The translations under genes and the position numbers were made by a program. DNA of 64,000 nucleotides from Nitrososphaerota archaeon (GTDB lineage Archaea > Thermoproteota > Nitrososphaeria > Nitrososphaerales > JACPRH01): contig JAMCPI010000003.1 in NCBI GenBank assembly GCA_023379805.1, forward strand, positions 1-64,000, read 5' to 3'. This document shows, piece after piece, positions 1 to 64,000 of the stretch. Within the stretch, counting starts at the first letter, position 1; the number at the start of each line of letters is the position of its first letter. A model generated the notes under the pieces. It did no database searches. It saw only the letters and a list, made by a program, of their open reading frames with translations, and was not told the origin of the DNA.

Positions 1-303
1 TTGAGGGCTATTGTCACCAAGCATCACCGCAGCCTTCTTCGTCAACGAACGCCCCTCACGATCAAGATCAAGCAGCAAAATCGCCTTCCGATACTTAGCC
101 GCCTCACTCAACAAAAGATGCTTACCACCATTATGGCAAAACATCAACACATCCCCATCAAAGCCAATCGCCCTCAACGCCCTCAAATCACGCAACCCCT
201 CAACAACCACTAACGCACCGTTCCTACTCTCATCATTCAACCGCCTCACATAAAGAACAAGAGACTCCGAAATCTCCAGATCCAAACTATTCCTCAACGT
301 CAC
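1..303 (-). CDS. Toprim-domain protein, C-terminus cut by window edge
   Basis: The minus strand is open from a GTG at 303 to the window edge (101 codons) with an in-frame TGA shortly upstream, so this is the 5' part of a gene running off the left end. The translation carries the two hallmark Toprim motifs: VVVEGLRD (the catalytic Glu) near residue 34 and LLDLDREGRS (the DxD metal pair) near residue 80. This matches the small archaeal Toprim proteins (COG1658 type, related to RNase M5 and DnaG Toprim folds), which probably act on nucleic acids; the substrate is not known. The plus-strand reading frames over the same bases have low-complexity translations and are shadows. The start could also be the TTG at 288. 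Confidence 0.75.
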   Translation of the reverse strand, partial: MTLRNSLDLEISESLVLYVRRLNDESRNGALVVVEGLRDLRALRAIGFDGDVLMFCHNGGKHLLLSEAAKYRKAILLLDLDREGRSLTKKAAVMLGDNSPQ

Positions 304-436
304 AATAAATCTTCAAAGCTAACAAGAAAACCCACCAAAATAAAACTTACCATCCACCCCCCCACACCAAACCCCACCAGACAAGACCTAACCAAAACCT
401 ATACCGGCATGTTGAAACCAGACAAACCAACCATCA

Positions 437-700
437 ACACCCTGCAACCCTGAGCAGCACCTTCACCAATTCTAACATATCAACTAAAGAAATCACTGGG
501 ATGTAGTCTTGCAGGCCTGCGTCATGCATCTCTGCAACTTCTGCAGCCTAAGGTACTGTACCTGATGCAGATTCATCAGGAATAACAATCGTTTCCTACA
601 CACTTTTCCTCGCTTTATATATCCCTCCCTCGGCCAACGGCAGCAGTGGCGCCGGCGCACGAAAGGTCTCCTTTAACCAAAAAACATTCCAAGTAATCAA
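437..700 (-). pseudogene. Possible decayed coding remnant between pyrC and the Toprim gene
   Basis: In one minus-strand frame between stops at 701-703 and 434-436, only two TAG codons (596-598 and 548-550) interrupt 88 codons. The last 37 codons translate to a protein-like stretch, with AAEVAEMHDAGLQDY followed by IPVISLVDMLELVK. The tail vaguely resembles the C-terminus of orotate phosphoribosyltransferase, which would fit next to a dihydroorotase, but the match is weak and I cannot name the family. Two stops in 88 codons is not rare by chance, so only the final segment argues for a former gene. A 7-bp hairpin (CCTGATG/CATCAGG, 561-580) lies inside it. Confidence 0.3.
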
Positions 701-911
701 TCAAGCAATCCCTTATGGTCGAAGGATAACTCGTTAATGCTACCTATCAATGCGAAGAAATCGCTGAATCTACATGAAAAATATTATTATCAGCGAGCTG
801 AACTCCTTTTCTGCCTGCGCCGCAACAACAATTGTAAAGAAAAACAAGTCATCAATTACAACAACGATATAGAACCCTATATCTATTGAGTTAAAGATGA
901 ACTCGGCTTAA

Positions 912-2318
912 TCATCTACTCGGTGAGATAAACTCGCCGTAACCCGGTTTGCCTGAGACCTCTCCAGACTCCATCACAACCTCGCCGCGAACCGCGGTTA
1001 ACACAGGAGCCCCCGAGACCTGCCAACCGTCAAACACCTTAGCGGAGCTCCGCGTATACATATCCTCCTCACGGAGAATCTTCTCCAGCTTAGGATCTAC
1101 GACAACAAAGTCCGCATCCCGCCCAACTTCAAGAGCACCTTTCCGTGAACCGATACCGAAGGCTTCAGCCGGGTTTCTCGACATCACCTCCACCAGCCTG
1201 AAGAGGCTTATTCGCCCCTGATTCATCTGCGTCAACATCAAAGGCAAAGCGGTCTCCAACCCCGGCACCCCTGAAGCGGCCTCGAAGATGTTGCTCCAAC
1301 CGGGCTCCTTCGCCTCCCTGAGATGCGGCGCATGATCAGTGGCGAGAAAATCAATCACACCCTCATTCAAACCCCTCCACAACGCCTCCCTATCCCAGTC
1401 GGAGCGAAGCGGAGGATAGATCTTCCCATAAGGCCCCAGCTTCTCAACCAAATCCTTGTCCGTCAACAACAGATAATGCGGACAGGTCTCAGCTGTAAAC
1501 CTACCATCACCATAATTCTTAGCCTCCTTAACCATCGAAACCCCCTCCGCGGTGCTCAAATGCGCAATATTGATCCGTGCACCAGCAACCGTCTTCGCAA
1601 GCGAAATACTCCTAGCCACCTCAAGAAACTCAGAAGCATTCGGCGCCGACCTATAATACGCATCCAACCCAACGTCACCAGCAGCCTGCAACGGCTCCCT
1701 CAGATGCTTAATCAAACGATCATCCTCACAGTGAATACTCAACGGACGACCAGTCTCAGCAACCGCCTCCATCAGGCGAAGAAAAACATCAGGCCCCTCC
1801 TCCCCCAAGATAACTCCACGCCAACCCTCACTCTCAGGAGACAACTCCCGGGTGAAGGTCTTGAACCCGATAACCCCAGCCGCATCCAACCCCTTCAAAT
1901 CATCAAGGTTACCGAAACCCGCTCCCCCGTAAAACGCATAGTCAACGATACACCGCTTCTCAGCCAACCTCTTCTTAACCCTGAAACCCTCAACAGTCGT
2001 AGTAGGCGGATCACAGGTCACAGGCATATCAAAAACGGTGGTGTACCCTCCAGCCGCAGCTGCCTGAGTCAAAGACACAAAATCCTCCTGACCCGCAGGC
2101 GTCTTCTGACCATGAGGCTCCCGACTATGAACATGCGTATCGACGCAGCCGGGGATCACCAAATTCCCTTTAGCGTCAATAACCCTATCCGACTTAACCC
2201 CCGGCTCCACGACACCGATCTTCACAATTTTTCCGTGATCAACAACCATGTCCGCCTCGACGATTCTGTCCCTCAGAACAAGCCTCCCATTCTTAACCCA
2301 GAGATCAACAGTCGGCAT
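912..2318 (-). CDS. pyrC: Dihydroorotase / allantoinase-type cyclic amidohydrolase
   Basis: A 468-residue metal-dependent cyclic amidohydrolase. Visible metal and active-site motifs in order: DTHVHSREPH (HxH pair, near residue 60), GFKTFT (probable carboxylated Lys, near 152), SIHCEDD (His, near 196), NIAHLSTAEG (His, near 250) and ATDHAPH (Asp, near 324). Dihydroorotase closes carbamoyl-aspartate to dihydroorotate in pyrimidine synthesis; allantoinase opens allantoin. The type III dihydroorotase and allantoinase subfamilies are hard to separate by eye, and the ETCPHYLLLTD region occurs in both. Pyrimidine synthesis is the default reading because no purine-degradation genes are visible. A TATA-like TTTTATAG about 20 bases upstream on the minus strand supports the ATG at 2318. 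Confidence 0.8.
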   Translation of the reverse strand: MPTVDLWVKNGRLVLRDRIVEADMVVDHGKIVKIGVVEPGVKSDRVIDAKGNLVIPGCVDTHVHSREPHGQKTPAGQEDFVSLTQAAAAGGYTTVFDMPVTCDPPTTTVEGFRVKKRLAEKRCIVDYAFYGGAGFGNLDDLKGLDAAGVIGFKTFTRELSPESEGWRGVILGEEGPDVFLRLMEAVAETGRPLSIHCEDDRLIKHLREPLQAAGDVGLDAYYRSAPNASEFLEVARSISLAKTVAGARINIAHLSTAEGVSMVKEAKNYGDGRFTAETCPHYLLLTDKDLVEKLGPYGKIYPPLRSDWDREALWRGLNEGVIDFLATDHAPHLREAKEPGWSNIFEAASGVPGLETALPLMLTQMNQGRISLFRLVEVMSRNPAEAFGIGSRKGALEVGRDADFVVVDPKLEKILREEDMYTRSSAKVFDGWQVSGAPVLTAVRGEVVMESGEVSGKPGYGEFISPSR

Positions 2319-2393
2319 AAATCGATGCGCACCTATAAAATAGAAAGAAGCATATATGTTTAAAAAAACAGCCTCGGTGGAGCTAACTACTCA
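2319..2393. promoter_or_regulatory. Divergent promoter region pyrC / sdhA
   Basis: This 75-base gap separates two divergent genes. On the plus strand, CATATATGTTTAAAAA (from about 2351) is an archaeal TATA-like box for the sdh operon, followed by GGTGGAG as a ribosome-binding site about a dozen bases before the TTG start at 2394. On the minus strand, TTTTATAG serves pyrC. The box assignments are by eye. Confidence 0.55.
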
Positions 2394-4115
2394 TTGCCTG
2401 AAACGTTATCTTACGACCTAGTCGTCATCGGATCAGGGATAGCTGGCCTCAGAGCAGCCATAGAGGCTAGCCTAACCCGCCCCAACATCCGAATCGCAGT
2501 AGTCACCAAGGTTCAGGCAATGCGATCCCACTCAGTCTGCGCCGAAGGCGGCACAGCAGCAGCCCTCAGAATAGACGAAGGCGACAGCTACGAATCACAC
2601 TTCAAAGACACCGTAATCGGCAGCGACTTCCTCGCAGACCAAGACGTGGTGGAACGATTCGTAAAGACAAGCCCCTCTGAAATCCTAGCTTTAGACCGCT
2701 GGGGAATGCCCTGGAACAGACGACCCGACGGCAAAATAGCGCAGAGACCCTTCGGCGGACACTCATATCCAAGAGCAACCTTCGCGGAGGACAGGGTGGG
2801 CTTCTTCGAGATGCAGACGCTTTACGACACTCTTCAACAGTTCGACAACGTAGAGTTCCTCGAAGAATGGTTCGCAACCGCACTATGCGTCGAAGACGGC
2901 GAGTTCAGAGGCTTCGTCGCAATGGATCTCAGCAACGGAGACCTCTACGGAGTACAGGGAAAGGCAGGTATCATCGCAACCGGCGGAGCAGGCCGCCTCT
3001 ACGGCTTCACCACATACTCCCACTCCTCCACAGCTGATGGACTCTCGCTGGCATACAACGAGGGGCTGCCGCTGGAGGACATGGAGTTCATCCAGTTCCA
3101 CCCAACCGGGCTGGTTCCATCAGGAATACTGGTCAGCGAAGCAGCCAGAGGCGAAGGCGGCTACCTGCTCAACCGCGACGGTGAACGATTCATGACCCGT
3201 TACGCCCCCATATCTAAGGAGCTGGCGCCTAGAGACATCCTGTCGCAGTGTATCATCCGAGAGATCGAGGCCGGCCGAGGCTACACCCGGGAAGACGGGT
3301 TAGACTATGTTCTGCTGGACGTTACGCACCTCGGCGCCGAGAAGATTAACGAGCGGCTCCCCCAAATCCGGGAGGTTGTTATCACCAGCATCGGGCTGGA
3401 CCCGATTAAGCAGCCTATCCCGGTTAGACCGGTGACGCACTTCGTGATGGGTGGCATCGCAACCACGATAGACGGAGCTACAAGCGTCAAGGGACTATGG
3501 GCTGCAGGTGAAGTATCCTGCGTCAGCCTACACGGAGCGAACCGGTTGGGGACAAACTCAACCGCTGAATGCCTAGTGTACGGCGGAATAACGGGACGCA
3601 ACGCCGCTGAATACGCTTCAAAAACGGTTGAGAAACCGTTCCCAAAGGAGAGGGTTACACGGGAAGAGACCCGCATCTTCGACGGGTTAATGGGCGGAGT
3701 GGGCTCGGAGAACCCCTATCTTGTGAAGAAGGAGTTTGAAGAAGTGATGGATAGAGACGCCTACGTCTTCCGCTCAGCAGAGTCACTCACACGAGCACTC
3801 AAACACATCAAGGAGCTGCAGAAACGAACCTTCAGACACGTAGAGGATAAGAGCAGAGTCTACAACACCAACCTCACAAACGTAATGGAGCTGGACGCAA
3901 TGCTGCAAATCGCCGAAGTCCTACTAACAGGCGCCTACGCCAGAACAGAGTCAAGAGGAGCACACTTCCGAACCGACTACCCTAAACGCGACGACAAAAA
4001 CTGGTTAAAACACACCCTAGCCTACAAAAGCAGTGAAAAAGACGGCGGCGGACCAAGACTTGAATACAAACCTGTAGTAATCACCAGCATCAAACCGGCG
4101 GAGAGAAAATACTGA
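2394..4115 (+). CDS. sdhA: Succinate dehydrogenase/fumarate reductase flavoprotein subunit
   Basis: This 573-residue flavoprotein of complex II interconverts succinate and fumarate. The Rossmann FAD motif [10 protein letters not shown] is at residues 13-22. [10 protein letters not shown] follows near residue 44; His46 is at the position that bears covalently bound FAD in this family. The substrate and active-site regions GGHSYPR (near 120), HPTGL (near 241) and [10 protein letters not shown] (near 383) are intact. The start is TTG at 2394, preceded by GGTGGAG. The stop overlaps the sdhC start (ATGA), so the subunits are translationally coupled. It should lie on the cytoplasmic face of the membrane with SdhB. 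Whether the complex runs as dehydrogenase or fumarate reductase cannot be told from sequence. Confidence 0.95.
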
Positions 4116-4603
4116 TGACAGCAGACCACGGAAAACAACGACAACAACCACCACCGCCGCATGAATCAGAAGCCGAGATGCGTGCCGCCAGACCCGGTGT
4201 TAAACGATGGTTCGGAGACCGGCATCTCAGCCGCGTAGCTTTCATGATGCAGCGGATAACCGGCATCGGGCTTGTCACCTTCTTCGTGCTGCACGTCTTC
4301 GACGTCGGGAACATAACCGGTGGATCAGTGACCTGGGCCAGTTTCCTAAGCGTAGCTGAAACTCCACTGGGCGGCATCGCCCTGATACTGGTGCTCGCAG
4401 CCATAGGTTTCCACTTCATGAACGGTATACGTTTGATGCTAGGCGAGTTCGGGGTAACGCTTCCAAAACCTAGGAGGCCGGACTACCCGTTCCATCCACG
4501 TTTCTTCACCAAGACTCAGCGACTACTCGTGATTCTAGGCGTGGTGATAGGCATCATCTTTGCTTTAATCGGATACCTCTTCATCTTTCTGGGAGTTGAC
4601 TGA
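4115..4603 (+). CDS. sdhC: Succinate dehydrogenase cytochrome b membrane subunit
   Basis: A 162-residue membrane anchor of complex II. After a charged, proline- and glutamine-rich N-terminus of about 35 residues there are three hydrophobic segments (about 50-68, 84-110 and 137-160). The first helix region has QRITGIG and LHVFDV; the second has FHFMNGIRLMLGEFG, the haem-ligand and quinone-site signature of the SdhC family. It overlaps sdhA by one base and sdhD by a few. The four-subunit arrangement with two separate small anchors fits a haem-b-containing quinone-reactive enzyme. Confidence 0.9.
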   Translation: MTADHGKQRQQPPPPHESEAEMRAARPGVKRWFGDRHLSRVAFMMQRITGIGLVTFFVLHVFDVGNITGGSVTWASFLSVAETPLGGIALILVLAAIGFHFMNGIRLMLGEFGVTLPKPRRPDYPFHPRFFTKTQRLLVILGVVIGIIFALIGYLFIFLGVD

Positions 4604-4964
4604 CAGAGATATGCGGTTCTCACCAGTTATGCTACTTCACTACATCACCGCAATTCTAATCCTAGCCTTCGGAGCGGTGCATCTAGCAACCCACTCCTTC
4701 CTGGATCCAGCAGGATACTCAGGAGGCATAGCGTACTTCACAGTCATATCTCACTTCTGGAACCCGCTTTACGCCGCCACTCTCGAAGGCATCTTGGTAA
4801 CGGTGGCCTACCACGGCTTCAACGGAGCCCGCAACATCCTCCTAGAGTTCAGGCAGGACAGAAACTGGAACCGAGCCGTAACGCTGCTACTCCTGCTGCT
4901 CGGAACCATCGTAGTTGTTTACGGGACACGAACAATCCTAATCACCTCACTAGGATGGAGGTAG
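4596..4964 (+). CDS. sdhD: Succinate dehydrogenase second membrane anchor
   Basis: A 122-residue protein with three membrane segments. The conserved His-bearing motifs HYITAILILAFGAVHLATH near the N-terminus and AYHGFNGARNILLEF in the middle match SdhD/SdhC-type anchors and probably provide the second haem ligand. The start is TTG at 4596, overlapping the end of sdhC by 8 bases; an ATG at 4611 is an alternative that would shorten the protein by 5 residues. It overlaps the start of sdhB, so the operon has no gaps between genes. Confidence 0.85.
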   Translation: MTDRDMRFSPVMLLHYITAILILAFGAVHLATHSFLDPAGYSGGIAYFTVISHFWNPLYAATLEGILVTVAYHGFNGARNILLEFRQDRNWNRAVTLLLLLLGTIVVVYGTRTILITSLGWR

Positions 4965-5764
4965 AAGAAGCCGCGATGACCATTGAAGAGAAAGAGAAAG
5001 AAAAAGAAGAAATTACCTTGAAAATCGTTCGGTCCACCCCATCCAAGAACATCAAACCGAAGATCGCCACCTACACCATCCCAGTCACAAAAGGCATGAC
5101 TGTCCTAGACGCGCTGCAGTACATCAAAGCTAACATTGACCACTCAATCGCCTTCCGCTACTCCTGCAGAATGGGTAACTGCGGAAGCTGCGCCGTCATC
5201 GCAAACAACAAACCTATCCTCTCATGCCAAACCCAAATCGCGGATTTAGGCGGCCGCGAAATCGAGCTTCGACCACTCGAAAACTTCCCAGTAATCCGAG
5301 ACCTAGTCACAAGCTTCAACGAATTCAACAGCAAACACCGCCAAATAAAACCCTACATAATAATAGTAACCCAAAACGGCGACGAAAAAGAAATAGCAGA
5401 AGAGATGGCCGCGAAGCATGAGCATCTACAGAGCCCCGAGGAGCTTGAAAGATACATTCAGTTCGCGCACTGCATAAAATGCGGCCTATGCTTCAACGCC
5501 TGCCCCATCACAAGCACAAACATACAGTTCCTCGGACCACAAGCCCTCTCACAAGCCTACAGATACCTAGAGGACAACCGAGACCAAGACAACCACCTGC
5601 GTCTAGAAATCGTCGATACGAAAAACGGATGCTGGAGCTGCCACCTAATCGGGGAGTGCAGCTACGCCTGCCCAAAAGGAGTCGACCCAGCACTAGGAAT
5701 CCAGCTTCTAAGAAGAAAAGCCACCGCCCAAAAACTGGGCGTAACAAAACAACAACATCACTAA
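4955..5764 (+). CDS. sdhB: Succinate dehydrogenase/fumarate reductase iron-sulfur subunit
   Basis: A 269-residue subunit that wires FAD to the quinone site through three clusters. Cys71, Cys76, Cys79 and Cys91 form the plant-type [2Fe-2S] site. The motif CIKCGLCFNACPI (about residue 173) is a [4Fe-4S] ligand set. The downstream Cys-rich stretch ending in CSYACPKGVDP supplies the third cluster and the returning ligand. The N-terminus carries a run of Glu and Lys (residues 11-19) not typical of the family; starting instead at the ATG at 4976 would shorten it by 7 residues without removing that run. It is the last gene of the operon. Confidence 0.95.
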   Translation: MEVEEAAMTIEEKEKEKEEITLKIVRSTPSKNIKPKIATYTIPVTKGMTVLDALQYIKANIDHSIAFRYSCRMGNCGSCAVIANNKPILSCQTQIADLGGREIELRPLENFPVIRDLVTSFNEFNSKHRQIKPYIIIVTQNGDEKEIAEEMAAKHEHLQSPEELERYIQFAHCIKCGLCFNACPITSTNIQFLGPQALSQAYRYLEDNRDQDNHLRLEIVDTKNGCWSCHLIGECSYACPKGVDPALGIQLLRRKATAQKLGVTKQQHH

Positions 5765-5779
5765 CTCACTAACGTGAGA

Positions 5780-6000
5780 TTTACGAATCACCAAGTAACC
5801 CAGATTAAAGTAAAGTAGTTAGTGAATTGTGTACCCCGTCTCTGACTGGCGCGGTTCACGGCGAGATCTACTGGTCTCATTCTCACGCGTCTTTCTACCG
5901 GGGCTTTGTCCCCATCTGTCGCGCGTGTGGGTAAACGAGGTTCACATGTATTATTCGAAAATTCGAACAATTCGAACACCCGCCGTTTAACGCGTGTAAT
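5780..6000. ncRNA. Candidate structured RNA in convergent intergenic region
   Basis: The 273 bases between the convergent sdhB and pheT genes are GC-rich in the middle and fold well. The stem CACGCG (5884-5889) pairs with CGCGTG (5922-5927) and encloses an inner hairpin GGGG (5900-5903)/CCCC (5910-5913) with a six-base loop. A second hairpin, GAGA/TCTC, lies just upstream (about 5862-5880). GGTTCAC occurs on either side (about 5847 and 5940). No protein-like frame is present on either strand. I could not match it to RNase P RNA, SRP RNA or a clear C/D or H/ACA guide, so strand and identity are open. Confidence 0.35.
5954..5976. repeat. Three tandem TTCGAA palindromes
   Basis: TTCGAA occurs at 5954-5959, 5962-5967 and 5971-5976, embedded in an ATTCGAA repeat of 8-9 base period. 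The array sits downstream of two convergent genes, so it is not a promoter element for either; it may belong to the candidate RNA or be a protein-binding site. Confidence 0.6.
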
Positions 6001-6037
6001 TACGATGGAGACATGTCGTCATTGATTTTTCTCTGTT

Positions 6038-7690
6038 TTAAACCTTCAGTATCGCTTCGATTCTAAGCTCAAAGGCTGACACCGGAACCCTGAGGCTGTA
6101 CACGTCAAGAACCGCCGGCGCAACCTCCCCTATACTACCAATGTCTTTACCGTCGACCCGTATCTCAGCAGCTCTACCCAGAACATACACCGGATCATCA
6201 CGGGGTATGGTAGCGCATTCCAACCCTCGGAGGTGTTTAAGGAATGATGCGAGGTAAGATTTAGCCTCGGTGTAATTGGCTTCAGCATGCGCTAACGCGA
6301 CCGCTAGCCGGTACTCTTCCCTAGGCTCACCGTCTTCACCGCGGTAGAATATCTTCCCTATCTCGAAGATCTTCTGAGGATACTCTTCATGAATATTCTT
6401 GGAGAGCGTCGATAGGAGTGACGCGATGAGAGATCCTCGCAGATACTCATGTTCGCCGCTCTTAGGATTCTCAACCCGCAGCTCCCGACCCGGCTCGGCT
6501 CCTCCCCTCATGCTCGCCAGCATTTCACGGCTGATCAGGCTGTAGTTCATCGCCTCAATCAACCCTAGTCCAATAAGAACCTCGCGAGCCGCGTCCAACG
6601 CGGATAACCTGCTGGAGAGCCGTCCTACACCGATAGAGGCTGGGAAGGTCGGGGTAAGGTTCGCCACATTATACCCTATCTCCACCTCCTCCACAATATC
6701 AACCGGGTGCAGAATATCCGAGCGGTACCTTGGAATCTCTACGGTGATGGTTTCACCAGCCTGTTCGACGCCGAGTCTGCTCCGCTTCAAACACTCTGTG
6801 AACTCCTCCTGCCCAAGGTTCAAGCCGAGTAAACGGTTAACGTAAGACTGCTCCACATTCATCTTTGTAGCCGCAAGATTCGGAGTCACGCTGCGAGAAC
6901 TAGGATAATTCACCTCAATGCTTTCCAGCTGTCCACCCTGATCCGCAAGAGCAGCTAGAAGCACCGCTAAAACATCCTCAGCCGCTTTCCCGTCAGTCGC
7001 AGTAATATCGATGAACATGTTCCGCGTCTCAGTAGAGACTCGGGTAGCCTCACCGTTAATCACAGGCGGGAAGGAGAGAACAGTGCCTTCTCGATCCATT
7101 ATCACCGGGTATTTGGAGAAGTCTTTGAGGATGTGACCGAACTTTTGACCTGTCTCCACCTCTCTCAGAATTTCCGCCATACTCATCTCGCGCCCCTGTC
7201 CCAGAGGGGTGAACTCGAAGCTCGGCGGAACCGCCTTGTAGGTGAAAGGCGGCTTAACAGCATCAAGGTTATGCAGGCCGGTGGAGACCTTTGATCGGCG
7301 GCGACCCAGCCCGTTGTCAAGATCATCCTGCATCGCCATTATCTGCCTTATCGCTTCGTCATCAAGCTCCACGTTCCTCACCACCGCGCCTACGAAGAAG
7401 GGTCTCACATCATGAACAGACCCGTCAACCTTCACAGCAACCCCTGATTTACCGACCTGATACCGGGGCGCACCTGTCTCGAAGCCGAGGAGCCCATTAA
7501 AGGCTCGAGCTACCCCCCACTCACTTGAGAAGTCGGGGCGGTTAGGATTGAACTCCACCCTCACATACTCCTCAGCCTCCTCCTCGATGTCCAAGCCGAG
7601 ATAGGGCAGGGTCTCAACCAGGTTCGGTTTCGACAATGGTCGTCGAAGCAGCGCCAGCATCCGGTCGTAGTGGAGCGTTATCACCGGCAT
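6038..7690 (-). CDS. pheT: Phenylalanyl-tRNA synthetase beta subunit
   Basis: The 550-residue beta chain of the (alpha-beta)2 enzyme that charges tRNA-Phe. The length fits the short archaeal/eukaryotic type, which lacks the bacterial N-terminal tRNA-binding module. It begins MPVITLHYDRMLALL, and the B3/B4 editing-type region (about 95-260) and B5 domain (about 275-350) can be followed. The pheT start overlaps the end of pheS by 10 bases, indicating one transcript and balanced synthesis. The gene ends convergently to sdhB. Confidence 0.92.
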   Translation of the reverse strand: MPVITLHYDRMLALLRRPLSKPNLVETLPYLGLDIEEEAEEYVRVEFNPNRPDFSSEWGVARAFNGLLGFETGAPRYQVGKSGVAVKVDGSVHDVRPFFVGAVVRNVELDDEAIRQIMAMQDDLDNGLGRRRSKVSTGLHNLDAVKPPFTYKAVPPSFEFTPLGQGREMSMAEILREVETGQKFGHILKDFSKYPVIMDREGTVLSFPPVINGEATRVSTETRNMFIDITATDGKAAEDVLAVLLAALADQGGQLESIEVNYPSSRSVTPNLAATKMNVEQSYVNRLLGLNLGQEEFTECLKRSRLGVEQAGETITVEIPRYRSDILHPVDIVEEVEIGYNVANLTPTFPASIGVGRLSSRLSALDAAREVLIGLGLIEAMNYSLISREMLASMRGGAEPGRELRVENPKSGEHEYLRGSLIASLLSTLSKNIHEEYPQKIFEIGKIFYRGEDGEPREEYRLAVALAHAEANYTEAKSYLASFLKHLRGLECATIPRDDPVYVLGRAAEIRVDGKDIGSIGEVAPAVLDVYSLRVPVSAFELRIEAILKV

Positions 7691-9207
7691 AGCGGCAACC
7701 CCCTGAGCCAGCTGAGACTGTTGTCGTAGAGTTCACGGATATCGGTGATGCCGTGCCTAAGCATTACAAGACGCTCCAATCCTCCGCCCCAGGCTAACAC
7801 CGGGTTCTTCACTCCAAGAGGAAGAGTAACCTCGGGTCGGAATATCCCCATGCCGCACAACTCAACCCATTTACCTAGATTTTCGAAGTAAACCATTGAT
7901 TGAAGCGAAGGCTCGGTGTAGGGGAAGAAGGTTGGCCAAAACTTCACCTTCGTCAAACCCAGCTTCAGATAGAAGCGGCTGAGAAGCCCCATCAAATCTC
8001 TCATACTCACATTCTCTCCGACAGCTATGCCTTCAATCTGGTAGAACTCGTCCAGATGCTTGAAGTTCGTCTTCTCATTACGGAAAACCCGGCCCACTGA
8101 GAAGACACGAGCCTCCTTAGGCCTGTGATCGGCAAGATACTTCACGGTAACAGCCGTGGTGTGGGTGCGAAGCACAGTCTCCCTAGCCCGCTCAACATTC
8201 CATCTGTAACCCCACCCTCTTGACCCGGTATTACCGCCGTTCTCATGCACCTGAGCAATGCTCTGCACAACCTTCTCACCGCCGATCCGGCTGCTCCTAG
8301 CGTCGGCTAGGTAGAATGTGTCCTGCATCTCCCGCGCCGGGTGATCCTGAGGGATGAACAGTGCATCAAAATTCCAGAAGGAGGGTTGAATAATCGGTCC
8401 CTCAATCTCCTCGAAACCTAACGCGACAAAGATCTCCCGCACCTCGTCAATGAACTGTTGAACCGGGTGCTTCTTACCCGGGTAAACCGGCGGAGCAGGC
8501 GCCTCCACATCAAGGGGTCTCAAAACTCGGCCCTTCCACTTACCGGTCGCGAGAATATCCGGGGTTAGCTTGTCAAGCTCCTCCTCCTCACTGAGCCCCG
8601 CGGCAGCCTCTGAACCCTGCAGGGTCAAACTGATCTTAACGGTCTTCTCCTCTTTCCGCTTCAAATAGCCGGGTCGTTTCTCAAGAATCTTCAGGATCTT
8701 CCTCTCGTCCTGAGTCAAATCCCCCTCACATACTCCGCTCTCTCTAGCCAGCTTTCCCAGCAAAGCCTCCTCAAGCGTAGCCTTCTTATCGGCCTGACCC
8801 TTCGCAACCGGTCTCCCACCCACAGAAGTTATCTCGATCCAGCCTAGTTTACGAGCGTTTCCGAGAGCAGCTGAGAACTCTTGGGCGTCGCCGCTGAACT
8901 GCTTCTTCAAATCTTCAAGAGGGGTTTCGCCGGTTTTGGACAGCTGCTCTAGCAGTCTACGTTCAGGTAATCCTTCAGCAGCAGCCTTCTGACCCTCGGT
9001 GTCGAGCATGATGACTTCTCTGCTTTCAGCTTCCGCGGCGAGCAGCCCTTTCGCCTTAAGCCACTCCACAGCTCTGCGTGTCTGGTCGAGGCTTAACCCC
9101 GCCTTCTCGGAGACCGCTTCGAGCCTATCCTCCTTTTTGCCGCGTAGGGTTTTCAGCAACTTTTGCTCTAAGATGTGCAACGGCTTTGTAGACATCCGGT
9201 TCAACAA
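7681..9207 (-). CDS. pheS: Phenylalanyl-tRNA synthetase alpha subunit
   Basis: The 508-residue catalytic alpha chain. The N-terminal 200 residues are helix-turn-helix-like tRNA-binding modules typical of archaeal/eukaryotic PheS. The C-terminal half is a class II synthetase core: motif 2 around FRNEKTNFKHLDEFYQIEG and motif 3 GGGLERLVMLRHG. TTG TTG starts precede an ATG at 9195; starting there gives MSTKPLHILEQKLL, which I think more likely because it fits the usual archaeal N-terminus. It is upstream of and overlapping pheT. Confidence 0.93.
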   Translation of the reverse strand: MLNRMSTKPLHILEQKLLKTLRGKKEDRLEAVSEKAGLSLDQTRRAVEWLKAKGLLAAEAESREVIMLDTEGQKAAAEGLPERRLLEQLSKTGETPLEDLKKQFSGDAQEFSAALGNARKLGWIEITSVGGRPVAKGQADKKATLEEALLGKLARESGVCEGDLTQDERKILKILEKRPGYLKRKEEKTVKISLTLQGSEAAAGLSEEEELDKLTPDILATGKWKGRVLRPLDVEAPAPPVYPGKKHPVQQFIDEVREIFVALGFEEIEGPIIQPSFWNFDALFIPQDHPAREMQDTFYLADARSSRIGGEKVVQSIAQVHENGGNTGSRGWGYRWNVERARETVLRTHTTAVTVKYLADHRPKEARVFSVGRVFRNEKTNFKHLDEFYQIEGIAVGENVSMRDLMGLLSRFYLKLGLTKVKFWPTFFPYTEPSLQSMVYFENLGKWVELCGMGIFRPEVTLPLGVKNPVLAWGGGLERLVMLRHGITDIRELYDNSLSWLRGLPLCR

Positions 9208-9318
9208 TCACCCTGTTTGTTTGTTCTGCGCCTATTCCCATAGACTCGTCTTTTAAGGGTTAATCTACAGCTTACCGGTTTGCAGCAGGATTTTCTGCTT
9301 GATCAGCAGGTTAATCAG

Positions 9319-10446
9319 TTAGTCTTTGACCATGAATTTATCCAGTTTCTTCTTGGCCTGTTCTCGTTTGCGCTGATGTTCTTTAAGGAAGGTTTGGACG
9401 ACCTCGGAGAGACGGAGCTTATCTTCGCCGCAGAGGAGTTCTCCTTCTTTGCAGCGGCAGTAAACCTCTCTCACATCTTTGTCATCCTTCAACAGAATCT
9501 CGTAGTAACGGTAAATCGGGCATATCTCGGGAATGCCTCCTTTCTCCCGCTGCTCCTGAATCGTTGAGCGACCACCTGTGAAAGACCTCATAATCTTGCT
9601 GTGAACAACCTCAGGCGGATCCACGGTGAAGATCGCGGTCTCAGGCTCGCTTGCACTCATCTTCCCACCTTGACCCAGCCCCGGTATGAACTTCGAATGT
9701 ATCTGAGCCGGCTTGTAGAAGCCGAGTCTGGGCGCAACCTCGCGCGCCACCCCACGCCAATACGGATCCTGATCAATAGCCGCCGGAATTAAGCAGGGAA
9801 TGTTCTTTCCTTTCAGGACTGCCGGCAGGAAGCAGGGAACAGCCTGGATCGCTGGGAAGAAAATCATCCCGATGTTAGTGCTGTTCTCGAAGCCGAAGAC
9901 CGCCTTAGCCGTAGAAAAGGTGATGTGCTTAGCGACCTTGACGGCTATTCCATAGATTGTTTTCGCATACTCGATGTCTGAGAAGATGAAGGTCTTCTCA
10001 GGATCGAAGCCGCAGGCGATTACATCCAACGCGTTCTCATAGGTGTATCCGAGGGTGGTGTCGAGGCTTAGCTCCGGGTTGTGAAGAAACTTCTCGTCAT
10101 CAGTCATCTGGAAGTAGAGTTCTGCACCGAACTTCTCCTGCAGATACTGGGTGAAAATCCACGGAACCAGATGACCTAGGTGAGTGTGCCCTGATGGGCC
10201 ACGCCCAGTGTAAAGGAAGAACTTCTCTCCAGCCTCATACCGATCAAGAATCCAGTTCAGATCACGGTGGCTGAAGAAGATTTTCCTCCTCAGAAACGGG
10301 TGAACATCACCTGTAAACTTCGCTACACGCTCTATCAATTCGTCGGTAATCGCGGTTGTTCCGAACTCCCGGATCAGCTTATCATAGTCAACTTCACCCT
10401 CGACCTCCCAAGGAGTGACCGTGAACTCGCCATGCTTACTCGGCAT
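9319..10446 (-). CDS. trpS: Tryptophanyl-tRNA synthetase
   Basis: A 375-residue class I synthetase of the archaeal/eukaryotic type. The HIGH-equivalent motif is within PSGHTHLGHLVPW (about residue 82) and the KMSKS-equivalent is KMSASEP (about 263). It charges tRNA-Trp, whose intron-bearing gene is in this same window at 16965-17134. The C-terminus (KREQAKKKLDKFMVKD) is lysine-rich. It is followed on the same strand by a 111-base gap to pheS and preceded by coaD 57 bases away, so a pheST-trpS-coaD transcription group is plausible. Confidence 0.93.
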   Translation of the reverse strand: MPSKHGEFTVTPWEVEGEVDYDKLIREFGTTAITDELIERVAKFTGDVHPFLRRKIFFSHRDLNWILDRYEAGEKFFLYTGRGPSGHTHLGHLVPWIFTQYLQEKFGAELYFQMTDDEKFLHNPELSLDTTLGYTYENALDVIACGFDPEKTFIFSDIEYAKTIYGIAVKVAKHITFSTAKAVFGFENSTNIGMIFFPAIQAVPCFLPAVLKGKNIPCLIPAAIDQDPYWRGVAREVAPRLGFYKPAQIHSKFIPGLGQGGKMSASEPETAIFTVDPPEVVHSKIMRSFTGGRSTIQEQREKGGIPEICPIYRYYEILLKDDKDVREVYCRCKEGELLCGEDKLRLSEVVQTFLKEHQRKREQAKKKLDKFMVKD

Positions 10447-10503
10447 CTATCTCAGACAGAATCAATCAGCTCCTCAAGACGCATTATAAAGATAGAGCTT
10501 CAC

Positions 10504-10974
10504 TCAGTGAAGAAGCCGACCCTCTTCATCAATCTCGCCGAGGCGGACACGTGTCGTAGAAATCGGTTTACCGTCCTCAGCCAGCACCTTTTCAACTATG
10601 ATCACCTTCAACGGCTTTATGCCCAGACTTCTACGTTTCTCATTAAACTCATCCGCTCTATGAGCGGTCTCCGAGCTAACCACCACCGCCTCAACGTCAC
10701 CGCAATACGTTTCAGGCGCGAAGTAGTCGTTTAACGGCACAATCTGGTAATCTCTTCCCGGGAAGGTCTCGTTAAGATACGCCATAAGACTCTCAACCCT
10801 GCTCTGGAAGTTGTGATCCGGGTTCTTCCCAAGCCGAGCCGCGAACTCGTCGGTAGTCACCCCTATCAGGACGCACTCCCCCGACTCGAAGGCTTTGGAG
10901 ATCAGCGCCCGGTGACCTTTGTGAAGACGGTCAAATGTTCCACCCAGAGTCGACGTTCGACACCGCCTCTTCAA
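10504..10974 (-). CDS. coaD: Archaeal phosphopantetheine adenylyltransferase
   Basis: A 156-residue nucleotidyltransferase that transfers AMP to 4'-phosphopantetheine to make dephospho-CoA. The N-terminal TLGGTFDRLHKGH contains the T/HxGH-type catalytic motif of the cytidylyltransferase superfamily, and STTRVRLGEID near the C-terminus is the second nucleotide-binding element (ISSTxIR-like). Length and N-terminus match the archaeal/eukaryotic PPAT group rather than bacterial CoaD. It lies 57 bases upstream of trpS in the same direction. Confidence 0.88.
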   Translation of the reverse strand: MKRRCRTSTLGGTFDRLHKGHRALISKAFESGECVLIGVTTDEFAARLGKNPDHNFQSRVESLMAYLNETFPGRDYQIVPLNDYFAPETYCGDVEAVVVSSETAHRADEFNEKRRSLGIKPLKVIIVEKVLAEDGKPISTTRVRLGEIDEEGRLLH

Positions 10975-11056
10975 CAGCCGGATCCCCTTCCTCCGGCCTT
11001 CTACATGTCGTTAATAGTTAATATAACATAGCGGCGAAGCTTGTTGTGAACAGCTC

Positions 11057-11956
11057 TTGTCGATAAACCCGGATTTAGTGAAAGCTGGGCGTATTGCTTC
11101 TGAAACCCGCGAGATGATCGCCAACTCCGACATCATCGGCCGCACATTTACAGAGATCTGCGACATTGTGGAGAACAACATTAGGCGTCTCGGCGCCGAA
11201 CCCTCATTCCCATGCAACGTCTCGATAAACGAGGTGGCTGCTCACTGCACCGCCCCCTACGGTGGAGCTGAAGACACAGTTATCCGGGAAGGGGATCTGG
11301 TCACAATAGATCTGGGAGCTCACATCAACGGCTACCTCACCGACACAGCCACAACAGTCTCAGCTAACCCGGAGTACGACTCAATTATTCAGGCGACTAG
11401 AGACACCCTTGACGCAGCGCTTCGCATCGTGAAGATAGGCACCCCTGCAGGAGATATCGGAAGAGTCATCTCAGAATCCGCTGAACAATGGGGCTTCCGG
11501 CCGATCACAAACCTGACAGGCCACTCGATGGAGCAGTACCAGGTTCACTCAGGAACCTCTATCCCGAACACCTGGACACCGGGGCTGCCGCGGCTCAAAG
11601 CTAACACAATATATGCGGTTGAACCGTTCCTAACCTTCAGCGACGGCGCAGGCTTGGTTGTGGAAGGAGGTGCACCACGGATATTCGGCCTAGTCTCCCG
11701 GAGAGTCACCGGTAAGAAAAGGCTTGACGAGCTTGTCGAGGAGGTGTGGCGGACACGCCGAACACTTCCATTCACACCCAGATGGTACTCCCACCTTTTC
11801 GACAAAGAAGAAGTGAAGGACATGATTAAAGACTTGGTTAAACGCGGCGTCTTACGCGGCTACCCGATTCTAGTCGAGAGAACCGGTAGGCCTGTTGCGC
11901 AGTTCGAACATACGTTCGTGCCGACTGAGACTGGCGCTGTAGTGATCACAGGCTAG
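11057..11956 (+). CDS. map: Methionine aminopeptidase, type II
   Basis: A 299-residue M24 metallopeptidase that removes the initiator Met from new proteins. The five metal ligands are visible: the Asp pair in TIDLGAHINGYLTDTA (about 93-105), His in LTGHSMEQY (about 157), Glu in AVEPFLTF (about 191) and Glu in QFEHTFVPTE (about 285). An extra helical insertion (about 215-275) marks it as type II, as expected in archaea. The start is TTG at 11057. TTAATATAA, about 40 bases upstream, is a probable TATA box in the gap divergent from coaD. Confidence 0.92.
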   Translation: MSINPDLVKAGRIASETREMIANSDIIGRTFTEICDIVENNIRRLGAEPSFPCNVSINEVAAHCTAPYGGAEDTVIREGDLVTIDLGAHINGYLTDTATTVSANPEYDSIIQATRDTLDAALRIVKIGTPAGDIGRVISESAEQWGFRPITNLTGHSMEQYQVHSGTSIPNTWTPGLPRLKANTIYAVEPFLTFSDGAGLVVEGGAPRIFGLVSRRVTGKKRLDELVEEVWRTRRTLPFTPRWYSHLFDKEEVKDMIKDLVKRGVLRGYPILVERTGRPVAQFEHTFVPTETGAVVITG

Positions 11957-12034
11957 ATAGCTAACATCTAACCTGATGACTGGCTTGATCTCTGACCTGA
12001 TGGTTAACCGTTTAACTGATCTGTTAGGCTAGGC

Positions 12035-12241
12035 TTACTGCTTTGTGCTTTCTGCGAAGATCATTTCGATTTTTGTCTGCGCGTTCTTGCAGTGGCTGCA
12101 TTCGCCGTGTGTTTTGAACACGTAGTCGCCGATTTCGAAGGGTCTCTTGGATTTGAAGTTGCAGGCAGGGCACACCTCGACTGTGTAGACTTGATAGTCC
12201 TGCTTCTTGGACTGCTGTGGCTGCTGCTTGGCGTTGGTCAC
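12035..12241 (-). CDS. Small zinc-ribbon protein
   Basis: A 68-residue protein with two Cys pairs, CPACNF (about 24-29) and CSHCKN (about 49-54), spaced as a single zinc ribbon after a glutamine-rich N-terminal tail. Its GTG start (12241-12239) directly abuts the TAA stop of the DUF1512 gene, so the two are translationally coupled. The function is unknown; small ribbons like this often bind RNA or the ribosome. Confidence 0.7.
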   Translation of the reverse strand: MTNAKQQPQQSKKQDYQVYTVEVCPACNFKSKRPFEIGDYVFKTHGECSHCKNAQTKIEMIFAESTKQ

Positions 12242-13363
12242 TTACTGTCCAACTCCGAATGTGTTTCCTACACCTACTATTATTACGGTGTCGCCTTTTT
12301 TCGTCTTCTCTTCTATGATGCGGTCGATGCGTTTTATGACGCGGTCAGTTGTCTCAGCTATCTCCTTCCTCATCACAGAGATGGCCTCGATGATTGACTG
12401 CTTGATCACTACCGCGTAGAGTGGGATCTTGTTTTTGGTCGCGACCTCCTCGATCTGGAACCTGTCTACACCGATTCCGCCTATTGCCGCACCAATACCC
12501 TCAGCTATCTCTCCGGTCTTCTCGCCTTCAAGTTTGAGGGCTGCGTCAATCATGATGATTGTATTGGCCTTCACACCCAAGTCGTTTACAAGCCTCTCCA
12601 GAGCTACGCCTGGTTGACCGACGTTTCCACCGGGTCCCTCAGCCTTGACAAGGTAAAGGGTGCGTCCGTTGTAATCGGTCTGGCTGTAAACGGTGTCTCG
12701 CGCAATCGTCTTTTTCTCGGTGTTCAGCATGAATTTGGCTGCGACCATTGCTCCGATGCCGTCGCCGATAGGCTGCTGCTGCTTGAATGCGTCAACAGCG
12801 CTGTTCAAAGCTTCAGCCTCTTGAAGTATGAGGGGCATCAGCATCTGGAGCTGCGCCAGCACATAGATGCTGCTGGTTCTCTTACCCATCAGGTAGAAGT
12901 GTCTCACAATTTTGTAAATGAGGTTTAGAGTGGTTGTAATCTCTAATAGGTTCTCAGCCGTGCTGATTTGAACTGGATCAGCCTTGGGGCCGATGGCTCG
13001 TACCTCTTCACGGACACGTTCATCTCTGGTAACCATAATGTGCTCGATTTTGCCCATGATACCTGTAGGATCAGTCTCAACCGGCATGATGGTGAAGTAC
13101 TCTAGGAACTGGTCGATCCTCTCAGTAGGATCACCTTCAGGTTTTAGAACATTCTTGATATACTCCAGTGTCTCCTTCCTAGTCTTCTCCTTCATGTTCT
13201 TCAGACGATTCAAGGAGCGTGAGACTTCGCTCAGCATCATCCATGACTGAATCCTCTGTCCGTAGAAGAAGAATAGCAGGATCGGAGCGTAGAATATAAT
13301 GTACATTATCGGGTTGTCTAATGAGCCGTCCCCCGGTAGACTGAATAACGGTATGATGAACAT
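12242..13363 (-). CDS. DUF1512 family membrane-anchored protein
   Basis: A 373-residue protein I recognise as the archaeal DUF1512 family. One N-terminal membrane segment (about residues 18-36, MYIIFYAPILLFFFYGQ) is followed by a long soluble domain. Charged helices (about 40-140) precede a Gly-rich region with EGPGGNVGQPG and a repeated GIGAAIGGIGVD pattern (about 235-310). The C-terminus ends in VIIVGVGNTFGVGQ, which looks like a buried strand. No catalytic role is established. It is the first gene of a two-gene unit with the zinc ribbon. Confidence 0.75.
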   Translation of the reverse strand: MFIIPLFSLPGDGSLDNPIMYIIFYAPILLFFFYGQRIQSWMMLSEVSRSLNRLKNMKEKTRKETLEYIKNVLKPEGDPTERIDQFLEYFTIMPVETDPTGIMGKIEHIMVTRDERVREEVRAIGPKADPVQISTAENLLEITTTLNLIYKIVRHFYLMGKRTSSIYVLAQLQMLMPLILQEAEALNSAVDAFKQQQPIGDGIGAMVAAKFMLNTEKKTIARDTVYSQTDYNGRTLYLVKAEGPGGNVGQPGVALERLVNDLGVKANTIIMIDAALKLEGEKTGEIAEGIGAAIGGIGVDRFQIEEVATKNKIPLYAVVIKQSIIEAISVMRKEIAETTDRVIKRIDRIIEEKTKKGDTVIIVGVGNTFGVGQ

Positions 13364-13544
13364 TCGCTTCTACCACATAGCTGAAACTCTTATGATTTAG
13401 GTTTTATGCTTGCAAAACGACAACATAACTCTTCCTACTAATTCTACCAGTTCTACGCAGTCTAAGATGCGTAAATTTGCTTTCTCACCCGTGTTTAGAT
13501 ACGGGGTTTTTTCCCTTACAGAAAATCGAAGTCTCTCCTTAGGC

Positions 13545-13560
13545 AAATCCATATATCTAC
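13545..13560 (+). promoter_or_regulatory. TATA box for a leaderless surface-protein gene
   Basis: CCATATATCTAC (about 13549-13560) lies 25-30 bases before the ATG at 13581. That is the spacing expected when transcription starts at or next to the start codon, and it supports choosing 13581 over the further upstream in-frame ATG at 13410. Confidence 0.5.
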
Positions 13561-13580
13561 TGTGTTCGCCTGAACTATGT

Positions 13581-15233
13581 ATGGTTCGGATTACAACAGG
13601 CGGTTCGTTAAAGATCACGGTGTCGTTAATCATCTGCAGTCTATTCATGCTTCAGATTCCTTTAACTGCAGTATATGCTGCGCAGGCCGGCTCTAAAGAT
13701 GAGCCGATTCCACTTAAGCTTAACAAACCGGTTACTGGAACTATTTCTACACCTGGAGAATCTAACTGGTACAAGTTCAACGCCACCAAAGGCGACTCGT
13801 ATGTCATCGAAATTTCCAATGAGAGTGTATCAATGGCCCCATTCTTCACCCTCTACTCGGGGAACAAGAGTGAAAGCATCTTAGTGTGGGGCAGCCGCTC
13901 AGCCACCTACAACTTCACCTCAACCGGAGCCTACCTGATAGAGGTGAAGCACACCGACAGCACCTACGGCGTAGGCGCATACGACATCAGCATCAGACGC
14001 GCTGAACCGCCGACGCTTGTCGTCGTCGCCCTTAACGCTAACACTTCAAAGCCGATTCTGGGTGCCACGGTCAACGTCTATAATCCGGTCAGCTACAAGC
14101 TCCTAGGCTCGAACGTTACCGACTCCGACGGCGTGACGGTCATCCCGCTGAAGTACCACGGATACTATTTGGTCACGGTCAGCGCAGACGGGTATGACGA
14201 TATCTACGGTGTAACTCTTCTGACGGGCGAAGGCCGGAACAACAGGTTCGCCGGCATGGCCTCCACCTCATACACCGGCTTCGTGTTCACATCAGCCCTA
14301 GTGAAAGGCGTAGTCACACCCGGTGGAACAAACTCCGTCAGCATCTCAATAGCTAACGTTAACGCCACTTACCCTATTCTTCTGCGTAACATTACAATCG
14401 CACTGCCGTGGTTCGGCTTCTACAACGGCAACATTCAGGGACTGCTCATCGTAAACCGAAGCATGCCTGTAAGACTAGATCCCCAAGAGATACAGGTCTT
14501 CTCCATCCAGTTCACTGCACCAACAGACGTAACCGCCTACATCAGCTCCGCTCTAACCACTAACTCCTTCGCCGACTTCAACGGCGAAGCCCTAGCTTGG
14601 AGAACAACCTACCGGGTCATTGAAGGCGTCGGGCTGAAGGAGAACCGAACCTTGGTGTCTGTCCCGATTAACCCTCAGGCACAGGCTTCACAAGGCTTCC
14701 GAGTACAGCTTGAAGGCTTCTCCACCGTGCCCGTCGCGGATCCAGCACTCACCTCGAAGCTTGACGACGTCACCGCAAACACCAAGGAAAGCAACAACAA
14801 ACTAAGCGACATTGGTGTAAGGATAGGCGACATGGGTGATCAGCTGGCAAGCACCTCTTCATCTATGAAAAAGGTGGCCTCCAGCCTAAACAACGTCTCC
14901 TCCACCCTCAGCTCCTCCGACGGCAAACTCAACACAATCTCAACCGGAGTAGGTTCAATGAGCAATCAGCTAAAAGCCGTGAATACTCAGCTAGACAACG
15001 TAACCTCAGCAGTCTCCAACCTCGCCTCGCAGCAGAAAGACACCAACTCCAAACTCACAGACATCACCCAGAAAATGACCACCCTGCAGAAGAACTCAGA
15101 AGACTCAGTCAACCGGTTATACAGCGACCTACGAACACTACTCATCCTAATAGCGGTCATCACAGCAGTAATCGCAGTCGCCACAGTACTATCCCTAATC
15201 AGAAGCCGCCAACCAAGGATGACATACAGCTAG
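13581..15233 (+). CDS. Secreted surface protein with PPC-like, Ig-like and coiled-coil parts
   Basis: From the ATG at 13581 this is a 550-residue surface protein; the reading frame extends upstream to 13410, but those 57 codons look non-coding. A Sec signal peptide ends about residue 34 (TAVYAAQA). Residues about 45-120 resemble the bacterial pre-peptidase C-terminal domain (NWYKFNATKGDSYVIEI). A carboxypeptidase-regulatory-like domain follows (ANTSKPILGATVNVYN, about 155-210). Residues about 395-510 form a long Ser/Asn-rich coiled coil with a heptad-like spacing of SNKLSDI-type units. A C-terminal membrane helix precedes a basic tail (RSRQPRM). It probably projects from the membrane as a stalked S-layer-associated protein. 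Confidence 0.75.
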   Translation: MVRITTGGSLKITVSLIICSLFMLQIPLTAVYAAQAGSKDEPIPLKLNKPVTGTISTPGESNWYKFNATKGDSYVIEISNESVSMAPFFTLYSGNKSESILVWGSRSATYNFTSTGAYLIEVKHTDSTYGVGAYDISIRRAEPPTLVVVALNANTSKPILGATVNVYNPVSYKLLGSNVTDSDGVTVIPLKYHGYYLVTVSADGYDDIYGVTLLTGEGRNNRFAGMASTSYTGFVFTSALVKGVVTPGGTNSVSISIANVNATYPILLRNITIALPWFGFYNGNIQGLLIVNRSMPVRLDPQEIQVFSIQFTAPTDVTAYISSALTTNSFADFNGEALAWRTTYRVIEGVGLKENRTLVSVPINPQAQASQGFRVQLEGFSTVPVADPALTSKLDDVTANTKESNNKLSDIGVRIGDMGDQLASTSSSMKKVASSLNNVSSTLSSSDGKLNTISTGVGSMSNQLKAVNTQLDNVTSAVSNLASQQKDTNSKLTDITQKMTTLQKNSEDSVNRLYSDLRTLLILIAVITAVIAVATVLSLIRSRQPRMTYS

Positions 15234-15306
15234 CTAAGCTAAGCCAAGAAACTATCAGCGTCAAGAACTTGACATTACCATATTAAGGATAAGAAGGAAG
15301 ACAAAG

Positions 15307-15423
15307 TCGCCGGCACCACCGCTTCGCGAGACCTCACGGAGCTCACTAGCACGGTAGCGACGACGGGTTTAACTTCCGGGTTCGGAATGGGACCGGGTGG
15401 AACCCCGCCGCTGTGGCCGGCTA
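15307..15423 (-). rRNA. 5S ribosomal RNA
   Basis: The minus strand reads GCCGGCCACAGCGGCGGGG, then the universal 5S segment GGTCCCATTCCGAACCCGG and AGTTAAACC. Helix I closes with GCCGGC at 15416-15421 pairing to GCCGGC at 15309-15314. No 16S or 23S rRNA lies nearby, so the 5S gene is unlinked, as is common in Nitrososphaeria and related archaea. An AT-rich CTTTAAAG on the minus strand near 15468-15475 is a candidate promoter. The exact ends are good to a few bases. Confidence 0.93.
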
Positions 15424-15522
15424 CTTCAAGGGCGGTATCGGGGTATTGATTAACTTTGTGGACAATCTTTAAAGCGGTCGAGCCTTCACCGAGCGGCAGG
15501 TTTTGCGGGAGCGGTTTCTAGG

Positions 15523-16269
15523 TTGAAGGCGGTTATTCTTGCAGGTGGTTTCGGGAAGAGGTTAAGGCCTCTTACGAATGTGAAGCCTAAGCCGCTTATC
15601 CTTGTGTCGGGCATACCTATTCTTCTATGGCAGATAGACTGGCTGAAAAAGCATGGTGTCAACGAGATAATTATCTGCGCAGGCTATCTCAAGGAACGCA
15701 TCTTCGACTACATAGGGGACGGATCCAAGTTCGGGGTCAGCGTAAAATACGCTATCGAAGAAACGCCTCTAGGAACAGGAGGAGCATTAAGAAACGCGGA
15801 GAAGCTGCTTAACGGTGAACAAGAAGCCTTCCTGATGCTGAACGGAGATATTCTGACCAACCTGGATCCGCAGAAGCTCCGCGCAAGCCTCGATGAAGGA
15901 CATGCTTTGGCCAGTATTGCTGTTATCCCGCTGCCTAGTCCTTACGGTGTTATTGACATCGAGGACACCGGTGTGATTACCGGTTTTAGGGAGAAGCCTC
16001 GTCTCGACGGCTACTGGATCAATGCCGGCATCTACTGTCTCTCACCGAAGATACTTGAATCGCTGCCGAAGCAGGGCAACATTGAGACAACAGCCTTCCC
16101 AGACCTGGCTAAGAAAGGACTCATCAAAGCCACAAGGTACAAAGACGTGGTTTGGCGCTCAATCGACTCCCACAAAGACATAGAAGAGGCCGAGAAAGAA
16201 CTCAAACACGAGCTAGACCTAGTCGCCAATGAATACAACATCACCCACCGACAAAGCGACGCCATCTAA
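15523..16269 (+). CDS. Sugar-phosphate nucleotidyltransferase
   Basis: A 248-residue NTP_transferase-family enzyme, of the glucose-1-phosphate thymidylyltransferase or mannose-1-phosphate guanylyltransferase type. The N-terminal VILAGGFGKRLRPLT is the nucleotide-binding signature with its catalytic Arg; PKPL follows (residues 22-25), and LNGDILTNLD (about 107) supplies the metal-binding Asp. It lacks the C-terminal left-handed beta-helix found in bifunctional acetyltransferase forms. It would make NDP-sugars for glycans or S-layer glycosylation; two phosphohexomutases elsewhere in the window could feed it. The start is TTG at 15523, after a GGGAG-like site. Confidence 0.85.
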   Translation: MKAVILAGGFGKRLRPLTNVKPKPLILVSGIPILLWQIDWLKKHGVNEIIICAGYLKERIFDYIGDGSKFGVSVKYAIEETPLGTGGALRNAEKLLNGEQEAFLMLNGDILTNLDPQKLRASLDEGHALASIAVIPLPSPYGVIDIEDTGVITGFREKPRLDGYWINAGIYCLSPKILESLPKQGNIETTAFPDLAKKGLIKATRYKDVVWRSIDSHKDIEEAEKELKHELDLVANEYNITHRQSDAI

Positions 16270-16305
16270 CCCATTATCTGAAAGAGGAAACGGTTCTTCG
16301 CGGCG

Positions 16306-16926
16306 CTACTTCCTTGACACATGCGGGTTTCCTTTAACATAGAATCTCCACGGCTTATCTTGAGCTAGGCGGATACCGATACGTGTTGTTTGAACCGTCT
16401 CGAACACTCTACCGCTTTCTCTGGGTTCGCAGATTTTGAGGTCTGAGGCCGGATCGGTGAGGTCGCGGCTGTTCTGCTCGCGAGTTATCTGAAGCGCCTT
16501 GGTAAGTTTCCCGGGGCCGCTTCCCACATCCGTAAGCTTCTCAACCCCGCGGTTCCGCTTCATCCACTCAACTCCTTCAAGCGGCTCCACCGCCCGGATA
16601 AGCACAGCAGCCGGAGTCCCCTCCTCCTCAGTTACTGCATTGAGGCAATAGTGGTTCCCATAGGTGAAGTAGACGTAGGAGATGCCGGGTTGCCCGAACA
16701 TCACAACATTCCGAGGAGTTTTTCCACGGTAGGAGTGGCTAGCAGGATCGTCTACTCCGCGGTAAGCCTCCGTCTCAACAATCCTTCCAACTAAGAGACC
16801 ACTGGATACTCTACGGACTAGGAGTTTACCGAGAAGCTCCGGAGCAACGATAAGCGTATCTCGGTTATAGAATCTTCTGGGAACAGGTTCTGCGACGATG
16901 CTCATGCTGCGCTGCGGAAGAAGCAA
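16306..16926 (-). CDS. 3-methyladenine DNA glycosylase (AAG/MPG family)
   Basis: A 206-residue base-excision enzyme that removes alkylated purines. RFYNRDTLIVAPELLGKLLV is the typical family opening, VETEAYRG (about 52) holds the catalytic Glu, and VMFGQPGISYVYFTYG (about 75) is the base-flipping core with the intercalating Tyr. The annotated start adds a short leader (MLLPQRS); the second Met, 7 residues in, gives MSIVAEPVPRRFYNR and is likelier. It resembles the eukaryote/bacterial AAG family rather than AlkA. Confidence 0.88.
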   Translation of the reverse strand: MLLPQRSMSIVAEPVPRRFYNRDTLIVAPELLGKLLVRRVSSGLLVGRIVETEAYRGVDDPASHSYRGKTPRNVVMFGQPGISYVYFTYGNHYCLNAVTEEEGTPAAVLIRAVEPLEGVEWMKRNRGVEKLTDVGSGPGKLTKALQITREQNSRDLTDPASDLKICEPRESGRVFETVQTTRIGIRLAQDKPWRFYVKGNPHVSRK

Positions 16927-16964
16927 GCTTTTTACGTGGCTAAAAAGAGTTGGTTGATCCGGGT

Positions 16965-17134
16965 GGGGACGTAGTCCAGCCTGGTTCTTAACCCTGGAAA
17001 GGTAGGACGACAGGCTCCAGAGGCGAACAGCAAAAAATAAGCTATAGGTTCGCTGACACTATCAAAAGTGGATGATGTTGCTTTGGAGCGCAGGAGGAAC
17101 CTGTAGGCCGTGGGTTCAAGTCCCATCGTCCCCA
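16965..17134 (+). tRNA. tRNA-Trp (CCA) with an anticodon-loop intron and an over-long D loop
   Basis: The acceptor stem GGGGACG (16965-16971) pairs with CGTCCCC (17127-17133), with discriminator A at 17134. The T arm GTGGG-TTCAAGT-CCCAT is intact. The anticodon stem ACAGG (17010-17014) pairs with CCTGT (17100-17104). Removing a 78-base intron (17021-17098) gives the loop CTCCAGA with anticodon CCA. The junction forms a proper bulge-helix-bulge: CTCC (17015-17018) with GGAG (17093-17096), and three-base bulges AGA and GAA on either side. The D loop is 27 bases (16978-17004) instead of the usual 8-11, so a second small non-canonical intron of about 17 bases is possible. CCA is not encoded. Confidence 0.9.
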
Positions 17135-17355
17135 TCCTGTTTTTGGATTGTAGCGGGTTTCGGTTGAACATGCTGGTCAATAATCTGTGCGTAGGTTGTT
17201 GTGCTCTGCAATACGTTATAATTTGTTAAGAAATAATCAAAGATATGGTTTCAATTTTTGTTATCCGTCTTAACTATCAAAGCTAGTACGATCATACATA
17301 GATTCTATAAATGCTAAATTTATTAAAGTAGTTTAATAAATCTGTGTGAGCTCCA

Positions 17356-17739
17356 ATGCTTGGAATAGGGCGTCAGGACTCCATTTTTATCGCAGGGTTG
17401 GTTCAAGGTCTAAGTCTTCCGACGATAGAGATGTTGGTGGCGGTACTCGCATCCGCAGGCACACTGGTCTTTTTCGGCGGCTCCGTCGATTCTTCTTCGA
17501 CACTGCTGTTAACCTTCGCCGTACTTCTGGGTCTCGACGTCATAAGAAACGTAGTGATTGGTCTCTCTCACTCCCGATTTTCAAAAGGCAACATCGTAGG
17601 TAACGTTTTCGGACTCGGGCTTTTCTACTTGGCTGTTAGCGCTATTACTTCGCATGTGGCAGCAATGTCGCTACTCTTCACAGGTTTGCTCGCTGTGAGC
17701 TTCGCTGTAGGTCTAATCGTATACGCTCGCTCGGAATAG
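17356..17739 (+). CDS. Small integral membrane protein
   Basis: A 127-residue protein with four hydrophobic segments (about 9-28, 31-62, 78-97 and 99-123) and little else. I do not recognise a family. GLSLPTIEMLVAVLASAGTL and LGLDVIRNVVIGLSH are the most distinctive parts. The ATG at 17356 follows an AT-rich stretch with TTTATTAAAG and TTTAATAAAT elements that can act as the TATA box. It stands alone between the tRNA-Trp and the HNH gene. Confidence 0.6.
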   Translation: MLGIGRQDSIFIAGLVQGLSLPTIEMLVAVLASAGTLVFFGGSVDSSSTLLLTFAVLLGLDVIRNVVIGLSHSRFSKGNIVGNVFGLGLFYLAVSAITSHVAAMSLLFTGLLAVSFAVGLIVYARSE

Positions 17740-17784
17740 TGTAAACGACAAACATTTAGCCAGACTAGTTTCTAGAAGGTTTCT

Positions 17785-18324
17785 ATGCCTCCAGCCGCAG
17801 TTAAGACTATTCGAGATCTCATCTTCTGGCAGTACTCAAAGATCATCGCTGAGTCAGCGGGACTGGGCAAGTCTAACTACGGCTTCATTATGGATCGGTT
17901 CAAGAAGCTTCAACGCGGAGATATCAGCTGGTCAACCTCGATAAGGGAATATGTTAAGGAGCGAGAGGAACGTGACCGCTGCATCTACTGCGGCGCTGAG
18001 GGGAAGCTCACGCTGGAGCACATTCTCCCACTCTCAAGAAACGGGCCCGACGATCCAGACAATGCTGTCATGGTATGCGGCAAATGTAACTCAAACAAAG
18101 GATGCAAACGACTCTTCGAATGGTTCGGACTCGAGAATCGAGACGGCCTACCGAGAATAGCTGAGGGCAAATATCTTAAGCTCCTCTACGAGCTTCACGA
18201 ACATAGAGGCACAATTTCTATGAAACCTCAGGAGCTCTGCCCTAAATGCGATCTTGGAGCAAAATGCCCTGAGAAGGGCGCGCTTACAGTCTACTGCTTA
18301 GAAGGCGTATTTCTGAAAAAGTAG
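17785..18324 (+). CDS. HNH endonuclease-family protein
   Basis: A 179-residue protein with a compact HNH nuclease fold in the middle. CIYCGAEGKLTLEHILPLSR (about 71-90) provides the first zinc Cys pair and the catalytic His, and NAVMVCGKCNSNKG (about 98-111) provides the Asn and second Cys pair. A second Cys cluster (CPKCDLGAKCPE, about 152-163) follows and may bind another metal. The N-terminal 60 residues are helical. No intron, intein or phage context is visible, so a repair, restriction or RNA-processing role is open. The arrangement resembles stand-alone archaeal HNH proteins. Confidence 0.75.
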   Translation: MPPAAVKTIRDLIFWQYSKIIAESAGLGKSNYGFIMDRFKKLQRGDISWSTSIREYVKEREERDRCIYCGAEGKLTLEHILPLSRNGPDDPDNAVMVCGKCNSNKGCKRLFEWFGLENRDGLPRIAEGKYLKLLYELHEHRGTISMKPQELCPKCDLGAKCPEKGALTVYCLEGVFLKK

Positions 18325-18350
18325 AGGCCGAAGAATGAAGTGTCTGGAAA

Positions 18351-18412
18351 CAAAGACCTGGTTCTTTGCCGAAGCAGATATATTTAAAAAAACGAAACCT
18401 GGTTCAAAGAAC
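18351..18412 (+). promoter_or_regulatory. Repeat-flanked promoter of the DUF996 gene
   Basis: GTTCTTTG (18361-18368) and its inverse CAAAGAAC (18405-18412) flank the TATA box GATATATTTAAAAA (about 18377-18390). ACCTGGTTC is repeated directly at 18356-18364 and 18397-18405. CAAAGA/TCTTTG (18351-18356/18363-18368) makes a second, smaller inverted repeat. This layout suggests a regulator straddling the promoter. Confidence 0.5.
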
Positions 18413-18475
18413 ATCTAGGTGGAAGAAGAAAAGCAGAAATAGTTGAACTGACCGTCAAAAAGTGTTGGATATTTT

Positions 18476-19111
18476 TTGACTCTATTATCTCAGGCTAGAA
18501 CTTATGGTGGCGTCGGATCCATCCTTATTTTACTAGCTCCCGTCCCCAGTGTAGGCTGGCTTCTATCAATAGTTGGATTCATCCTCACGCTACTAGCCGT
18601 AAAAAATATCTCAGAAGCGGTTGGAGACCGTTCAATCTTCAACAACATGCTGATTTCAGTCGTCCTCTCCATCGTTGGAGTAGTAGTCGCAGGCGTACTG
18701 CTTGTAGCCACTGTCTTCAGATACATGGGAATGGGCTATTTTACAGGACCTGACTTTACTCCGTCAACGATTCCTCCAAGCGACCTAATTGGATTTGTCT
18801 CCTCAATCATAATTGCGCTCGCCGCGGTCTGGATTTTCCTCCTAGCATCAGCGATATTTCTGAGAAGAAGCTACACTGAGATAGCGGCAAGACTCAACAT
18901 TAAGATGTTCAGCACCGCAGCTCTCCTGTTCCTAATAGGCGCAGCATTAACAATCATCATAGTCGGGTTCGTACTTATCCCCGTCGCGCAAATACTACTG
19001 ATAATAGCGTTTTTCTCAATTGTCGATGTGCCGCCGCAGTCACAATATCCTCCGCCACCACCATCCACATCGCCTCCACCTCCTCCTCCGCCTCCACCTC
19101 CTCCTGCTTGA
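18476..19111 (+). CDS. DUF996-like four-helix membrane protein with polyproline tail
   Basis: A 211-residue protein. Five or six hydrophobic segments are arranged in two similar halves, as in the archaeal DUF996 family (GGVGSILILLAPVPSVGWLL, then AVKNISEAVGDRSIFNNML). The last 27 residues are almost only proline with a few Ser and Thr, encoded by a CCN microsatellite (19030-19108). Such a tail may bind SH3-like or profilin-like partners, or may simply be a replication-slippage product. The start is TTG at 18476; the role is unknown. Confidence 0.65.
   Translation: MTLLSQARTYGGVGSILILLAPVPSVGWLLSIVGFILTLLAVKNISEAVGDRSIFNNMLISVVLSIVGVVVAGVLLVATVFRYMGMGYFTGPDFTPSTIPPSDLIGFVSSIIIALAAVWIFLLASAIFLRRSYTEIAARLNIKMFSTAALLFLIGAALTIIIVGFVLIPVAQILLIIAFFSIVDVPPQSQYPPPPPSTSPPPPPPPPPPPA
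19030..19108 (+). repeat. CCN trinucleotide microsatellite encoding polyproline
   Basis: About 26 near-consecutive CCN codons (CCG, CCA, CCT, mixed) close the DUF996-like gene. The mixed third positions suggest selection for proline rather than fresh slippage. Confidence 0.75.
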
Positions 19112-19202
19112 CCCGGCTCTGAATGTGTCATGTAAAACAGTAACCAGTGCCCCAGATTCTACAGTCTGATTTATCTGAAAGCACGGTATTAGTCAAAGTT
19201 AG

Positions 19203-19568
19203 GTGAGGCGTTCGGAACCAGCTAAACAGTCAGAACCCAAGGAAAAAGCGGCTAAGATATTATCTGATGTTCCTCCAAACAAAGGCTTCTACTTTCACTT
19301 AGGTGTAAACAACTACACCGGTCATCACGCTCAGAATCTAGCGCAGTTCAGCCAGCTCCTAGGGACTGTAGATCCGAGAGCAGTTGAATTCCATCTCGCA
19401 AGAAAAGATTTCGAAAACTGGGTGAGATCCTTAGGTGACAACGCGTTATCACTACAGCTAGCTAAGCTCAGAAGAAAGAAGGGGCTTTCAGGCGAACAGT
19501 TAAGATCTGAAACCCACCGCATCGTCGAAAAGCGGCTACATGCACTGGAAAAAGAAGCTGCACAATAA
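19203..19568 (+). CDS. DUF5752 family protein
   Basis: A 121-residue soluble protein. FYFHLGVNNYTGHHAQNLAQF, then a VEFHLARKDFENWVRSLGD segment, matches the archaeal DUF5752 family in my recollection: a short helical domain that reads like a nucleic-acid or protein-binding module. GTG at 19203 is the start; the N-terminus is charged and probably disordered (MRRSEPAKQSEPKEKAAK). There is no operon partner. The function is unknown. Confidence 0.6.
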   Translation: MRRSEPAKQSEPKEKAAKILSDVPPNKGFYFHLGVNNYTGHHAQNLAQFSQLLGTVDPRAVEFHLARKDFENWVRSLGDNALSLQLAKLRRKKGLSGEQLRSETHRIVEKRLHALEKEAAQ

Positions 19569-19619
19569 CCCCGCAACAACAATAATATCAACAATTAACA
19601 CCACTACGGAAACTCAACG

Positions 19620-19919
19620 CTATCGGATCCGGTTAGATCGGAATCCTAGTTTCTCCTTCACGAAGGTTAAATTGATTCTGCGGTTAGGGTTCGTCTCTCT
19701 TTCAAAGATTAGGAGTTTGCCGATTGTGCTTCCCGAGCCGCTGGTCATAATCTAAGTTCCAGATGGAAGGATCTGTTTCAAACGCTCCGGAGCCTCCTGT
19801 CGAGAATCAACTAGCTCGGCATCGATTCCACGGCCTCCAAGAGTTCCGATCGTTTTCTCTACCGTTTCACCGGTAGCAAGCCTATCCCAAACCATGCGAT
19901 GCTTGATTCCACGGCAGTC
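19620..19919 (-). pseudogene. Remnant of a LUD-domain (lactate-utilisation type) gene
   Basis: On the minus strand one frame from 19919 to a TAG at 19620-19622 is open except for a single TAG at 19752-19754. Before that stop it reads TVEKTIGTLGGRGIDAELVD, then EAPERLKQILPSGT; after it, IMTSGSGSTIGKL. This is the pattern of the LUD domain (LutC/YkgG-like), where a Lys-rich helix, a strand and VDxxxEAxxxxxxxIPxG precede a VMTxxSxTL loop. The nonsense codon falls exactly at the loop, and the rest of the domain is missing. An ATG at 19895 may still drive a 47-codon peptide. It is a dead fragment of a LUD gene. Confidence 0.55.
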
Positions 19920-20040
19920 TAAAAAAGATTAATCTTTCAGGTTCTTTTCGCTAAGATGATTAAGACTCAATTTAGGTAAGTCGTTAAGGATTTCAAATAC
20001 AAAGACCTTATATTCCGAATGAAAACAACTAGAGCCTAAC

Positions 20041-21960
20041 GTGTCCTCGCGAAGATATACGCTGAATTCAAAGGCTAGGTGGTGCTCTGCGGGGCTTTGC
20101 CTACTACTGCTTCTACCAGCCATAATTCTAACATCAGGCCTGTCAAGTGTTCCTCCTGCAGCAGCTCAGGGTGTTTCTCAGACGCAGAATTCAGATTACG
20201 TTTTGGCCACAAGATTCGCACCTGTCCTGCGCTTCACCAGCGGCGAAAAGTTTTACCCCACCTCTGTTGACTATATCATTTCGAACTCAATCGTTAAGCA
20301 GCGAAACCGAGGACAGCTACTACCAACCATAATAGATCCGGCACCCACCCCCTCGACCCTAGGGAAATACACGACCACCGAACTGTTCTTGGATAACAAG
20401 CTGGGCAGCTTTGAAAAGATAGCGGCCGATTACGCAGCTAAGGCGAAGAGCATAGGATACTACGCGTACGTTCACACCTTGAAAAGTAGCTCATCAACCG
20501 TGATTCAGTACTGGCTCTTCTACGCCTACAACAACGGTCCTATGAATGATCATCAAGGAGACATCGAAGTGATCGAGGTCTTCCTAGACAGCTCCGGAAA
20601 TCCTTTGCAGGTTCTGCTCTCGCAGCACGGCTCCGGTGAGAACGCCGTCTGGAGTAACGTTGACAAGATCGATACACATCCAGAGGTTTACGTGGCGCAG
20701 GGAAGCCACGCCAACTACTTCAGACCCTACCAAGGAAAGGTCGGTCTCGAAAACGATGTTGTGGGGAACGACGGAATTACAATTATGCCCAGCGATCTTA
20801 AACTAGTTATTCTCGGAGAAAAAGGCAACCACCCCACTGATCAGAGTTGGCTTGATTTTCCGGGCCGCTGGGGATACTGGGGAACAGATGACGAAGTTGC
20901 ACGGGGTTTAGCAGGCCCTTTGGGCGTAGTTTTCAATCAGGACGGAATTCGATGGGCAAGTCCTGTTAATTATCTTCGAAATACCTTAACTGTTGACAGC
21001 AACTACTTTATTTTAGCTTGGGTGGCCGCTAATGTTCTCCTCATCTTCGCAGCCTATACTGTAGTAAGGGGTGCTTGGAAGATAGTTGGGATCGTTAGGA
21101 TGCGAAGGAACGGTGGTCTCATGGTCGGTAAGTTCCTCAAGAGCCGCGGCGGTGTCGGGCTTATACTGGGAATTGCGGCTATTGCAATTACATTGGTTGC
21201 GCTATCAACTCCTTGGTACAGCATCACCGCTTCTTCAGTGACGGGGCCTTTAGCTGGTGAGCGGCCTGTTGAACTGATGAATATTGACGGGGTGAATGGG
21301 CTGCAGGTTAACATGTTTCTAGGCAGCGACAGCGAATCATCATCTGGATACAGGAGTTTATTCTCCACCCAAATTCCCTTCGCCACAGTGATAGGCGCAG
21401 GAATCGTTATGTTAGCGCTTGACGTCATAGGGGTCAAAAGCGGCAAAAAAATGGGAAGAAAATTCATGGTAGGGGCAGTAACATCGCTTATTCCGTTCGT
21501 ACTCATCTACGTCTTCATCTCTTCGCTGCCCTCGATCACACCCCTTGCGTCTCAGCTTAGCGGTGCCCAGAACATCCCAATTGAAGCTGTACAGACAATT
21601 CAGGACGTCTCGTCCAGCCCCATTTCAGGCACGGCTCAACAAATTTTTCCAACCGTAGGTGTAACTACTCTCAGATGGGGTTTCGGTCTAGGAGCCTACC
21701 TGTTCATCATAGCGGCTGTCCTAAGAATAATTGCGGGGTTCATGATGCGAAGCTCACCAGAACTCCAACAAGAAACTCCTGCTCCATCAACCGCCAGCCC
21801 AGTTCAGCCAACTCCGACCCAGCCGGCGCCGAAGCAACAAACCGCACCGACTACAGAAGCTGATGAAGAAGCCACGGCGGGAAGATACTGCTACAATTGC
21901 GGCAACAGGCTAAGATCTTCCGCCAAATTCTGCCCAAAGTGCGGCGCAGATCAAATCTAA
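20041..21960 (+). CDS. Vps62-like surface protein with membrane helices and zinc ribbon
   Basis: A 639-residue protein. After a signal or anchor segment (about 15-40), residues about 55-320 resemble the Vps62 family (PF06101): FAPVLRFTSGEKFYPTSVDY, NDHQGDIEVIEVFLD, and HGSGE followed by VAQGSHANYF. The extracellular domain is followed by a membrane helix (about 325-345), three more (about 375-395, 455-475 and 490-510) and another (about 545-565). A Pro/Thr-rich linker leads to a C-terminal zinc ribbon (YCYNCGNRLRSSAKFCPKCG). The Vps62 fold is known mainly from eukaryotes and bacteria, with unclear function. The GTG at 20041 is the likely start. Confidence 0.65.
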   Translation: MSSRRYTLNSKARWCSAGLCLLLLLPAIILTSGLSSVPPAAAQGVSQTQNSDYVLATRFAPVLRFTSGEKFYPTSVDYIISNSIVKQRNRGQLLPTIIDPAPTPSTLGKYTTTELFLDNKLGSFEKIAADYAAKAKSIGYYAYVHTLKSSSSTVIQYWLFYAYNNGPMNDHQGDIEVIEVFLDSSGNPLQVLLSQHGSGENAVWSNVDKIDTHPEVYVAQGSHANYFRPYQGKVGLENDVVGNDGITIMPSDLKLVILGEKGNHPTDQSWLDFPGRWGYWGTDDEVARGLAGPLGVVFNQDGIRWASPVNYLRNTLTVDSNYFILAWVAANVLLIFAAYTVVRGAWKIVGIVRMRRNGGLMVGKFLKSRGGVGLILGIAAIAITLVALSTPWYSITASSVTGPLAGERPVELMNIDGVNGLQVNMFLGSDSESSSGYRSLFSTQIPFATVIGAGIVMLALDVIGVKSGKKMGRKFMVGAVTSLIPFVLIYVFISSLPSITPLASQLSGAQNIPIEAVQTIQDVSSSPISGTAQQIFPTVGVTTLRWGFGLGAYLFIIAAVLRIIAGFMMRSSPELQQETPAPSTASPVQPTPTQPAPKQQTAPTTEADEEATAGRYCYNCGNRLRSSAKFCPKCGADQI

Positions 21961-22144
21961 AGTATCATTCTAATCCGCAAGCAAGGCGCAGTAACATAAA
22001 CCGGAAGCCGCTGAGCCTCTAGTTTGAATTCAAACATTAGGCTCCGCTGCATACGGGAATTAAATTCACAAGTTGGATAAGATAAGATAGATTTATTTGA
22101 TTGAAAAGTGCGCTTCTGGCGTCTCACTTGGGTGATTGGATCAG

Positions 22145-23056
22145 ATGATAGTTGCAAACAGCATCATTGAGCTGATTGGGAATACTCCGATGGTCAAGTT
22201 GAACAAACTCGTAGGATCCGACGATGCTACACTGTACGCGAAGCTTGAGTGGTACAACATAGGCGGCTCAATTAAAGATAGGATGGCAAAATATCTCATA
22301 GAGTACGCTGAATCTGCTGGTAAGATGGACAAGGATAGAACGATTCTGGAAGCAACCTCAGGTAACACAGGTATAGCTCTAGCGATGATTGCTGCGTCAA
22401 AAGGCCATAAGATAGCGTTGGTCATGCCTGAATCAGTCAGCATAGAGCGTAGGAAAATCATCAAAGCCTATGGTGCGGAGCTAATTCTTTCTCCAGCCGC
22501 TCAGGGAACCGGGGGTGCTGTCGAGCTGAAGATGAAGATGCTTGAAGAGAACCCGGACAAATACATCGATGTGGATCAGTTCAAAGATCCGGCCAATATT
22601 CTGGCGCATTACCAGACAACCGGTAAGGAAATTCTTGATCAAACATGCGGAAAAGTTGACATGATAGTTGTCGGCGTCGGAACAGCCGGAACAGGTGTAG
22701 GTGTGAGCATGCGGGTGAAACAGTACAACAAGAACATCCAGGTTGTCGGCGTTTTACCGAAGCTAGGCGTCAGCATCCAGGGACTGCGGAACCCTGGTGA
22801 ACTGAATCCGACTCAGCTGTTCAGAAAAGACAGTTTCGACGAGATCGTTGAGATCTCAAAGGAGGAGATGCCGACGATACTTGACGCTGCTAGGAGAGTA
22901 GCGAAAGAGGAGGGGTTGTTCGTGGGAATGAGCGCCGGAGCAATATTGCATGTTGCTCTGCAAAAAGCCAAGGATCTAGGTGCAGGAAAAGTGGTTGTGG
23001 CTGTGCTGCCGGATAACGGCGACAAATACCTCAGCACTCCACTCTTCGACCTATAA
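22145..23056 (+). CDS. PLP-dependent cysteine synthase / cystathionine beta-synthase-like enzyme
   Basis: From the ATG at 22145 this is a 303-residue fold-type II PLP enzyme. The PLP Lys is in NIGGSIKDRM (about 43), the phosphate-binding loop is TSGNTG (about 73), and GVGTAGTGVG (about 176) is the second PLP-phosphate loop. It should replace O-acetylserine or O-phosphoserine's leaving group with sulfide (or homocysteine). The exact substrate cannot be told. GGGTGAT, 8 to 14 bases before the ATG, favours this start; the in-frame TTG at 22136 would overlap that site. Confidence 0.85.
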   Translation: MIVANSIIELIGNTPMVKLNKLVGSDDATLYAKLEWYNIGGSIKDRMAKYLIEYAESAGKMDKDRTILEATSGNTGIALAMIAASKGHKIALVMPESVSIERRKIIKAYGAELILSPAAQGTGGAVELKMKMLEENPDKYIDVDQFKDPANILAHYQTTGKEILDQTCGKVDMIVVGVGTAGTGVGVSMRVKQYNKNIQVVGVLPKLGVSIQGLRNPGELNPTQLFRKDSFDEIVEISKEEMPTILDAARRVAKEEGLFVGMSAGAILHVALQKAKDLGAGKVVVAVLPDNGDKYLSTPLFDL

Positions 23057-23109
23057 GCAAGCGACAGTCAACGGCTTGCAAAAATAATGCTTCATCCGCT
23101 TAGATTATC

Positions 23110-23649
23110 TCAGCTTCTAACTACCAGTTTTCCGAACATGTCGTAATGTCCTGTTCCGCAGACAACTGAGCAGCCGAAGTAGAACTCTCCAGCCTTATCT
23201 GCGAGAAACACTATAGTTGTTACTCTTCCTGCAGGGAGGCTTGTCTCAATATTGTAATCGGGGATAGAGAACCCATGTTCCTTGTAATTTGGATCTTTTT
23301 CTGTGCTGCTTGAAATTCTCAACATCACTATGTCTCCTCGATTCACCTCGATTATGTTTGGTTTGAAGGCCCATTGAGTAGCGTTAACGTCAATCACCTT
23401 TACATCGCTCTTCATCGCCGAGACGATTGATGCGGAGGTCTCTTTCGTTAAATTTCCTATCTTAGACAGATTCTCATATTTTGAGAGCAGCTCAGAATAC
23501 TGCGTCCTGATCGTGTGAGTCTCGTTCGCAAGCTCAGCATTTCTTACTTCAAACCTGTAAACCTCGGGCTGAATCCAACTATACTCTAAAGCGGCGCCCA
23601 CTGCTAAACCTAGGGTCAGTCCTACTAGAAGATAAAATGAAATTCGCAT
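23110..23649 (-). CDS. Membrane-anchored CuA cupredoxin (cytochrome oxidase subunit II-like), stand-alone
   Basis: A 179-residue protein: one N-terminal membrane helix (about 5-22), a short coiled coil (about 30-65), then a cupredoxin domain. The metal ligands are those of CuA: a His in EHGFSIPDY and the C-terminal CSVVCGTGHYDMFG with the C-x3-C-x3-H-x2-M spacing. CuA accepts electrons from outside carriers in haem-copper oxidases and N2O reductase, but no oxidase subunit I or nosZ is in this window. It could serve an oxidase encoded elsewhere or be a soluble-domain electron carrier. It lies next to a secreted FIMAH-like protein on the same strand. Confidence 0.85.
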   Translation of the reverse strand: MRISFYLLVGLTLGLAVGAALEYSWIQPEVYRFEVRNAELANETHTIRTQYSELLSKYENLSKIGNLTKETSASIVSAMKSDVKVIDVNATQWAFKPNIIEVNRGDIVMLRISSSTEKDPNYKEHGFSIPDYNIETSLPAGRVTTIVFLADKAGEFYFGCSVVCGTGHYDMFGKLVVRS

Positions 23650-23763
23650 GTGTTCTTAAGACTAGAAAGAAGAACTTAGATTATAAAAGGATGATACATG
23701 CTGGGAGGAGAGCTGAAAACTTGGTCGGTTTGCATCGCTAAGGTGACTGCAGGTAATCTCGTG

Positions 23764-24129
23764 TTATCCGCTGATCTGGGTGATTGCCATTTCCGCATGC
23801 ATGATAAGCATATCAGCCGCTGTTGGAGTTATATGATGTCCTTTCTGGGCTTCTAGCTCGTTTATTAGTGCGTTAAGTTTGTTTATTGCTGCGCCGTTGT
23901 TACCTTGTTGAAAAAGGGTGACAGCATTATCCGCCTTGGTTTGTAGGCTCTTGTAGATACCTTGATTGTTTATGTCCCCCATTTCATAGTGGTGAGTGAT
24001 GCAGGTCGGCAGGCTGCCGAGGGGGTTGTCCGTTGGACAGATCATTTGCGCATGGGCTGGTGCGAGAAGGATCGTAGGGCTTAGTGCAATCAGTAGGAGC
24101 GCAAGATACGTAGAGGATTTGCCTGTCAT
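23764..24129 (-). CDS. Small secreted FIMAH-like protein
   Basis: From the ATG at 24129 it is 121 residues; the frame extends to 24156. A signal peptide ends near residue 28 (APAHAQ). The mature part has two Cys (CPTDN, LPTCITHH) and a C-terminal helical repeat: VTLFQQGNNGAAINKLNALI and LEAQKGHHITPTAADMLI. This resembles the FIMAH module, a helical bundle seen in surface proteins. It is 114 bases upstream of the CuA protein gene in the same direction, so the two may be co-expressed. The biochemical role is unknown. Confidence 0.6.
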   Translation of the reverse strand: MTGKSSTYLALLLIALSPTILLAPAHAQMICPTDNPLGSLPTCITHHYEMGDINNQGIYKSLQTKADNAVTLFQQGNNGAAINKLNALINELEAQKGHHITPTAADMLIMHAEMAITQISG

Positions 24130-24264
24130 TATGTGATCAAGTATTATGATCCGCATGCGAGAGATAAAGCTGCTGTTTGCGCTTTAGCAGGTTGTTCTGA
24201 AACGATGATATTTAAGTGCGGCTGATTTCTCAAATAACTCGATCTAAACCTAGTGATGAATTAG

Positions 24265-25437
24265 TTGAGGCTTATAGCTTATACTGGTAAAGGTGGGGTA
24301 GGCAAGTCAGTTATCTCGTCGGTGACTGGGCTTAGGTCAGCTCAGCTCGGATACAAGACTTTGGTGATGTCTTCAGATCCTTCTCACACTCTCTCAGATG
24401 TCTTCGAGGTGTCTGTGAGCGGTGATGAGACTAAGGTGAATGAGAACCTCTGGGTTGTACACATCGATCCTGTTGAGGAGGGAATGAAGCATTACTCTAC
24501 CCTGATGGATTACGTGGTGGAGCTTTTCAAAGCTCGAGATGTGGACGAGACGATCGCGTATGAGTTAGCTAATTTTCCAGGTTCAACAGGCGCTGCCGCC
24601 CTGCTCAAAGCCTTCGAGTATCAGTCTAAAGATACATTTCAAGTCATCGTTATGGACATGGTTCCCTCCGGTGAAGCGCTTAGGCTGCTCTATATGCCGT
24701 TTCTGATCAGCCGCTTCAGCCGGCGAATTATGCGGCTTATCTCACCTGCCGCTAAGCTTGGGAAGATGGTTGAGCCGATGACCGGGATACCTGCGCCTAC
24801 AAGCGAGATAATCGATAAGCAGGTTGAGCTGCTTGAAATGATGGACAAGGTCAGAGGGATGCTGACCAACTTTGAGACCACGAGTCTTCGGCTGGTGATG
24901 AACCCGGATAACTTCAGCATAGCGAATGCGAAGCGAACCTATATGCAGTCCTCTCTATACGGCGTAAACACCGATCTCGCGATCATTAATAAGCTGATGC
25001 CGCAGGAGGTTCAAGACCCATACTTCAAGAAGTGGAAGGAGATTCAGAGAAGCTACACGAGCCAAGTTAAGGCTGATTTGGCTCCGCTTCCAGTCAAGAC
25101 TGTTCCTCTCTACGCTGAGGAGCTTCAAGGTATGGAGGGGTTGAAGCGGGCTGCCAAGGATCTCTTCGGAGACGAAGATCCGACTAAAGTGTATCATCAA
25201 GGTCAGCCGTTGAAGCTGGTTCAGAAGGAGAATGGTTTAGAGATGATTGTGTCAGCTAAGCTCGCGAAGAAGGAGGGCTTGCAGGTGGAGCGGATCGGTG
25301 ACGAACTGATTATTCACTTGAAGACGGACAGCGGAAACGTCAAGATTTTGACTCCGTTACCCGCGATCACATTCAAATACAGCCTTAAAGGAGCGAAGCT
25401 TATTAACGGAAACCTCCATGTGTTTTTTGGTGAGTAG
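24265..25437 (+). CDS. ArsA/Get3-family ATPase
   Basis: A 390-residue P-loop ATPase. YTGKGGVGKSVISS is the deviant Walker A of the ArsA/GET3/MinD superfamily with the signature Lys in GKGG. VMSSDPSHTLSDVFE is the A' motif characteristic of ArsA/Get3 and absent in MinD. There is a single ATPase domain, so it must dimerise, which fits the archaeal Get3-like branch involved in tail-anchored-protein targeting. The C-terminal 80 residues (VERIGDELIIHLK, ITFKYSLKGAKLI) form an Hsp20-like/CS fold as often seen in archaeal ArsA-type proteins. The start is TTG at 24265; GATATTTAAGTG lies about 58 bases upstream as TATA. Confidence 0.82.
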   Translation: MRLIAYTGKGGVGKSVISSVTGLRSAQLGYKTLVMSSDPSHTLSDVFEVSVSGDETKVNENLWVVHIDPVEEGMKHYSTLMDYVVELFKARDVDETIAYELANFPGSTGAAALLKAFEYQSKDTFQVIVMDMVPSGEALRLLYMPFLISRFSRRIMRLISPAAKLGKMVEPMTGIPAPTSEIIDKQVELLEMMDKVRGMLTNFETTSLRLVMNPDNFSIANAKRTYMQSSLYGVNTDLAIINKLMPQEVQDPYFKKWKEIQRSYTSQVKADLAPLPVKTVPLYAEELQGMEGLKRAAKDLFGDEDPTKVYHQGQPLKLVQKENGLEMIVSAKLAKKEGLQVERIGDELIIHLKTDSGNVKILTPLPAITFKYSLKGAKLINGNLHVFFGE

Positions 25438-25444
25438 TAGAAGA

Positions 25445-25711
25445 ATGGAGAAGCAGCACAGAGCTAAAGAAATGCCGCAGCCCTTTATCCCAGTACCGAT
25501 ACCTATGCTGGTTCCGATAACCCCCGGTGAATTCAAAGAAATCGTGAAACGTGTCTGGCCAGCAGAGTATGAAGAATCGCTTACTCATCTTCAGAACGCG
25601 CGGATCGAAGTGTTGAAAGCAGTGGATGCGATGATTAAGCAGCGCATCGAAGCACTGGAAAAACACAAGCTCGAAACTGAGAAACGTAAAGAAAAAGTTC
25701 AGGTAGAATAG
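25445..25711 (+). CDS. Small helical protein downstream of the ArsA-type gene
   Basis: An 88-residue protein with a proline-rich opening (PQPFIPVPIPMLVP), then amphipathic helices with a coiled-coil tendency (about 45-88) ending in a lysine/glutamate tail. The ATG at 25445 follows the stop of the ArsA gene by 8 bases; the frame overlaps that gene further upstream but those codons are its shadow. The spacing indicates an operon. No known domain was recognised; a partner or cofactor of the ATPase is plausible. Confidence 0.55.
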   Translation: MEKQHRAKEMPQPFIPVPIPMLVPITPGEFKEIVKRVWPAEYEESLTHLQNARIEVLKAVDAMIKQRIEALEKHKLETEKRKEKVQVE

Positions 25712-25827
25712 TAACCGGCGGCAGCAACCAGATCATCACTAGGTTGCGTATTCATCTACTTACTATCCTGTTAAGTTGGATTTGATGGTGATTTCCGGTT
25801 TTTACGTTGGCTAGATCTCTACGCTCC

Positions 25828-26721
25828 TTACTTGCTGAGGAATCGCCAAGATAGGATTATTCCTACTGTTGCGAAGATGGCTGCGAAGCCGCCTAGGAAT
25901 GCGTAGTCCAGCATTAGGCGGGACATGTCGGGATGGTATAGTAGGAGTTGGCGTGCCGCATCGGTTCCGTAGCTTATCGGGTTGATGGATGCGACTGCTT
26001 TGAGCCAGTCTGGCATTGAGTTGATCGGGAATAGTGCATTGCTTGCGAAGAGTAGCGGCAGGTTTAGGAGGTTCATTACCGCCATTTGGCTTTCCCAGCT
26101 TGTGGATCTTAGCGCTATGCTGAGGAAGATGGCTGAGAGTCCTAGGGATAGTAGGAACAGGGCTGCGAAGACTCCGAGCGCATTGATTATTGTGACTTCT
26201 GGACCGAGGTTTAACCCTAGTAGCAGCGCTACGCCTAGGATGATTGCGGCTTGAACTAGGGAGCGGATTATGCTGCTGAAAACCTTTGACATGATGATTG
26301 ATCCTCGTGCGACGGGTGTAGTGAGCACCTTGTTGAGGAAGCCTAAGCGTCTATCCCACACTATTGACATACCGCTGGTCATTGATGTGAAGAGAACGAT
26401 GAATGAGAGCATCCCGACAGCCATGAAGGAGAAGTAATCTGATGTTCCGAAGGTCTTCTCCATGATCTGGCTACCTATGTTAGGTAAGACTCGGCTTAGC
26501 TGTTGACTGATCTCTGGGGGAAAATTGCCTGTGATTGCGCTAGGGTTCGAGAATAAGGCTCCTATGTTCATCGCGCGGCCGAACAGAGCCATCCAGAGAA
26601 TCGGCTGAATAATCGACATGAGTAGGAGAACCGGTACCTTGTACCATTTCTTCAGCTCCCTGTTAGTAAGCGCCCAGAGGCCGTGAAACGTGCTGCGAGA
26701 GGCTGCTTCTTCTTTCTTCAC
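25828..26721 (-). CDS. ABC-2 type transporter permease
   Basis: A 297-residue integral membrane protein with six hydrophobic segments, of the ABC-2 drug/polysaccharide exporter type (DrrB-like). WALTNRELKKWYK is the typical opening and NLLNLPLLFASNALFPINSMP is the diagnostic loop before the last helices. It overlaps the ATPase gene by one base, so both halves are made together. Its regulator lies upstream in the same unit. Confidence 0.88.
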   Translation of the reverse strand: MKKEEAASRSTFHGLWALTNRELKKWYKVPVLLLMSIIQPILWMALFGRAMNIGALFSNPSAITGNFPPEISQQLSRVLPNIGSQIMEKTFGTSDYFSFMAVGMLSFIVLFTSMTSGMSIVWDRRLGFLNKVLTTPVARGSIIMSKVFSSIIRSLVQAAIILGVALLLGLNLGPEVTIINALGVFAALFLLSLGLSAIFLSIALRSTSWESQMAVMNLLNLPLLFASNALFPINSMPDWLKAVASINPISYGTDAARQLLLYHPDMSRLMLDYAFLGGFAAIFATVGIILSWRFLSK

Positions 26722-27716
26722 TACGCTCTCGCCCTCCTCATCGTGATACGTTGCTTCCAGACCCCTGTGCCACCCTCCTCCTGCCGCATCGACTTGCCTG
26801 TGTATTCCAAGTAGGCGTCGTCAAGCGAGGGTTTCGTCAGAGATACTCTAGTGACCTTTCCACCAAGCCGCTTAGCAGTATCGATTACACTGGGGATTAC
26901 CTCCTCCCCTTCTCTCGCTTTAATCCGGTACTTCTTTCCCTCTTCAAGCCGGACGTCTATGATTTCAGGCATCCGTCTCAGCTCTTCAGTTAGGTTTGAT
27001 CCTCCGCTGACTTCAAGCTCAATCACATCTCCTCCGAGGCTGTTCTTCAGATCCTTCGGGGTTCCGATCCTGACGATTTTACCTAAATCGATGATTGCGA
27101 TGCGGTCGCAGAGACTATCTGCCTCCTCAAGATAGTGAGTGGTCAGAAAAAGCGACATCCCATACTCCTTCTTCAAGGTTCGAATATAATCCCAAGTCGC
27201 CTGCCTAGTTTGAATGTCTAGACCTAAGGTAGGCTCGTCGAGGAAGAGGAGCTTCGGATGGTTCACGAGGCCACAGGCTAACTCCAGCCTTCTCCTCATT
27301 CCACCGGAGTAAGTCTTAACCTTCCTATCCTTAGCCTCTTCTAGCTTCACCAGCGCAAAAAGTTCCTTCGCCCGCTCCTTCGCAACACTCCGGTTGATTC
27401 CATAGAGATCCGCGCAGAGGATAAGGTTCTCGTAACCGGTCAGATCTTCATCAGCGGTGTATTCTTGGGGAACTACACCTATCGATCTGCGAACCTCAGC
27501 TGAGTTCTTCACGATGTCGTGGCCGCCGACGGTGGCTCGGCCTTCAGTGGGCTTCAGCATCGTGGTCAACATGTTGATTGTAGTAGTCTTACCTGCGCCG
27601 TTGGGCCCGAGGAAGCCGAAGATTTCGCCTTCCTCAACTGAGAAGGTTACTTGATTTACTGCAGTTAGATTATCAAACCTTTTAGTCAGGCCCTCTGTTT
27701 CAATTATATTTGTCAT
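26721..27716 (-). CDS. ABC transporter ATP-binding protein (DrrA type)
   Basis: A 331-residue ATPase: Walker A GPNGAGKTTTI (about 37), signature SGGMRRR (about 140), Walker B LLFLDEPTLGLD (about 158) and switch His in LTTHYLEE. The C-terminal 100 residues (KSLDDAYLEYTGKSM near the end) are the DrrA-type extension. It energises the adjacent permease, probably for efflux of drugs or lipids. It overlaps both neighbours by one base. Confidence 0.9.
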   Translation of the reverse strand: MTNIIETEGLTKRFDNLTAVNQVTFSVEEGEIFGFLGPNGAGKTTTINMLTTMLKPTEGRATVGGHDIVKNSAEVRRSIGVVPQEYTADEDLTGYENLILCADLYGINRSVAKERAKELFALVKLEEAKDRKVKTYSGGMRRRLELACGLVNHPKLLFLDEPTLGLDIQTRQATWDYIRTLKKEYGMSLFLTTHYLEEADSLCDRIAIIDLGKIVRIGTPKDLKNSLGGDVIELEVSGGSNLTEELRRMPEIIDVRLEEGKKYRIKAREGEEVIPSVIDTAKRLGGKVTRVSLTKPSLDDAYLEYTGKSMRQEEGGTGVWKQRITMRRARA

Positions 27717-28309
27717 TAGATGGACTCGCCTCCGTTCTGTTTGGTATCGTTACTCGTTTCCAGCGACTCGATTTTCTTGTCGATCCAGAGAATCTCTCGT
27801 TGAAGATTCAGTTGAAGCTCCCTAAGGAATGAGGCTTTCTCAGCTTTACTCATCTTTTCCGTATCCATGATTTGCTTCCATACTTGAAAATGCATCTTCG
27901 TTGACTGAACCATCATTTCGCCAAGTGCTTTAGGATCAGCGATATCAAGCATAAGGGGTCGCAGCGCCTGCCATTTACTGGCGGCCTTCTCAAACATCGA
28001 TTTTACGTCACTTACCTTTTTAACGCCTTTGTCGGTGATGCCGTAGATCTTCTGGCCTCTACTAGGAATCTCGCCAACCATCCTGATGTATCCTAGCTCC
28101 TTGAGTTGGTCAAGAATAGGGTAAATCGATCCGGCTCCGGGTCTCCAAGCTCCCCCGGTCTTCTCCTCAATTTCCTTGAGGAGATCGTACCCAGTCGCCT
28201 CATTCTCGCTGAGGCGTTTGAGGGTATAGTACTTCAAAAGCCCTCTTGGCCCGCTTTGCGGTTCAAGCCATTTGCCGTGTTTTCCAGATGGCTTAGCTTT
28301 GTGTTCCAT
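27716..28309 (-). CDS. PadR-family transcriptional regulator
   Basis: A 197-residue protein with an N-terminal winged helix: TLKRLSENEATGYDLLKEIE, WRPGAGSIYPILDQLKELGYIR and RGQKIYGITDKG are the characteristic PadR stretches. The C-terminal helices (about 110-190) should make the dimer and effector pocket. It starts a three-gene unit (padR, ABC ATPase, ABC permease) overlapping by single bases, and faces the MMPL transporter gene across a promoter region with a good inverted repeat. It probably represses both sides. Confidence 0.88.
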   Translation of the reverse strand: MEHKAKPSGKHGKWLEPQSGPRGLLKYYTLKRLSENEATGYDLLKEIEEKTGGAWRPGAGSIYPILDQLKELGYIRMVGEIPSRGQKIYGITDKGVKKVSDVKSMFEKAASKWQALRPLMLDIADPKALGEMMVQSTKMHFQVWKQIMDTEKMSKAEKASFLRELQLNLQREILWIDKKIESLETSNDTKQNGGESI

Positions 28310-28346
28310 CTGTGTGATTCAGGTTACACGGATGATATATAGGTTC

Positions 28347-28368
28347 CGATATAGTTTTCACCATATCG
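28347..28368. promoter_or_regulatory. Candidate PadR operator between padR and the MMPL gene
   Basis: CGATAT (28347-28352) and ATATCG (28363-28368) form an inverted repeat with a 10-base spacer in the short divergent promoter region. The related half sequence GATATATAGGTTCC (28334-28347) lies just upstream. The TATA-like elements overlap this repeat, so a bound regulator would block both divergent promoters. PadR proteins commonly bind dyads of this size; the link to this PadR is inference. Confidence 0.5.
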
Positions 28369-28411
28369 TTTTTAAAAAGCTGGTCTCGGCGGTTCAAGGG
28401 TTTGACTTAAT

Positions 28412-31400
28412 TTGACAGGGACACCTAGTTTCAACAATCTAAATCGCGTAATTCAACGGCTTTACATACCAATAATCATAGTTTGGCTAGTAGTAGTTCT
28501 TCTGTCTGCCGTGATGTTGCCGCTTTTCCTAGGATCTGTTTCCTACAATATCTCAGAGTCGAAGTCTCTGTCACCAGCTAACTCCAAAGCCAGCCAAGCT
28601 CAACGTATTCTAGACGCGCAGTTCCCTACAAGGACGAATCAGACTGCAGATCATGTCATTCTCGTTATTCAGAGCAAAGGCGGTGACGTTTACTCTGCTA
28701 ATCTTCGAGGAAGCATACTGGCTCTGAACAAGACACTTAACACCGACGCCTCAGTGGAAAACTTCACCGGCGTAACAAGCATCTACTCCACCGCGCGCGG
28801 AGTGCTCCTCTCCTCACTGCCAAGTCTAGCTAACCAGACGAGAAACCTTGATGACACTGTAAAGATGATTAACAGCAAATTATACGAGACACAGGCTAAC
28901 CTGACCTCAACTCACTCAGCGTTGTTCCAGCTGGAAAAAGGGGTCAACCAAACCGCCCAACTAGTCTACGGTATTCCAATGATGTACACCTCCATCTGGG
29001 TGAAAATAGCTTCTCAGGGTGTCACAAACCCTTACGTTGTGAATCAGCAGGCCAACCTAACCGTTCTTCAGATGACGAACTCGTTCGGCGGCAACCAGCT
29101 CTCACTGGGCTACTACTCAACCTTCGCCAAGATGTGGAACGCCAGCTTCAGGAATCCTGCTATTACGAACCCTCTTGAACGTGCACAGTACGCGTCCAAC
29201 CTAACTGCCCTGTCATTTGCTCAGAGCGCCCCAATCGATAGTCAAACTAAGGGGCTCATCATCTCGGTTGCAAGAGGCTTGAATGTCACTACTTGGAACC
29301 GCGGTGAAGCAATCAGGGATTTAACGCTCAGCACCATCGAGGCGCAGATGCCTAAAAGCGGAACCTCAGCCAATCAGGCATCCTCTAGAAGCCTTCTGCT
29401 TGGGCTTTACAATCTTTCACCGAACCCAAGCAAACAGGCTATTGCAAACATGACGATAAGCCTCTTCACGAAGCAGCTGACCGAACAGTACCCGACGCTT
29501 CTCTCCGCAATATCCGGCGGTGGTCTCGGTGTCTCTACAAACGATTTCATCGTCTCCATCTACAATTTGGGTGAGAAACCCAGTAGTGAAGCGTCTTTGA
29601 AGCTGGCTTCAAGCCTTACTGCCAACGCGACCAGTAACTCCCTATCAGGGTCGCCGCTTCTCACAATCAGCAAGTCTTCGCTACTCTCAACCCTGCAGAG
29701 CCTTAATGGTGGAAACAACACCGAAGATGTTGTCGAAAGCATCGTCGCAAACCATTCCTTCGGCGACTACCCGTTGGTTCCTTCAGACAAGGTTACGAAG
29801 AACTTTGTTAGCCGAGACAATAAAACAATGATTGTGATACTAAGCTTCAAGGAGGTGCCGAGCAACTCAACTCTCAACGCCATAAGAAGCAGCATCGAAC
29901 AGTCAAACCTGAGCAAAAGCGCTGAAACCTACGTAACAGGCGGCAGCGTCTTCTCAAAAGACATGTCTCAAGTCTTCGAATCAGCTCATATGATGACTGT
30001 CTTAGCCGGAGTCGGAATCTCAATTATCATAGCAGCAATACTGTTCCGCTCACCTATCGCAGCGATACTGCCCTTAATGATAGCCGGCGGCTCAATTATA
30101 ACCTCTTACGCTGCAATCTATCTGATAATCGTTGTAATAGCTCATGAGACCATCTCATTCCTCACTCCGATCCTAGTTACGTTACTTATGCTCGGCCTCG
30201 GAGTTGACTACTCCGTGATTCTGCTTAGGCGGACAAGAGCCGAGAGAGAAGAAGGTAAAACCAAGAGCGAGAGCATAGCCCTATCGACCACTTGGGGCGG
30301 CCAAGCAGTTATCACAGCAGGCTTAGCCGTAATTATCTCTTACATAGTGATGGCAGTAGCTCGGGTTCCTCTGTTCAGCGATATTGGGAGCGCCATAGCC
30401 ATAGGTGTCTCGGTATTGCTCGTCACAGCCGTCACACTTGTTCCTGCAGTGGAGATGCTTTTGGGTGACCGGCTTTTCTGGCCCGGGCTAAAGATTGATC
30501 ACGGCGGCAAACGGAAGCGTCGTAGTCTTTTGTTGAAGACCTCCGAGTTTACTCTTAGACGAAAGCTACCGATAGCCATCGGTATCGGTGTAATAGCGCT
30601 AGGTGCGCTCTATGTGGCGCAGACCACTCCCACAGGAATGGACTTTTCAAGGCTGCTCCCGAACTTCCCCAGCAACCAAGGAATAACGATGATTTCGAAG
30701 AACATGGACAGCGGCGCCATCTCCCCCACAAACGTGATAGTCACGCTGCCTACACCGATCATCTACGGACAGAACGAGTTTAACAAGACGCTGATGGATA
30801 CGGTCGAGCGGATAAGCGTAGCGATTCGCAGCGCACACGGTGTCTCCAGCGTCTCAAGCACAGCTTGGCCGTTCGGCGAACCCTTCAACTACACCTCGCT
30901 CTCCACTTTATCTGAGTCAGTCCAGTCCCAATATTTGAAGCAGATTATGCAGACTGTCGGTAAGGATAACAAGACTGTGTTGATCACTGTCGGTTTCTCA
31001 ACGGGTCCTTTTGAGAGCCAGTCAGCCTCATCTCTTCTCAACGCGCAGTCTGCGGTAGACGAGTTGAACCTGCCGCAGAACGTTAAGGTGTATCACGGCG
31101 GAACAGTTCAGTCCCTCTACGACAGCCAAGTCTTCCTAGGGGATGTTTTCCCGCAGGTGATTGTAATGCTCGTAATCGCGGTGTATGTTCTGCTGTTCGT
31201 CCAGCTTAGATCAGCCTTTACACCTCTGCGTCTCATCTACACTATACTGGTAAGCGTCACTGTAGCGTTAGCCGTGACCTACCTGCTGTTCTACCAACTG
31301 TTCACCCTCCCTATACTGAACTTCGTGCCACTGTTCGTAGTGGTGACAATGCTGGGCGTAGGCATAGACTACGACATCTTCCTCGTCACAAGAATCCGTG

Positions 31401-31687
31401 AAGAGGTCTTAGGAGGCAAATCAGACAGCGAAGCGATAAAATCGGCCGTCGTGAAGGTCGGCGTAACCGTGCTGGGGCTAGGACTAATCTTAGCCAGTGT
31501 CTTCCTCTCTCTGCTATTCACTGGAATACCTATTCTCCAAGAGGTCGGCTTAGCAGTCTCAACAGCAGTCCTGTTCGACACATTCGTAGTCATCCTGTTC
31601 GCGGTACCCGCACTAATGGGTCTAGCTCAACGCCTAAACTGGTGGCCAACCAAACCGAAACGCAGCAACCAACCCGCTGAACAGTAG
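28412..31687 (+). CDS. MMPL/RND-family membrane transporter
   Basis: A 1091-residue transporter with the duplicated RND layout: one membrane helix (about 15-40), a large external domain (about 45-525), a helix block (about 530-690), one more helix (about 718-735), a second external domain (about 740-905) and a final helix block (about 910-1075). Twin GVDYSVILLRRTR and GIDYDIFLVTRIREE motifs hold the proton-relay Asp residues. The first external domain is unusually long and Asn/Ser-rich. It likely exports lipids or drugs. The start is TTG at 28412. It is divergent from the PadR-ABC unit. Confidence 0.87.
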   Translation: MTGTPSFNNLNRVIQRLYIPIIIVWLVVVLLSAVMLPLFLGSVSYNISESKSLSPANSKASQAQRILDAQFPTRTNQTADHVILVIQSKGGDVYSANLRGSILALNKTLNTDASVENFTGVTSIYSTARGVLLSSLPSLANQTRNLDDTVKMINSKLYETQANLTSTHSALFQLEKGVNQTAQLVYGIPMMYTSIWVKIASQGVTNPYVVNQQANLTVLQMTNSFGGNQLSLGYYSTFAKMWNASFRNPAITNPLERAQYASNLTALSFAQSAPIDSQTKGLIISVARGLNVTTWNRGEAIRDLTLSTIEAQMPKSGTSANQASSRSLLLGLYNLSPNPSKQAIANMTISLFTKQLTEQYPTLLSAISGGGLGVSTNDFIVSIYNLGEKPSSEASLKLASSLTANATSNSLSGSPLLTISKSSLLSTLQSLNGGNNTEDVVESIVANHSFGDYPLVPSDKVTKNFVSRDNKTMIVILSFKEVPSNSTLNAIRSSIEQSNLSKSAETYVTGGSVFSKDMSQVFESAHMMTVLAGVGISIIIAAILFRSPIAAILPLMIAGGSIITSYAAIYLIIVVIAHETISFLTPILVTLLMLGLGVDYSVILLRRTRAEREEGKTKSESIALSTTWGGQAVITAGLAVIISYIVMAVARVPLFSDIGSAIAIGVSVLLVTAVTLVPAVEMLLGDRLFWPGLKIDHGGKRKRRSLLLKTSEFTLRRKLPIAIGIGVIALGALYVAQTTPTGMDFSRLLPNFPSNQGITMISKNMDSGAISPTNVIVTLPTPIIYGQNEFNKTLMDTVERISVAIRSAHGVSSVSSTAWPFGEPFNYTSLSTLSESVQSQYLKQIMQTVGKDNKTVLITVGFSTGPFESQSASSLLNAQSAVDELNLPQNVKVYHGGTVQSLYDSQVFLGDVFPQVIVMLVIAVYVLLFVQLRSAFTPLRLIYTILVSVTVALAVTYLLFYQLFTLPILNFVPLFVVVTMLGVGIDYDIFLVTRIREEVLGGKSDSEAIKSAVVKVGVTVLGLGLILASVFLSLLFTGIPILQEVGLAVSTAVLFDTFVVILFAVPALMGLAQRLNWWPTKPKRSNQPAEQ

Positions 31688-31712
31688 CGTATCAGATATC
31701 AAAAAAGTCTGA

Positions 31713-32046
31713 CCGACGAGTGGATGCGGATTCGGTCACTATCTGATTGAAGAGCGTATAGACGGTTATGCCAGCGGCTTGGGGAACGATAATGTTCTCT
31801 TCTCGGAAATCGGAGGCACGTTCCGGCTTGCCTTCAATGTTCTGAAACCCGGTCCATGGCAAGATCCTCAAGTTCGGAGAGCCATTGCGCTCTGGATAGA
31901 CAAGGAAGCAGCCATTCCTGCTGTGATGGGCGGCTTTGGCTGGACAACGCCGGACATTAGCAGTCAGGGGTGAAGAAGTGAACACTAGAAGGAAGAATAA
32001 GATAGAAGATAACGCGATACTCTCCAATCCCATAGAGAATCTTTGA
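31713..32046 (+). pseudogene. Stub of a peptide-ABC substrate-binding protein and possible permease start
   Basis: After an in-frame TGA at 31710-31712 one frame is open to 31973 and translates to a piece of an SBP_bac_5 family protein: LAFNVLKPGPWQDPQVRRAI, then ALWIDKEAAIPAVMGG, the diagnostic PxxDVRVRRAxxxAIDR region. It stops soon after. A GTG at 31978 opens 22 codons (NTRRKNKIEDNAILSNPIEN) that could be the truncated start of the usual next gene, a permease. Everything else of the binding protein is missing, so this is a deletion remnant of a peptide/nickel ABC operon. Confidence 0.6.
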
Positions 32047-32183
32047 ACGCCTGCTGCTTATAGGTAAATTATGGATACCGGTTTCACTAGAATCAATCAA
32101 ACTCCTTTTCGCTATGACAAATAATGCAACAATAACAGATTTGGAAAGGCTTAACTAGTTGTAGGGGTGTCTTACTTGATAAG

Positions 32184-32594
32184 TTGAGCAGAGGCGCAAA
32201 GTTTCGCAGGTTTTCATGGATTCCTCTGTTATTCGGAGCATTTTTAGTCTTTTATAGCGGTCTTTTCCTTCTAGACATCGTCCCAGGCAGACCGGGCGAC
32301 AGCTTCAGGTTCTGGAACGGTGGGGCGCAGTCTCTCTTCTGGGGTGGAGTGTTAGATATGGTGGGAGGAGCACCAGCGCTGATCACTGTAGTGATGATGC
32401 TAGTTCAAGGTGGATTCAAGCGGAGTGTGGTGGGGAGACAGTGGTTTGTGCTTCTACTATTCTTCTATGCTCTGGGCATCGCAGGAGACCTCACAGCAGG
32501 AATCTATGCAATCGGGGCGCAGATAGGTTTCTACACCACCATCGCGGATCTTCTCACTTTACGAAATAGGCCTGAGCTGGCTACCGTAGGCTGA
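32184..32594 (+). CDS. Four-helix membrane protein
   Basis: A 136-residue protein with four hydrophobic segments (about 11-31, 48-70, 84-106 and 107-123). I do not recognise a family. GDSFRFWNGGAQSLFWGG is a distinctive Gly/Trp-rich loop. The start is TTG at 32184. It lies between the binding-protein stub and the convergent molybdoenzyme gene, whose stop is 5 bases away, so it may once have belonged to the lost transport operon or be an independent gene. Confidence 0.5.
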   Translation: MSRGAKFRRFSWIPLLFGAFLVFYSGLFLLDIVPGRPGDSFRFWNGGAQSLFWGGVLDMVGGAPALITVVMMLVQGGFKRSVVGRQWFVLLLFFYALGIAGDLTAGIYAIGAQIGFYTTIADLLTLRNRPELATVG

Positions 32595-32599
32595 GCTGC

Positions 32600-34159
32600 T
32601 CACTTTTCTGCTGTAGACTTTACAAGTACATCTACGGCGTGGTAGCCTGTTGCTCCGTCTGGGAAGGTGCCTCGAAGCTGAGCGGTTTGAATCTGTCCGT
32701 TTCCGTCTGTAGCTCTGACTGTTACGGTGTGCAGTCCCTCTTCGCTGGGTATCCATTCTTTAGCCCAGAGGATCCATGTGTATTTTGAGAGCGGGTCTTT
32801 ACGCATCGCGTCGCTCCAAGTTTTTCCGTCATCGACGCTGACCTCAACCCTTGATACTCCTCGGTCTCCCGCGAAGGCGATACCGGCGATTGGAGTAGTC
32901 TCATTCAACGTCACGTTCGGCGGAAGCACCCTTATGACCGAGGTCGTCTCGATCTCAGCAGTGTTTGACCAGCCGCGACTCTGCCAGTAACCTAAATACT
33001 CGTTAGCCACCAGCTCTATACGCTGAATCCATTTCGCGTTCATCATCCCGTAGATGCCGGGTACAACCGCTCGGAGAGGGAAACCATGGACGTTGTTAAG
33101 CGGTTCACCGTTCATCATGTAAGCTAGTATTGTTCCTTCCTTCAATGCCCTTTCAAGCGGGATTGCGACGCTGTAGCCGTCTACACTGTAGAAAACCACG
33201 TACTTTGCTGATGGCTTGACCTCAACCTTTTCTAAAACCGTGGAGAGGTGCACGCCTTCCCAGAGGGCTGTTCCAATTAAGGGGCCGCCGACCGGGTTGC
33301 TGATGCACTCTAATGTGGCGTACTCCTTGATCTGAGGAAGGCTCCTGAACTCTTCGTAGGTGAAGGTGACAGGCTTCTTTACTTCTCCGTTGACAGTCAA
33401 TTTCCAAGTGGATGAATCAACGCTTGGAGGAATTAGATCGATGTCGGTGCGGTAGAATTCGCTGGTCGGCGTCACCTCCTTTGCATATAGCTCCTGCAAA
33501 CTAGCTTCTGTAGCTTGTCGCTCAGTTAGAATAGGAAGAAGAAACCGGTCGATACCGTAGATCAAGATTGCGAGACCGATAGCTGCAGGTGCTACGCGGC
33601 GGATGAATATTCGTCTCGCTCTACCCCTACCTTTCCGCTCCTGCTGCTCCATAACAACTTGCTCTTCCTCCTCTTTCTTCCCCCGTGCTTCTACAGGTAG
33701 CTTCGTATAGGTCGCTCCAACAGTGGCGCCGTAAGTTAGATGAGCTATTAGGAGAAGAATCAGGCTCTCTGCTAGAGAAGTTTTGAAGTACACTCCGTCG
33801 AGAACGTAGGCTGCGCCGACGTGGATCAGCCAAAGCGGCAGTGAGAATACGAGACCATTGACTACATTTCCTGTAGAGAGGGAGTGTATGCGGCGCCTTA
33901 TGAGGAGGGTGTTGTAGAGCCCGTATAGCGCAGCGGTTGCAACCGCTAATCCCAGAACCATCAGGTACTTTGCGAATGCTCCGAGTAATAACACCGCTTG
34001 GCTTTCAACTTGTCCTGGCACAGTTGCGAAAATTTTTCCAGCCGCGATTTCGGGTAGAAACGGGCCGTTCAAAACTACTCTAAAAACGAAGGAGACGGTG
34101 AGCAGGACTGCTCCGCCGATAAATCCATTGATGAAACTGCTTCGGCTGGAGACCTGCAT
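32600..34159 (-). CDS. Membrane-anchored sulfite-oxidase-family molybdopterin enzyme
   Basis: A 519-residue fusion. The N-terminal 155 residues hold four membrane helices; a basic/glutamate linker and one more helix (about 190-205) lead to an external catalytic domain of the sulfite oxidase/YedY family. ATLECISNPVGG (about 290) contains the molybdenum-ligating Cys; NNVHGFPLRAVVPGIYG (about 350) and NAKWIQRIEL are substrate/cofactor loops; and GVSRVEVSVDDGKTW (about 430) begins the C-terminal Ig-like dimerisation domain. A role in oxidising sulfite or a related oxyanion, or reducing methionine sulfoxide, at the outer face of the membrane is likely; which one is not visible. Confidence 0.83.
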   Translation of the reverse strand: MQVSSRSSFINGFIGGAVLLTVSFVFRVVLNGPFLPEIAAGKIFATVPGQVESQAVLLLGAFAKYLMVLGLAVATAALYGLYNTLLIRRRIHSLSTGNVVNGLVFSLPLWLIHVGAAYVLDGVYFKTSLAESLILLLIAHLTYGATVGATYTKLPVEARGKKEEEEQVVMEQQERKGRGRARRIFIRRVAPAAIGLAILIYGIDRFLLPILTERQATEASLQELYAKEVTPTSEFYRTDIDLIPPSVDSSTWKLTVNGEVKKPVTFTYEEFRSLPQIKEYATLECISNPVGGPLIGTALWEGVHLSTVLEKVEVKPSAKYVVFYSVDGYSVAIPLERALKEGTILAYMMNGEPLNNVHGFPLRAVVPGIYGMMNAKWIQRIELVANEYLGYWQSRGWSNTAEIETTSVIRVLPPNVTLNETTPIAGIAFAGDRGVSRVEVSVDDGKTWSDAMRKDPLSKYTWILWAKEWIPSEEGLHTVTVRATDGNGQIQTAQLRGTFPDGATGYHAVDVLVKSTAEK

Positions 34160-34232
34160 CTAAAGGTCTTAGATGAAACGATCAGTAATATACTGAGCGG
34201 TATCTCGACTTAACTGCTGGTTACTTGGCCAG

Positions 34233-35876
34233 TTAATCTTCTGAGTCGTGTGTTTCAGCGTCAGTTTCTTGGGAGCCGTTATTGCCTTCGACCCAGCTAA
34301 ATTTGGTTTGAAGTGTTTTCGGGTAGATTTGCCGCCAGTCAATGTCTACTGAGTCGGACCAGTCTTTGTAGACTCTTGGGTCGATGTAGTTGCGTAGCGA
34401 TGTGTTGAGGTTATAGTCTTTTGTTTCTCTGTAAAGCTTGACCGCTAACTCTGCTCTTAGAATCTGCTCTTTATGCTGCTGCTTGGCGTTTTCTGTCTTC
34501 GGAACCTTGGCGCGGATCTGCTTCAACCGGTCCTCCTTCTTTACCAGTGACTGCTCCCAAGTCTTCGGAGGGGTTCGCTTGTGGTTGCAGGTGATGGCGG
34601 TCTGAAGGTTGGCTCGTCTCGCGTAGTACAGTTTTACGTGATCGGGCGCGTCCTTTTCGATGGGTTGCTGTTTGAGATAGTCACGGGTCACGTTGGTTGC
34701 GTGGAATGTTCTGAATACTTTAGCCGTCACTCCTTCCGCAGCGTTTCCTAGGAATCGGTTTACATGGGTTGATCTGATGCCGTCGAAGATTGGTTCACTG
34801 CTCTTCTTTCCCTTCATGAACTTCTCAAGATTGTTTCTGAAGAGATGGCTACCCTCATCCTTGGTTGAGATGCTTTTTGACCAAGGAACGCTGTCTTTGC
34901 CGAGAAAATCGAACTGGATAGAGTCATGTGTGATTTTGACATGCTCTACTCGTAAGGTTGAGGCGCCGACTGTATCGGCTTCATCCTCATCCTTTTCATC
35001 ACCAACTCTCATGCAGAGATTATCAATTAGGTAGCAGACCGAGGCGATCTTCCTGATCTTCTCATCTTTAGAGGCCATGCCTTTACTGATGTGTTTCCTA
35101 ACCTTGTCAAGCTTAGTCTGAAGCTTCATTGCCTTATCGTACTTCATTTGGTCTCGCTGCTGCCTGATAGTGGAGCTATCGTGAAGCCAAACGTACTTCA
35201 CCTTCTTCGTCAACTTGTCAAGCCAGCAGGCTAGCCACATAGAGTTACTGTCATGAACAATTTTGCCCCATTTACCTGGCGGGATAGGCGCGTCTTTGTC
35301 GAGGTTCAGCGTAACCTCTTCCGAGTGGACACGAGGCTTCCACTGTCCTCGTATCGGGTGTTTTCCACGCCCCATGAAGATCCCCGGAGGCTCAACCAAG
35401 TAGTTGGCGACCTCGACGCGGTGACCATCAATCTCCGCGTAACCAAACTTCTCCTTCAGAGCTAACCTGCGCTCCTTCCTTTCAGCTGCCAGCTTCTTCT
35501 TAACCTCAGGCTGGGTTCTCCACTCCTTATCCTTAGCCTGAAACTGGACAAAGTCCGAGAAGTCGATTTCGCTAATAGATACGTTACGGTACTCGTACGG
35601 CAGAACTTTCTGGAAACAGGCCGTAAAGTTCTTGGCAAAAACCTCGTCTTCAACGTAAGGTGTTCCAATCTTCTTAGCCCACGCCCAAGCCATCTCCTCC
35701 TGAATCGGAGTCAGAATGGTCTTTCTTCCCCTGATTTTGATGGTTAGGCCTTGAGGCTGATACTCCTCGGGGAAGAGGACTCCGTTATGCCGCAGCGTCT
35801 TCCACTTCGGCTTTCCTTTACTTTTCTGAGATTCTTCCGCTTTAGATGTATCCTTATCGTCTGTTTGTGTCTTCAA
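34233..35876 (-). CDS. top1: DNA topoisomerase IB (eukaryotic type)
   Basis: A 547-residue type IB topoisomerase that relaxes both positive and negative supercoils. The core catalytic elements are visible: GDEKDEDEADTVGASTLRVE (Arg), FRTFHATNVT (His position), and LNTSLRNYIDPRVYKDW with the nucleophilic Tyr in the SxxNYxDPR pattern near residue 507. The lysine-rich N-terminus and coiled region before the active Tyr (about 440-490) are as in the eukaryotic enzyme. Among archaea this enzyme is characteristic of Thaumarchaeota and related lineages, so it is the best taxonomic marker in the window. Confidence 0.95.
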   Translation of the reverse strand: MKTQTDDKDTSKAEESQKSKGKPKWKTLRHNGVLFPEEYQPQGLTIKIRGRKTILTPIQEEMAWAWAKKIGTPYVEDEVFAKNFTACFQKVLPYEYRNVSISEIDFSDFVQFQAKDKEWRTQPEVKKKLAAERKERRLALKEKFGYAEIDGHRVEVANYLVEPPGIFMGRGKHPIRGQWKPRVHSEEVTLNLDKDAPIPPGKWGKIVHDSNSMWLACWLDKLTKKVKYVWLHDSSTIRQQRDQMKYDKAMKLQTKLDKVRKHISKGMASKDEKIRKIASVCYLIDNLCMRVGDEKDEDEADTVGASTLRVEHVKITHDSIQFDFLGKDSVPWSKSISTKDEGSHLFRNNLEKFMKGKKSSEPIFDGIRSTHVNRFLGNAAEGVTAKVFRTFHATNVTRDYLKQQPIEKDAPDHVKLYYARRANLQTAITCNHKRTPPKTWEQSLVKKEDRLKQIRAKVPKTENAKQQHKEQILRAELAVKLYRETKDYNLNTSLRNYIDPRVYKDWSDSVDIDWRQIYPKTLQTKFSWVEGNNGSQETDAETHDSED

Positions 35877-35967
35877 AAGTCTTCACCTACGTCTATAAGC
35901 AGCCATGCTTGCCTGAGGCGTCCAGATAAATGGGATTTATTTTTGTCTTTAGTTGATTGACTCTTCT

Positions 35968-36507
35968 CTAGATGAAAAGCGTTACGTCTGCATCTATAGC
36001 CATGTCCAGATATGTGGAGGCTCCGATTATATCGTCTACTTCTGGGACGAGGTCTTCCTTCTTCATGTTCATCAGACCCATAGTGGGGCTGCAGGCGTGT
36101 ATCTTTACTCCTGCTTCCTTAGCCTGCTTCATCATTTCTTTGATTGTTGGCCAGTACTTCTTGATACGTTTCTTCATCATCGAAGTAGCCATGTCGGTCA
36201 TCCCGGGGATTACTCCTAGGATGTTAGGCATGCCGAGCGCCGGGTTCCCTACGGGCGGAAGCTTCGCTGAGTAATCCTTCTTCTTATTCAGCAGATCGAG
36301 TCCCCAGAACGTGAAGTAGAGATCTACATCCATATCCATTGCAGCCGCTGTGTTAGCGAGTATCAGCGGCGGATACAGCATATCGAGAGTTCCCTTGGAA
36401 ATAATGATGAGAAGCCGCTTCCTCTTGGGCTGCTCCTCTGCCGCCTCTACCGATGCTTCTGTTTTTGCAGCCGGTACCCCGACTTCTTTCTTACTTCTTT
36501 TTGACAT
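35968..36507 (-). CDS. DsrE/DsrF-like family protein
   Basis: A 179-residue protein of the DsrE-like fold: after a lysine/alanine-rich tail (about 1-30) comes KRLLIIISKGTLDMLYPPLILA, and near the C-terminus AGVKIHACSPTMGLMNMKKED, where the single Cys is at the sulfur-carrying position of this family. DsrE relatives accept sulfur from TusA. It overlaps tusA by 17 bases and follows it in the same direction. The DsrE-TusA pair is a sulfur-relay unit found in sulfur oxidisers and in tRNA thiolation systems. Confidence 0.85.
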   Translation of the reverse strand: MSKRSKKEVGVPAAKTEASVEAAEEQPKRKRLLIIISKGTLDMLYPPLILANTAAAMDMDVDLYFTFWGLDLLNKKKDYSAKLPPVGNPALGMPNILGVIPGMTDMATSMMKKRIKKYWPTIKEMMKQAKEAGVKIHACSPTMGLMNMKKEDLVPEVDDIIGASTYLDMAIDADVTLFI

Positions 36508-36730
36508 AAATTTTGGTCACTTCTCCTTCAACTTCGGTGCCGAGGTGGATGTTACCCGTCCTCTTAGCCCAAGCTCTGAGATCTGGGTCCGCCGCAGGAT
36601 CTGTGGCGAGTATCTCCAGTATTTGCCCAGACTTTAGCTTATCAATCTCGACCTTTGTCTTCAGAACCGGTTGTGGACAGAGCATTCCTTTCGTGTCAAG
36701 GGTGTAGTCGGGTTTAATCTCGGCCACCAT
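36491..36730 (-). CDS. tusA: TusA/SirA-family sulfur carrier
   Basis: A 79-residue protein. LDTKGMLCPQPVLKTK carries the CPxP signature whose Cys holds a persulfide; KLKSGQILEILATDPAADPD is the second conserved strand-loop. It donates sulfur to the neighbouring DsrE-like protein or to other acceptors such as thiolation or sulfur-oxidation enzymes. The ATG at 36730 is the start. Together with the downstream dsrE gene it makes a two-gene relay; the sulfite-oxidase-type enzyme is only 1.8 kb away. Confidence 0.9.
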   Translation of the reverse strand: MVAEIKPDYTLDTKGMLCPQPVLKTKVEIDKLKSGQILEILATDPAADPDLRAWAKRTGNIHLGTEVEGEVTKIYVKKK

Positions 36731-36860
36731 CTCTATATAACACCGTTATTGACACCGATACCCGATATTATTAAGGTTATACTCACGGGTGGCTTGGGTT
36801 CTATCAACTTGGCGGCAGCTGGAAATTCCATTAACTTTCGGCAGCTGGAGGCGATTTTAA

Positions 36861-37082
36861 GTGGCGAACCGCCTCCTTTCACAGTTCATCTCACGGATTA
36901 CGGTCTTAGTCAATCGTTACAGTAATTGGTTCGAGGTAGCATGGGTTGGGTTTGGTTTCTCAGCTGTTATAGAGTACTTCGTGTTCCGTCTAGGCTATGA
37001 TGTGATAATTATTACTGGTTTAGCGTGGCTTCTTGCCCTGTGTGTGCATGTGCGCCGTATCTCCAGTCAAAATAACGTGTGA
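36861..37082 (+). CDS. Possible small membrane protein
   Basis: A 73-codon frame starting at GTG 36861 with two hydrophobic stretches (about 26-42 and 49-64). Its 3' end overlaps the convergent minus-strand membrane protein gene by 70 bases, which weakens it. There is a TTAAGGTTATACT-like element about 90 bases upstream. Without homologues it may be spurious. Confidence 0.3.
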   Translation: MANRLLSQFISRITVLVNRYSNWFEVAWVGFGFSAVIEYFVFRLGYDVIIITGLAWLLALCVHVRRISSQNNV

Positions 37083-37461
37083 GGATGGGAACATAGCAAA
37101 CAGACAATACGATGTAGGTGACAAGGAAGAACTCACTGTTCAGGGAATTGTCAATTATTTTGTTCAAGTATGTTGCGATAAGTCCAGTAGCTGCAATTGC
37201 GAGACCAAAGAAAAGATACAGCACAATCTTATTCATGGTTACTCGTTTATCGCGCCCAAAGATCACTCTAACCTCTCTAAAGTCTCCTCTGAAGATAACA
37301 ATCATGGAAACATCAGCTATAATGTAGGTGTAGAGGAATGTCACAGTATAGTACCAGTAGACGAAATTGTGTTCGTAGAGACCATAGAGGAATATGCTGA
37401 GACCAATCAACGACGAAACGCTCACGTACAAAACAGCAATCCAGATCCTTTTGGATACCAT
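37012..37461 (-). CDS. Four-helix membrane protein
   Basis: A 149-residue protein with four membrane segments (about 5-25, 31-52, 75-95 and 104-123). It has a charged loop (RGDFREVRVIFGRDKR) between the second and third helix. No family was recognised. The 44-residue ribbon-helix-helix gene ends 43 bases upstream on the same strand, so they are probably co-transcribed, giving a regulator-plus-membrane-protein unit. Confidence 0.55.
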   Translation of the reverse strand: MVSKRIWIAVLYVSVSSLIGLSIFLYGLYEHNFVYWYYTVTFLYTYIIADVSMIVIFRGDFREVRVIFGRDKRVTMNKIVLYLFFGLAIAATGLIATYLNKIIDNSLNSEFFLVTYIVLSVCYVPILTRYFDWRYGAHAHTGQEATLNQ

Positions 37462-37504
37462 TCTGACCGTTCCGATACTTCACGGTCTCGGCCTTATATA
37501 GTTT

Positions 37505-37639
37505 TTATTGCTTTGAGAAGTAATCGCTCAATATCATACGAACAGTCTCAGGTATTGAGTCAAGAAGTCTCTTTTTCCGTTCTTCTTCTAGTTTTTTCTC
37601 CATTTCCTCGGTTATGGATATCAGACGCTTCTGCGCCAT
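37505..37639 (-). CDS. Tiny ribbon-helix-helix-like regulator (44 aa)
   Basis: On the minus strand an ATG at 37639 opens a 44-residue protein ending at TAA 37505-37507. It reads MAQKRLISITEEMEKKLEEE, then 24 more residues including IPETVRMILSDYF. A short basic strand (KRLISI), a charged helix and the IPExxRxxLxxY helix are the ribbon-helix-helix layout of CopG/Arc-type DNA-binding proteins, which bind as dimers. The upstream sequence has the AT-rich CGATATCTATTG motif close to the ATG, which fits a leaderless transcript. Its target may be its own promoter and the adjacent membrane protein. Confidence 0.65.
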   Translation of the reverse strand: MAQKRLISITEEMEKKLEEERKKRLLDSIPETVRMILSDYFSKQ

Positions 37640-37768
37640 ATCTATTATCATCAATAGATATCGATAGGTTCTGTTTAGTCTTCGACAGCTGATAAGGGAG
37701 ATTAACGAAATATTTGGGGTTGTGGTTCGATGCCTTTATTTTGATCTCCTTTTGTATGAAATTCGCAT

Positions 37769-38261
37769 TTGAAACGCTACCAGAGAGCCATTATTGCAAC
37801 TGTAATCATCAGCATTAGTGTATCTATTTGGTATGTTGCGATGCATTTTATTGACGAAAATAATTTTCAGGCACGAATTATCTATGAAAGCGAGAGTTGC
37901 GGGCCTTATGGGGATGGTTCGACTTAAAATTTGGCCCGACGGTTTAGCATCACTAGATGGAAAAGAATTTGATCGTAAGTTGTTCAGGATTGGATTTGTT
38001 TCTAACTCGGAGTTAAACGAGATTACTAACCTATCACGAAAGGCTGATTTCTACAATTTGAAATCAGTATATTCTAGACGCTCGGATGCTTTCGATGTTT
38101 GCGACTATAAACTGACAATTCAGAACAGCACGACTACAAAATGGGTTAGGTGGAGTAGCGTATCAGCTGAGCCTATACCTGAAGAGTTCCATGACTTGGC
38201 TGGATACGTGAGTCAGATTAAGGAAAACCTTTACAACAGCCCTCTAGGTTATGGCGGTTAG
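37769..38261 (+). pseudogene. Frameshifted membrane-anchored DUF6438/emfourin-like protein
   Basis: A TTG at 37769 starts a frame with a membrane helix (about 6-24) and then IIYESESCGPYGDGST before a TAA at 37925-37927. The neighbouring frame (+1 relative to it), open to 38261, continues with LKIWPDGLASLDGKEFDRKL, then SNSELNEITNLSRKADFYNL, DVCDYKLTIQ and a final helix. Together they read as one anchored protein with the DUF6438/emfourin-like pattern of a Cys-Pro-Tyr loop, DG turn and a helix-strand core. The shift is inside or beside GGTTCGACTTAAAA (37915-37928). The downstream part alone would start at an ATG such as 37884 or 37908. A mutation, a base-calling error or a recoding event could explain it. 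Confidence 0.5.
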
Positions 38262-38610
38262 ATGTTTTTCTTGCTTGCATTCTGAATTATTGTTAGCCAC
38301 TTGTTTTTGCCTTCAATCTTGATCCCAGCTGCCTCAGCCGGTGTTATCTTGTTAGGTAATCATGTGTGTGGGCGTATGAAGTTGTAGTAAATCTCCATGC
38401 CTTCGATAATTGGCGAGTCATCTTTCTTGATGCCACGCATGACCTTTTCTCGATCTCTCCATTCGCCGTTTTGTCTCTCCATCTTGTTGTTGTGAACCTG
38501 TCCCGACAGCCTGATTTCTCTTATGTGGTCTGTTTTTTGATTTCCGTAAGTATCCAGAGCTCTTTACGGCAGGCATCGAGATGTCGAAGAGTTAAGAGAA
38601 GCTAGATTTG
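38258..38610 (-). pseudogene. C-terminal remnant of a DDE transposase
   Basis: The minus strand encodes a transposase tail: DTYGNQKTDHIREIRLSGQV, then NNKMERQNGEWRDREKVMRG, EIYYNFIRPH, ITPAEAAGIKIEGKNKWLTI and QNASKKN, ending at TAA 38258-38260. An in-frame TGA at 38360-38362 breaks it after FIRPHT. The more N-terminal LDACRKELWILTE continues in another frame, so it is also frameshifted. The NNKMERxNGExRDREKVMRG pattern, ending in the catalytic-Glu helix, is common in archaeal DDE transposases, but I cannot name the IS. No terminal inverted repeats were found. Its stop overlaps the end of the frameshifted gene next door. Confidence 0.7.
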
Positions 38611-38620
38611 CTTAGCTAGA

Positions 38621-38965
38621 TTATTTGACCCGGCTTCTCACGACTAAGAACACGCCTACACCAGTTAGTAGTGCTAGCGCGAAAGGTGTGCCGACTGTAA
38701 CTGGATCAATTTTTGCGGATATTTTGTCAGGTGCTGCTAAAGTGGATTGATATTGAGGAGCTTCCTTCGTTTTTAATTGTCCTGCTCCCATGCTCTCATT
38801 GCTAGGTGCCGCTATCGATGGTTGGGATCTGAGTGATTTCTCCGTTGCTTGAAAATCTTGCGGGGGTTGCTCAATAGTAGTCAGCATGGATAGACTGATT
38901 ATCATCGCTGCTGCTAGAACTACACCTAGGACGGTGTTTAGCACGACTCGTTTGCCGCCGTTCAT
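38621..38965 (-). CDS. Small secreted or bitopic membrane protein
   Basis: A 114-residue protein. An N-terminal hydrophobic helix (about 6-28) and a C-terminal one (about 90-110) flank a Gln/Ser/Pro-rich middle of about 60 residues, presumably outside the cell, with a basic end (RSRVK) inside. There are no recognisable domains. It lies downstream of the wHTH membrane protein on the same strand with a 113-base gap. Confidence 0.5.
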   Translation of the reverse strand: MNGGKRVVLNTVLGVVLAAAMIISLSMLTTIEQPPQDFQATEKSLRSQPSIAAPSNESMGAGQLKTKEAPQYQSTLAAPDKISAKIDPVTVGTPFALALLTGVGVFLVVRSRVK

Positions 38966-39078
38966 AGCCCTTTTTCACTACCTCCTTTCTCATCTTCTTT
39001 CGTTTGGTGCTCCGATATGGATGGGATTGGCAGACGATATAATTCTAGAGATTAGAACAGTCTGTTCGCTTTTTGTTC

Positions 39079-39528
39079 TCATATTGGCCGTCTCCTCCAG
39101 ATCCTGACCGTCTCGTACCAGAAGATGACTGATGCCGCTGTCACGAAGCTTAACGCGAAAACGTCTAGCCTGCTGTAGGCTACTGCTAAGTAGAATACGA
39201 GGAGAGTTGTGAAGAAGGCGGCGTAGAATGAGTAGCGTGGAAGCATAAACCTGCCCACCTGAGTGAAGACTTTGAGGACGCCCACCTGCACCTTCTTAGT
39301 CAAGTAGTAACGGCCGTAAGCGTCTTTATCGACTAATCCGAGCTCCTTCAGCTTCTCAAGATGGTGAGAAGCGACGCTCGGGCTGGACATTTTCAGATCG
39401 CGTTGAATCTCGCGTACACCAACTGGGCTACCGGTCTTCAAAAGATACATGTAAACGTGCATAGATTTGCCTTTAAGTGAAGCCTCGATATCGGCAGACC
39501 TATCCGCGTCAGAAGCATCCTCTACCAT
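39079..39528 (-). CDS. Membrane-bound winged-helix regulator
   Basis: A 149-residue protein. An N-terminal winged helix (KSMHVYMYLLKTGSPVGVRE, then SSPSVASHHLEKLKELGLV, about 20-75) is of the archaeal ArsR-like or MarR-like type. It is followed by two membrane helices (about 98-115 and 120-138) and an Arg-rich end (RIWRRRPI). Membrane-tethered one-component regulators of this design are frequent in archaea. The probable targets are neighbouring surface-protein genes. The signal sensed is unknown. Confidence 0.75.
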   Translation of the reverse strand: MVEDASDADRSADIEASLKGKSMHVYMYLLKTGSPVGVREIQRDLKMSSPSVASHHLEKLKELGLVDKDAYGRYYLTKKVQVGVLKVFTQVGRFMLPRYSFYAAFFTTLLVFYLAVAYSRLDVFALSFVTAASVIFWYETVRIWRRRPI

Positions 39529-39774
39529 TCCAAACCGGCCTCGTTAACCCACATCAGGTTCTCCCTTTAAACATCCCCAGCTATAGATATTGCTAGCTAT
39601 TAGTCCATATCTTTCAAAAAGGTTCCGTTAACTCTGTAGGCTTGACTTGTTTCGGTTCCTTGGCTGTTTAGCGAGACAAGGATGTGTCTAATGGTAAATC
39701 AAAAATAACGGAGGGGTGGTCTTCGTCAGTAGCCTCATTCACAGTTTGCACCAGTATTTGTTATCATCTATGCG

Positions 39775-40272
39775 CTACTGTGCTACTATCTGTCCATTCA
39801 TCGCTCCTGGATGAATTGCACACTGATACTTGTAAGTTCCAGCGCTCAAAGTCACAGTTAAAGTCCCGGTCTGCCCAGGACTGATTTGTCCTGTTGAACC
39901 ACCAGATGCACCTTGAATATCAAAGGTGTGAGATACACTATCCTTATTCACAACAGTAAATGTCACCTGCTGTCCTGCCTTGACTGTAATTGTCGGATTG
40001 GTGGTGTTAAACTTGAAGTTTTGAGCAACAAGCGTTATTTTGGCTGCTGCTCCCTGCGAAGTTGTAGATGTAGTTGTGCTGCTAGTGTTGGTGGTACTAG
40101 TGGTTGTAGGGTAAGCTGATGTTGAAGTGCTACTATTCGTGGTGGTTGTTGACCCGGTGGTCGTATAGTAAGGAGATGTCCCTGGAGTGCCGCTTAGTAC
40201 GAAGGCCGATATCGCCACTATTACTATAATCGCAAGTATCACCGCGATTATATACGTATTTCTAGTCGCCAT
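39775..40272 (-). CDS. Membrane-anchored plastocyanin-like blue copper protein
   Basis: A 165-residue protein. An N-terminal anchor (about 7-27) is followed by a Thr/Ser-rich linker (about 35-72), likely glycosylated, then a type 1 copper domain. The ligands are His in VSHTFDIQG and the C-terminal CAIHPGAMNG (C-x3-H-x4-M), as in plastocyanin/halocyanin. It would carry electrons at the outer surface of the membrane. The minus-strand TTTTTAAGCC just upstream of the ATG is a plausible TATA box. This is one of three copper proteins in the window. Confidence 0.9.
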   Translation of the reverse strand: MATRNTYIIAVILAIIVIVAISAFVLSGTPGTSPYYTTTGSTTTTNSSTSTSAYPTTTSTTNTSSTTTSTTSQGAAAKITLVAQNFKFNTTNPTITVKAGQQVTFTVVNKDSVSHTFDIQGASGGSTGQISPGQTGTLTVTLSAGTYKYQCAIHPGAMNGQIVAQ

Positions 40273-40478
40273 ATCTATGGCCTCAGTAAAAAATAACTGC
40301 TTGGCGGCTTAAAAACAAGCTTGACCACTGTTCAAATTATGCGGGACGTGGAACTAAATGTGTTTGAGGCGGCATCTAAATGATGTAGGCTCGCTCCTCC
40401 AGACTACGAATTGTGGATGAGAGTGTGATTGTCAAGGGGCGAAAGGGTTATTGACCATCTAGATTCTTCCATACATGT

Positions 40479-41444
40479 ATGTCTAAAGAGCCTGCTTACG
40501 ACGTTATAGTTATTGGAGCGGCTGCCGCCGGCTTAACTGCTGCTCTGTATGCAGCCCGCCAAGGGATGAAAACCCTAGTGGTCAGCAAGGACCTCGGCGG
40601 TCAAGCTCTGCTCACCAATCACATTCAGAATTACCCGGGTTACGACACCATAGATGGGTTCAGCCTAATCTCGAAGTTTGCGGAGCAGGCTAAAGGCTTC
40701 GGCGCCGAGATTCATTTTGAAGAGGCGAAGGAACTAAAGGATGAGGACGGTATCTTCACAGTTAAGACGCCTACCCAAGAATTCACGTCTCACACCTTAA
40801 TCCTCGCCTTCGGAAAGACCCCGCGCGACCTAGGCGTCACCGGCGAAGATGAGTACAAAGGGAAGGGACTATCCTTCTGCGCTACCTGTGATGGTCCGCT
40901 CTACCGCGGCAGAACAGTGGCAGTAGTTGGAACTGCGGAGTACGCTGCTGACGCGGCTCTGCTGCTCAGTGACCTAGCTGGAAAAGTCTACCTGATATTC
41001 AACCGCAGCAAGATGGCGGTGGATGAAGCAACACTAGCGGATCTCGAGAGCAGAAGCAACATCATCCAGATCCCGAATTCAAAGGTGACTGCAGTGCAAG
41101 GCGGCTTGACGGTTGAAACAATCAAAGTACTGGATGAAAGCAGCAAATCTGAAACCGTGTACCCGGTTGACGGTGTCTTCGTGGAGCAGGGGTATATCGC
41201 GATGACGGGTCTCGCTCAAGGCTTAGTGGCATTGAACGAGAGGCGAGAAATCATCAGCGATAAGGAGGGCCGCACATCCCACACGGGAATATTCGCAGCC
41301 GGAGACGTTACAGACATACCGTTCAAACAAATTGTGGTTTCGGCTGGACAGGGCTGCGTCGCAGCTCTCTCAGCCTACAACTACCTCCAGCAAAAAAGAG
41401 GAAAAGCACTGATACGTGGAGACTGGAAACGAAGAAAACAGTAA
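40479..41444 (+). CDS. trxB: Thioredoxin reductase-like flavoprotein
   Basis: A 321-residue pyridine nucleotide-disulfide oxidoreductase. The FAD motif GAAAAGLTAALYAA is at about 13. The redox CxxC in SFCATCDGPLYRG is at about 135, the TrxR position. AVVGTAEYAADAALLL is the NAD(P) fold, but the usual GGGNSA and HRR signatures are degenerate (VGTAEYAAD, YLIFNRS), so NADPH binding may be altered. GIFAAGDVTDIPFKQI is the C-terminal FAD motif. It reduces thioredoxin or a related disulfide carrier. It has a convergent neighbour. Confidence 0.82.
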   Translation: MSKEPAYDVIVIGAAAAGLTAALYAARQGMKTLVVSKDLGGQALLTNHIQNYPGYDTIDGFSLISKFAEQAKGFGAEIHFEEAKELKDEDGIFTVKTPTQEFTSHTLILAFGKTPRDLGVTGEDEYKGKGLSFCATCDGPLYRGRTVAVVGTAEYAADAALLLSDLAGKVYLIFNRSKMAVDEATLADLESRSNIIQIPNSKVTAVQGGLTVETIKVLDESSKSETVYPVDGVFVEQGYIAMTGLAQGLVALNERREIISDKEGRTSHTGIFAAGDVTDIPFKQIVVSAGQGCVAALSAYNYLQQKRGKALIRGDWKRRKQ

Positions 41445-41493
41445 CAAACAGAGACGTAGCTCGCCGATCAAGATATTTTGTTAAACTATAGAC

Positions 41494-41522
41494 GGCCAAA
41501 CCTGTGCCCATCAGGCTTGGCC
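41494..41522. terminator. Hairpin between convergent trxB and the two-CW gene
   Basis: GGCCAA (41494-41499) pairs with TTGGCC (41517-41522), and CCTG (41501-41504) with CAGG (41512-41515), with one A-C mismatch and a seven-base loop. It lies 49 bases after the end of trxB and 33 bases beyond the end of the convergent gene, as expected for a shared 3'-end structure. Confidence 0.5.
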
Positions 41523-41555
41523 ATTCTCTTCGGCTAGCCGCTGCTTGTTTTGGTT

Positions 41556-41861
41556 TTAGCTGGCGGTGTATTTTTGCCCTGGTTTTAGCAGTTTGAACTC
41601 TTTTCCCTGTTCCTGCTTGACTACTTTATAGAACTCGCAGCTCATGCAGGAAAGCTGTTTCTTAGCGAAAGTTCCTTGAACTTTGCCTCCGCAGAAGGTA
41701 CCAGTTACTGCCCAGCAGATTCTGCCGCCTTTGCGTCCTCCATTCAAGCCGTTGCTTTCGGCATCTAGTGCTGCGGGACATACCCCCATCTCAGGCACCT
41801 TCTGCCCACCCGGTTGACGACCACACTTCTTGTACTCCCAACAGTTTTGCGTTGATGACAT
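41556..41861 (-). CDS. Two-CW domain Cys-rich protein
   Basis: A 101-residue protein matching the two-CW domain: NCWEYKKCGRQPGG (about 6), MGVCPAALD (about 26), GRICWAVTGTFC (about 46) and LSCMSCEFYKVV (about 70). The paired CW motifs and CxxC probably ligate a metal or an Fe-S cluster, as suspected in this family often seen with signalling or redox proteins. It is small and soluble. It is convergent with the thioredoxin reductase, which may be coincidence. Confidence 0.8.
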   Translation of the reverse strand: MSSTQNCWEYKKCGRQPGGQKVPEMGVCPAALDAESNGLNGGRKGGRICWAVTGTFCGGKVQGTFAKKQLSCMSCEFYKVVKQEQGKEFKLLKPGQKYTAS

Positions 41862-42012
41862 CTATTGATCACTCAAACCTCCAGTATACAGATTATGATT
41901 TATCGTCATGCATGCAGCAGTTTTCTTTTGCATACTTTGCATATTTTCGGCTACTGTTATTCAGATTTATCAGATATATTTTCAGATTATTAAGATAGTA
42001 TTTGCGGGTGGT

Positions 42013-42801
42013 TTAGGCTATTCTGTTCAGCCCTACCATGTAGAGCTCTATTCCAACTCCTGTTGCTGCTTCCTTCAGGTTCTTTGTGCATGTTTGGCAG
42101 ATGATTACTTTTCTCACCGTTTTAGGATCGAGGTTGTGTTTCGATGCGTAGCCTGCTGCTAGCCTGCTCACCTGGCCTATCGCAAAATCATCTGCATTTG
42201 TTTCGACCTCGACGACGATGCTTCGTCCTTCAGCGTCTCTGAACAGCATATCTGCTACCCCTGTTCCAACATCAACTTCGGAGCCTAGAAACTCAACGCC
42301 TGCACCCAGTATCTCAGGGTTTTCAGAGAGAATTTTGACAACAGGCTCCTCCAACAGTCCTCTGGCTTGGAAGTGGTTCTCTAACCCAAATTTCAATGCG
42401 TGTTCTAGAAACTCGTTGATGCTGAAGTAGCGTGTTCCGAGAATATGTGGGTAAACATCTATGGCCCTGGTGTCTCGGATTACCTCTAGTATGGGTGTGT
42501 TGTCTAGGTTCAGCCGCTTGCTCTTAGAGATTGGAAGCATCTTTCCTTTAGAGGTGACTATCCGGCCCCGGATCTGCGGCTGAATACTTCGGAACTCGTT
42601 CATCAACCGCTCACCATCCTCCTCACTGAGCTTTGAGGCCTCGACCGCTTCGTAACGTATCCCCCACTGAGACGACACAGTGTCAAGCATCTGTCGAAGC
42701 GAAACCATCTCTCCAGCGTAGGTGGCCGTCTCCTTGTAGCAGAGAACCAGCGAACAGCTCAAGGACACCTGCTCACCCAACTGCTTACTCAATACCCCCA
42801 C
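42013..42801 (-). CDS. NucS-like (DUF91) nuclease-family protein
   Basis: A 262-residue protein. The C-terminal part (about 135-260) looks like the NucS nuclease domain: EPVVKILSENPEILGAGVEF, TGVADMLFRDAEGR (metal Asp) and SIVVEVETNADDFAIGQVSR. In canonical NucS the third strand is ExK; here it is EVE, so the catalytic Lys is replaced by Glu. The N-terminal 130 residues are not the usual NucS DNA-binding domain. It may be an altered or inactive nuclease-like protein, or a lineage-specific variant of the PD-(D/E)XK fold. It lies alone. Confidence 0.6.
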   Translation of the reverse strand: MGVLSKQLGEQVSLSCSLVLCYKETATYAGEMVSLRQMLDTVSSQWGIRYEAVEASKLSEEDGERLMNEFRSIQPQIRGRIVTSKGKMLPISKSKRLNLDNTPILEVIRDTRAIDVYPHILGTRYFSINEFLEHALKFGLENHFQARGLLEEPVVKILSENPEILGAGVEFLGSEVDVGTGVADMLFRDAEGRSIVVEVETNADDFAIGQVSRLAAGYASKHNLDPKTVRKVIICQTCTKNLKEAATGVGIELYMVGLNRIA

Positions 42802-42916
42802 ACTTACTCAGGATCGACACCTACCCCTGTCCTAATTAATTTTATTGTGCGTACAGACAGTTTGATCAACCATTTGTGACAAACAGATCTTAAAGACTAA
42901 TCGCATGTTTATAGAA

Positions 42917-43094
42917 AATGAGAACAATGGCGTCACGTGCAAGCCGGATCAAGATATCACGGAAGAACTACGACCGGCTGATCGAGGCTAGAAGCGAGAT
43001 GGGTCTAAAGACCTTCGAAGAGACCCTAGACGCCGTCCTAGAATTCTGGTTCACATGGATGGACCACATGAAGGTCATCGAACTAGAAGCATAA
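42917..43094 (+). pseudogene. Frameshifted small ribbon-helix-helix-like gene
   Basis: An ATG at 42917 opens MRTMASRASRIKISR, typical of an RHH strand with basic residues. At CGGGAAG (42959-42965) the frame then meets a stop (TAG near 42989). Skipping one G at that point restores KNYDRLIEARSEMGLKTFEE, then TLDAVLEFWF and 15 more residues to TAA 43092-43094, a canonical RHH C-terminal helix pair, giving about 58 residues in all. The single-base difference in a GGG run suggests a frameshift mutation or a sequencing error. The downstream frame alone could start at the GTG at 42936. Confidence 0.5.
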
Positions 43095-43135
43095 CCACGA
43101 AACAATTAACTCGCAGTAAGCTGCACATCACCTCA

Positions 43136-43639
43136 TTAAGATTCCACAATAAACTCTCCCCACATTCCTCTGAAAGCATGCAACGTGGTATCAGGTTCAT
43201 CGGTGAAACAGCCGTAAACATAGTTGCCGGGTGGGCCGGCTACGAAGGTCATGCTTCCAGTTTGCCCCGGCTTAGTCTCGTTGATCAAGGCTCCTGTGAA
43301 GACCGGTTCGATGTGTCTGCCAAGCGCTTTATCCAGTCCCTCTTCACCTTCGTGAGCAACAGTCGGGTCAAGAGCAAACGCAAGCGTCTCCTTATCGACC
43401 AAAATCATCTCATGTGTCTGCTCCCCCTTGTTAAGCATAGTAATTGTGACTTTGTCACCTGATTTGACCCGAAGCTCAGGCCCACCTTTTGACTGGTTGT
43501 AACAGAAGTCATCCGCAATAAGCCTGAAATTCTTCTCTCCAGCCGGTTTACGCATAGGCGAAAGATATGTTGCGGCCGCGAGCAGCAGAACAACGGCTGT
43601 GAAGGCCACCAGCAAAACTAATATTTTCTTACTAAACAA
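43136..43639 (-). CDS. Membrane-anchored cupredoxin
   Basis: A 167-residue protein. N-terminal anchor (about 6-25), then a blue-copper fold: TMLNKGEQTHEMILV provides the first His; the C-terminal YGCFTDEPDTTLHAFRGMWG provides Cys, His and Met, with a longer Cys-His spacing (10 residues) than plastocyanin. A loop (about 85-115) holds acidic and His residues. The pattern resembles sulfocyanin-like or nitrosocyanin-like proteins, but I cannot assign one. It probably carries electrons on the outer side of the membrane. Confidence 0.8.
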   Translation of the reverse strand: MFSKKILVLLVAFTAVVLLLAAATYLSPMRKPAGEKNFRLIADDFCYNQSKGGPELRVKSGDKVTITMLNKGEQTHEMILVDKETLAFALDPTVAHEGEEGLDKALGRHIEPVFTGALINETKPGQTGSMTFVAGPPGNYVYGCFTDEPDTTLHAFRGMWGEFIVES

Positions 43640-43770
43640 TCCTGTTCACCGGCCTCTTCTTCGCATGAATAATTGACGTGCTGGAGAAATATATTGGAGA
43701 CGCTTCAGATATAGTAATAACATAAATGGTACTGGAAAAACACCTCCTCGCTACGGAGATTTGAAGACTG

Positions 43771-44577
43771 GTGCTGCGCATAGCTCAATCTGGCCCGAGA
43801 ACCACGAAGCTAGCTTTGATATCGCTCTTCGCTGTTCTATACACTGTTCTGCGTCTTGTGCCGACCTTCCCGATGGTCGGTGCTCTAGGATCCTTCTCAG
43901 CCTCAGACACACTCGCTCCAATCTACGGTATACTGCTCGGCCCATACATAGGTGGAGGAAGCATCATCATCGGAACCTTCCTCGCAATCGCGTTCGGTAA
44001 ACCTGCGACCTTCCTCGGACTCGACTTCCTCCCAGCCGCCGTCGCAGCAATATCCTTAGGATTCTTGGTTCAACGAAGGTTCCGCCCAGTCATCGCCCTG
44101 TTTATCGTGCTGTTAGGGCTGTATCTTATACACCCGTTCACGTTACGCTTGGTCACGCTTCCGAACGGGGTGCCTGTACCCTTCAACTGGCTGCATCTCG
44201 TAGCGTTAGCGGTTCTGATTTCGCCTTTGAGCAGGCGAGCCGTCAACTGGGTCACAGCAGCTTCACCTAAACGGCTTCCAATCGGATTGGCGGTTCTCTG
44301 CTTCATCGGTACAATGATGCAGCATACCACTGGAGGCTTGCTGTTCGAGTCTGTGCTCGGATCACTGTTGAACACAATAAAGGTTAACGCTTGGCCCGGG
44401 GTGTGGACGACAGTCTTCTACGTCTACCCATTTGAACGGTTAATCATAACAGTCGTGGCTGCGTTAATCGGCTCCGCTCTCATTACAACACTCCGTTCCT
44501 CAAACGTAAAACTCATCAGCCAACCAGTCACAATAGGCTCAGTAGCAGTGTATACCGGAGAAAGTTCAAATTCCTAG
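43771..44577 (+). CDS. ECF-transporter S-component-like membrane protein
   Basis: A 268-residue integral membrane protein with about six segments. The N-terminal helix LISLFAVLYTVLRLVPTFP followed by SASDTLAPIYGILLGPYIGG resembles substrate-capture (S) components of energy-coupling factor vitamin transporters, with the conserved small-residue face. No ECF ATPase or T subunit is adjacent, so the energising module must be encoded elsewhere, or the protein has another function. The start is GTG at 43771. Confidence 0.6.
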   Translation: MLRIAQSGPRTTKLALISLFAVLYTVLRLVPTFPMVGALGSFSASDTLAPIYGILLGPYIGGGSIIIGTFLAIAFGKPATFLGLDFLPAAVAAISLGFLVQRRFRPVIALFIVLLGLYLIHPFTLRLVTLPNGVPVPFNWLHLVALAVLISPLSRRAVNWVTAASPKRLPIGLAVLCFIGTMMQHTTGGLLFESVLGSLLNTIKVNAWPGVWTTVFYVYPFERLIITVVAALIGSALITTLRSSNVKLISQPVTIGSVAVYTGESSNS

Positions 44578-44609
44578 GCTACTAACCTGCTTAATCGGTC
44601 TTTTTCAGT

Positions 44610-45569
44610 TTGAGAAGTCGCTCCCGAACCCAGATCCTTTTCTCAGTGGAGCTTGGGCCCAGAGGAACCACTCCAGACTATGAGACGGTGAAAACGATTT
44701 GTCTGGAGGCTGAGCGGCTCGGCTACTACGCTTTCTATCTTCCTGACGGGGTTCAGTGGACCGGTTTTGAATGTTGGACAACCCTCGCTCACCTCGCCGC
44801 TTCAACCAGCACGATCAGGCTCGGCCCAGCCGCTACATTCTTCACCTACCGTCACCCAACTCTCCTCGCAAAGACAGCGTCCACCCTTGACTATCTCAGC
44901 AACGGCAGACTAGAACTGCGTCTAGGCGCAGGAAGCGCAAGCGCAAAAATAGATCATGAGCACAGCGGCATCTCACAACCTGACCCCAAAACACGCGTAG
45001 CTATGCTGAACGAAGGCCTTAAACTAATCAAGCGGCTCTGGAGCGAACCTAAAGTCACTTACGAAGGAAAATACTACACTACAAATGACGCTGAGTGTTG
45101 GCCTAAACCTCTCCAAAAACCGCACCCACCAATAACGGTATGCGCCAACAGTCAAAAAACAATGCGGATCGCGGCTCAGCAAGCCGATACTTGGGAAACG
45201 ACAGGAGGCCTAGACGAGTACAGGCGAAAAAAGGATTTCTTCAAGACATGCTGTCAGACTATCCACCAAGACTTCAATAGTATCCGGAAAAGCTTAGAAG
45301 TCAATATCGCAGTCGCGGAGAACAATCAAGAGGCTGAAGAGATAGTCAGAAAGCAGAGATCAACACATAGAGTAGCCCCAGATTCTGCTTACGATCCATT
45401 GAGAGATGCAATCATTGGCCGCCCGGACAGATGTGCTGATGCGTTATCAAATCTGGTGCGGGTAGGCATATCATCATTCGATATTTACTTTATTGGGACA
45501 AATTATCTAAAGTCACTAAGGTTATTCGCCAGAGGCGTCGTACCTATTCTGAGAGATCCGGACAACTAA
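44610..45569 (+). CDS. LLM-class (F420-dependent-type) oxidoreductase
   Basis: A 319-residue TIM-barrel luciferase-like monooxygenase-family protein: FSVELGPRGTTPDYETVKTI near the N-terminus, IRLGPAATFFTYRHPTLLAK (about 69-88), and RLELRLGAGSA. This is the arrangement of F420-dependent methylene-H4MPT reductase-like proteins and relatives. The substrate cannot be told from sequence. The start is TTG at 44610. It is downstream of the ECF-S-like gene by 32 bases, so possibly co-transcribed. Confidence 0.8.
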   Translation: MRSRSRTQILFSVELGPRGTTPDYETVKTICLEAERLGYYAFYLPDGVQWTGFECWTTLAHLAASTSTIRLGPAATFFTYRHPTLLAKTASTLDYLSNGRLELRLGAGSASAKIDHEHSGISQPDPKTRVAMLNEGLKLIKRLWSEPKVTYEGKYYTTNDAECWPKPLQKPHPPITVCANSQKTMRIAAQQADTWETTGGLDEYRRKKDFFKTCCQTIHQDFNSIRKSLEVNIAVAENNQEAEEIVRKQRSTHRVAPDSAYDPLRDAIIGRPDRCADALSNLVRVGISSFDIYFIGTNYLKSLRLFARGVVPILRDPDN

Positions 45570-45643
45570 TATCACATAATTTCGTTCAAATCCGCCGGGA
45601 TCTGAACCTGCCGAACAATTACAATCATCTGAGACTATTTAGG

Positions 45644-45718
45644 CGGGGACGGTGGGATTCGAACCCACGGCTTCCGGCTTAGAGGGCCGGCGCTCTGTCC
45701 ATGCTGAGCTACGCCCCC
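45644..45718 (-). tRNA. tRNA-Arg (TCT) with C at position 33
   Basis: On the minus strand the acceptor GGGGGCG (45718-45712) pairs with CGTCCCC (one G-U), discriminator G at 45644; the D arm is GCTC/GAGC, the anticodon stem CCGGC/GCCGG, and the T arm GTGGG-TTCGAAT-CCCAC. The anticodon loop (45679-45685) reads CCTCTAA: anticodon TCT, decoding AGA. Position 33 is C, whereas U33 is nearly universal. No intron; CCA is not encoded. The rest of the molecule is canonical. Confidence 0.92.
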
Positions 45719-45842
45719 GTGTTTTTCCTCCCAGCCTACCTGCGGTGCTTCTTGCTATATTTAGACCCTTACTTCTAGTGTATGGAAGAGAGTTATCTGA
45801 TTAAGGGATTTAAGCCGCAGAACGCCCCAAAAAGATTGAAGA

Positions 45843-46949
45843 ATGATAAGCTTCAACAGGTACTCAGTCTGGCAAAACAGCGAAGTCAGAACGCGGCTAA
45901 ACTGGTATTACGAGGTAATGCGTGATATCAAGCCGGCCAAGTTCCTTGTAGCGAAGCGCATACCCTACAAAGGCGACCTAGAGCAGACATCCATCGAAGC
46001 GCTCTGGACAGAGCATCAAAGGCTCTCACAACGCTTCAAACGGATACTAAAAGCAGTACAGGAAGACCGCCTAATCCTCAAGAATCTTCCGGAGCCTGAT
46101 CTGAGCTTACTGGATGTGAAGACGGAACTCCTGAACCGTATGTTGAGGCGGTGCGAGTTCTGCGAGTGGCGCTGTAAGGTTGACCGCGTTAAAGGTGACA
46201 AGATGGGCGCGTGCAGGGTAGGCCTGGAGACAAGGGTTTCAACTTGGTTCCACCATTACGGGGAAGAGCCGCCGCTTACCACGGGCCAGGGCTCAGGCAC
46301 AATCTTCTTTGCCGGTTGCACCTTCCGCTGTGTGTTCTGCCAGAACTGGGACATCTCGCAAAACCCTTCCAACGGCGTTGTAGCAGACGGCCGGAAGCTC
46401 GCCCTCATAATGAAGGGCCTCCGGGAGGCTGGTGCAGCGAACATCAACTTCGTCGGAGGCGACCCTACCCCCAACCTCCACACCATCCTTGACTCAACAC
46501 GCCACCTCAACATCAACGTCCCACTCCTATGGAACAGCAACCTGTACCTCACCCCCGAAGCAATGAGTATTCTCACAGATGTAATCGACATCTGGCTCCC
46601 TGACTTCAAATGGGGCAGCGATCACTGCGCGCTTCAACTATCCAAAATCCCGAATTACTGGGAGGTCATCTCTAGGAACCACCTTTTAGCGCAAAGAGAC
46701 GGCGACATGATAATCAGGCACCTCGTCATGCCTGGGCACACCGAGTGCTGTACCAAACCAATCCTGAAATGGATAGCAGCTAACTGCCCCCGTGCACTCG
46801 TCAACATAATGGGGCAGTACCACCCAGACTACATGGTTCCCGCTAATCCAAAATACAGGGACATCAACCGATGCCCCACCGACGAAGAGATTAACAAAGC
46901 CTACCGATATGCAGATCAGCTCGGAATAATCTACCGCCCAATATCATAA
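45843..46949 (+). CDS. Radical SAM protein (pyruvate-formate-lyase-activating-like)
   Basis: A 368-residue radical SAM enzyme. AGCTFRCVFCQNWD (about 155) has the CxxxCxxC cluster ligand pattern, followed by NFVGGDPTPN (the SAM-binding GGE-like turn, here GGD). Upstream, a second Cys group, CEFCEWRCK then GAC (about 103-124), may hold an auxiliary cluster. The N-terminal 100 residues (WYYEVMRDIKPAKFLVAKRI) form a family-specific domain. It resembles archaeal relatives of PflA/AmmeMemoRadiSam proteins; the substrate is unknown. An ATG at 45781 opens a 47-codon frame in another register that overlaps this start and is probably a shadow. Confidence 0.8.
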   Translation: MISFNRYSVWQNSEVRTRLNWYYEVMRDIKPAKFLVAKRIPYKGDLEQTSIEALWTEHQRLSQRFKRILKAVQEDRLILKNLPEPDLSLLDVKTELLNRMLRRCEFCEWRCKVDRVKGDKMGACRVGLETRVSTWFHHYGEEPPLTTGQGSGTIFFAGCTFRCVFCQNWDISQNPSNGVVADGRKLALIMKGLREAGAANINFVGGDPTPNLHTILDSTRHLNINVPLLWNSNLYLTPEAMSILTDVIDIWLPDFKWGSDHCALQLSKIPNYWEVISRNHLLAQRDGDMIIRHLVMPGHTECCTKPILKWIAANCPRALVNIMGQYHPDYMVPANPKYRDINRCPTDEEINKAYRYADQLGIIYRPIS

Positions 46950-47097
46950 CCACCAAAACTCAAAGAGATGTCTCATTGACGGATGGCAGTGAAAGAGTCG
47001 TAGTCACGCGCCAACCTCGCGAAACAAAGCCGAAATATGTTATTGGCTGGCTCCTCATAATGGTGAACATCTACCTATTGTTGTGATTATTGCGAAA

Positions 47098-47125
47098 GTG
47101 ATAATGACTATCACTATATAATTTT
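47098..47125 (+). promoter_or_regulatory. Dyad and TATA box upstream of the first multiheme cytochrome
   Basis: GTGATA (47098-47103) and TATCAC (47109-47114) form a 5-base-spaced inverted repeat immediately before TATATAATTTT (47115-47125). A second AT-rich TATA-like stretch (TCAATATAAAG) lies about 30 bases further on. The dyad touching the TATA box suggests regulated transcription by an unidentified factor. Confidence 0.5.
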
Positions 47126-47185
47126 CAAACTGGTTTATACTATCAATATAAAGAATATAATAATTAACATCAAAGATTTTACAGT

Positions 47186-49480
47186 ATGAAATCTCTCAAT
47201 ATGGCCATAGTGGTGGCTATCGTAGCAATTATCATCGCAGCAGCCGGGCTTGTAGTTCCTGGCCCAGCAGGCCCGGCGGGGCCAACCGGGGCACAGGGCC
47301 CAGCCGGCCTAGCCGGCCAAGCAGGACCTGTAGGACCTCAGGGACCCAAAGGAGAGACTGGTGCTCAGGGCCCAGCGGGACCACAGGGAACACAAGGACC
47401 AAAAGGAGAACCAGGAGCAACCGGAGCTCAGGGACCAGTAGGGCCAGCAGGTTTGCAAGGACCAGCTGGAGTGGCGGGTGCGAGTACTGGGACAATAACT
47501 GGCACAATCTTGGACACAAATACTGGCAAGCCACTCGCCAAGGCCAAAGTATTCACTGAGCCTTCATCAGTATCAGCATCCACCGATGCTTCTGGGAAAT
47601 ACACACTCACGGTTCCTTCCGGAGTGTATAACGTGGTAGCATCAGCATCTAACTATGACAACAACGGAGTAGCGAGCCTTTCAATTCCGTCAGGAGCTTC
47701 ATCAACTGTCGACTTGGGGCTAACACCAACAGTGTATCAGCTCATAAAAATGAAAGGCACCACAACTGCAGACAAGGAGATTTATCCGGCGAACAAAGTA
47801 GCAATAACATTGACCGGAGGCTACGCATCCCATGACAATGAGAAAATCATCACCTCTGGACTTCCAAACATAGGTGTAGGAACATACGCATACTTGGAAA
47901 GTCAGAAGACTGATGCAAGCGGCGCAAAGATCACTGCTTGGCAGTGGTCATTGCAACCACCTATGAACTCGGTTGCAAAACTGAACAGCAATAACACCCA
48001 AACAGTAAGATTCTTAGCAGACCGCGCAGGAAAATACACAGTTACCCTCACGGCAACAAACGAGAAAGGGGTAACATCGACCAGCTCAAAGGATGTATAC
48101 GCGGGAAGATATGCTGGAGTGCAGAAATGCGCAGCTTGTCACAGCGGCAACATAATGCCTGACATGGTGACGCCCTGGTCGGCAACTGGACACGCAACCA
48201 AATTCGAAGACTTCTACGGCAGCTATTCCAAGACCAGCGACTACTGCGCCAGATGCCACACCGTCGGATACGACGAAACTGCTGATAACGGCGGATTCGA
48301 CGATGCGATGAAGACACTCGGATGGTCTCCAGATAAGGGAAGCGTACTATCATATCTTAAGGCTAATCCTGCAAAGAACTACACTATCTCCGAGCTGAAA
48401 AGCAATCCAACAATATACAACGTGATGAACATCCAGTGTGAGAACTGCCACGGACCGGGTGGAAACGCTCACACATCTGCTAAGAGCTTCAACCCAACGG
48501 TCTGCGGACAGTGCCACGGCCAGATAAACGAATTGAAACTATCTGCACACAATACCGCGCCCATCAACTTCGTTGAAAGCTCAGTCGCCAAGAGTACAAC
48601 ATGCGTAAAGTGTCACTCGGGCGAAGGCTTCGTCGAGGTTCAGATGCGCGGTGAACAAGCAGTATTCCCATCAGCAGCTACACCTTCTAAACCGGCGAAC
48701 ATACCTGCACCTGAGGAGCTAAACGGCATCACCTGCGTAACATGCCACGACCCGCATCAAACCTCAGATCCGAAACCAGGAAGGTTTGGAAACGCATCTA
48801 ACCAGCTTAGAGTAATCGGAGAAGCAACACTCATCACCGGCGACAAAGTTGAAGCAGGCAACGCAGCAATATGCTACCAGTGCCACGGTGGAAGAAGAGA
48901 AGACCCCACCTACAAAGCCTCGTTCATTAAAGGAGAACAGTCACGAGGACCACATGCAAATGTTCAAGGATTAATGCTCGCAGGCAAAGGCGGCTATGAA
49001 TATTCTGGAACCACGTACATCAACTCACCTCACACATCTGTAGCCGAAGAGAAATGTGTAACCTGTCACATGTACGCATCTCTCCGCGTTGGAAGCAACG
49101 TAGCGGGAAGCCACACCTACAGCATGGTTATGCCTAACGGAACAGAAAACGTAGCCACTTGTTCACAATCAGGCTGCCACGCAAAGGGAAGCATAACAAC
49201 GTTTGACAGAAAGGCCTACTCAGACTTCGACGGCAACGGTAAAGTCGAAGGTGTACAAACCGAAGTTCAAGGACTACTAAAACAACTAGAAGCCAAACTA
49301 CCTAAGGACAGCTCAGGCAATGTAATCTCATCCGGAGTAAACGCTACAAACACTACTGAGGCTCAAAGAAAAGCACTGTGGAACTACTGGCTGGTAAAGA
49401 ATGACGGCAGTATGGGTATACACAACACCCAGTACACAGTCGGACTCCTACAGTCATCAATAAAGGACCTCTCGAAATAA
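47186..49480 (+). CDS. Collagen-stalked extracellular multiheme c-type cytochrome (9 haem sites)
   Basis: A 764-residue protein. A membrane anchor (about 6-26) leads into about 24 Gly-X-Y triplets (about 27-98), then a carboxypeptidase-regulatory-like domain (about 103-175, [20 protein letters not shown]) and a PKD/Ig-like domain (about 185-305, ending in [16 protein letters not shown]). The haem region (315-670) has KCAACH, YCARCH, QCENCH, VCGQCH, TCVKCH, TCVTCH, ICYQCH and KCVTCH (eight CxxCH) plus CSQSGCH, a CxxxCH variant. Extra His residues can act as distal ligands. With no gap to a partner gene, it should be a self-contained surface electron carrier. It is not a plain homologue of any named cytochrome I can identify. 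Confidence 0.88.
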
Positions 49481-49483
49481 AAT

Positions 49484-49530
49484 GAGTGAAGGTTCTATCC
49501 TTCACTCCTCTTCCTTTTTTCTTATTTTTA
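49484..49530 (+). terminator. Hairpin-plus-T-tract terminator of the first cytochrome gene
   Basis: GAGTGAAGG (49484-49492) pairs perfectly with CCTTCACTC (49499-49507) around a six-base loop. A T-rich run (TTCCTTTTTTCTTATTTTT) follows. The stem starts within a few bases of the stop codon. This is the look of a bacterial intrinsic terminator; archaeal termination mainly needs the T tract. Confidence 0.75.
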
Positions 49531-49699
49531 CCGAATTGTAAAATTATTACTGAGTGTACAATGTGTGCGTTCAGATATATCCAGAGAATTATTCATAACG
49601 ATCTATAAACGTACAGATTAAAACTATATCTAAAATCTACAAGCCTTATAGGGTTAGGCTCACATTAATTCATGGTAGGGAAGAGGAAGAGGGGCCTCT

Positions 49700-50641
49700 T
49701 TGACACGGCACACAGTTGTGATCGGGGACTGCCGGGACATGCACGAGATTCCAGACGGCTCAATCCATCTAATGGTCACATCACCACCCTACTACAACGC
49801 CCCCTTCGACTACCCCGAGCTCTTCAAAAACTACGAGGAATTCCTCAACCTATTGAGAAGCCTAGCCAAAGAACTTCACCGCGTCTTAGCGGATGGCAGA
49901 ATCGCCGCCTTCGTAACCGACGATATGCTGGTTAATGGTGAAAAGTACCCTGTTGTCGCAGACATAACCCGGATAATGCGTGAAGCTGGCTTCAGATACC
50001 GTGACCGCATAATCTGGAGGAAACCCGAAGGCTACATCCGCATCAGCCGCAGAAGCGGAGTGGTGCTCCGCAACCCATATCCGATGTACTTCTACCCAGA
50101 TAACATTCAGGAAAGCATCCTAATCTTCCAGAAAGGCCGCTTCAACTACAACCGCATTAAACAACTCTCCCCAAAGATAAGAGAAGCCTCCAAAATCAAT
50201 AAGGCAAGATATCTGTCTGAAAAGTGGAACCTCACCGTCTGGGAAATCACAAACGTCCTCCCTAAAACTGCTAGATTGGAGAAGGGTATCGCAGCCTTTC
50301 CAGAGGAAATCCCAAGCCGCCTCATCCAACTCTTCTCCTTCACCGAGGAAACAATACTAGACCCATTCCTAGGCTCTGGAACAACCATCAAAACAGCCCA
50401 GCAGCTCGGGCGAAACAGCATAGGCTACGAAATCGACCAAGAACTACTTCCCATAATTCAGCAAAAAATCAACCAGCATCAGCCGCAAACCCGGTCCCGC
50501 AACAACCCTGTGGCGATAGAAATCATCAAGCGAAAAGACGCCCGCAAACTAAGAACACATCTACAAAACCTAGTAAAAGCACAAAAATCAGTCGTTCAAA
50601 AAACCAGCAAACCTATCCTAAAACCCACTCCTCAACATTAA
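49700..50641 (+). CDS. Site-specific DNA methyltransferase (N4C/N6A type)
   Basis: A 313-residue AdoMet-dependent methyltransferase. TSPPYYNAPFDYPELFKNYEE (about 28) is motif IV (SPPY, typical of N4-cytosine but also seen in adenine enzymes), and ETILDPFLGSGTTIKTA (about 215) is motif I, FxGxG-like. IGYEIDQE follows as motif II. The C-terminal 60 residues are basic. The order (IV before I) is that of beta-class methyltransferases. No restriction endonuclease is adjacent, so it may be solitary or partnered with the HerA-like ATPase 150 bases downstream. The start is TTG at 49700. Confidence 0.87.
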   Translation: MTRHTVVIGDCRDMHEIPDGSIHLMVTSPPYYNAPFDYPELFKNYEEFLNLLRSLAKELHRVLADGRIAAFVTDDMLVNGEKYPVVADITRIMREAGFRYRDRIIWRKPEGYIRISRRSGVVLRNPYPMYFYPDNIQESILIFQKGRFNYNRIKQLSPKIREASKINKARYLSEKWNLTVWEITNVLPKTARLEKGIAAFPEEIPSRLIQLFSFTEETILDPFLGSGTTIKTAQQLGRNSIGYEIDQELLPIIQQKINQHQPQTRSRNNPVAIEIIKRKDARKLRTHLQNLVKAQKSVVQKTSKPILKPTPQH

Positions 50642-50792
50642 CCACGTATCCCAGAAGCTATCTACAACTAAAGTACCAGTGAAGAGATTAATTGTCTATT
50701 GCTTCAGATGAAGCAACATATTGAGAATGGGAATACTATTAATAGGTCCATTGCAGGATGCATAATAATTCGTTGAGTGACGGTTGATCTGA

Positions 50793-52421
50793 ATGTCTCT
50801 ACTGAATTTAGGGTGGCGTGAAGATGAGCCGTTTCAAGTTGACGCTGATACAGTAGCGACTGGAAGAACCTGTATTTTGGGTGCCAGTGGAAGCGGTAAG
50901 AGCTACACCGTCGGGGTTCTCTGTGAAGAGCTTTGCAGAAACAAGGTTCCGTTTATGCTCATTGACAATGAGGGAGAGTACTTTGGATTAAAGCAGAAGT
51001 ATGAGGCTATTTGGATAGGTGACAATGAACAATGCGACCTCAAATGGGATGAATTTGATGTTCAAAATCTGGCGAGTCGGGCACCTGATATGCCTCCCTT
51101 GATTGCTGATCTCTCCGAAGCAGATAATCCTAGAGAAAAAATTGGGTCGCTGCTCTCAAGAACCTATAGGGAGATCTCAACGCGAAGAACACCCTACCTT
51201 GTAATACTGGAGGAGGCCGACAAATTCGTGCCACAAATAGGTGATAGGCTTCAAATTTTCGACGAGATTGCGCGAAGGGGACGTAAACGCGGGCTTGGAC
51301 TAGTAATATGCACACAGCGACCATCACTGGTAGACAAGAACATTCTGAGCCAGTGCGGTAACCAGCTGATTGGGAAGCTGGTTATCCAGAACGATCTTCA
51401 AGCAGTGTCCCAATTCTTTCCCGGACGAGGACTACCTGAGCAGCTGACTACTCTAACAAGAGGGGAATTTTACGCAACAGGCGGCCTATCCCCCACAACT
51501 CCTAGCCGTATTAAGATCAGGACTAGAGAGACGCCGGACGGCGGCATGACACCGAAGCTCACAGATAAGCCTAGGTTGAAACCATCCAAAGAGACCTTCA
51601 TCAATCTTCAACAAGAAACACCTGTTCCAGTCAACGTTAAACAGCTGTCTGCAAAACCCAGTGAAAACATATCTCAAAATACAGATACTAACCCCGAGAA
51701 AGAGCGGCTCGGTCTCTCACCTCTGGTTGACGCATCAGAGGTGGCTTTGCTGGTTAAGCGTGAGAAGAGCTTTGTGATCTTCGGCGAGGAAGAAATTGTT
51801 GCTGAAGTCAATTCGACTTGGCGACCAATCGTACAGGTTGGCGTAAGAGTCAAGGTCGGCATGGTGAAGAAGAGGTTTGAAACCTTGTTCTTCCTTCTCG
51901 ACGGGGTAACAGGGCAATATGTCGAGCTTGCTGATCGCCTAGTCTTTAGAGAAGGGCTAGATCAGCTTATAGGTTTGAGTGCGATGCAGATTGAGCTGCT
52001 GAGAGCCCTTCAACCTGACAGCGACTCCAGCTTCATCGAAGTTGCGGGTCGCATCGGCGTGTCTGACGATATGGTGCGCAAAGAAATCGGGCTCCTTGAG
52101 CGAAGAAGACTTGTAAGATCATCAAGAGTAGGTCGAATAAAGATGTTCCGAAGAACAGTTGATCTACCACGAGTAAAGATGGATAAAAGGGAGCTAGAGC
52201 TGGAAGCAGTAAACATCCCTAAAAAAGACCTAGACGGCATCAAAATAAAGAAGTCAGATGTGAAAGAAGTGATCGAAGGACTGTTTGAACAGCACAACTT
52301 GGAGAGCTTCGAACCATTCTCCTACCCGCTCTACCGCGTGAAACTGCTCTTAGGCCAGAAGAGCAGAACCATCTGGATCGATGGCAGAACCGGCAAAAAC
52401 GTCGAGCCCAAAACAGCATAG
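50793..52421 (+). CDS. HerA/FtsK-like P-loop ATPase with winged-helix domain
   Basis: A 542-residue protein. GASGSGKSYTVGVLCEELC is Walker A (about 31-49), and PYLVILEEADKFVP (about 130) is the Walker B with the catalytic Glu. CTQRPSLVDKNILSQCGNQL (about 172) is the conserved sensor region of the HerA/VirB4 (DUF87) family. A linker rich in Pro/Thr/Asn (about 245-305) leads to a C-terminal part with a winged helix (about 400-450, EVAGRIGVSDDMVRKEIGLL) and a final domain. NurA, the usual HerA partner, is absent. It is a candidate DNA pump or helicase working with the methyltransferase; that is inference. Confidence 0.8.
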   Translation: MSLLNLGWREDEPFQVDADTVATGRTCILGASGSGKSYTVGVLCEELCRNKVPFMLIDNEGEYFGLKQKYEAIWIGDNEQCDLKWDEFDVQNLASRAPDMPPLIADLSEADNPREKIGSLLSRTYREISTRRTPYLVILEEADKFVPQIGDRLQIFDEIARRGRKRGLGLVICTQRPSLVDKNILSQCGNQLIGKLVIQNDLQAVSQFFPGRGLPEQLTTLTRGEFYATGGLSPTTPSRIKIRTRETPDGGMTPKLTDKPRLKPSKETFINLQQETPVPVNVKQLSAKPSENISQNTDTNPEKERLGLSPLVDASEVALLVKREKSFVIFGEEEIVAEVNSTWRPIVQVGVRVKVGMVKKRFETLFFLLDGVTGQYVELADRLVFREGLDQLIGLSAMQIELLRALQPDSDSSFIEVAGRIGVSDDMVRKEIGLLERRRLVRSSRVGRIKMFRRTVDLPRVKMDKRELELEAVNIPKKDLDGIKIKKSDVKEVIEGLFEQHNLESFEPFSYPLYRVKLLLGQKSRTIWIDGRTGKNVEPKTA

Positions 52422-52531
52422 ATGCATGGTTTAATTGCGGAATGGTATGTACTAATTCATCCTTCCTAGCCATCAGCAGATAGAGCAAGACAAAAGAAAC
52501 AAACAAATGCATCCTCGTCCAATCTAGGGAC

Positions 52532-53911
52532 ATGGCTACCAATCGCAAACGATTATTCGGCACCAGCGGTATCCGCGGGATTCCCGGTCAGGACCTCACA
52601 TTAGATTTCGTCACAGAAATGGCTCAAGCAGTAGGAACCTTTTTCGAAAAAGGCCCTATCTTAGTAGGTCACGATACTAGGCATTCCGGTCCAACTTTAG
52701 CTAAGGCTGTTGCAGCGGGGCTAATGAGCGTCGGTCTAGATGTGGGTGAGGCAGGTTTGCTCCCAACCCCTGCGCTCCAGTACTATGTTAGAAACATGGA
52801 GTACAATGGCGGCGTAATGATCACTGCATCACATAATCCATCTCAATACAACGGAATGAAGGTGTCTGGAAGCGACGGAATAGACACCACCCGCGACGAA
52901 GAGCAGATAATCGAAAACATCTACTACGACAAGGAGTTCAGGTTAGCTGACTGGAAAACCGTAGGCAGCTCCTTCCAAGACACAAAAACCATCAGAGCCT
53001 ACAGCGAAGGCATCCTATCACAAGTAAACGTCGACCAAATAAGGAACCGAAACTTCCGAGTCGTAGTCGATCCAGGCAACGGAGCCCAATGCGTAGCAGC
53101 CCCCTACATCCTAGAACGCCTGAACTGCAAACCAATTTCTCTAAACGCTCAGCCTGATGGTGACTTCCCTGGGCGAGGCGCCGAACCCACCCCAGACGTA
53201 CTTAAAGGGCTCTCAGAGGCTGTTAAAACCTACGGCGCCGATATGGGCGTGGCTTACGACGGTGACGGTGACCGAAGCCTCTTCTGCGACGAGAAGGGAG
53301 TAGTGCATTACGGCGACCGCTCAGCAGCCCTGCTCACCGACTATATTCTCACTCAAAACCCAGGAGCCTTAATCGTAACCACCGTCAGCGCATCTAAAGC
53401 AATAGACGATATCGTTGAGGCGCGAAGCGGCAGAATCTTCAAAACTAAAGTGGGTAGTGTAGATGTCTCAAACGCGATGGTTGAGCGTAAAGCACTCTTC
53501 GGGCTTGAAGAGAACGGCGGCTGCTTCTACGCACCTCACATCCCGGTAAGAGACGGAGCGATGACCTCCGCCCTAATACTTGAAGCGATGTCAAAAAGCA
53601 GCAAACCGCTCTCTGAAATACTGAACAGCCTCCCCAACTACCAGCAGCGGAAAACAAAGTTCGAATGCGCACGGGAAAAAGTACCCAAAGTAATGGAGCA
53701 GATATCAGCCCATGCTAAAGGCAAAGTAGAAACAATCGACGGCCTAAAACTCTGGATAGACGATAAAACCTGGATTCTCATCCGGCCAAGCGGAACAGAA
53801 CCGGTCCTACGTGTCTTCGCAGAATCAGACCGAAAAGACAAACTCGACACAATGATAAACGAATATTCAGAAGTCGTAAAAGATGTATTAAAACGAACAA
53901 CAAGCAGCTAA
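52532..53911 (+). CDS. Phosphohexomutase (phosphoglucosamine/phosphomannomutase type)
   Basis: A 459-residue alpha-D-phosphohexomutase that moves phosphate between C1 and C6 of a sugar. GTSGIRGIPGQDL opens it; TASHNPSQYNGMK (about 99) holds the phosphoserine; AYDGDGDRSLFCDEKG (about 243) is the Mg2+ loop; GLEENGGCF (about 329) is the sugar-binding loop; and RPSGTEPVLRVF (about 414) is the phosphate-binding loop. A paralogue lies 3 kb away on the other strand, so one may serve glucosamine and the other mannose or glucose. Its product could feed the nucleotidyltransferase at 15.5 kb. The ATG at 52532 is the start. Confidence 0.9.
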   Translation: MATNRKRLFGTSGIRGIPGQDLTLDFVTEMAQAVGTFFEKGPILVGHDTRHSGPTLAKAVAAGLMSVGLDVGEAGLLPTPALQYYVRNMEYNGGVMITASHNPSQYNGMKVSGSDGIDTTRDEEQIIENIYYDKEFRLADWKTVGSSFQDTKTIRAYSEGILSQVNVDQIRNRNFRVVVDPGNGAQCVAAPYILERLNCKPISLNAQPDGDFPGRGAEPTPDVLKGLSEAVKTYGADMGVAYDGDGDRSLFCDEKGVVHYGDRSAALLTDYILTQNPGALIVTTVSASKAIDDIVEARSGRIFKTKVGSVDVSNAMVERKALFGLEENGGCFYAPHIPVRDGAMTSALILEAMSKSSKPLSEILNSLPNYQQRKTKFECAREKVPKVMEQISAHAKGKVETIDGLKLWIDDKTWILIRPSGTEPVLRVFAESDRKDKLDTMINEYSEVVKDVLKRTTSS

Positions 53912-54008
53912 GAGGTCATCTCAACCGGAGCCAACCAGATACGAGTAGACATTCCTAAGCGCCGCAACCGACTAAATATATTTAGTAGGCGTCATAGGCT
54001 GAGTAACC

Positions 54009-54458
54009 TTGATTCCTGTCTCTATGCTTAGATTTACGCTACATGCCGGGACACCCATTGTCGTATCTGGATTAAACATGCTTCTCTTAACCGGAGTCTT
54101 GATTGTGATCCTTTCAGGAATAAAATACGGTCGAATCAGGAACGTCGACAGCCTCAAAATCCATCGAAACTATATGACCGCCGCAACTATCGCCACCATA
54201 GCCGGAATCAGTTTCGTGATGTTGCCTGCTTTCTACCGCTACTACATAGATCCTGACGTAGAGTTTTACTCAACACTCTCCATATCCACGTTAATGCATG
54301 CAGCTGTGAGCGGCCCAGCTTTACTGCTGGGAGTACTCTTCAGCCTCAATAGGTTACCCAGAAATGTAAAACCGTGGATGCGTTTAACCGCTGCATTATG
54401 GATATCCGCCATCATTGTAGGCGTAGTTCTGTTTATCCAAATGCTGGCAGCGGTGTAG
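54009..54458 (+). CDS. DUF420-like membrane protein
   Basis: A 149-residue protein with four membrane segments (about 12-36, 53-75, 95-113 and 125-147). DSLKIHRNYMTAATIATIAG and HAAVSGPALLLGVLF provide two His-bearing helices, as in the DUF420 family found near haem-copper oxidases, though the match is by eye. CTAAATATATTTAG about 25 bases upstream is a strong TATA box for a leaderless start at TTG 54009. It may help oxidase assembly or bind haem. Confidence 0.6.
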   Translation: MIPVSMLRFTLHAGTPIVVSGLNMLLLTGVLIVILSGIKYGRIRNVDSLKIHRNYMTAATIATIAGISFVMLPAFYRYYIDPDVEFYSTLSISTLMHAAVSGPALLLGVLFSLNRLPRNVKPWMRLTAALWISAIIVGVVLFIQMLAAV

Positions 54459-54494
54459 CTCAACAGCTGATAGATGCTATCTAGGAGTTCATGC

Positions 54495-55466
54495 TCATCT
54501 AGCTAGATGAATCCAGCCTCTTCGTTCAATCTCGAAGCTGCGCGAGTCATCGCTAAACACTATCTGCCCAGTCTCAGAAGTTACTTTTCCGATTTCTATA
54601 ATCCGCTGCCCTAACTTCTCGGCTGTACGTCTGGCCCACTTCAACCTATCCTCAGGAATTGTGGCCACAATCTCATACTCTTCTCCGCCGTAAAGAACAG
54701 CCTCGTCCACATCAAGCCCAATCTTCCCAGCCGCCTCATTAAGCTCTGGATCAATCGGTAACCTAGATATCTCAAAGCCGACTTCACTTGCGTCCGCAAG
54801 CTGATAAAGAGACAAAGCTAATCCGTCACTCGAATCAATCGAGGATGACAACCATTCTTCCGCGGTCAACTCTATCCCAAGCTGCAACCTGGGGGTGGGG
54901 AGCAAAACAGACGAGACCGCAAGGTTTCGCACCTCTTCAGGAACTTCAAGCCCCTCCTGCAGAACCTTAAGCCCAACCTGTTGATACCCGAAGGGCCCAG
55001 TTACAACCACTCGGTCTCCGGGGGCTGCACCTCGCCGCTCAGTAATTCTCTCAGCAAAACCTAGCATGCAACAGTCGATAACAATGTCATCAGCCTCATT
55101 AGTATCTCCACCTACTATGTTGAAGCCGAACTCGTCACGAGCCTTCTTGAAACCTCTAGCCATCTCCTTAACCTCCTTCCGAGTTATGGTGGCCGGTAAC
55201 GCCAAAGATAGAAGCGCTGCTTGAGGCTGAACCCCTTTAGCGGCGAAATCACTCACGCAGGCCACAATGCTTTTTCTAGCCATCTGCCACGTCTCCATTC
55301 CCTTCGGGACATCGGTCTTCCGGACCAGCATGTCCGTCTTGGCCACCAAATCACCCTCTGCTCGAGGCAGAACCGCTACATCATCCCCGATATTCGAGTA
55401 CGGTGAAGGAGGCTGGCCGACAGTTTCCAAAATAATCCGTATCACTTCATGCTCATCAAGCTTCAC
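54495..55466 (-). CDS. thiL: Thiamine-monophosphate kinase
   Basis: A 323-residue enzyme that phosphorylates thiamine monophosphate to the diphosphate. NIGDDVAVLPRAEGDLVAKT (about 22-41) is the metal/nucleotide site; FNIVGGDTNEADDIVIDC and SSSIDSSDGLALSLYQLA are the conserved AIR-synthase-superfamily loops; and VLYGGEEYEIVATI is the C-terminal signature. It lies 6 bases downstream of the second phosphohexomutase in the same direction, so a two-gene unit is likely. Confidence 0.92.
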   Translation of the reverse strand: MKLDEHEVIRIILETVGQPPSPYSNIGDDVAVLPRAEGDLVAKTDMLVRKTDVPKGMETWQMARKSIVACVSDFAAKGVQPQAALLSLALPATITRKEVKEMARGFKKARDEFGFNIVGGDTNEADDIVIDCCMLGFAERITERRGAAPGDRVVVTGPFGYQQVGLKVLQEGLEVPEEVRNLAVSSVLLPTPRLQLGIELTAEEWLSSSIDSSDGLALSLYQLADASEVGFEISRLPIDPELNEAAGKIGLDVDEAVLYGGEEYEIVATIPEDRLKWARRTAEKLGQRIIEIGKVTSETGQIVFSDDSRSFEIERRGWIHLAR

Positions 55467-55472
55467 AATCGA

Positions 55473-56795
55473 TCAGATCTCCTGAAGAATCCTGACGATT
55501 TTCTTATGATACTGCTTCATTAGGTCGGCGGCTTCAGCCTCAGATCTAGCTTCAACCGAGATCCTAACAATGTCTTCTGTCCCTGAAGGTCTAACTAGAA
55601 TCCATGCGCGGCCCGGCTTCCTCAATTTGACCCCGTCAATAGTCTCCTTCTCCCCCGGCTCCTCCTCGCTCAACGTCTTTACTACCTGAAGAGCGTTTTC
55701 GCGGCTGCACGGAATTTTTTCTCTCAGGCTGTAATACTTCGGCAAGCCCTCGATGATACTTTTCAACCCATTGGCTTGATGCACTGCCTTAGCCGCGAGA
55801 GCTGATGCGAGAAGGCCGTCACGACAGAGGTTGAAGTCGGATAGAATTAATCCGCCGCTGCTGCCTTCGCCGCCAATCTTGATTTTCTCTTCAAGCATTC
55901 GACGCACAACGTTTGCCTCTCCGACTTTGCTGGTGACTACCCGATGGCCGGCTTCTTCAACAAGCTGCTCAACAGCTGAAGAGGTGTCAATGCTGGCAAC
56001 AACATCCTCCATCTCCCCGGTATCCGCAAGATTCTTCAGGTGAAGAAGCAGAGTATAGTCCGCAGGAAGCTTCAAGCCGTCGCTATCCATGAAGACGACT
56101 CGGTCAGCATCGCAGTCATAAGCCACTGCGAAATCAACCCCGTTACTCATAACCAAGTCGGAAAGAGCTTTAAGCGGATCCCTAGTCGGATCCATATCTC
56201 GAGTAAAGACCCCCGCTGAACCGTTAACGGTCAATACTCGGCAGCCCAGTTCACGGAAAACCTTGGGTGCGAAGAGGCTTCCAGCACCACCACCGAGATC
56301 AAGCGCAATTTTCAGTCCTGAGCAGGTTCCTAGACCGACATACTCAACAATATCTGAAGGATACCGGGGCTCAACCGGGAATACCTGTCCAACCTTCATA
56401 CCCTTTTTAGGCGTCTCAGCAATCTTGAGAAGCTGGTTCAGCTCGTCCTCAAAGATTCCGCGCCCGCCCTTCAAAACGAACTTCACGCCATTCCATTCGG
56501 GTGGATTGTGAGACGCTGAAACTATGAAGCCACCTTCAAGATCCTGCTTCCTGACCTCGCGAAAGATAGCGGGCGTAGATGTGACTCCTAGGTCGAACAC
56601 GATGCAACCAGCACCGAGCAATCCTGAGACGGCCGCATCCGAAGCCATCTTCCCGGTAGATCTGGTGTCACGACCAACTACGCATCTCTTTCCTCCAATG
56701 AGCTCACCGAAGGCCCTACCAATCCTGACATAATCCTCGGCGTTGAGATCTTGACCTATGATTCCTCGAATGCCGGAGATTGAGACGACCGTCAA
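55473..56795 (-). CDS. Second phosphohexomutase paralogue
   Basis: A 440-residue paralogue of the mutase at 52.5 kb. From a TTG at 56795 it reads TVVSISGIRGIIGQDL; the frame extends to 56867, but those codons overlap a non-conserved leader. Conserved loops: SASHNPPEWNGVKF with the active Ser (about 95), AYDCDADRVVFMD (DxDxD metal site, about 233), GGEGSSGGLILSD (about 313) and RPSGTEDIVRIS (about 402). It may prefer another hexose phosphate than its neighbour. It is transcribed upstream of thiL with a 6-base gap. Confidence 0.88.
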   Translation of the reverse strand: MTVVSISGIRGIIGQDLNAEDYVRIGRAFGELIGGKRCVVGRDTRSTGKMASDAAVSGLLGAGCIVFDLGVTSTPAIFREVRKQDLEGGFIVSASHNPPEWNGVKFVLKGGRGIFEDELNQLLKIAETPKKGMKVGQVFPVEPRYPSDIVEYVGLGTCSGLKIALDLGGGAGSLFAPKVFRELGCRVLTVNGSAGVFTRDMDPTRDPLKALSDLVMSNGVDFAVAYDCDADRVVFMDSDGLKLPADYTLLLHLKNLADTGEMEDVVASIDTSSAVEQLVEEAGHRVVTSKVGEANVVRRMLEEKIKIGGEGSSGGLILSDFNLCRDGLLASALAAKAVHQANGLKSIIEGLPKYYSLREKIPCSRENALQVVKTLSEEEPGEKETIDGVKLRKPGRAWILVRPSGTEDIVRISVEARSEAEAADLMKQYHKKIVRILQEI

Positions 56796-56881
56796 TTTAC
56801 GTCGGAGAAGTAGGTAAGTCGGGGAGAAAAAAAGGTTGGTTCGAAAAAGATTAACCATGCCGACCATGTTTACACAACGAG

Positions 56882-58027
56882 ATGAAAGTTCGAGGGGACG
56901 CGAGTCTTATCCTGCTGATACTTCCTCTATTACTGGGGTTAACATTAGTCGTCTCTAATCAGCAGTCCGCGCAGGCTCAAACACCTTACCACTGGATCAT
57001 TCTTCCCCCTATGCCTACGCCTAGGACTGAGGTGACCTCCGCTGTCATCGGGACTGATGTCTATGTCATAGGAGGTGCTCGAGAAGGAGCATTCGCGTCA
57101 GATAAGGTTGAGATCTTCAACATGCAGAACAGGAGTTGGCGAAGCGGTCTTTCACTACCCACTCCGCTGCATCACGCTGTAGCGGTCACCTTCCAAGGCA
57201 AGATCTATGTTCTCGGAGGCTATTTGGATGGATGGATACCTGTCAACACCACCTACATCTACGATCCTGCCAACCACCTTTGGAGCGAAGGCCCGAGAAT
57301 GCCTAGAGCCAAGGCTGCTTTCACCGCCCAAGTCGTAGATAACAGAATCTACACCTTCGGAGGCGCTACAGCCTACGCTAGAATTATCGATAGCCATCTA
57401 ACCCAACAGGTCTTGAATACCACTGAGTACTACGATGCGGAAACAGGCCTGTGGAATACCGGGAGCCCGCTGCCGACTCCGAGAGAACACCTAGCCTCAG
57501 CCGAAATCCTAGGGAAAGTCTACGTCATTGGTGGAAGAGCGCTCACGTTAGAGTCTAACAGCAACATCAATGAAGAGTACGATCCTAAAACCGATACATG
57601 GACAGAAAAAGCGCCGATGCCCACAGCGCGTGGAGGCATCGCGGCCGCCACAATAGGCGCAAGAATATTCGTGTTTGGGGGTGAAGCACCCACCGGCACC
57701 TACAACGCAGCTGAAATGTACAATCCAGCCGAAAACACATGGGTGAAGATTGATCCGATGCCGACTGCGCGCCACGGGTTAACCGCCCAAGTAGTCCGGG
57801 GAGGTATACTAGTTGTCGGGGGTGGGCCACAGCCGGGCTTCACCTACAGCGGGGCAAACGAGTTCCTCGACCCTAGTTCCGCGGGAGAATCCACGAGTCC
57901 AGCAACCTTTTCAGACACTAAACTAACCTTAGGTAACGTCGGGCTTCTGATAATGCTCGGCGCAGGCATCATAATCTTAATGGTTGTCTCAATGCTTCTA
58001 TATCTGAAAAGGCCAAGAACCGGCTAG
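56882..58027 (+). CDS. Secreted Kelch-repeat surface protein
   Basis: A 381-residue protein. The signal peptide ends about residue 32 (AQAQ). Five to six Kelch repeats follow, each with the Pro-Met-Pro-Thr-Xaa-Arg, then DVYVIGG, then YDP...W pattern (for example PMPTPRTEVTSAVIGTDVYV, KIYVLGGYL and RIYTFGGA), making a beta propeller. A C-terminal membrane helix (about 350-373) anchors it with KRPRTG inside. Surface adhesion or binding is a fair guess; no partner is adjacent. Confidence 0.85.
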   Translation: MKVRGDASLILLILPLLLGLTLVVSNQQSAQAQTPYHWIILPPMPTPRTEVTSAVIGTDVYVIGGAREGAFASDKVEIFNMQNRSWRSGLSLPTPLHHAVAVTFQGKIYVLGGYLDGWIPVNTTYIYDPANHLWSEGPRMPRAKAAFTAQVVDNRIYTFGGATAYARIIDSHLTQQVLNTTEYYDAETGLWNTGSPLPTPREHLASAEILGKVYVIGGRALTLESNSNINEEYDPKTDTWTEKAPMPTARGGIAAATIGARIFVFGGEAPTGTYNAAEMYNPAENTWVKIDPMPTARHGLTAQVVRGGILVVGGGPQPGFTYSGANEFLDPSSAGESTSPATFSDTKLTLGNVGLLIMLGAGIIILMVVSMLLYLKRPRTG

Positions 58028-58100
58028 CTGGTTAGCATGCTGGTAAACAGCGACTATCATTGAATGTTTTTATCGGCTTCACTATTAGAATGGTCTTGGA

Positions 58101-59309
58101 ATGACTCGTTTGTCAAGCATCGACCCGCATACCCTTTTCTCGAAGGTGGATTCGAGCGAAGCCGCCGATCTAGTTAGTTCAATGGTTCAGATTCCTAGTG
58201 TTAACCCGCCTGGGAGCGAGGAGGGTATCGCGCAGTTCTTAGCTGGAAAGATGAAAAGAATGGGGCTTGAGGTTGAAACCTTCGAGTCTGCGCCTCACCG
58301 TCCCAACGTTATCGGTCGGCTCCGAGGCGCTGGAGGTGGTCAGGTCTTGATGTTAAACGGCCACATAGATGTTGTTCCACCCGGAGACCCGGGTCTCTGG
58401 ACTGTTGAGCCCTTCGGGGGCGAGATAAAGGACGGCAAAGTGTATGGTCGCGGCTCAGCTGATATGCGAGGGGGTCTCGCATCTATGCTTCTAGCTGCGA
58501 AGGTTCTCAAAGAGGCTGGTGTATCCTTGAAAGGAGATCTGCTTCTCACAGGGGTTGCGGATGAGGAGGTCGGGGGCAAAGGCGCTAACGACATTGTGGA
58601 TCGAGGTTACTCTGCTGATATGGTGGTTATCTGCGAGCCTACTGATCTGGCACCTCTAAGAGCGCATAAGGGAATACTGTGGCTGGAAATATCTACTGTC
58701 GGGAAGGCTCTTCACTCCAGCCGAGTCTCTACAAAAGGCATCTGGGGCGAGGTTAACGCAGTATATGAAATGACCGAAGTGATAAATGCGCTCCAAAACT
58801 ATCTGACTGAGCTTGAGAAGCGAAACAACCCGCTAGTCGGCAACCCCACGGTAAGCGTCGGCACAATAATCGGGGGCTCAAAAACAAACATTGTGCCAGA
58901 TCGCTGTACAATAACGGTTGACCGCCGCCTCCTACCCGACGAGTCACCCGAAGATGCTAAGGCAGAAATTGAGCAGATACTTAGAAGACTAAGTGAAAGA
59001 GATCCCAAGTTAAAGACTGAGATGAAGGTGATTATCAGCCGAAGCGGAGCAGTCACACCTGAAGACTCGTCGATTGTCCAATTGTCCAAGGCCGCTGCTG
59101 AAGAGGCCTTGGGGAGACCTGTTGAGGTCTCCGGATGCCCCGCGACCAGCGATATGGAGGTCTTCGTTAACCGCGCAGGCTGGCCCACCGTGATAATGGG
59201 GCCGGGTCGTATCGGAACCGCGCATATCGTCGACGAGTATGTTGACGTGGATCAGGTGGTAGCGGCTGCTAAGATCTACATCAGTCTAGCGTTGAAATCT
59301 CTAAGCTAA
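58101..59309 (+). CDS. M20-family metallopeptidase / deacylase (ArgE/DapE type)
   Basis: A 402-residue zinc hydrolase. NGHIDVVPPG (about 90) and GRGSADMRGGLAS (about 117) give the metal ligands His and Asp, DEEVGGKGA (about 153) holds the catalytic Glu pair, CEPTDL (about 178) has a metal Glu, and GTAHIVDEYV (about 372) the last His. The central lid domain (about 195-310) has KALHSSR. Members hydrolyse N-acyl amino acids, for example in lysine, arginine or diaminopimelate pathways. The substrate cannot be told. The ATG at 58101 has no near neighbour in frame. Confidence 0.85.
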   Translation: MTRLSSIDPHTLFSKVDSSEAADLVSSMVQIPSVNPPGSEEGIAQFLAGKMKRMGLEVETFESAPHRPNVIGRLRGAGGGQVLMLNGHIDVVPPGDPGLWTVEPFGGEIKDGKVYGRGSADMRGGLASMLLAAKVLKEAGVSLKGDLLLTGVADEEVGGKGANDIVDRGYSADMVVICEPTDLAPLRAHKGILWLEISTVGKALHSSRVSTKGIWGEVNAVYEMTEVINALQNYLTELEKRNNPLVGNPTVSVGTIIGGSKTNIVPDRCTITVDRRLLPDESPEDAKAEIEQILRRLSERDPKLKTEMKVIISRSGAVTPEDSSIVQLSKAAAEEALGRPVEVSGCPATSDMEVFVNRAGWPTVIMGPGRIGTAHIVDEYVDVDQVVAAAKIYISLALKSLS

Positions 59310-59352
59310 GCTTAGTTCACTGAAGCCGCTACTGCTACTACCGTGGTTTTGC

Positions 59353-60354
59353 TTATTCGACCTGCTGGTCGGGCCACATCATTTTGCGGAGGTCTTTACC
59401 TACCTTCTCGACTGGGTGCTTCTCAAGCTCGGTCATGTATTTGTCAAAGGCCTCTTTACCTTCCTTCCGGTAGGTTTCCACCCATTCTTGGGCGAAGTGG
59501 CCTGACTGAATGTCCTTCAGAGCCTTCTGCATGCCTTTCTTCGAGGGTTCGCCTACAGCCCATGCGCCGCGTGTCAATCCCCCGTATCTGGCAGTTTCGC
59601 TGACTCTACGGTACATTCCACCGATCCCGTATCTCTGTATCAGGTCAACGATGAGTTTCAGTTCATGGAGGCATTCAAAATACGCGATCTCCGGTTGATA
59701 TCCTGCTTCAACCAATGTCTCGAAAGCGTTACGGATCAAGCGGTCTACTCCTCCGCAAAGATCTATCTGTTCTCCGAACAGATCCGTTTCAGCCTCCTCC
59801 TTGAAGCTGGTCTCCAACACCCCGGCCTTTGAGCAGCCAACGCCTTTAGCCATCGCAAGCGCGCGTTTCAACGCCTTTCCAGTGTGATCCTGCTGCACAG
59901 CTACAAGCGCCGGTGTACCGAAGCCTTCTAGGTAGACCTCTCTGACCCTTTGACCTGGTGACTTTGGAGCAATCATCACAACATCAACATTCTTCGGAGG
60001 CACAACCCACTTGAAGGTGATTGCGGCTCCATGCGAGAAGCTCAAGCATTTACCGGCCTTCAAATGAGGAGCAATCTCGTCACGATAAGTGTCGGCCTGA
60101 GCCATATCAGGTATCAAAATGTGGATAATATCCGCCTTCTCAGCAGCCTCCTCAACAGTATAAACATGATGACCGTCAGCCTTAGCCTTCTTCCAGCTCG
60201 CCCCCTCCTTCCTCAAACCAACTATCACATTGAGGCCTGAATCCTTCATGTTGCTAGCCTGCGCATGACCTTGGCTTCCGTAACCGATCACAGCGATAGT
60301 CTCATTCTTGACAGCATCGAGGTTGATGTCTGAATCGTACCATCTTCGACTCAT
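59353..60354 (-). CDS. ilvC: Ketol-acid reductoisomerase
   Basis: From the ATG at 60354 this is a 333-residue class I enzyme of valine/isoleucine synthesis; the frame runs to 60426 but the extra 24 codons look like a leader. AVIGYGSQGHAQASNMKDSG is the Rossmann NADP site. EEAETDLFGEQIDLCGGVDR and YFECLHELKLIVDLIQRYG hold the Mg2+ ligands Asp and Glu. It would reduce acetolactate or acetohydroxybutyrate using NAD(P)H. No ilvB, ilvN or ilvD is adjacent, so this operon is split. Confidence 0.92.
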   Translation of the reverse strand: MSRRWYDSDINLDAVKNETIAVIGYGSQGHAQASNMKDSGLNVIVGLRKEGASWKKAKADGHHVYTVEEAAEKADIIHILIPDMAQADTYRDEIAPHLKAGKCLSFSHGAAITFKWVVPPKNVDVVMIAPKSPGQRVREVYLEGFGTPALVAVQQDHTGKALKRALAMAKGVGCSKAGVLETSFKEEAETDLFGEQIDLCGGVDRLIRNAFETLVEAGYQPEIAYFECLHELKLIVDLIQRYGIGGMYRRVSETARYGGLTRGAWAVGEPSKKGMQKALKDIQSGHFAQEWVETYRKEGKEAFDKYMTELEKHPVEKVGKDLRKMMWPDQQVE

Positions 60355-60507
60355 CTCTCTATCATCCCACAGCGGCTCTGCAAGACTCCGAAGACTAAAA
60401 AGCCTTACTTCACTATCAACAGACAAAAAGGCAGGTTAGCAACCTAACAGTTCATCATCAACCTAGAAGATACATCAATTAATTCTATATAAGTTGTCTT
60501 ATTTAGC

Positions 60508-60550
60508 GGTATATACCTATCTAAGGCAATATTTAAATCAAAAATTGCCT
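60508..60550 (+). promoter_or_regulatory. Palindrome and TATA-flanking inverted repeat upstream of the decahaem cytochrome
   Basis: GGTATATACC (60508-60517) is a perfect 10-base palindrome. AGGCAAT (60524-60530) and ATTGCCT (60544-60550) form an inverted repeat with a 13-base spacer that contains the TATA-like ATTTAAAT. The ATG at 60565 follows by 14 bases, which fits a leaderless transcript. A regulator bound to the arms would block the TATA box. Confidence 0.5.
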
Positions 60551-60564
60551 ATCAATCTCATAAT

Positions 60565-62802
60565 ATGTCAACCAGAAATACATTACCAATAGCATTATCT
60601 ATAATCGCAATAATAATCGGAGCAGCAGCTCTCTACTATGGCGGAACAATCACCGGGGCAAAGGGCCCAGCTGGACCCCAAGGCCCAGCGGGACAAACAG
60701 GACCAGCAGGATCTCAAGGATCTCAAGGACCACAAGGCCAACAGGGACCTCCAGGTTCAGCAGGACCTCAAGGGCCCAAAGGAGATACTGGATCCCAAGG
60801 TCCACAAGGACCGCCAGGACCCCAAGGTCCAGCAGGAGCGGCGGGAGCTGCTGGAGCCGCAGGAGTGGTCGCTGTTGTGCCGGCTCAAACTATTAACATC
60901 ACAATAGGGAGTGTTAACATACCTGCTGACAGGAAGCCCACTGTTGCTTTCAATCTTACAGATGGAAAAGGCGTTCCACTAAGAATAGAAGATGTTCGTG
61001 AAGTAAGATTTCTACTAGCTGCAGTAAAGGTGGATAATGCCACCGGTTTAACCTCTTATCAGGATTACGTAGTCAATACTGTAAATGGTTCAAAATATGT
61101 CTACAAAGGAACGACCGTTCAGCCTGTACTATCTAAAGCAGCGCAAGCAGGTTATGACACTGGCGGTAAATTCAACAAGACTGGAGCTGGACAGTACACC
61201 TACAAATTCGGTCGAGCAGTATCTGAAAACTATAGCAAGACTTCCACTCACGTCTTAGGTATCGCAGCGTCAAGAGATGGACCTAACGGTGAAGAAAGAA
61301 AGTTCGTCGTCAACGTCTTCAAAACATTTGTACCAGCAGGCGGCGAACCTAAAGTAATCCGGGAGATTACCAACAGAACTGCCTGCAACAGGTGTCACGA
61401 CCAGCTCAGAGCCCACGGTGGAGAAAGAATCGATCCTAATCTGTGTGTAATATGTCATTCGCCGCAGACAACCGATCCAGAGACTGGAAGAACAGTCGAC
61501 TTCAAAGTAATGATTCACAAGATTCATGATGGATCTAATCTGCCAAGTGTCAAGGCAGGCAAGCCTTACTATATAGTCGGCTTCAGACAAACAGTAGTGG
61601 ACTTCACAGATATTACGTGGCCTCAAGAGGTGAGAAACTGTGACACCTGTCACACTGGGCCACAAGGAGACCATTTCAAGACAGCACCTAACACCGCAGC
61701 ATGCACATCATGCCATGATAATGTAAATATGACAACGGGGGTCAACCACCCAGCAGGACCTCAGAAGGACTCTGCCTGTAAGCTCTGTCACATACCTGAA
61801 GGAGCAGAGTTCAGTGCCGCCATAACCGGAGCGCATACCATACCTAACAAATCAACACAGCTAAAAGGTGTTAACTTAACCATAGTCAAGGTTGAAAACA
61901 CCGCTGCTGGGAATTCTCCAACAGTTACATTCAGCGTTAAAGACAAAACTGGGAACCCAATTCCACCTGCGCAACTAGCCCTGCTTAGCCTAGTGCTAGC
62001 TGGACCCACGACAGATGTCGGGAAAGTCTTCCGTGAGGATGCGCGAAACGCAACCGATGCTGGTGGCGGCAACTACAAGTATACGTTCGCTGCGAAAATC
62101 CCAGCGAATGCAACAGGCTCCTACACAGTAGGAATCGAAGGCTACAGGAACCAAAACATAACAGTCAGCGGTGGCAAACAGACGACTGTTCGTGATGCTG
62201 GTTTCAACAGGATGGTCTATTTCCCAGTCAGCGACTCTAAAACTATTCCTAGGCGAGTAGTAGTTGACCTTAACAAGTGCAATGCCTGCCACAAGGAACT
62301 TCAAGTTCACGGAACAATTAGAAGAAACGTTCAGTACTGTCCTCTCTGTCATAATCCGAATGCTAGCGATGAGGTACAGAGACCAGCGAACAATATGCCG
62401 CCAAACACGATTAACTTCAAAGTGCTGATACACCTAATTCACTCAGGTGAAGAGGGACAGGACAAGAATTCACGCATCATATATGGGTTCGGCAAATCGC
62501 TTCACAACTTTACTGATGTCAAGTTCCCAGGCAAGCTGAACGACTGCAAGATGTGTCACTTACCAAACACTTACACGCTACCGCTGCCTAACGGTGTCCT
62601 ACCTACAACAGTTACACAGGGCGGTCAAGTATTCAAAGTAACTCAGCCCATTACATCAACCTGCATAACCTGCCACGACAGCGCAGCTGACAAAGGGCAT
62701 GCACAGCTGCAAACAGCTCCACCAGCCATTGAAACCTGCAACGTCTGTCACGCTGAGGGCAAAGACATCGCGGTTTCAAAGGTACACAACCCAGATCCTT
62801 AA
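60565..62802 (+). CDS. Collagen-stalked decahaem cytochrome of MtrC/OmcA-like layout
   Basis: A 745-residue protein. A membrane anchor (about 9-27) leads into 23 Gly-X-Y triplets (about 31-100). A beta-rich domain (about 108-265) precedes the first pentahaem block (C274-H409: CNRCH, CVICH, CDTCH, CTSCH, CKLCH). A second beta-rich domain (about 425-560) precedes the second pentahaem block (C572-H729: CNACH, CPLCH, CKMCH, CITCH, CNVCH). Ten CxxCH sites, five per block, with beta domains before each, is the I-II-III-IV order of bacterial MtrC and OmcA. The second block also has the [12 protein letters not shown]-like counterpart [13 protein letters not shown] stalked extracellular electron exit is the obvious reading. 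Confidence 0.9.
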
Positions 62803-62814
62803 CAATACCCGCAG

Positions 62815-62852
62815 ACTGGGTCATCCGATTAGGATGACCCAGTTATTTTTTA
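62815..62852 (+). terminator. Hairpin-plus-T-tract terminator of the decahaem cytochrome gene
   Basis: ACTGGGTCATCC (62815-62826) pairs perfectly with GGATGACCCAGT (62832-62843) around GATTA. TATTTTTTAG follows. It is the second bacterial-style terminator in the window, and both follow the cytochrome genes. Confidence 0.78.
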
Positions 62853-62987
62853 GCTAAAGTAACAAGCGACAATAATATTATTTCAAGGAAAAAGAAATGT
62901 TCTTCATTTCGGAAACTAGCTATAACAAGAATCAAATGCAAAGTTTTGTCTTGTTTTTTACGAGGCTACATTAAATGAAGGTGCTGT

Positions 62988-63497
62988 CTAGCTGTCTCTG
63001 GGACTCAGCTGATCTTTTTTCGGGCTATCTTCTCGGGTTTCTTTGACTCGGCTTAACCTGACGTTTAGGACTCCGTTGACATACGATATGTCGATTAGGC
63101 TCAGCCCTTTAGGTATAGAGACCTTCTTCTTGAAATCGTCTCCACCGAAGATTGTAAGTGATCCATCGCGGAGTTCCACCTTGATGTCCTCAATCGGCCC
63201 CGGCACCTCAGCTACAAAGGTCACAGTATCTTTCCCTTCAAGAATATCGTAGTTCCACTTCTTAGCGGTCTGACCTGGGCCAAGCTCCTTCTTCATCATC
63301 TGCCTTATCTCCCGCAGCCAGTAAACCACCAGCGCAGCAGCTAACCCTGCGAGAATAAGGCCCAGTAACCCTCGTTGCACCTTTACTAGGAAGAGAAGCA
63401 GGACACCTACTAGAAAGACGCCGGCTACAAGGATAAACATGGATACCACATCGGCTAGGTAGTTGTTACTCGCCTGCGGAGCCCGGTTATCCGACAA
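62988..63497 (-). CDS. Membrane-anchored small heat-shock (alpha-crystallin) protein
   Basis: A 169-residue protein. Two membrane helices (about 15-35 and 41-62) come first, then an alpha-crystallin domain (about 80-150): WNYDILEGKDTVTFVAEVPG, IEDIKVELRDGSLTIFGG, KKKVSIPKGLSLIDISYVNG and VLNVRLSR. Most Hsp20 proteins are soluble; the two N-terminal helices suggest a chaperone tethered to the membrane. ATTTATAG and a CGTGACGTTACG element near the start on the minus strand form its promoter region. Confidence 0.8.
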   Translation of the reverse strand: MSDNRAPQASNNYLADVVSMFILVAGVFLVGVLLLFLVKVQRGLLGLILAGLAAALVVYWLREIRQMMKKELGPGQTAKKWNYDILEGKDTVTFVAEVPGPIEDIKVELRDGSLTIFGGDDFKKKVSIPKGLSLIDISYVNGVLNVRLSRVKETREDSPKKDQLSPRDS

Positions 63498-63589
63498 TCC
63501 TAGAACCCTTAACTAGATTACGTAACGTCACGCTATAAATCTCTTGCTAACAACGAACTGTAGCGTTGTTTGTCTTGGCAAAGTGGTAG

Positions 63590-64000
63590 CTATGGGGGAA
63601 CTCCCGGCGGCTGGGTCAGAATGAATCCGTTTGCACCGACCGGGATACAGTAGGCAGGCATGTCATTAGAGAATCGGTATGGATCTCCTACTGGGGCGTT
63701 GAAGCCACAGTTTGCCCATGAAGGCCAACTTGCTGTTTTATTGCTGTAAGGATACCAGATAGTGATCGAATAGACAAACCAAGAGTTTGTTGCGTTCACT
63801 CGAGTCGTGCAACCTTGAGGAGTCGCAGCGGCCTTAAGACAGGTGAATATGTATGCCTCACTAGGTGTTCCAGAGAAACATCCTGCACTCGGCCCGCTAC
63901 AACCGTCACCACGCATATACCCGGCACCATTTCTCGGGAGAGATGCATCTGGGAACAGAGCAAAAGTTGTCGTAGTTGTGGTTGCTACAGTGTTTGATTT
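63590..64000 (-). CDS. C-terminus of a Cys-rich secreted protein, cut by the right edge
   Basis: The minus-strand frame is open from the window edge at 64000 to a TAG at 63590-63592 (136 codons). The C-terminus contains Cys in CSGPSAGC, FTCLKAAATPQGC, WANCGF and AYCIPVG; these may pair as disulfides. It is Gly/Pro/Ser/Thr-rich with short aromatic strands (WFVYSITIWYPYSN), like an extracellular domain. No family was recognised. The gene start is outside the window. Confidence 0.6.
   Translation of the reverse strand, partial: KSNTVATTTTTTFALFPDASLPRNGAGYMRGDGCSGPSAGCFSGTPSEAYIFTCLKAAATPQGCTTRVNATNSWFVYSITIWYPYSNKTASWPSWANCGFNAPVGDPYRFSNDMPAYCIPVGANGFILTQPPGVPP

Follow-up and report, generated by a model that had tools for sequence, protein, structure and literature searches.

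A collagen-stalked nonahaem cytochrome of the NrfA/OcwA superfamily and its stalked companions in a Nitrososphaerota archaeon

The nonahaem gene and its product

The window analysed here, the first 64,000 nucleotides of contig C3 in a Nitrososphaerota genome (G000; 2.34 Mb, 95% complete), contains on its forward strand a reading frame of 764 amino acids (47186-49480) with nine haem sites (Table 1). Its hydrophobic N-terminus, which resembles the anchors of all the other archaeal stalked cytochromes that we found, is followed by a collagen-like stalk, two beta-sandwich domains and a multihaem head. The protein has the long unbroken Gly-X-Y run that makes a sequence collagen-like (Pfam Collagen 2.7e-14, 53 bits against a cut-off of 27). 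A first-pass annotation of this DNA had recognized the run but gave it 24 triplets, one fewer than the 25 that we count; if triple-helical, they would measure about 21 nm (at 0.286 nm per residue). The same annotation proposed nine haems, and this number stands: there are eight CxxCH motifs (residues 315, 354, 418, 440, 473, 517, 563 and 624), but the ninth, read as CxxxCH, is actually CSQSGCH, a Cx4CH motif. Since most relatives have a plain CxxCH at the corresponding alignment column, the Cx4CH is very probably a genuine haem site. Both the Gly-X-Y run and the set of CxxCH motifs are far beyond chance, as 5000 shuffles of the protein yielded runs of at most 6 triplets and at most 2 CxxCH. 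The two Ig-like domains noted behind the anchor and stalk are indeed there, and Pfam identifies them as CarboxypepD_reg and PKD-like beta-sandwiches; their closest structural counterparts by Foldseek are 5aq0, a carboxypeptidase D transthyretin-like domain (TMt 0.78), and the PKD domain 2yrl (TMt 0.64).

The palindrome TGATAATSAMTATCA precedes both this gene and its paralogue on contig C10 (positions 8426-8440 of locus L050) and was found nowhere else in the fetched loci, with 0.07 occurrences expected in the window. It is somewhat like a Fur-type box, and could be a candidate metal- or redox-responsive operator for both nonahaem copies.

Table 1. Features of the nonahaem gene, and the stalked cytochromes and associated electron-transfer genes of the genome.
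Feature	Location	Strand	Basis or remarks
Palindrome AGTGATAATGACTATCACT, candidate operator	47097..47115	+	just upstream of a TATA-like stretch
N-terminal hydrophobic membrane anchor	47186..47260	+	residues 1-25; from sequence
Collagen-like stalk, 25 Gly-X-Y triplets	47261..47485	+	residues 26-100, uninterrupted; Pfam Collagen
CarboxypepD_reg (transthyretin-like) domain	47492..47722	+	residues 103-179; Pfam 1.4e-13
PKD/Ig-like domain	47894..48088	+	residues 237-301; Pfam K319L-like_PKD 2e-5, just below cut-off
Nonahaem head, OcwA/NrfA superfamily	48092..49477	+	residues ~303-764; profile against PDB
Ninth haem motif, CSQSGCH (Cx4CH)	49160..49180	+	residues 659-665
Terminator-like hairpin after the nonahaem gene	49484..49507	+	
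Stalked nonahaem cytochrome of the window	C3 47186-49480	+	Pfam Collagen
Stalked decahaem cytochrome, OmcA/MtrC family	C3 60565-62802	+	TIGR03507 1.1e-143
Second stalked nonahaem cytochrome	C10, L050 8571-10994		~60% identical to the window copy; two extra C-terminal CxxCH
Stalked ethylbenzene-dehydrogenase-type protein, three haem motifs	C2		EB_dh 5.8e-43
Two stalked trihaem proteins	C17 and C15		
NrfD, twin-arginine FeS protein, octahaem cytochrome, cytochrome b in two parts, Rieske protein, Ccm genes	C10, 18-32 kb		
12-haem protein	C10, ~15 kb		
NapC/NrfH-like pentahaem membrane cytochrome	C7, L093 8994-9461		between ABC-type transporter genes

Affinities of the haem head

Profiles of the head, built from eight and then from seventeen relatives, were searched against the PDB. 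The top match was OcwA of Thermincola potens (6i5b; 3.7e-25 with eight sequences and 2.2e-27 with seventeen) and the second the undecahaem cytochrome of Carboxydothermus ferrireducens (6qvm, 1.1e-21). More distant were NrfA (1oah, 4.7e-14) and the octahaem nitrite reductases (about 1e-8 to 1e-13); c554 came next with both profiles, and MccA with the eight-sequence profile. The alignment with OcwA is collinear, starting in the first haem region and reaching the final His-Asn motif. On these profile matches, the head is assigned to the NrfA/OcwA multihaem superfamily. The nonahaem protein has no match to TIGR03507, the OmcA/MtrC decahaem family.

Two AlphaFold runs on seventeen-sequence alignments were confident just for the beta domains and the C-terminal helices. 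The head model has a mean pLDDT of 60, with most of the haem core low, and its last ~90 residues reach about 82-96. Three helices are predicted there (head residues 388-400, 423-438 and 446-461; pLDDT about 87-96), so that the long C-terminal helices typical of the superfamily appear to be present in this head as well. A Foldseek search with this low-confidence model returned superfamily members for all of the top 14 matches, although the best E-value (0.07) is not significant.

Within the superfamily the resemblance to OcwA has its limits. The loop that bears the His-His pair over OcwA haem 2 is absent from the archaeal and closest Chloroflexota sequences, and for this reason we place the protein in the superfamily without calling it an OcwA; near the second OcwA His-His pair (that of the open haem 5) the archaeal sequences have just a single histidine. 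About seven non-motif histidines are conserved in the alignment for nine haems, and hence some of the haems may be open or have a non-histidine ligand.

Such an open site is one of the features expected if the head were an enzyme for a soluble substrate (nitrite, hydroxylamine or a sulfur oxyanion) operating under the S-layer, with the stalk as a simple membrane spacer. NrfA, octahaem nitrite reductase and MccA lie in the same superfamily, whose inclusion of reductases of soluble nitrite and sulfite would in itself speak against a surface role, and both nitrite and hydroxylamine can serve OcwA as electron acceptors in vitro (PMC6703420). However, the CxxCK motif that is catalytic in NrfA does not occur here, where all nine sites end in CH, and neither the archaeal nor the closest Chloroflexota sequences have an equivalent of the OcwA haem 2 His-His pair. 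Moreover, the best solved relatives are surface cytochromes and the genes of the relatives adjoin a porin and multihaem conduits. An enzymatic role therefore seems unlikely to us. Since OcwA and 6qvm come ahead of the nitrite reductases in the profile searches, surface electron transfer is the favoured reading. The first-pass annotation had allowed for the head turning out to be a periplasmic octahaem reductase; instead, it is the surface cytochromes that match best, the octahaem and pentahaem nitrite reductases being more distant.

The decahaem companion

The second stalked cytochrome of the window is a full member of the OmcA/MtrC family (TIGR03507, 480 bits against a cut-off of 209) that matches MtrF/OmcA in the PDB and has 24 Gly-X-Y triplets and 10 CxxCH. 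Direct comparison of its head with the nonahaem head gave short matches around the CxxCH motifs and no more. Thus the proposal that the two heads are unrelated was borne out, one going with OcwA/NrfA and the other with OmcA/MtrC, and the likeness between the two proteins is, as proposed, one of anchor-stalk plan alone; the same plan recurs in six proteins of this genome, whose heads are of four kinds. Alignment of the stalks is uninformative about their homology, as any Gly-X-Y repeat aligns to any other. Just beyond the end of the window a gene for a PQQ-type dehydrogenase (L049, 419-2557) adjoins the decahaem gene region, and PQQ-dehydrogenase-like proteins are also encoded near an 861-aa-frame decahaem of the sister species (L057).

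It had also been suggested that the two cytochromes constitute one system, and in its strictest form this would make them dedicated partners, the one a relay and the other the terminal exit. They do have the same stalk plan and similar stalk lengths (25 and 24 triplets), and both kinds are present in the two species of the genus. However, each is encoded by a stand-alone gene surrounded by housekeeping genes; the two lie 11 kb apart and do not form an operon. The sister species has orthologues of both genes that flank the nonahaem gene (85-86% identical), and there the two are immediate neighbours, separated by 80 bases that hold no cytochrome gene; the only nonahaem gene of that species is orthologous to the C10 copy (84% identity, same gene order, with the tree in agreement). 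The sister-species decahaem is 46% identical to that of the window, and a decahaem from another genus (G003, 88% complete) is 63% identical; in this latter genome the nonahaem was not found. Neither kind was found in two other genomes (G002 and G004), and among 398 genomes drawn from the phylum G000 alone passed the threshold for either head. Conversely, a groundwater Chloroflexota bacterium encodes a collagen-stalked nonahaem, and nothing in its genome exceeds the TIGR03507 cut-off. With at least four other stalked cytochromes in the archaeal genome, we consider a dedicated partnership very improbable, and on synteny and distribution the idea of one paired system is rejected. On the best reading, the two proteins belong to a kit whose items were gained or lost independently.

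The collagen stalk as a mount

Pfam Collagen exceeded its cut-off at six places in the genome, and all six are c-type cytochromes (Table 1); from the chosen stretches that were read, there are at least six stalked cytochromes. Their stalks have 17-25 triplets, or ~15-21 nm. The collagen stalk is thus a general mount, carrying four kinds of head. The sister species has six stalked proteins, two of which were not found in G000; one is a further decahaem of greater divergence and the other a class I cytochrome c. Contamination of the genome bin was considered as a source of the stalked cytochromes and is unlikely, the same kinds of protein being present in the sister species.

The C10 nonahaem ends in a dihaem extension for which blastp gave a weak match to the C-terminal part of the stalked EB_dh-type protein. 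Visual comparison suggests a likeness to repeats in the octahaem protein encoded next to NrfD as well; the extension is perhaps a docking module that these proteins share. A whole small contig (C6; L092, 11404 bases) consists of multihaem cytochrome genes without collagen stalks, and its GC content of 46%, compared with 50% for the window, could mean either a real island or a mis-binned contig.

Beyond this genus, the closest architecture is that of the groundwater Chloroflexota protein (L001, JACQUK010000008.1), which has collagen, CarboxypepD and Ig-like segments and a nonahaem head, with about 43-45% identity. It differs in having a lipoprotein-type signal, 16 triplets and a place in an operon-like cluster with NrfD, FeS and multihaem genes. 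Two further sampled Chloroflexota genomes have shorter Gly-X-Y runs, and other relatives have Pro/Ala-rich linkers. Long collagen-like repeats are also present in three AmoA-bearing genomes of the order (G012, G026 and G035; loci L019, L016 and L015) in frames of 540-1347 aa; these were matched by the Gly-X-Y stretch alone, so that collagen-like proteins occur elsewhere in the order.

Maturation and electron-supply genes

Proteins for cytochrome c assembly were found in all five genomes of the archaeon's own family and in 1 of the 36 others of the order that were examined. Archaeal AmoA is encoded in 12 of 41 genomes sampled from the order and below but in none of the five of the family, which thus has no detectable AmoA within an order of ammonia-oxidising archaea. 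The maturation system is partly duplicated, with two CcmF-type genes and one CcmC-type gene at 26-31 kb of C10 and 152 kb of C3.

Several anchored cupredoxin-like proteins are encoded in the window (23110-23649, 39775-40272 and 43136-43639), the second confirmed by Pfam and the first having a CuA-like CxxxCxxxH pattern; they are possible electron carriers.

The bacterial relatives are instructive with regard to gene context. In the Chloroflexota locus, the collagen-stalked nonahaem gene is flanked on either side by a multihaem-FeS-NrfD-like module. The FeS proteins of these two modules have 40-49% identity to their archaeal counterpart, and the multihaem proteins match as well (the bacterial NrfD was called by sequence resemblance, the domain scan having covered the archaeal NrfD). 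In Nitrospinota (L002), the genes of two nonahaem relatives precede those for a decahaem, an MtrB/PioB-type porin (1.1e-9), a pentahaem protein, a Rieske protein and cytochrome b. These gene contexts, archaeal and bacterial, support a chain that would lead from quinol through multihaem proteins to the surface head.

Proposed role

This group of archaea lacks an outer membrane. We think it probable that the nonahaem protein is an anchored, stalked surface cytochrome that passes electrons from the quinol pool to an extracellular acceptor, as one of a set of parallel or alternative outlets. Its N-terminal helix would anchor it in the single cytoplasmic membrane, and the collagen segment, probably a homotrimeric triple helix of ~21 nm, would together with the two beta-sandwich spacers extend the head, plausibly to a position at or beyond the S-layer. 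Electrons would leave the quinol pool via the NrfD/FeS/multihaem and cytochrome b/Rieske modules and short membrane cytochromes, and the head would deliver them to a metal oxide, humics, a redox shuttle or another cell. A collagen stalk is non-conducting, and so transfer across ~20 nm would have to use diffusion, other cytochromes or bending; the stalk would then serve as a tether, and the head would receive its electrons from other cytochromes or carriers on contact. The at least six stalked cytochromes, with their four kinds of head, would be parallel or alternative outlets and not a fixed pair.

The opposite direction of flow is also conceivable, the stalked cytochromes importing electrons from outside, from Fe(II) or a syntrophic partner. 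A sequence is silent about direction, and the PQQ dehydrogenase and cupredoxins near the genes would be compatible with import. However, the quinol-oxidising NrfD/FeS/multihaem and Rieske/cytochrome b modules point outward, as do the relatives of the heads, OcwA and OmcA/MtrC, and we regard uptake as quite improbable. The stalk length might match the height of the S-layer, a suggestion for which the literature that we searched provided no figure for the width of the thaumarchaeal pseudo-periplasm. Were the stalk a true triple helix, the product could be a three-headed, 27-haem assembly held ~20 nm off the membrane through the S-layer, and this trimeric tether, itself non-conducting, would serve unrelated heads as a general mount. 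This is a picture that we offer tentatively and hold to be somewhat doubtful; if true, it would mean extracellular electron transfer without outer membrane, porin or nanowire.

A survey published in 2015 did not find cytochrome c in Thaumarchaeota (PMC4429474). In the genome described here, both of the unrelated classes of terminal surface cytochrome known so far are mounted on stalks of one design, and maturation and quinol-oxidising genes are present too. Archaeal extracellular respiration beyond the methanogen/ANME lines thereby becomes testable, and there is the physical question of how electrons pass a ~20 nm non-conducting tether and an S-layer.

Comparison with known systems

In the open-access literature that we searched there is no description of a collagen-like stalk joined to a multihaem cytochrome. 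The nonahaem protein is nevertheless a variant of known surface cytochromes and not a categorically new system; what is striking is the genome-wide use of the collagen stalk.

The nearest solved relative is OcwA, a cytochrome of the cell surface capable of iron oxide reduction and of electron exchange with electrodes (PMC6703420). It has nine c-type haems in the same order, the C-terminal helical bundle of the same superfamily, and a host that is likewise without an outer membrane. Unlike the archaeal protein, it has no collagen stalk and, in the matched region, no CarboxypepD/PKD spacers, whereas its His-His pair over haem 2 is missing from the archaeal nonahaem; the sequence match is remote, at the level of profiles. 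The PDB entry 6qvm, with the phrase 'from S-layer' in its title, is by our inference from organism and haem number the OmhA of C. ferrireducens, also a bacterium without an outer membrane. OmhA is located at the cell-mineral interface, and was the sole cytochrome recovered from biogenic magnetite and sheared surface proteins (PMC7829351). It shares with the nonahaem protein the superfamily and the surface location, and 6qvm was the top, though not significant, Foldseek match; it differs in its 11 haems, and no membrane-anchored collagen stalk has been reported for it.

NrfA, the octahaem nitrite reductases and MccA are pentahaem or octahaem proteins, with CxxCK in NrfA, in contrast to the nine CH-type sites of the archaeal head. 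Of the two window cytochromes, the decahaem companion is the one that belongs to the OmcA/MtrC family, but the Shewanella members of that family are outer-membrane lipoproteins that work with a porin. Finally, the bacterial collagen-like proteins of the Scl/Lcl type also employ a Gly-X-Y repeat as an extended surface stalk; their heads are adhesive or ligand-binding, whereas the archaeal stalk bears a multihaem cytochrome.
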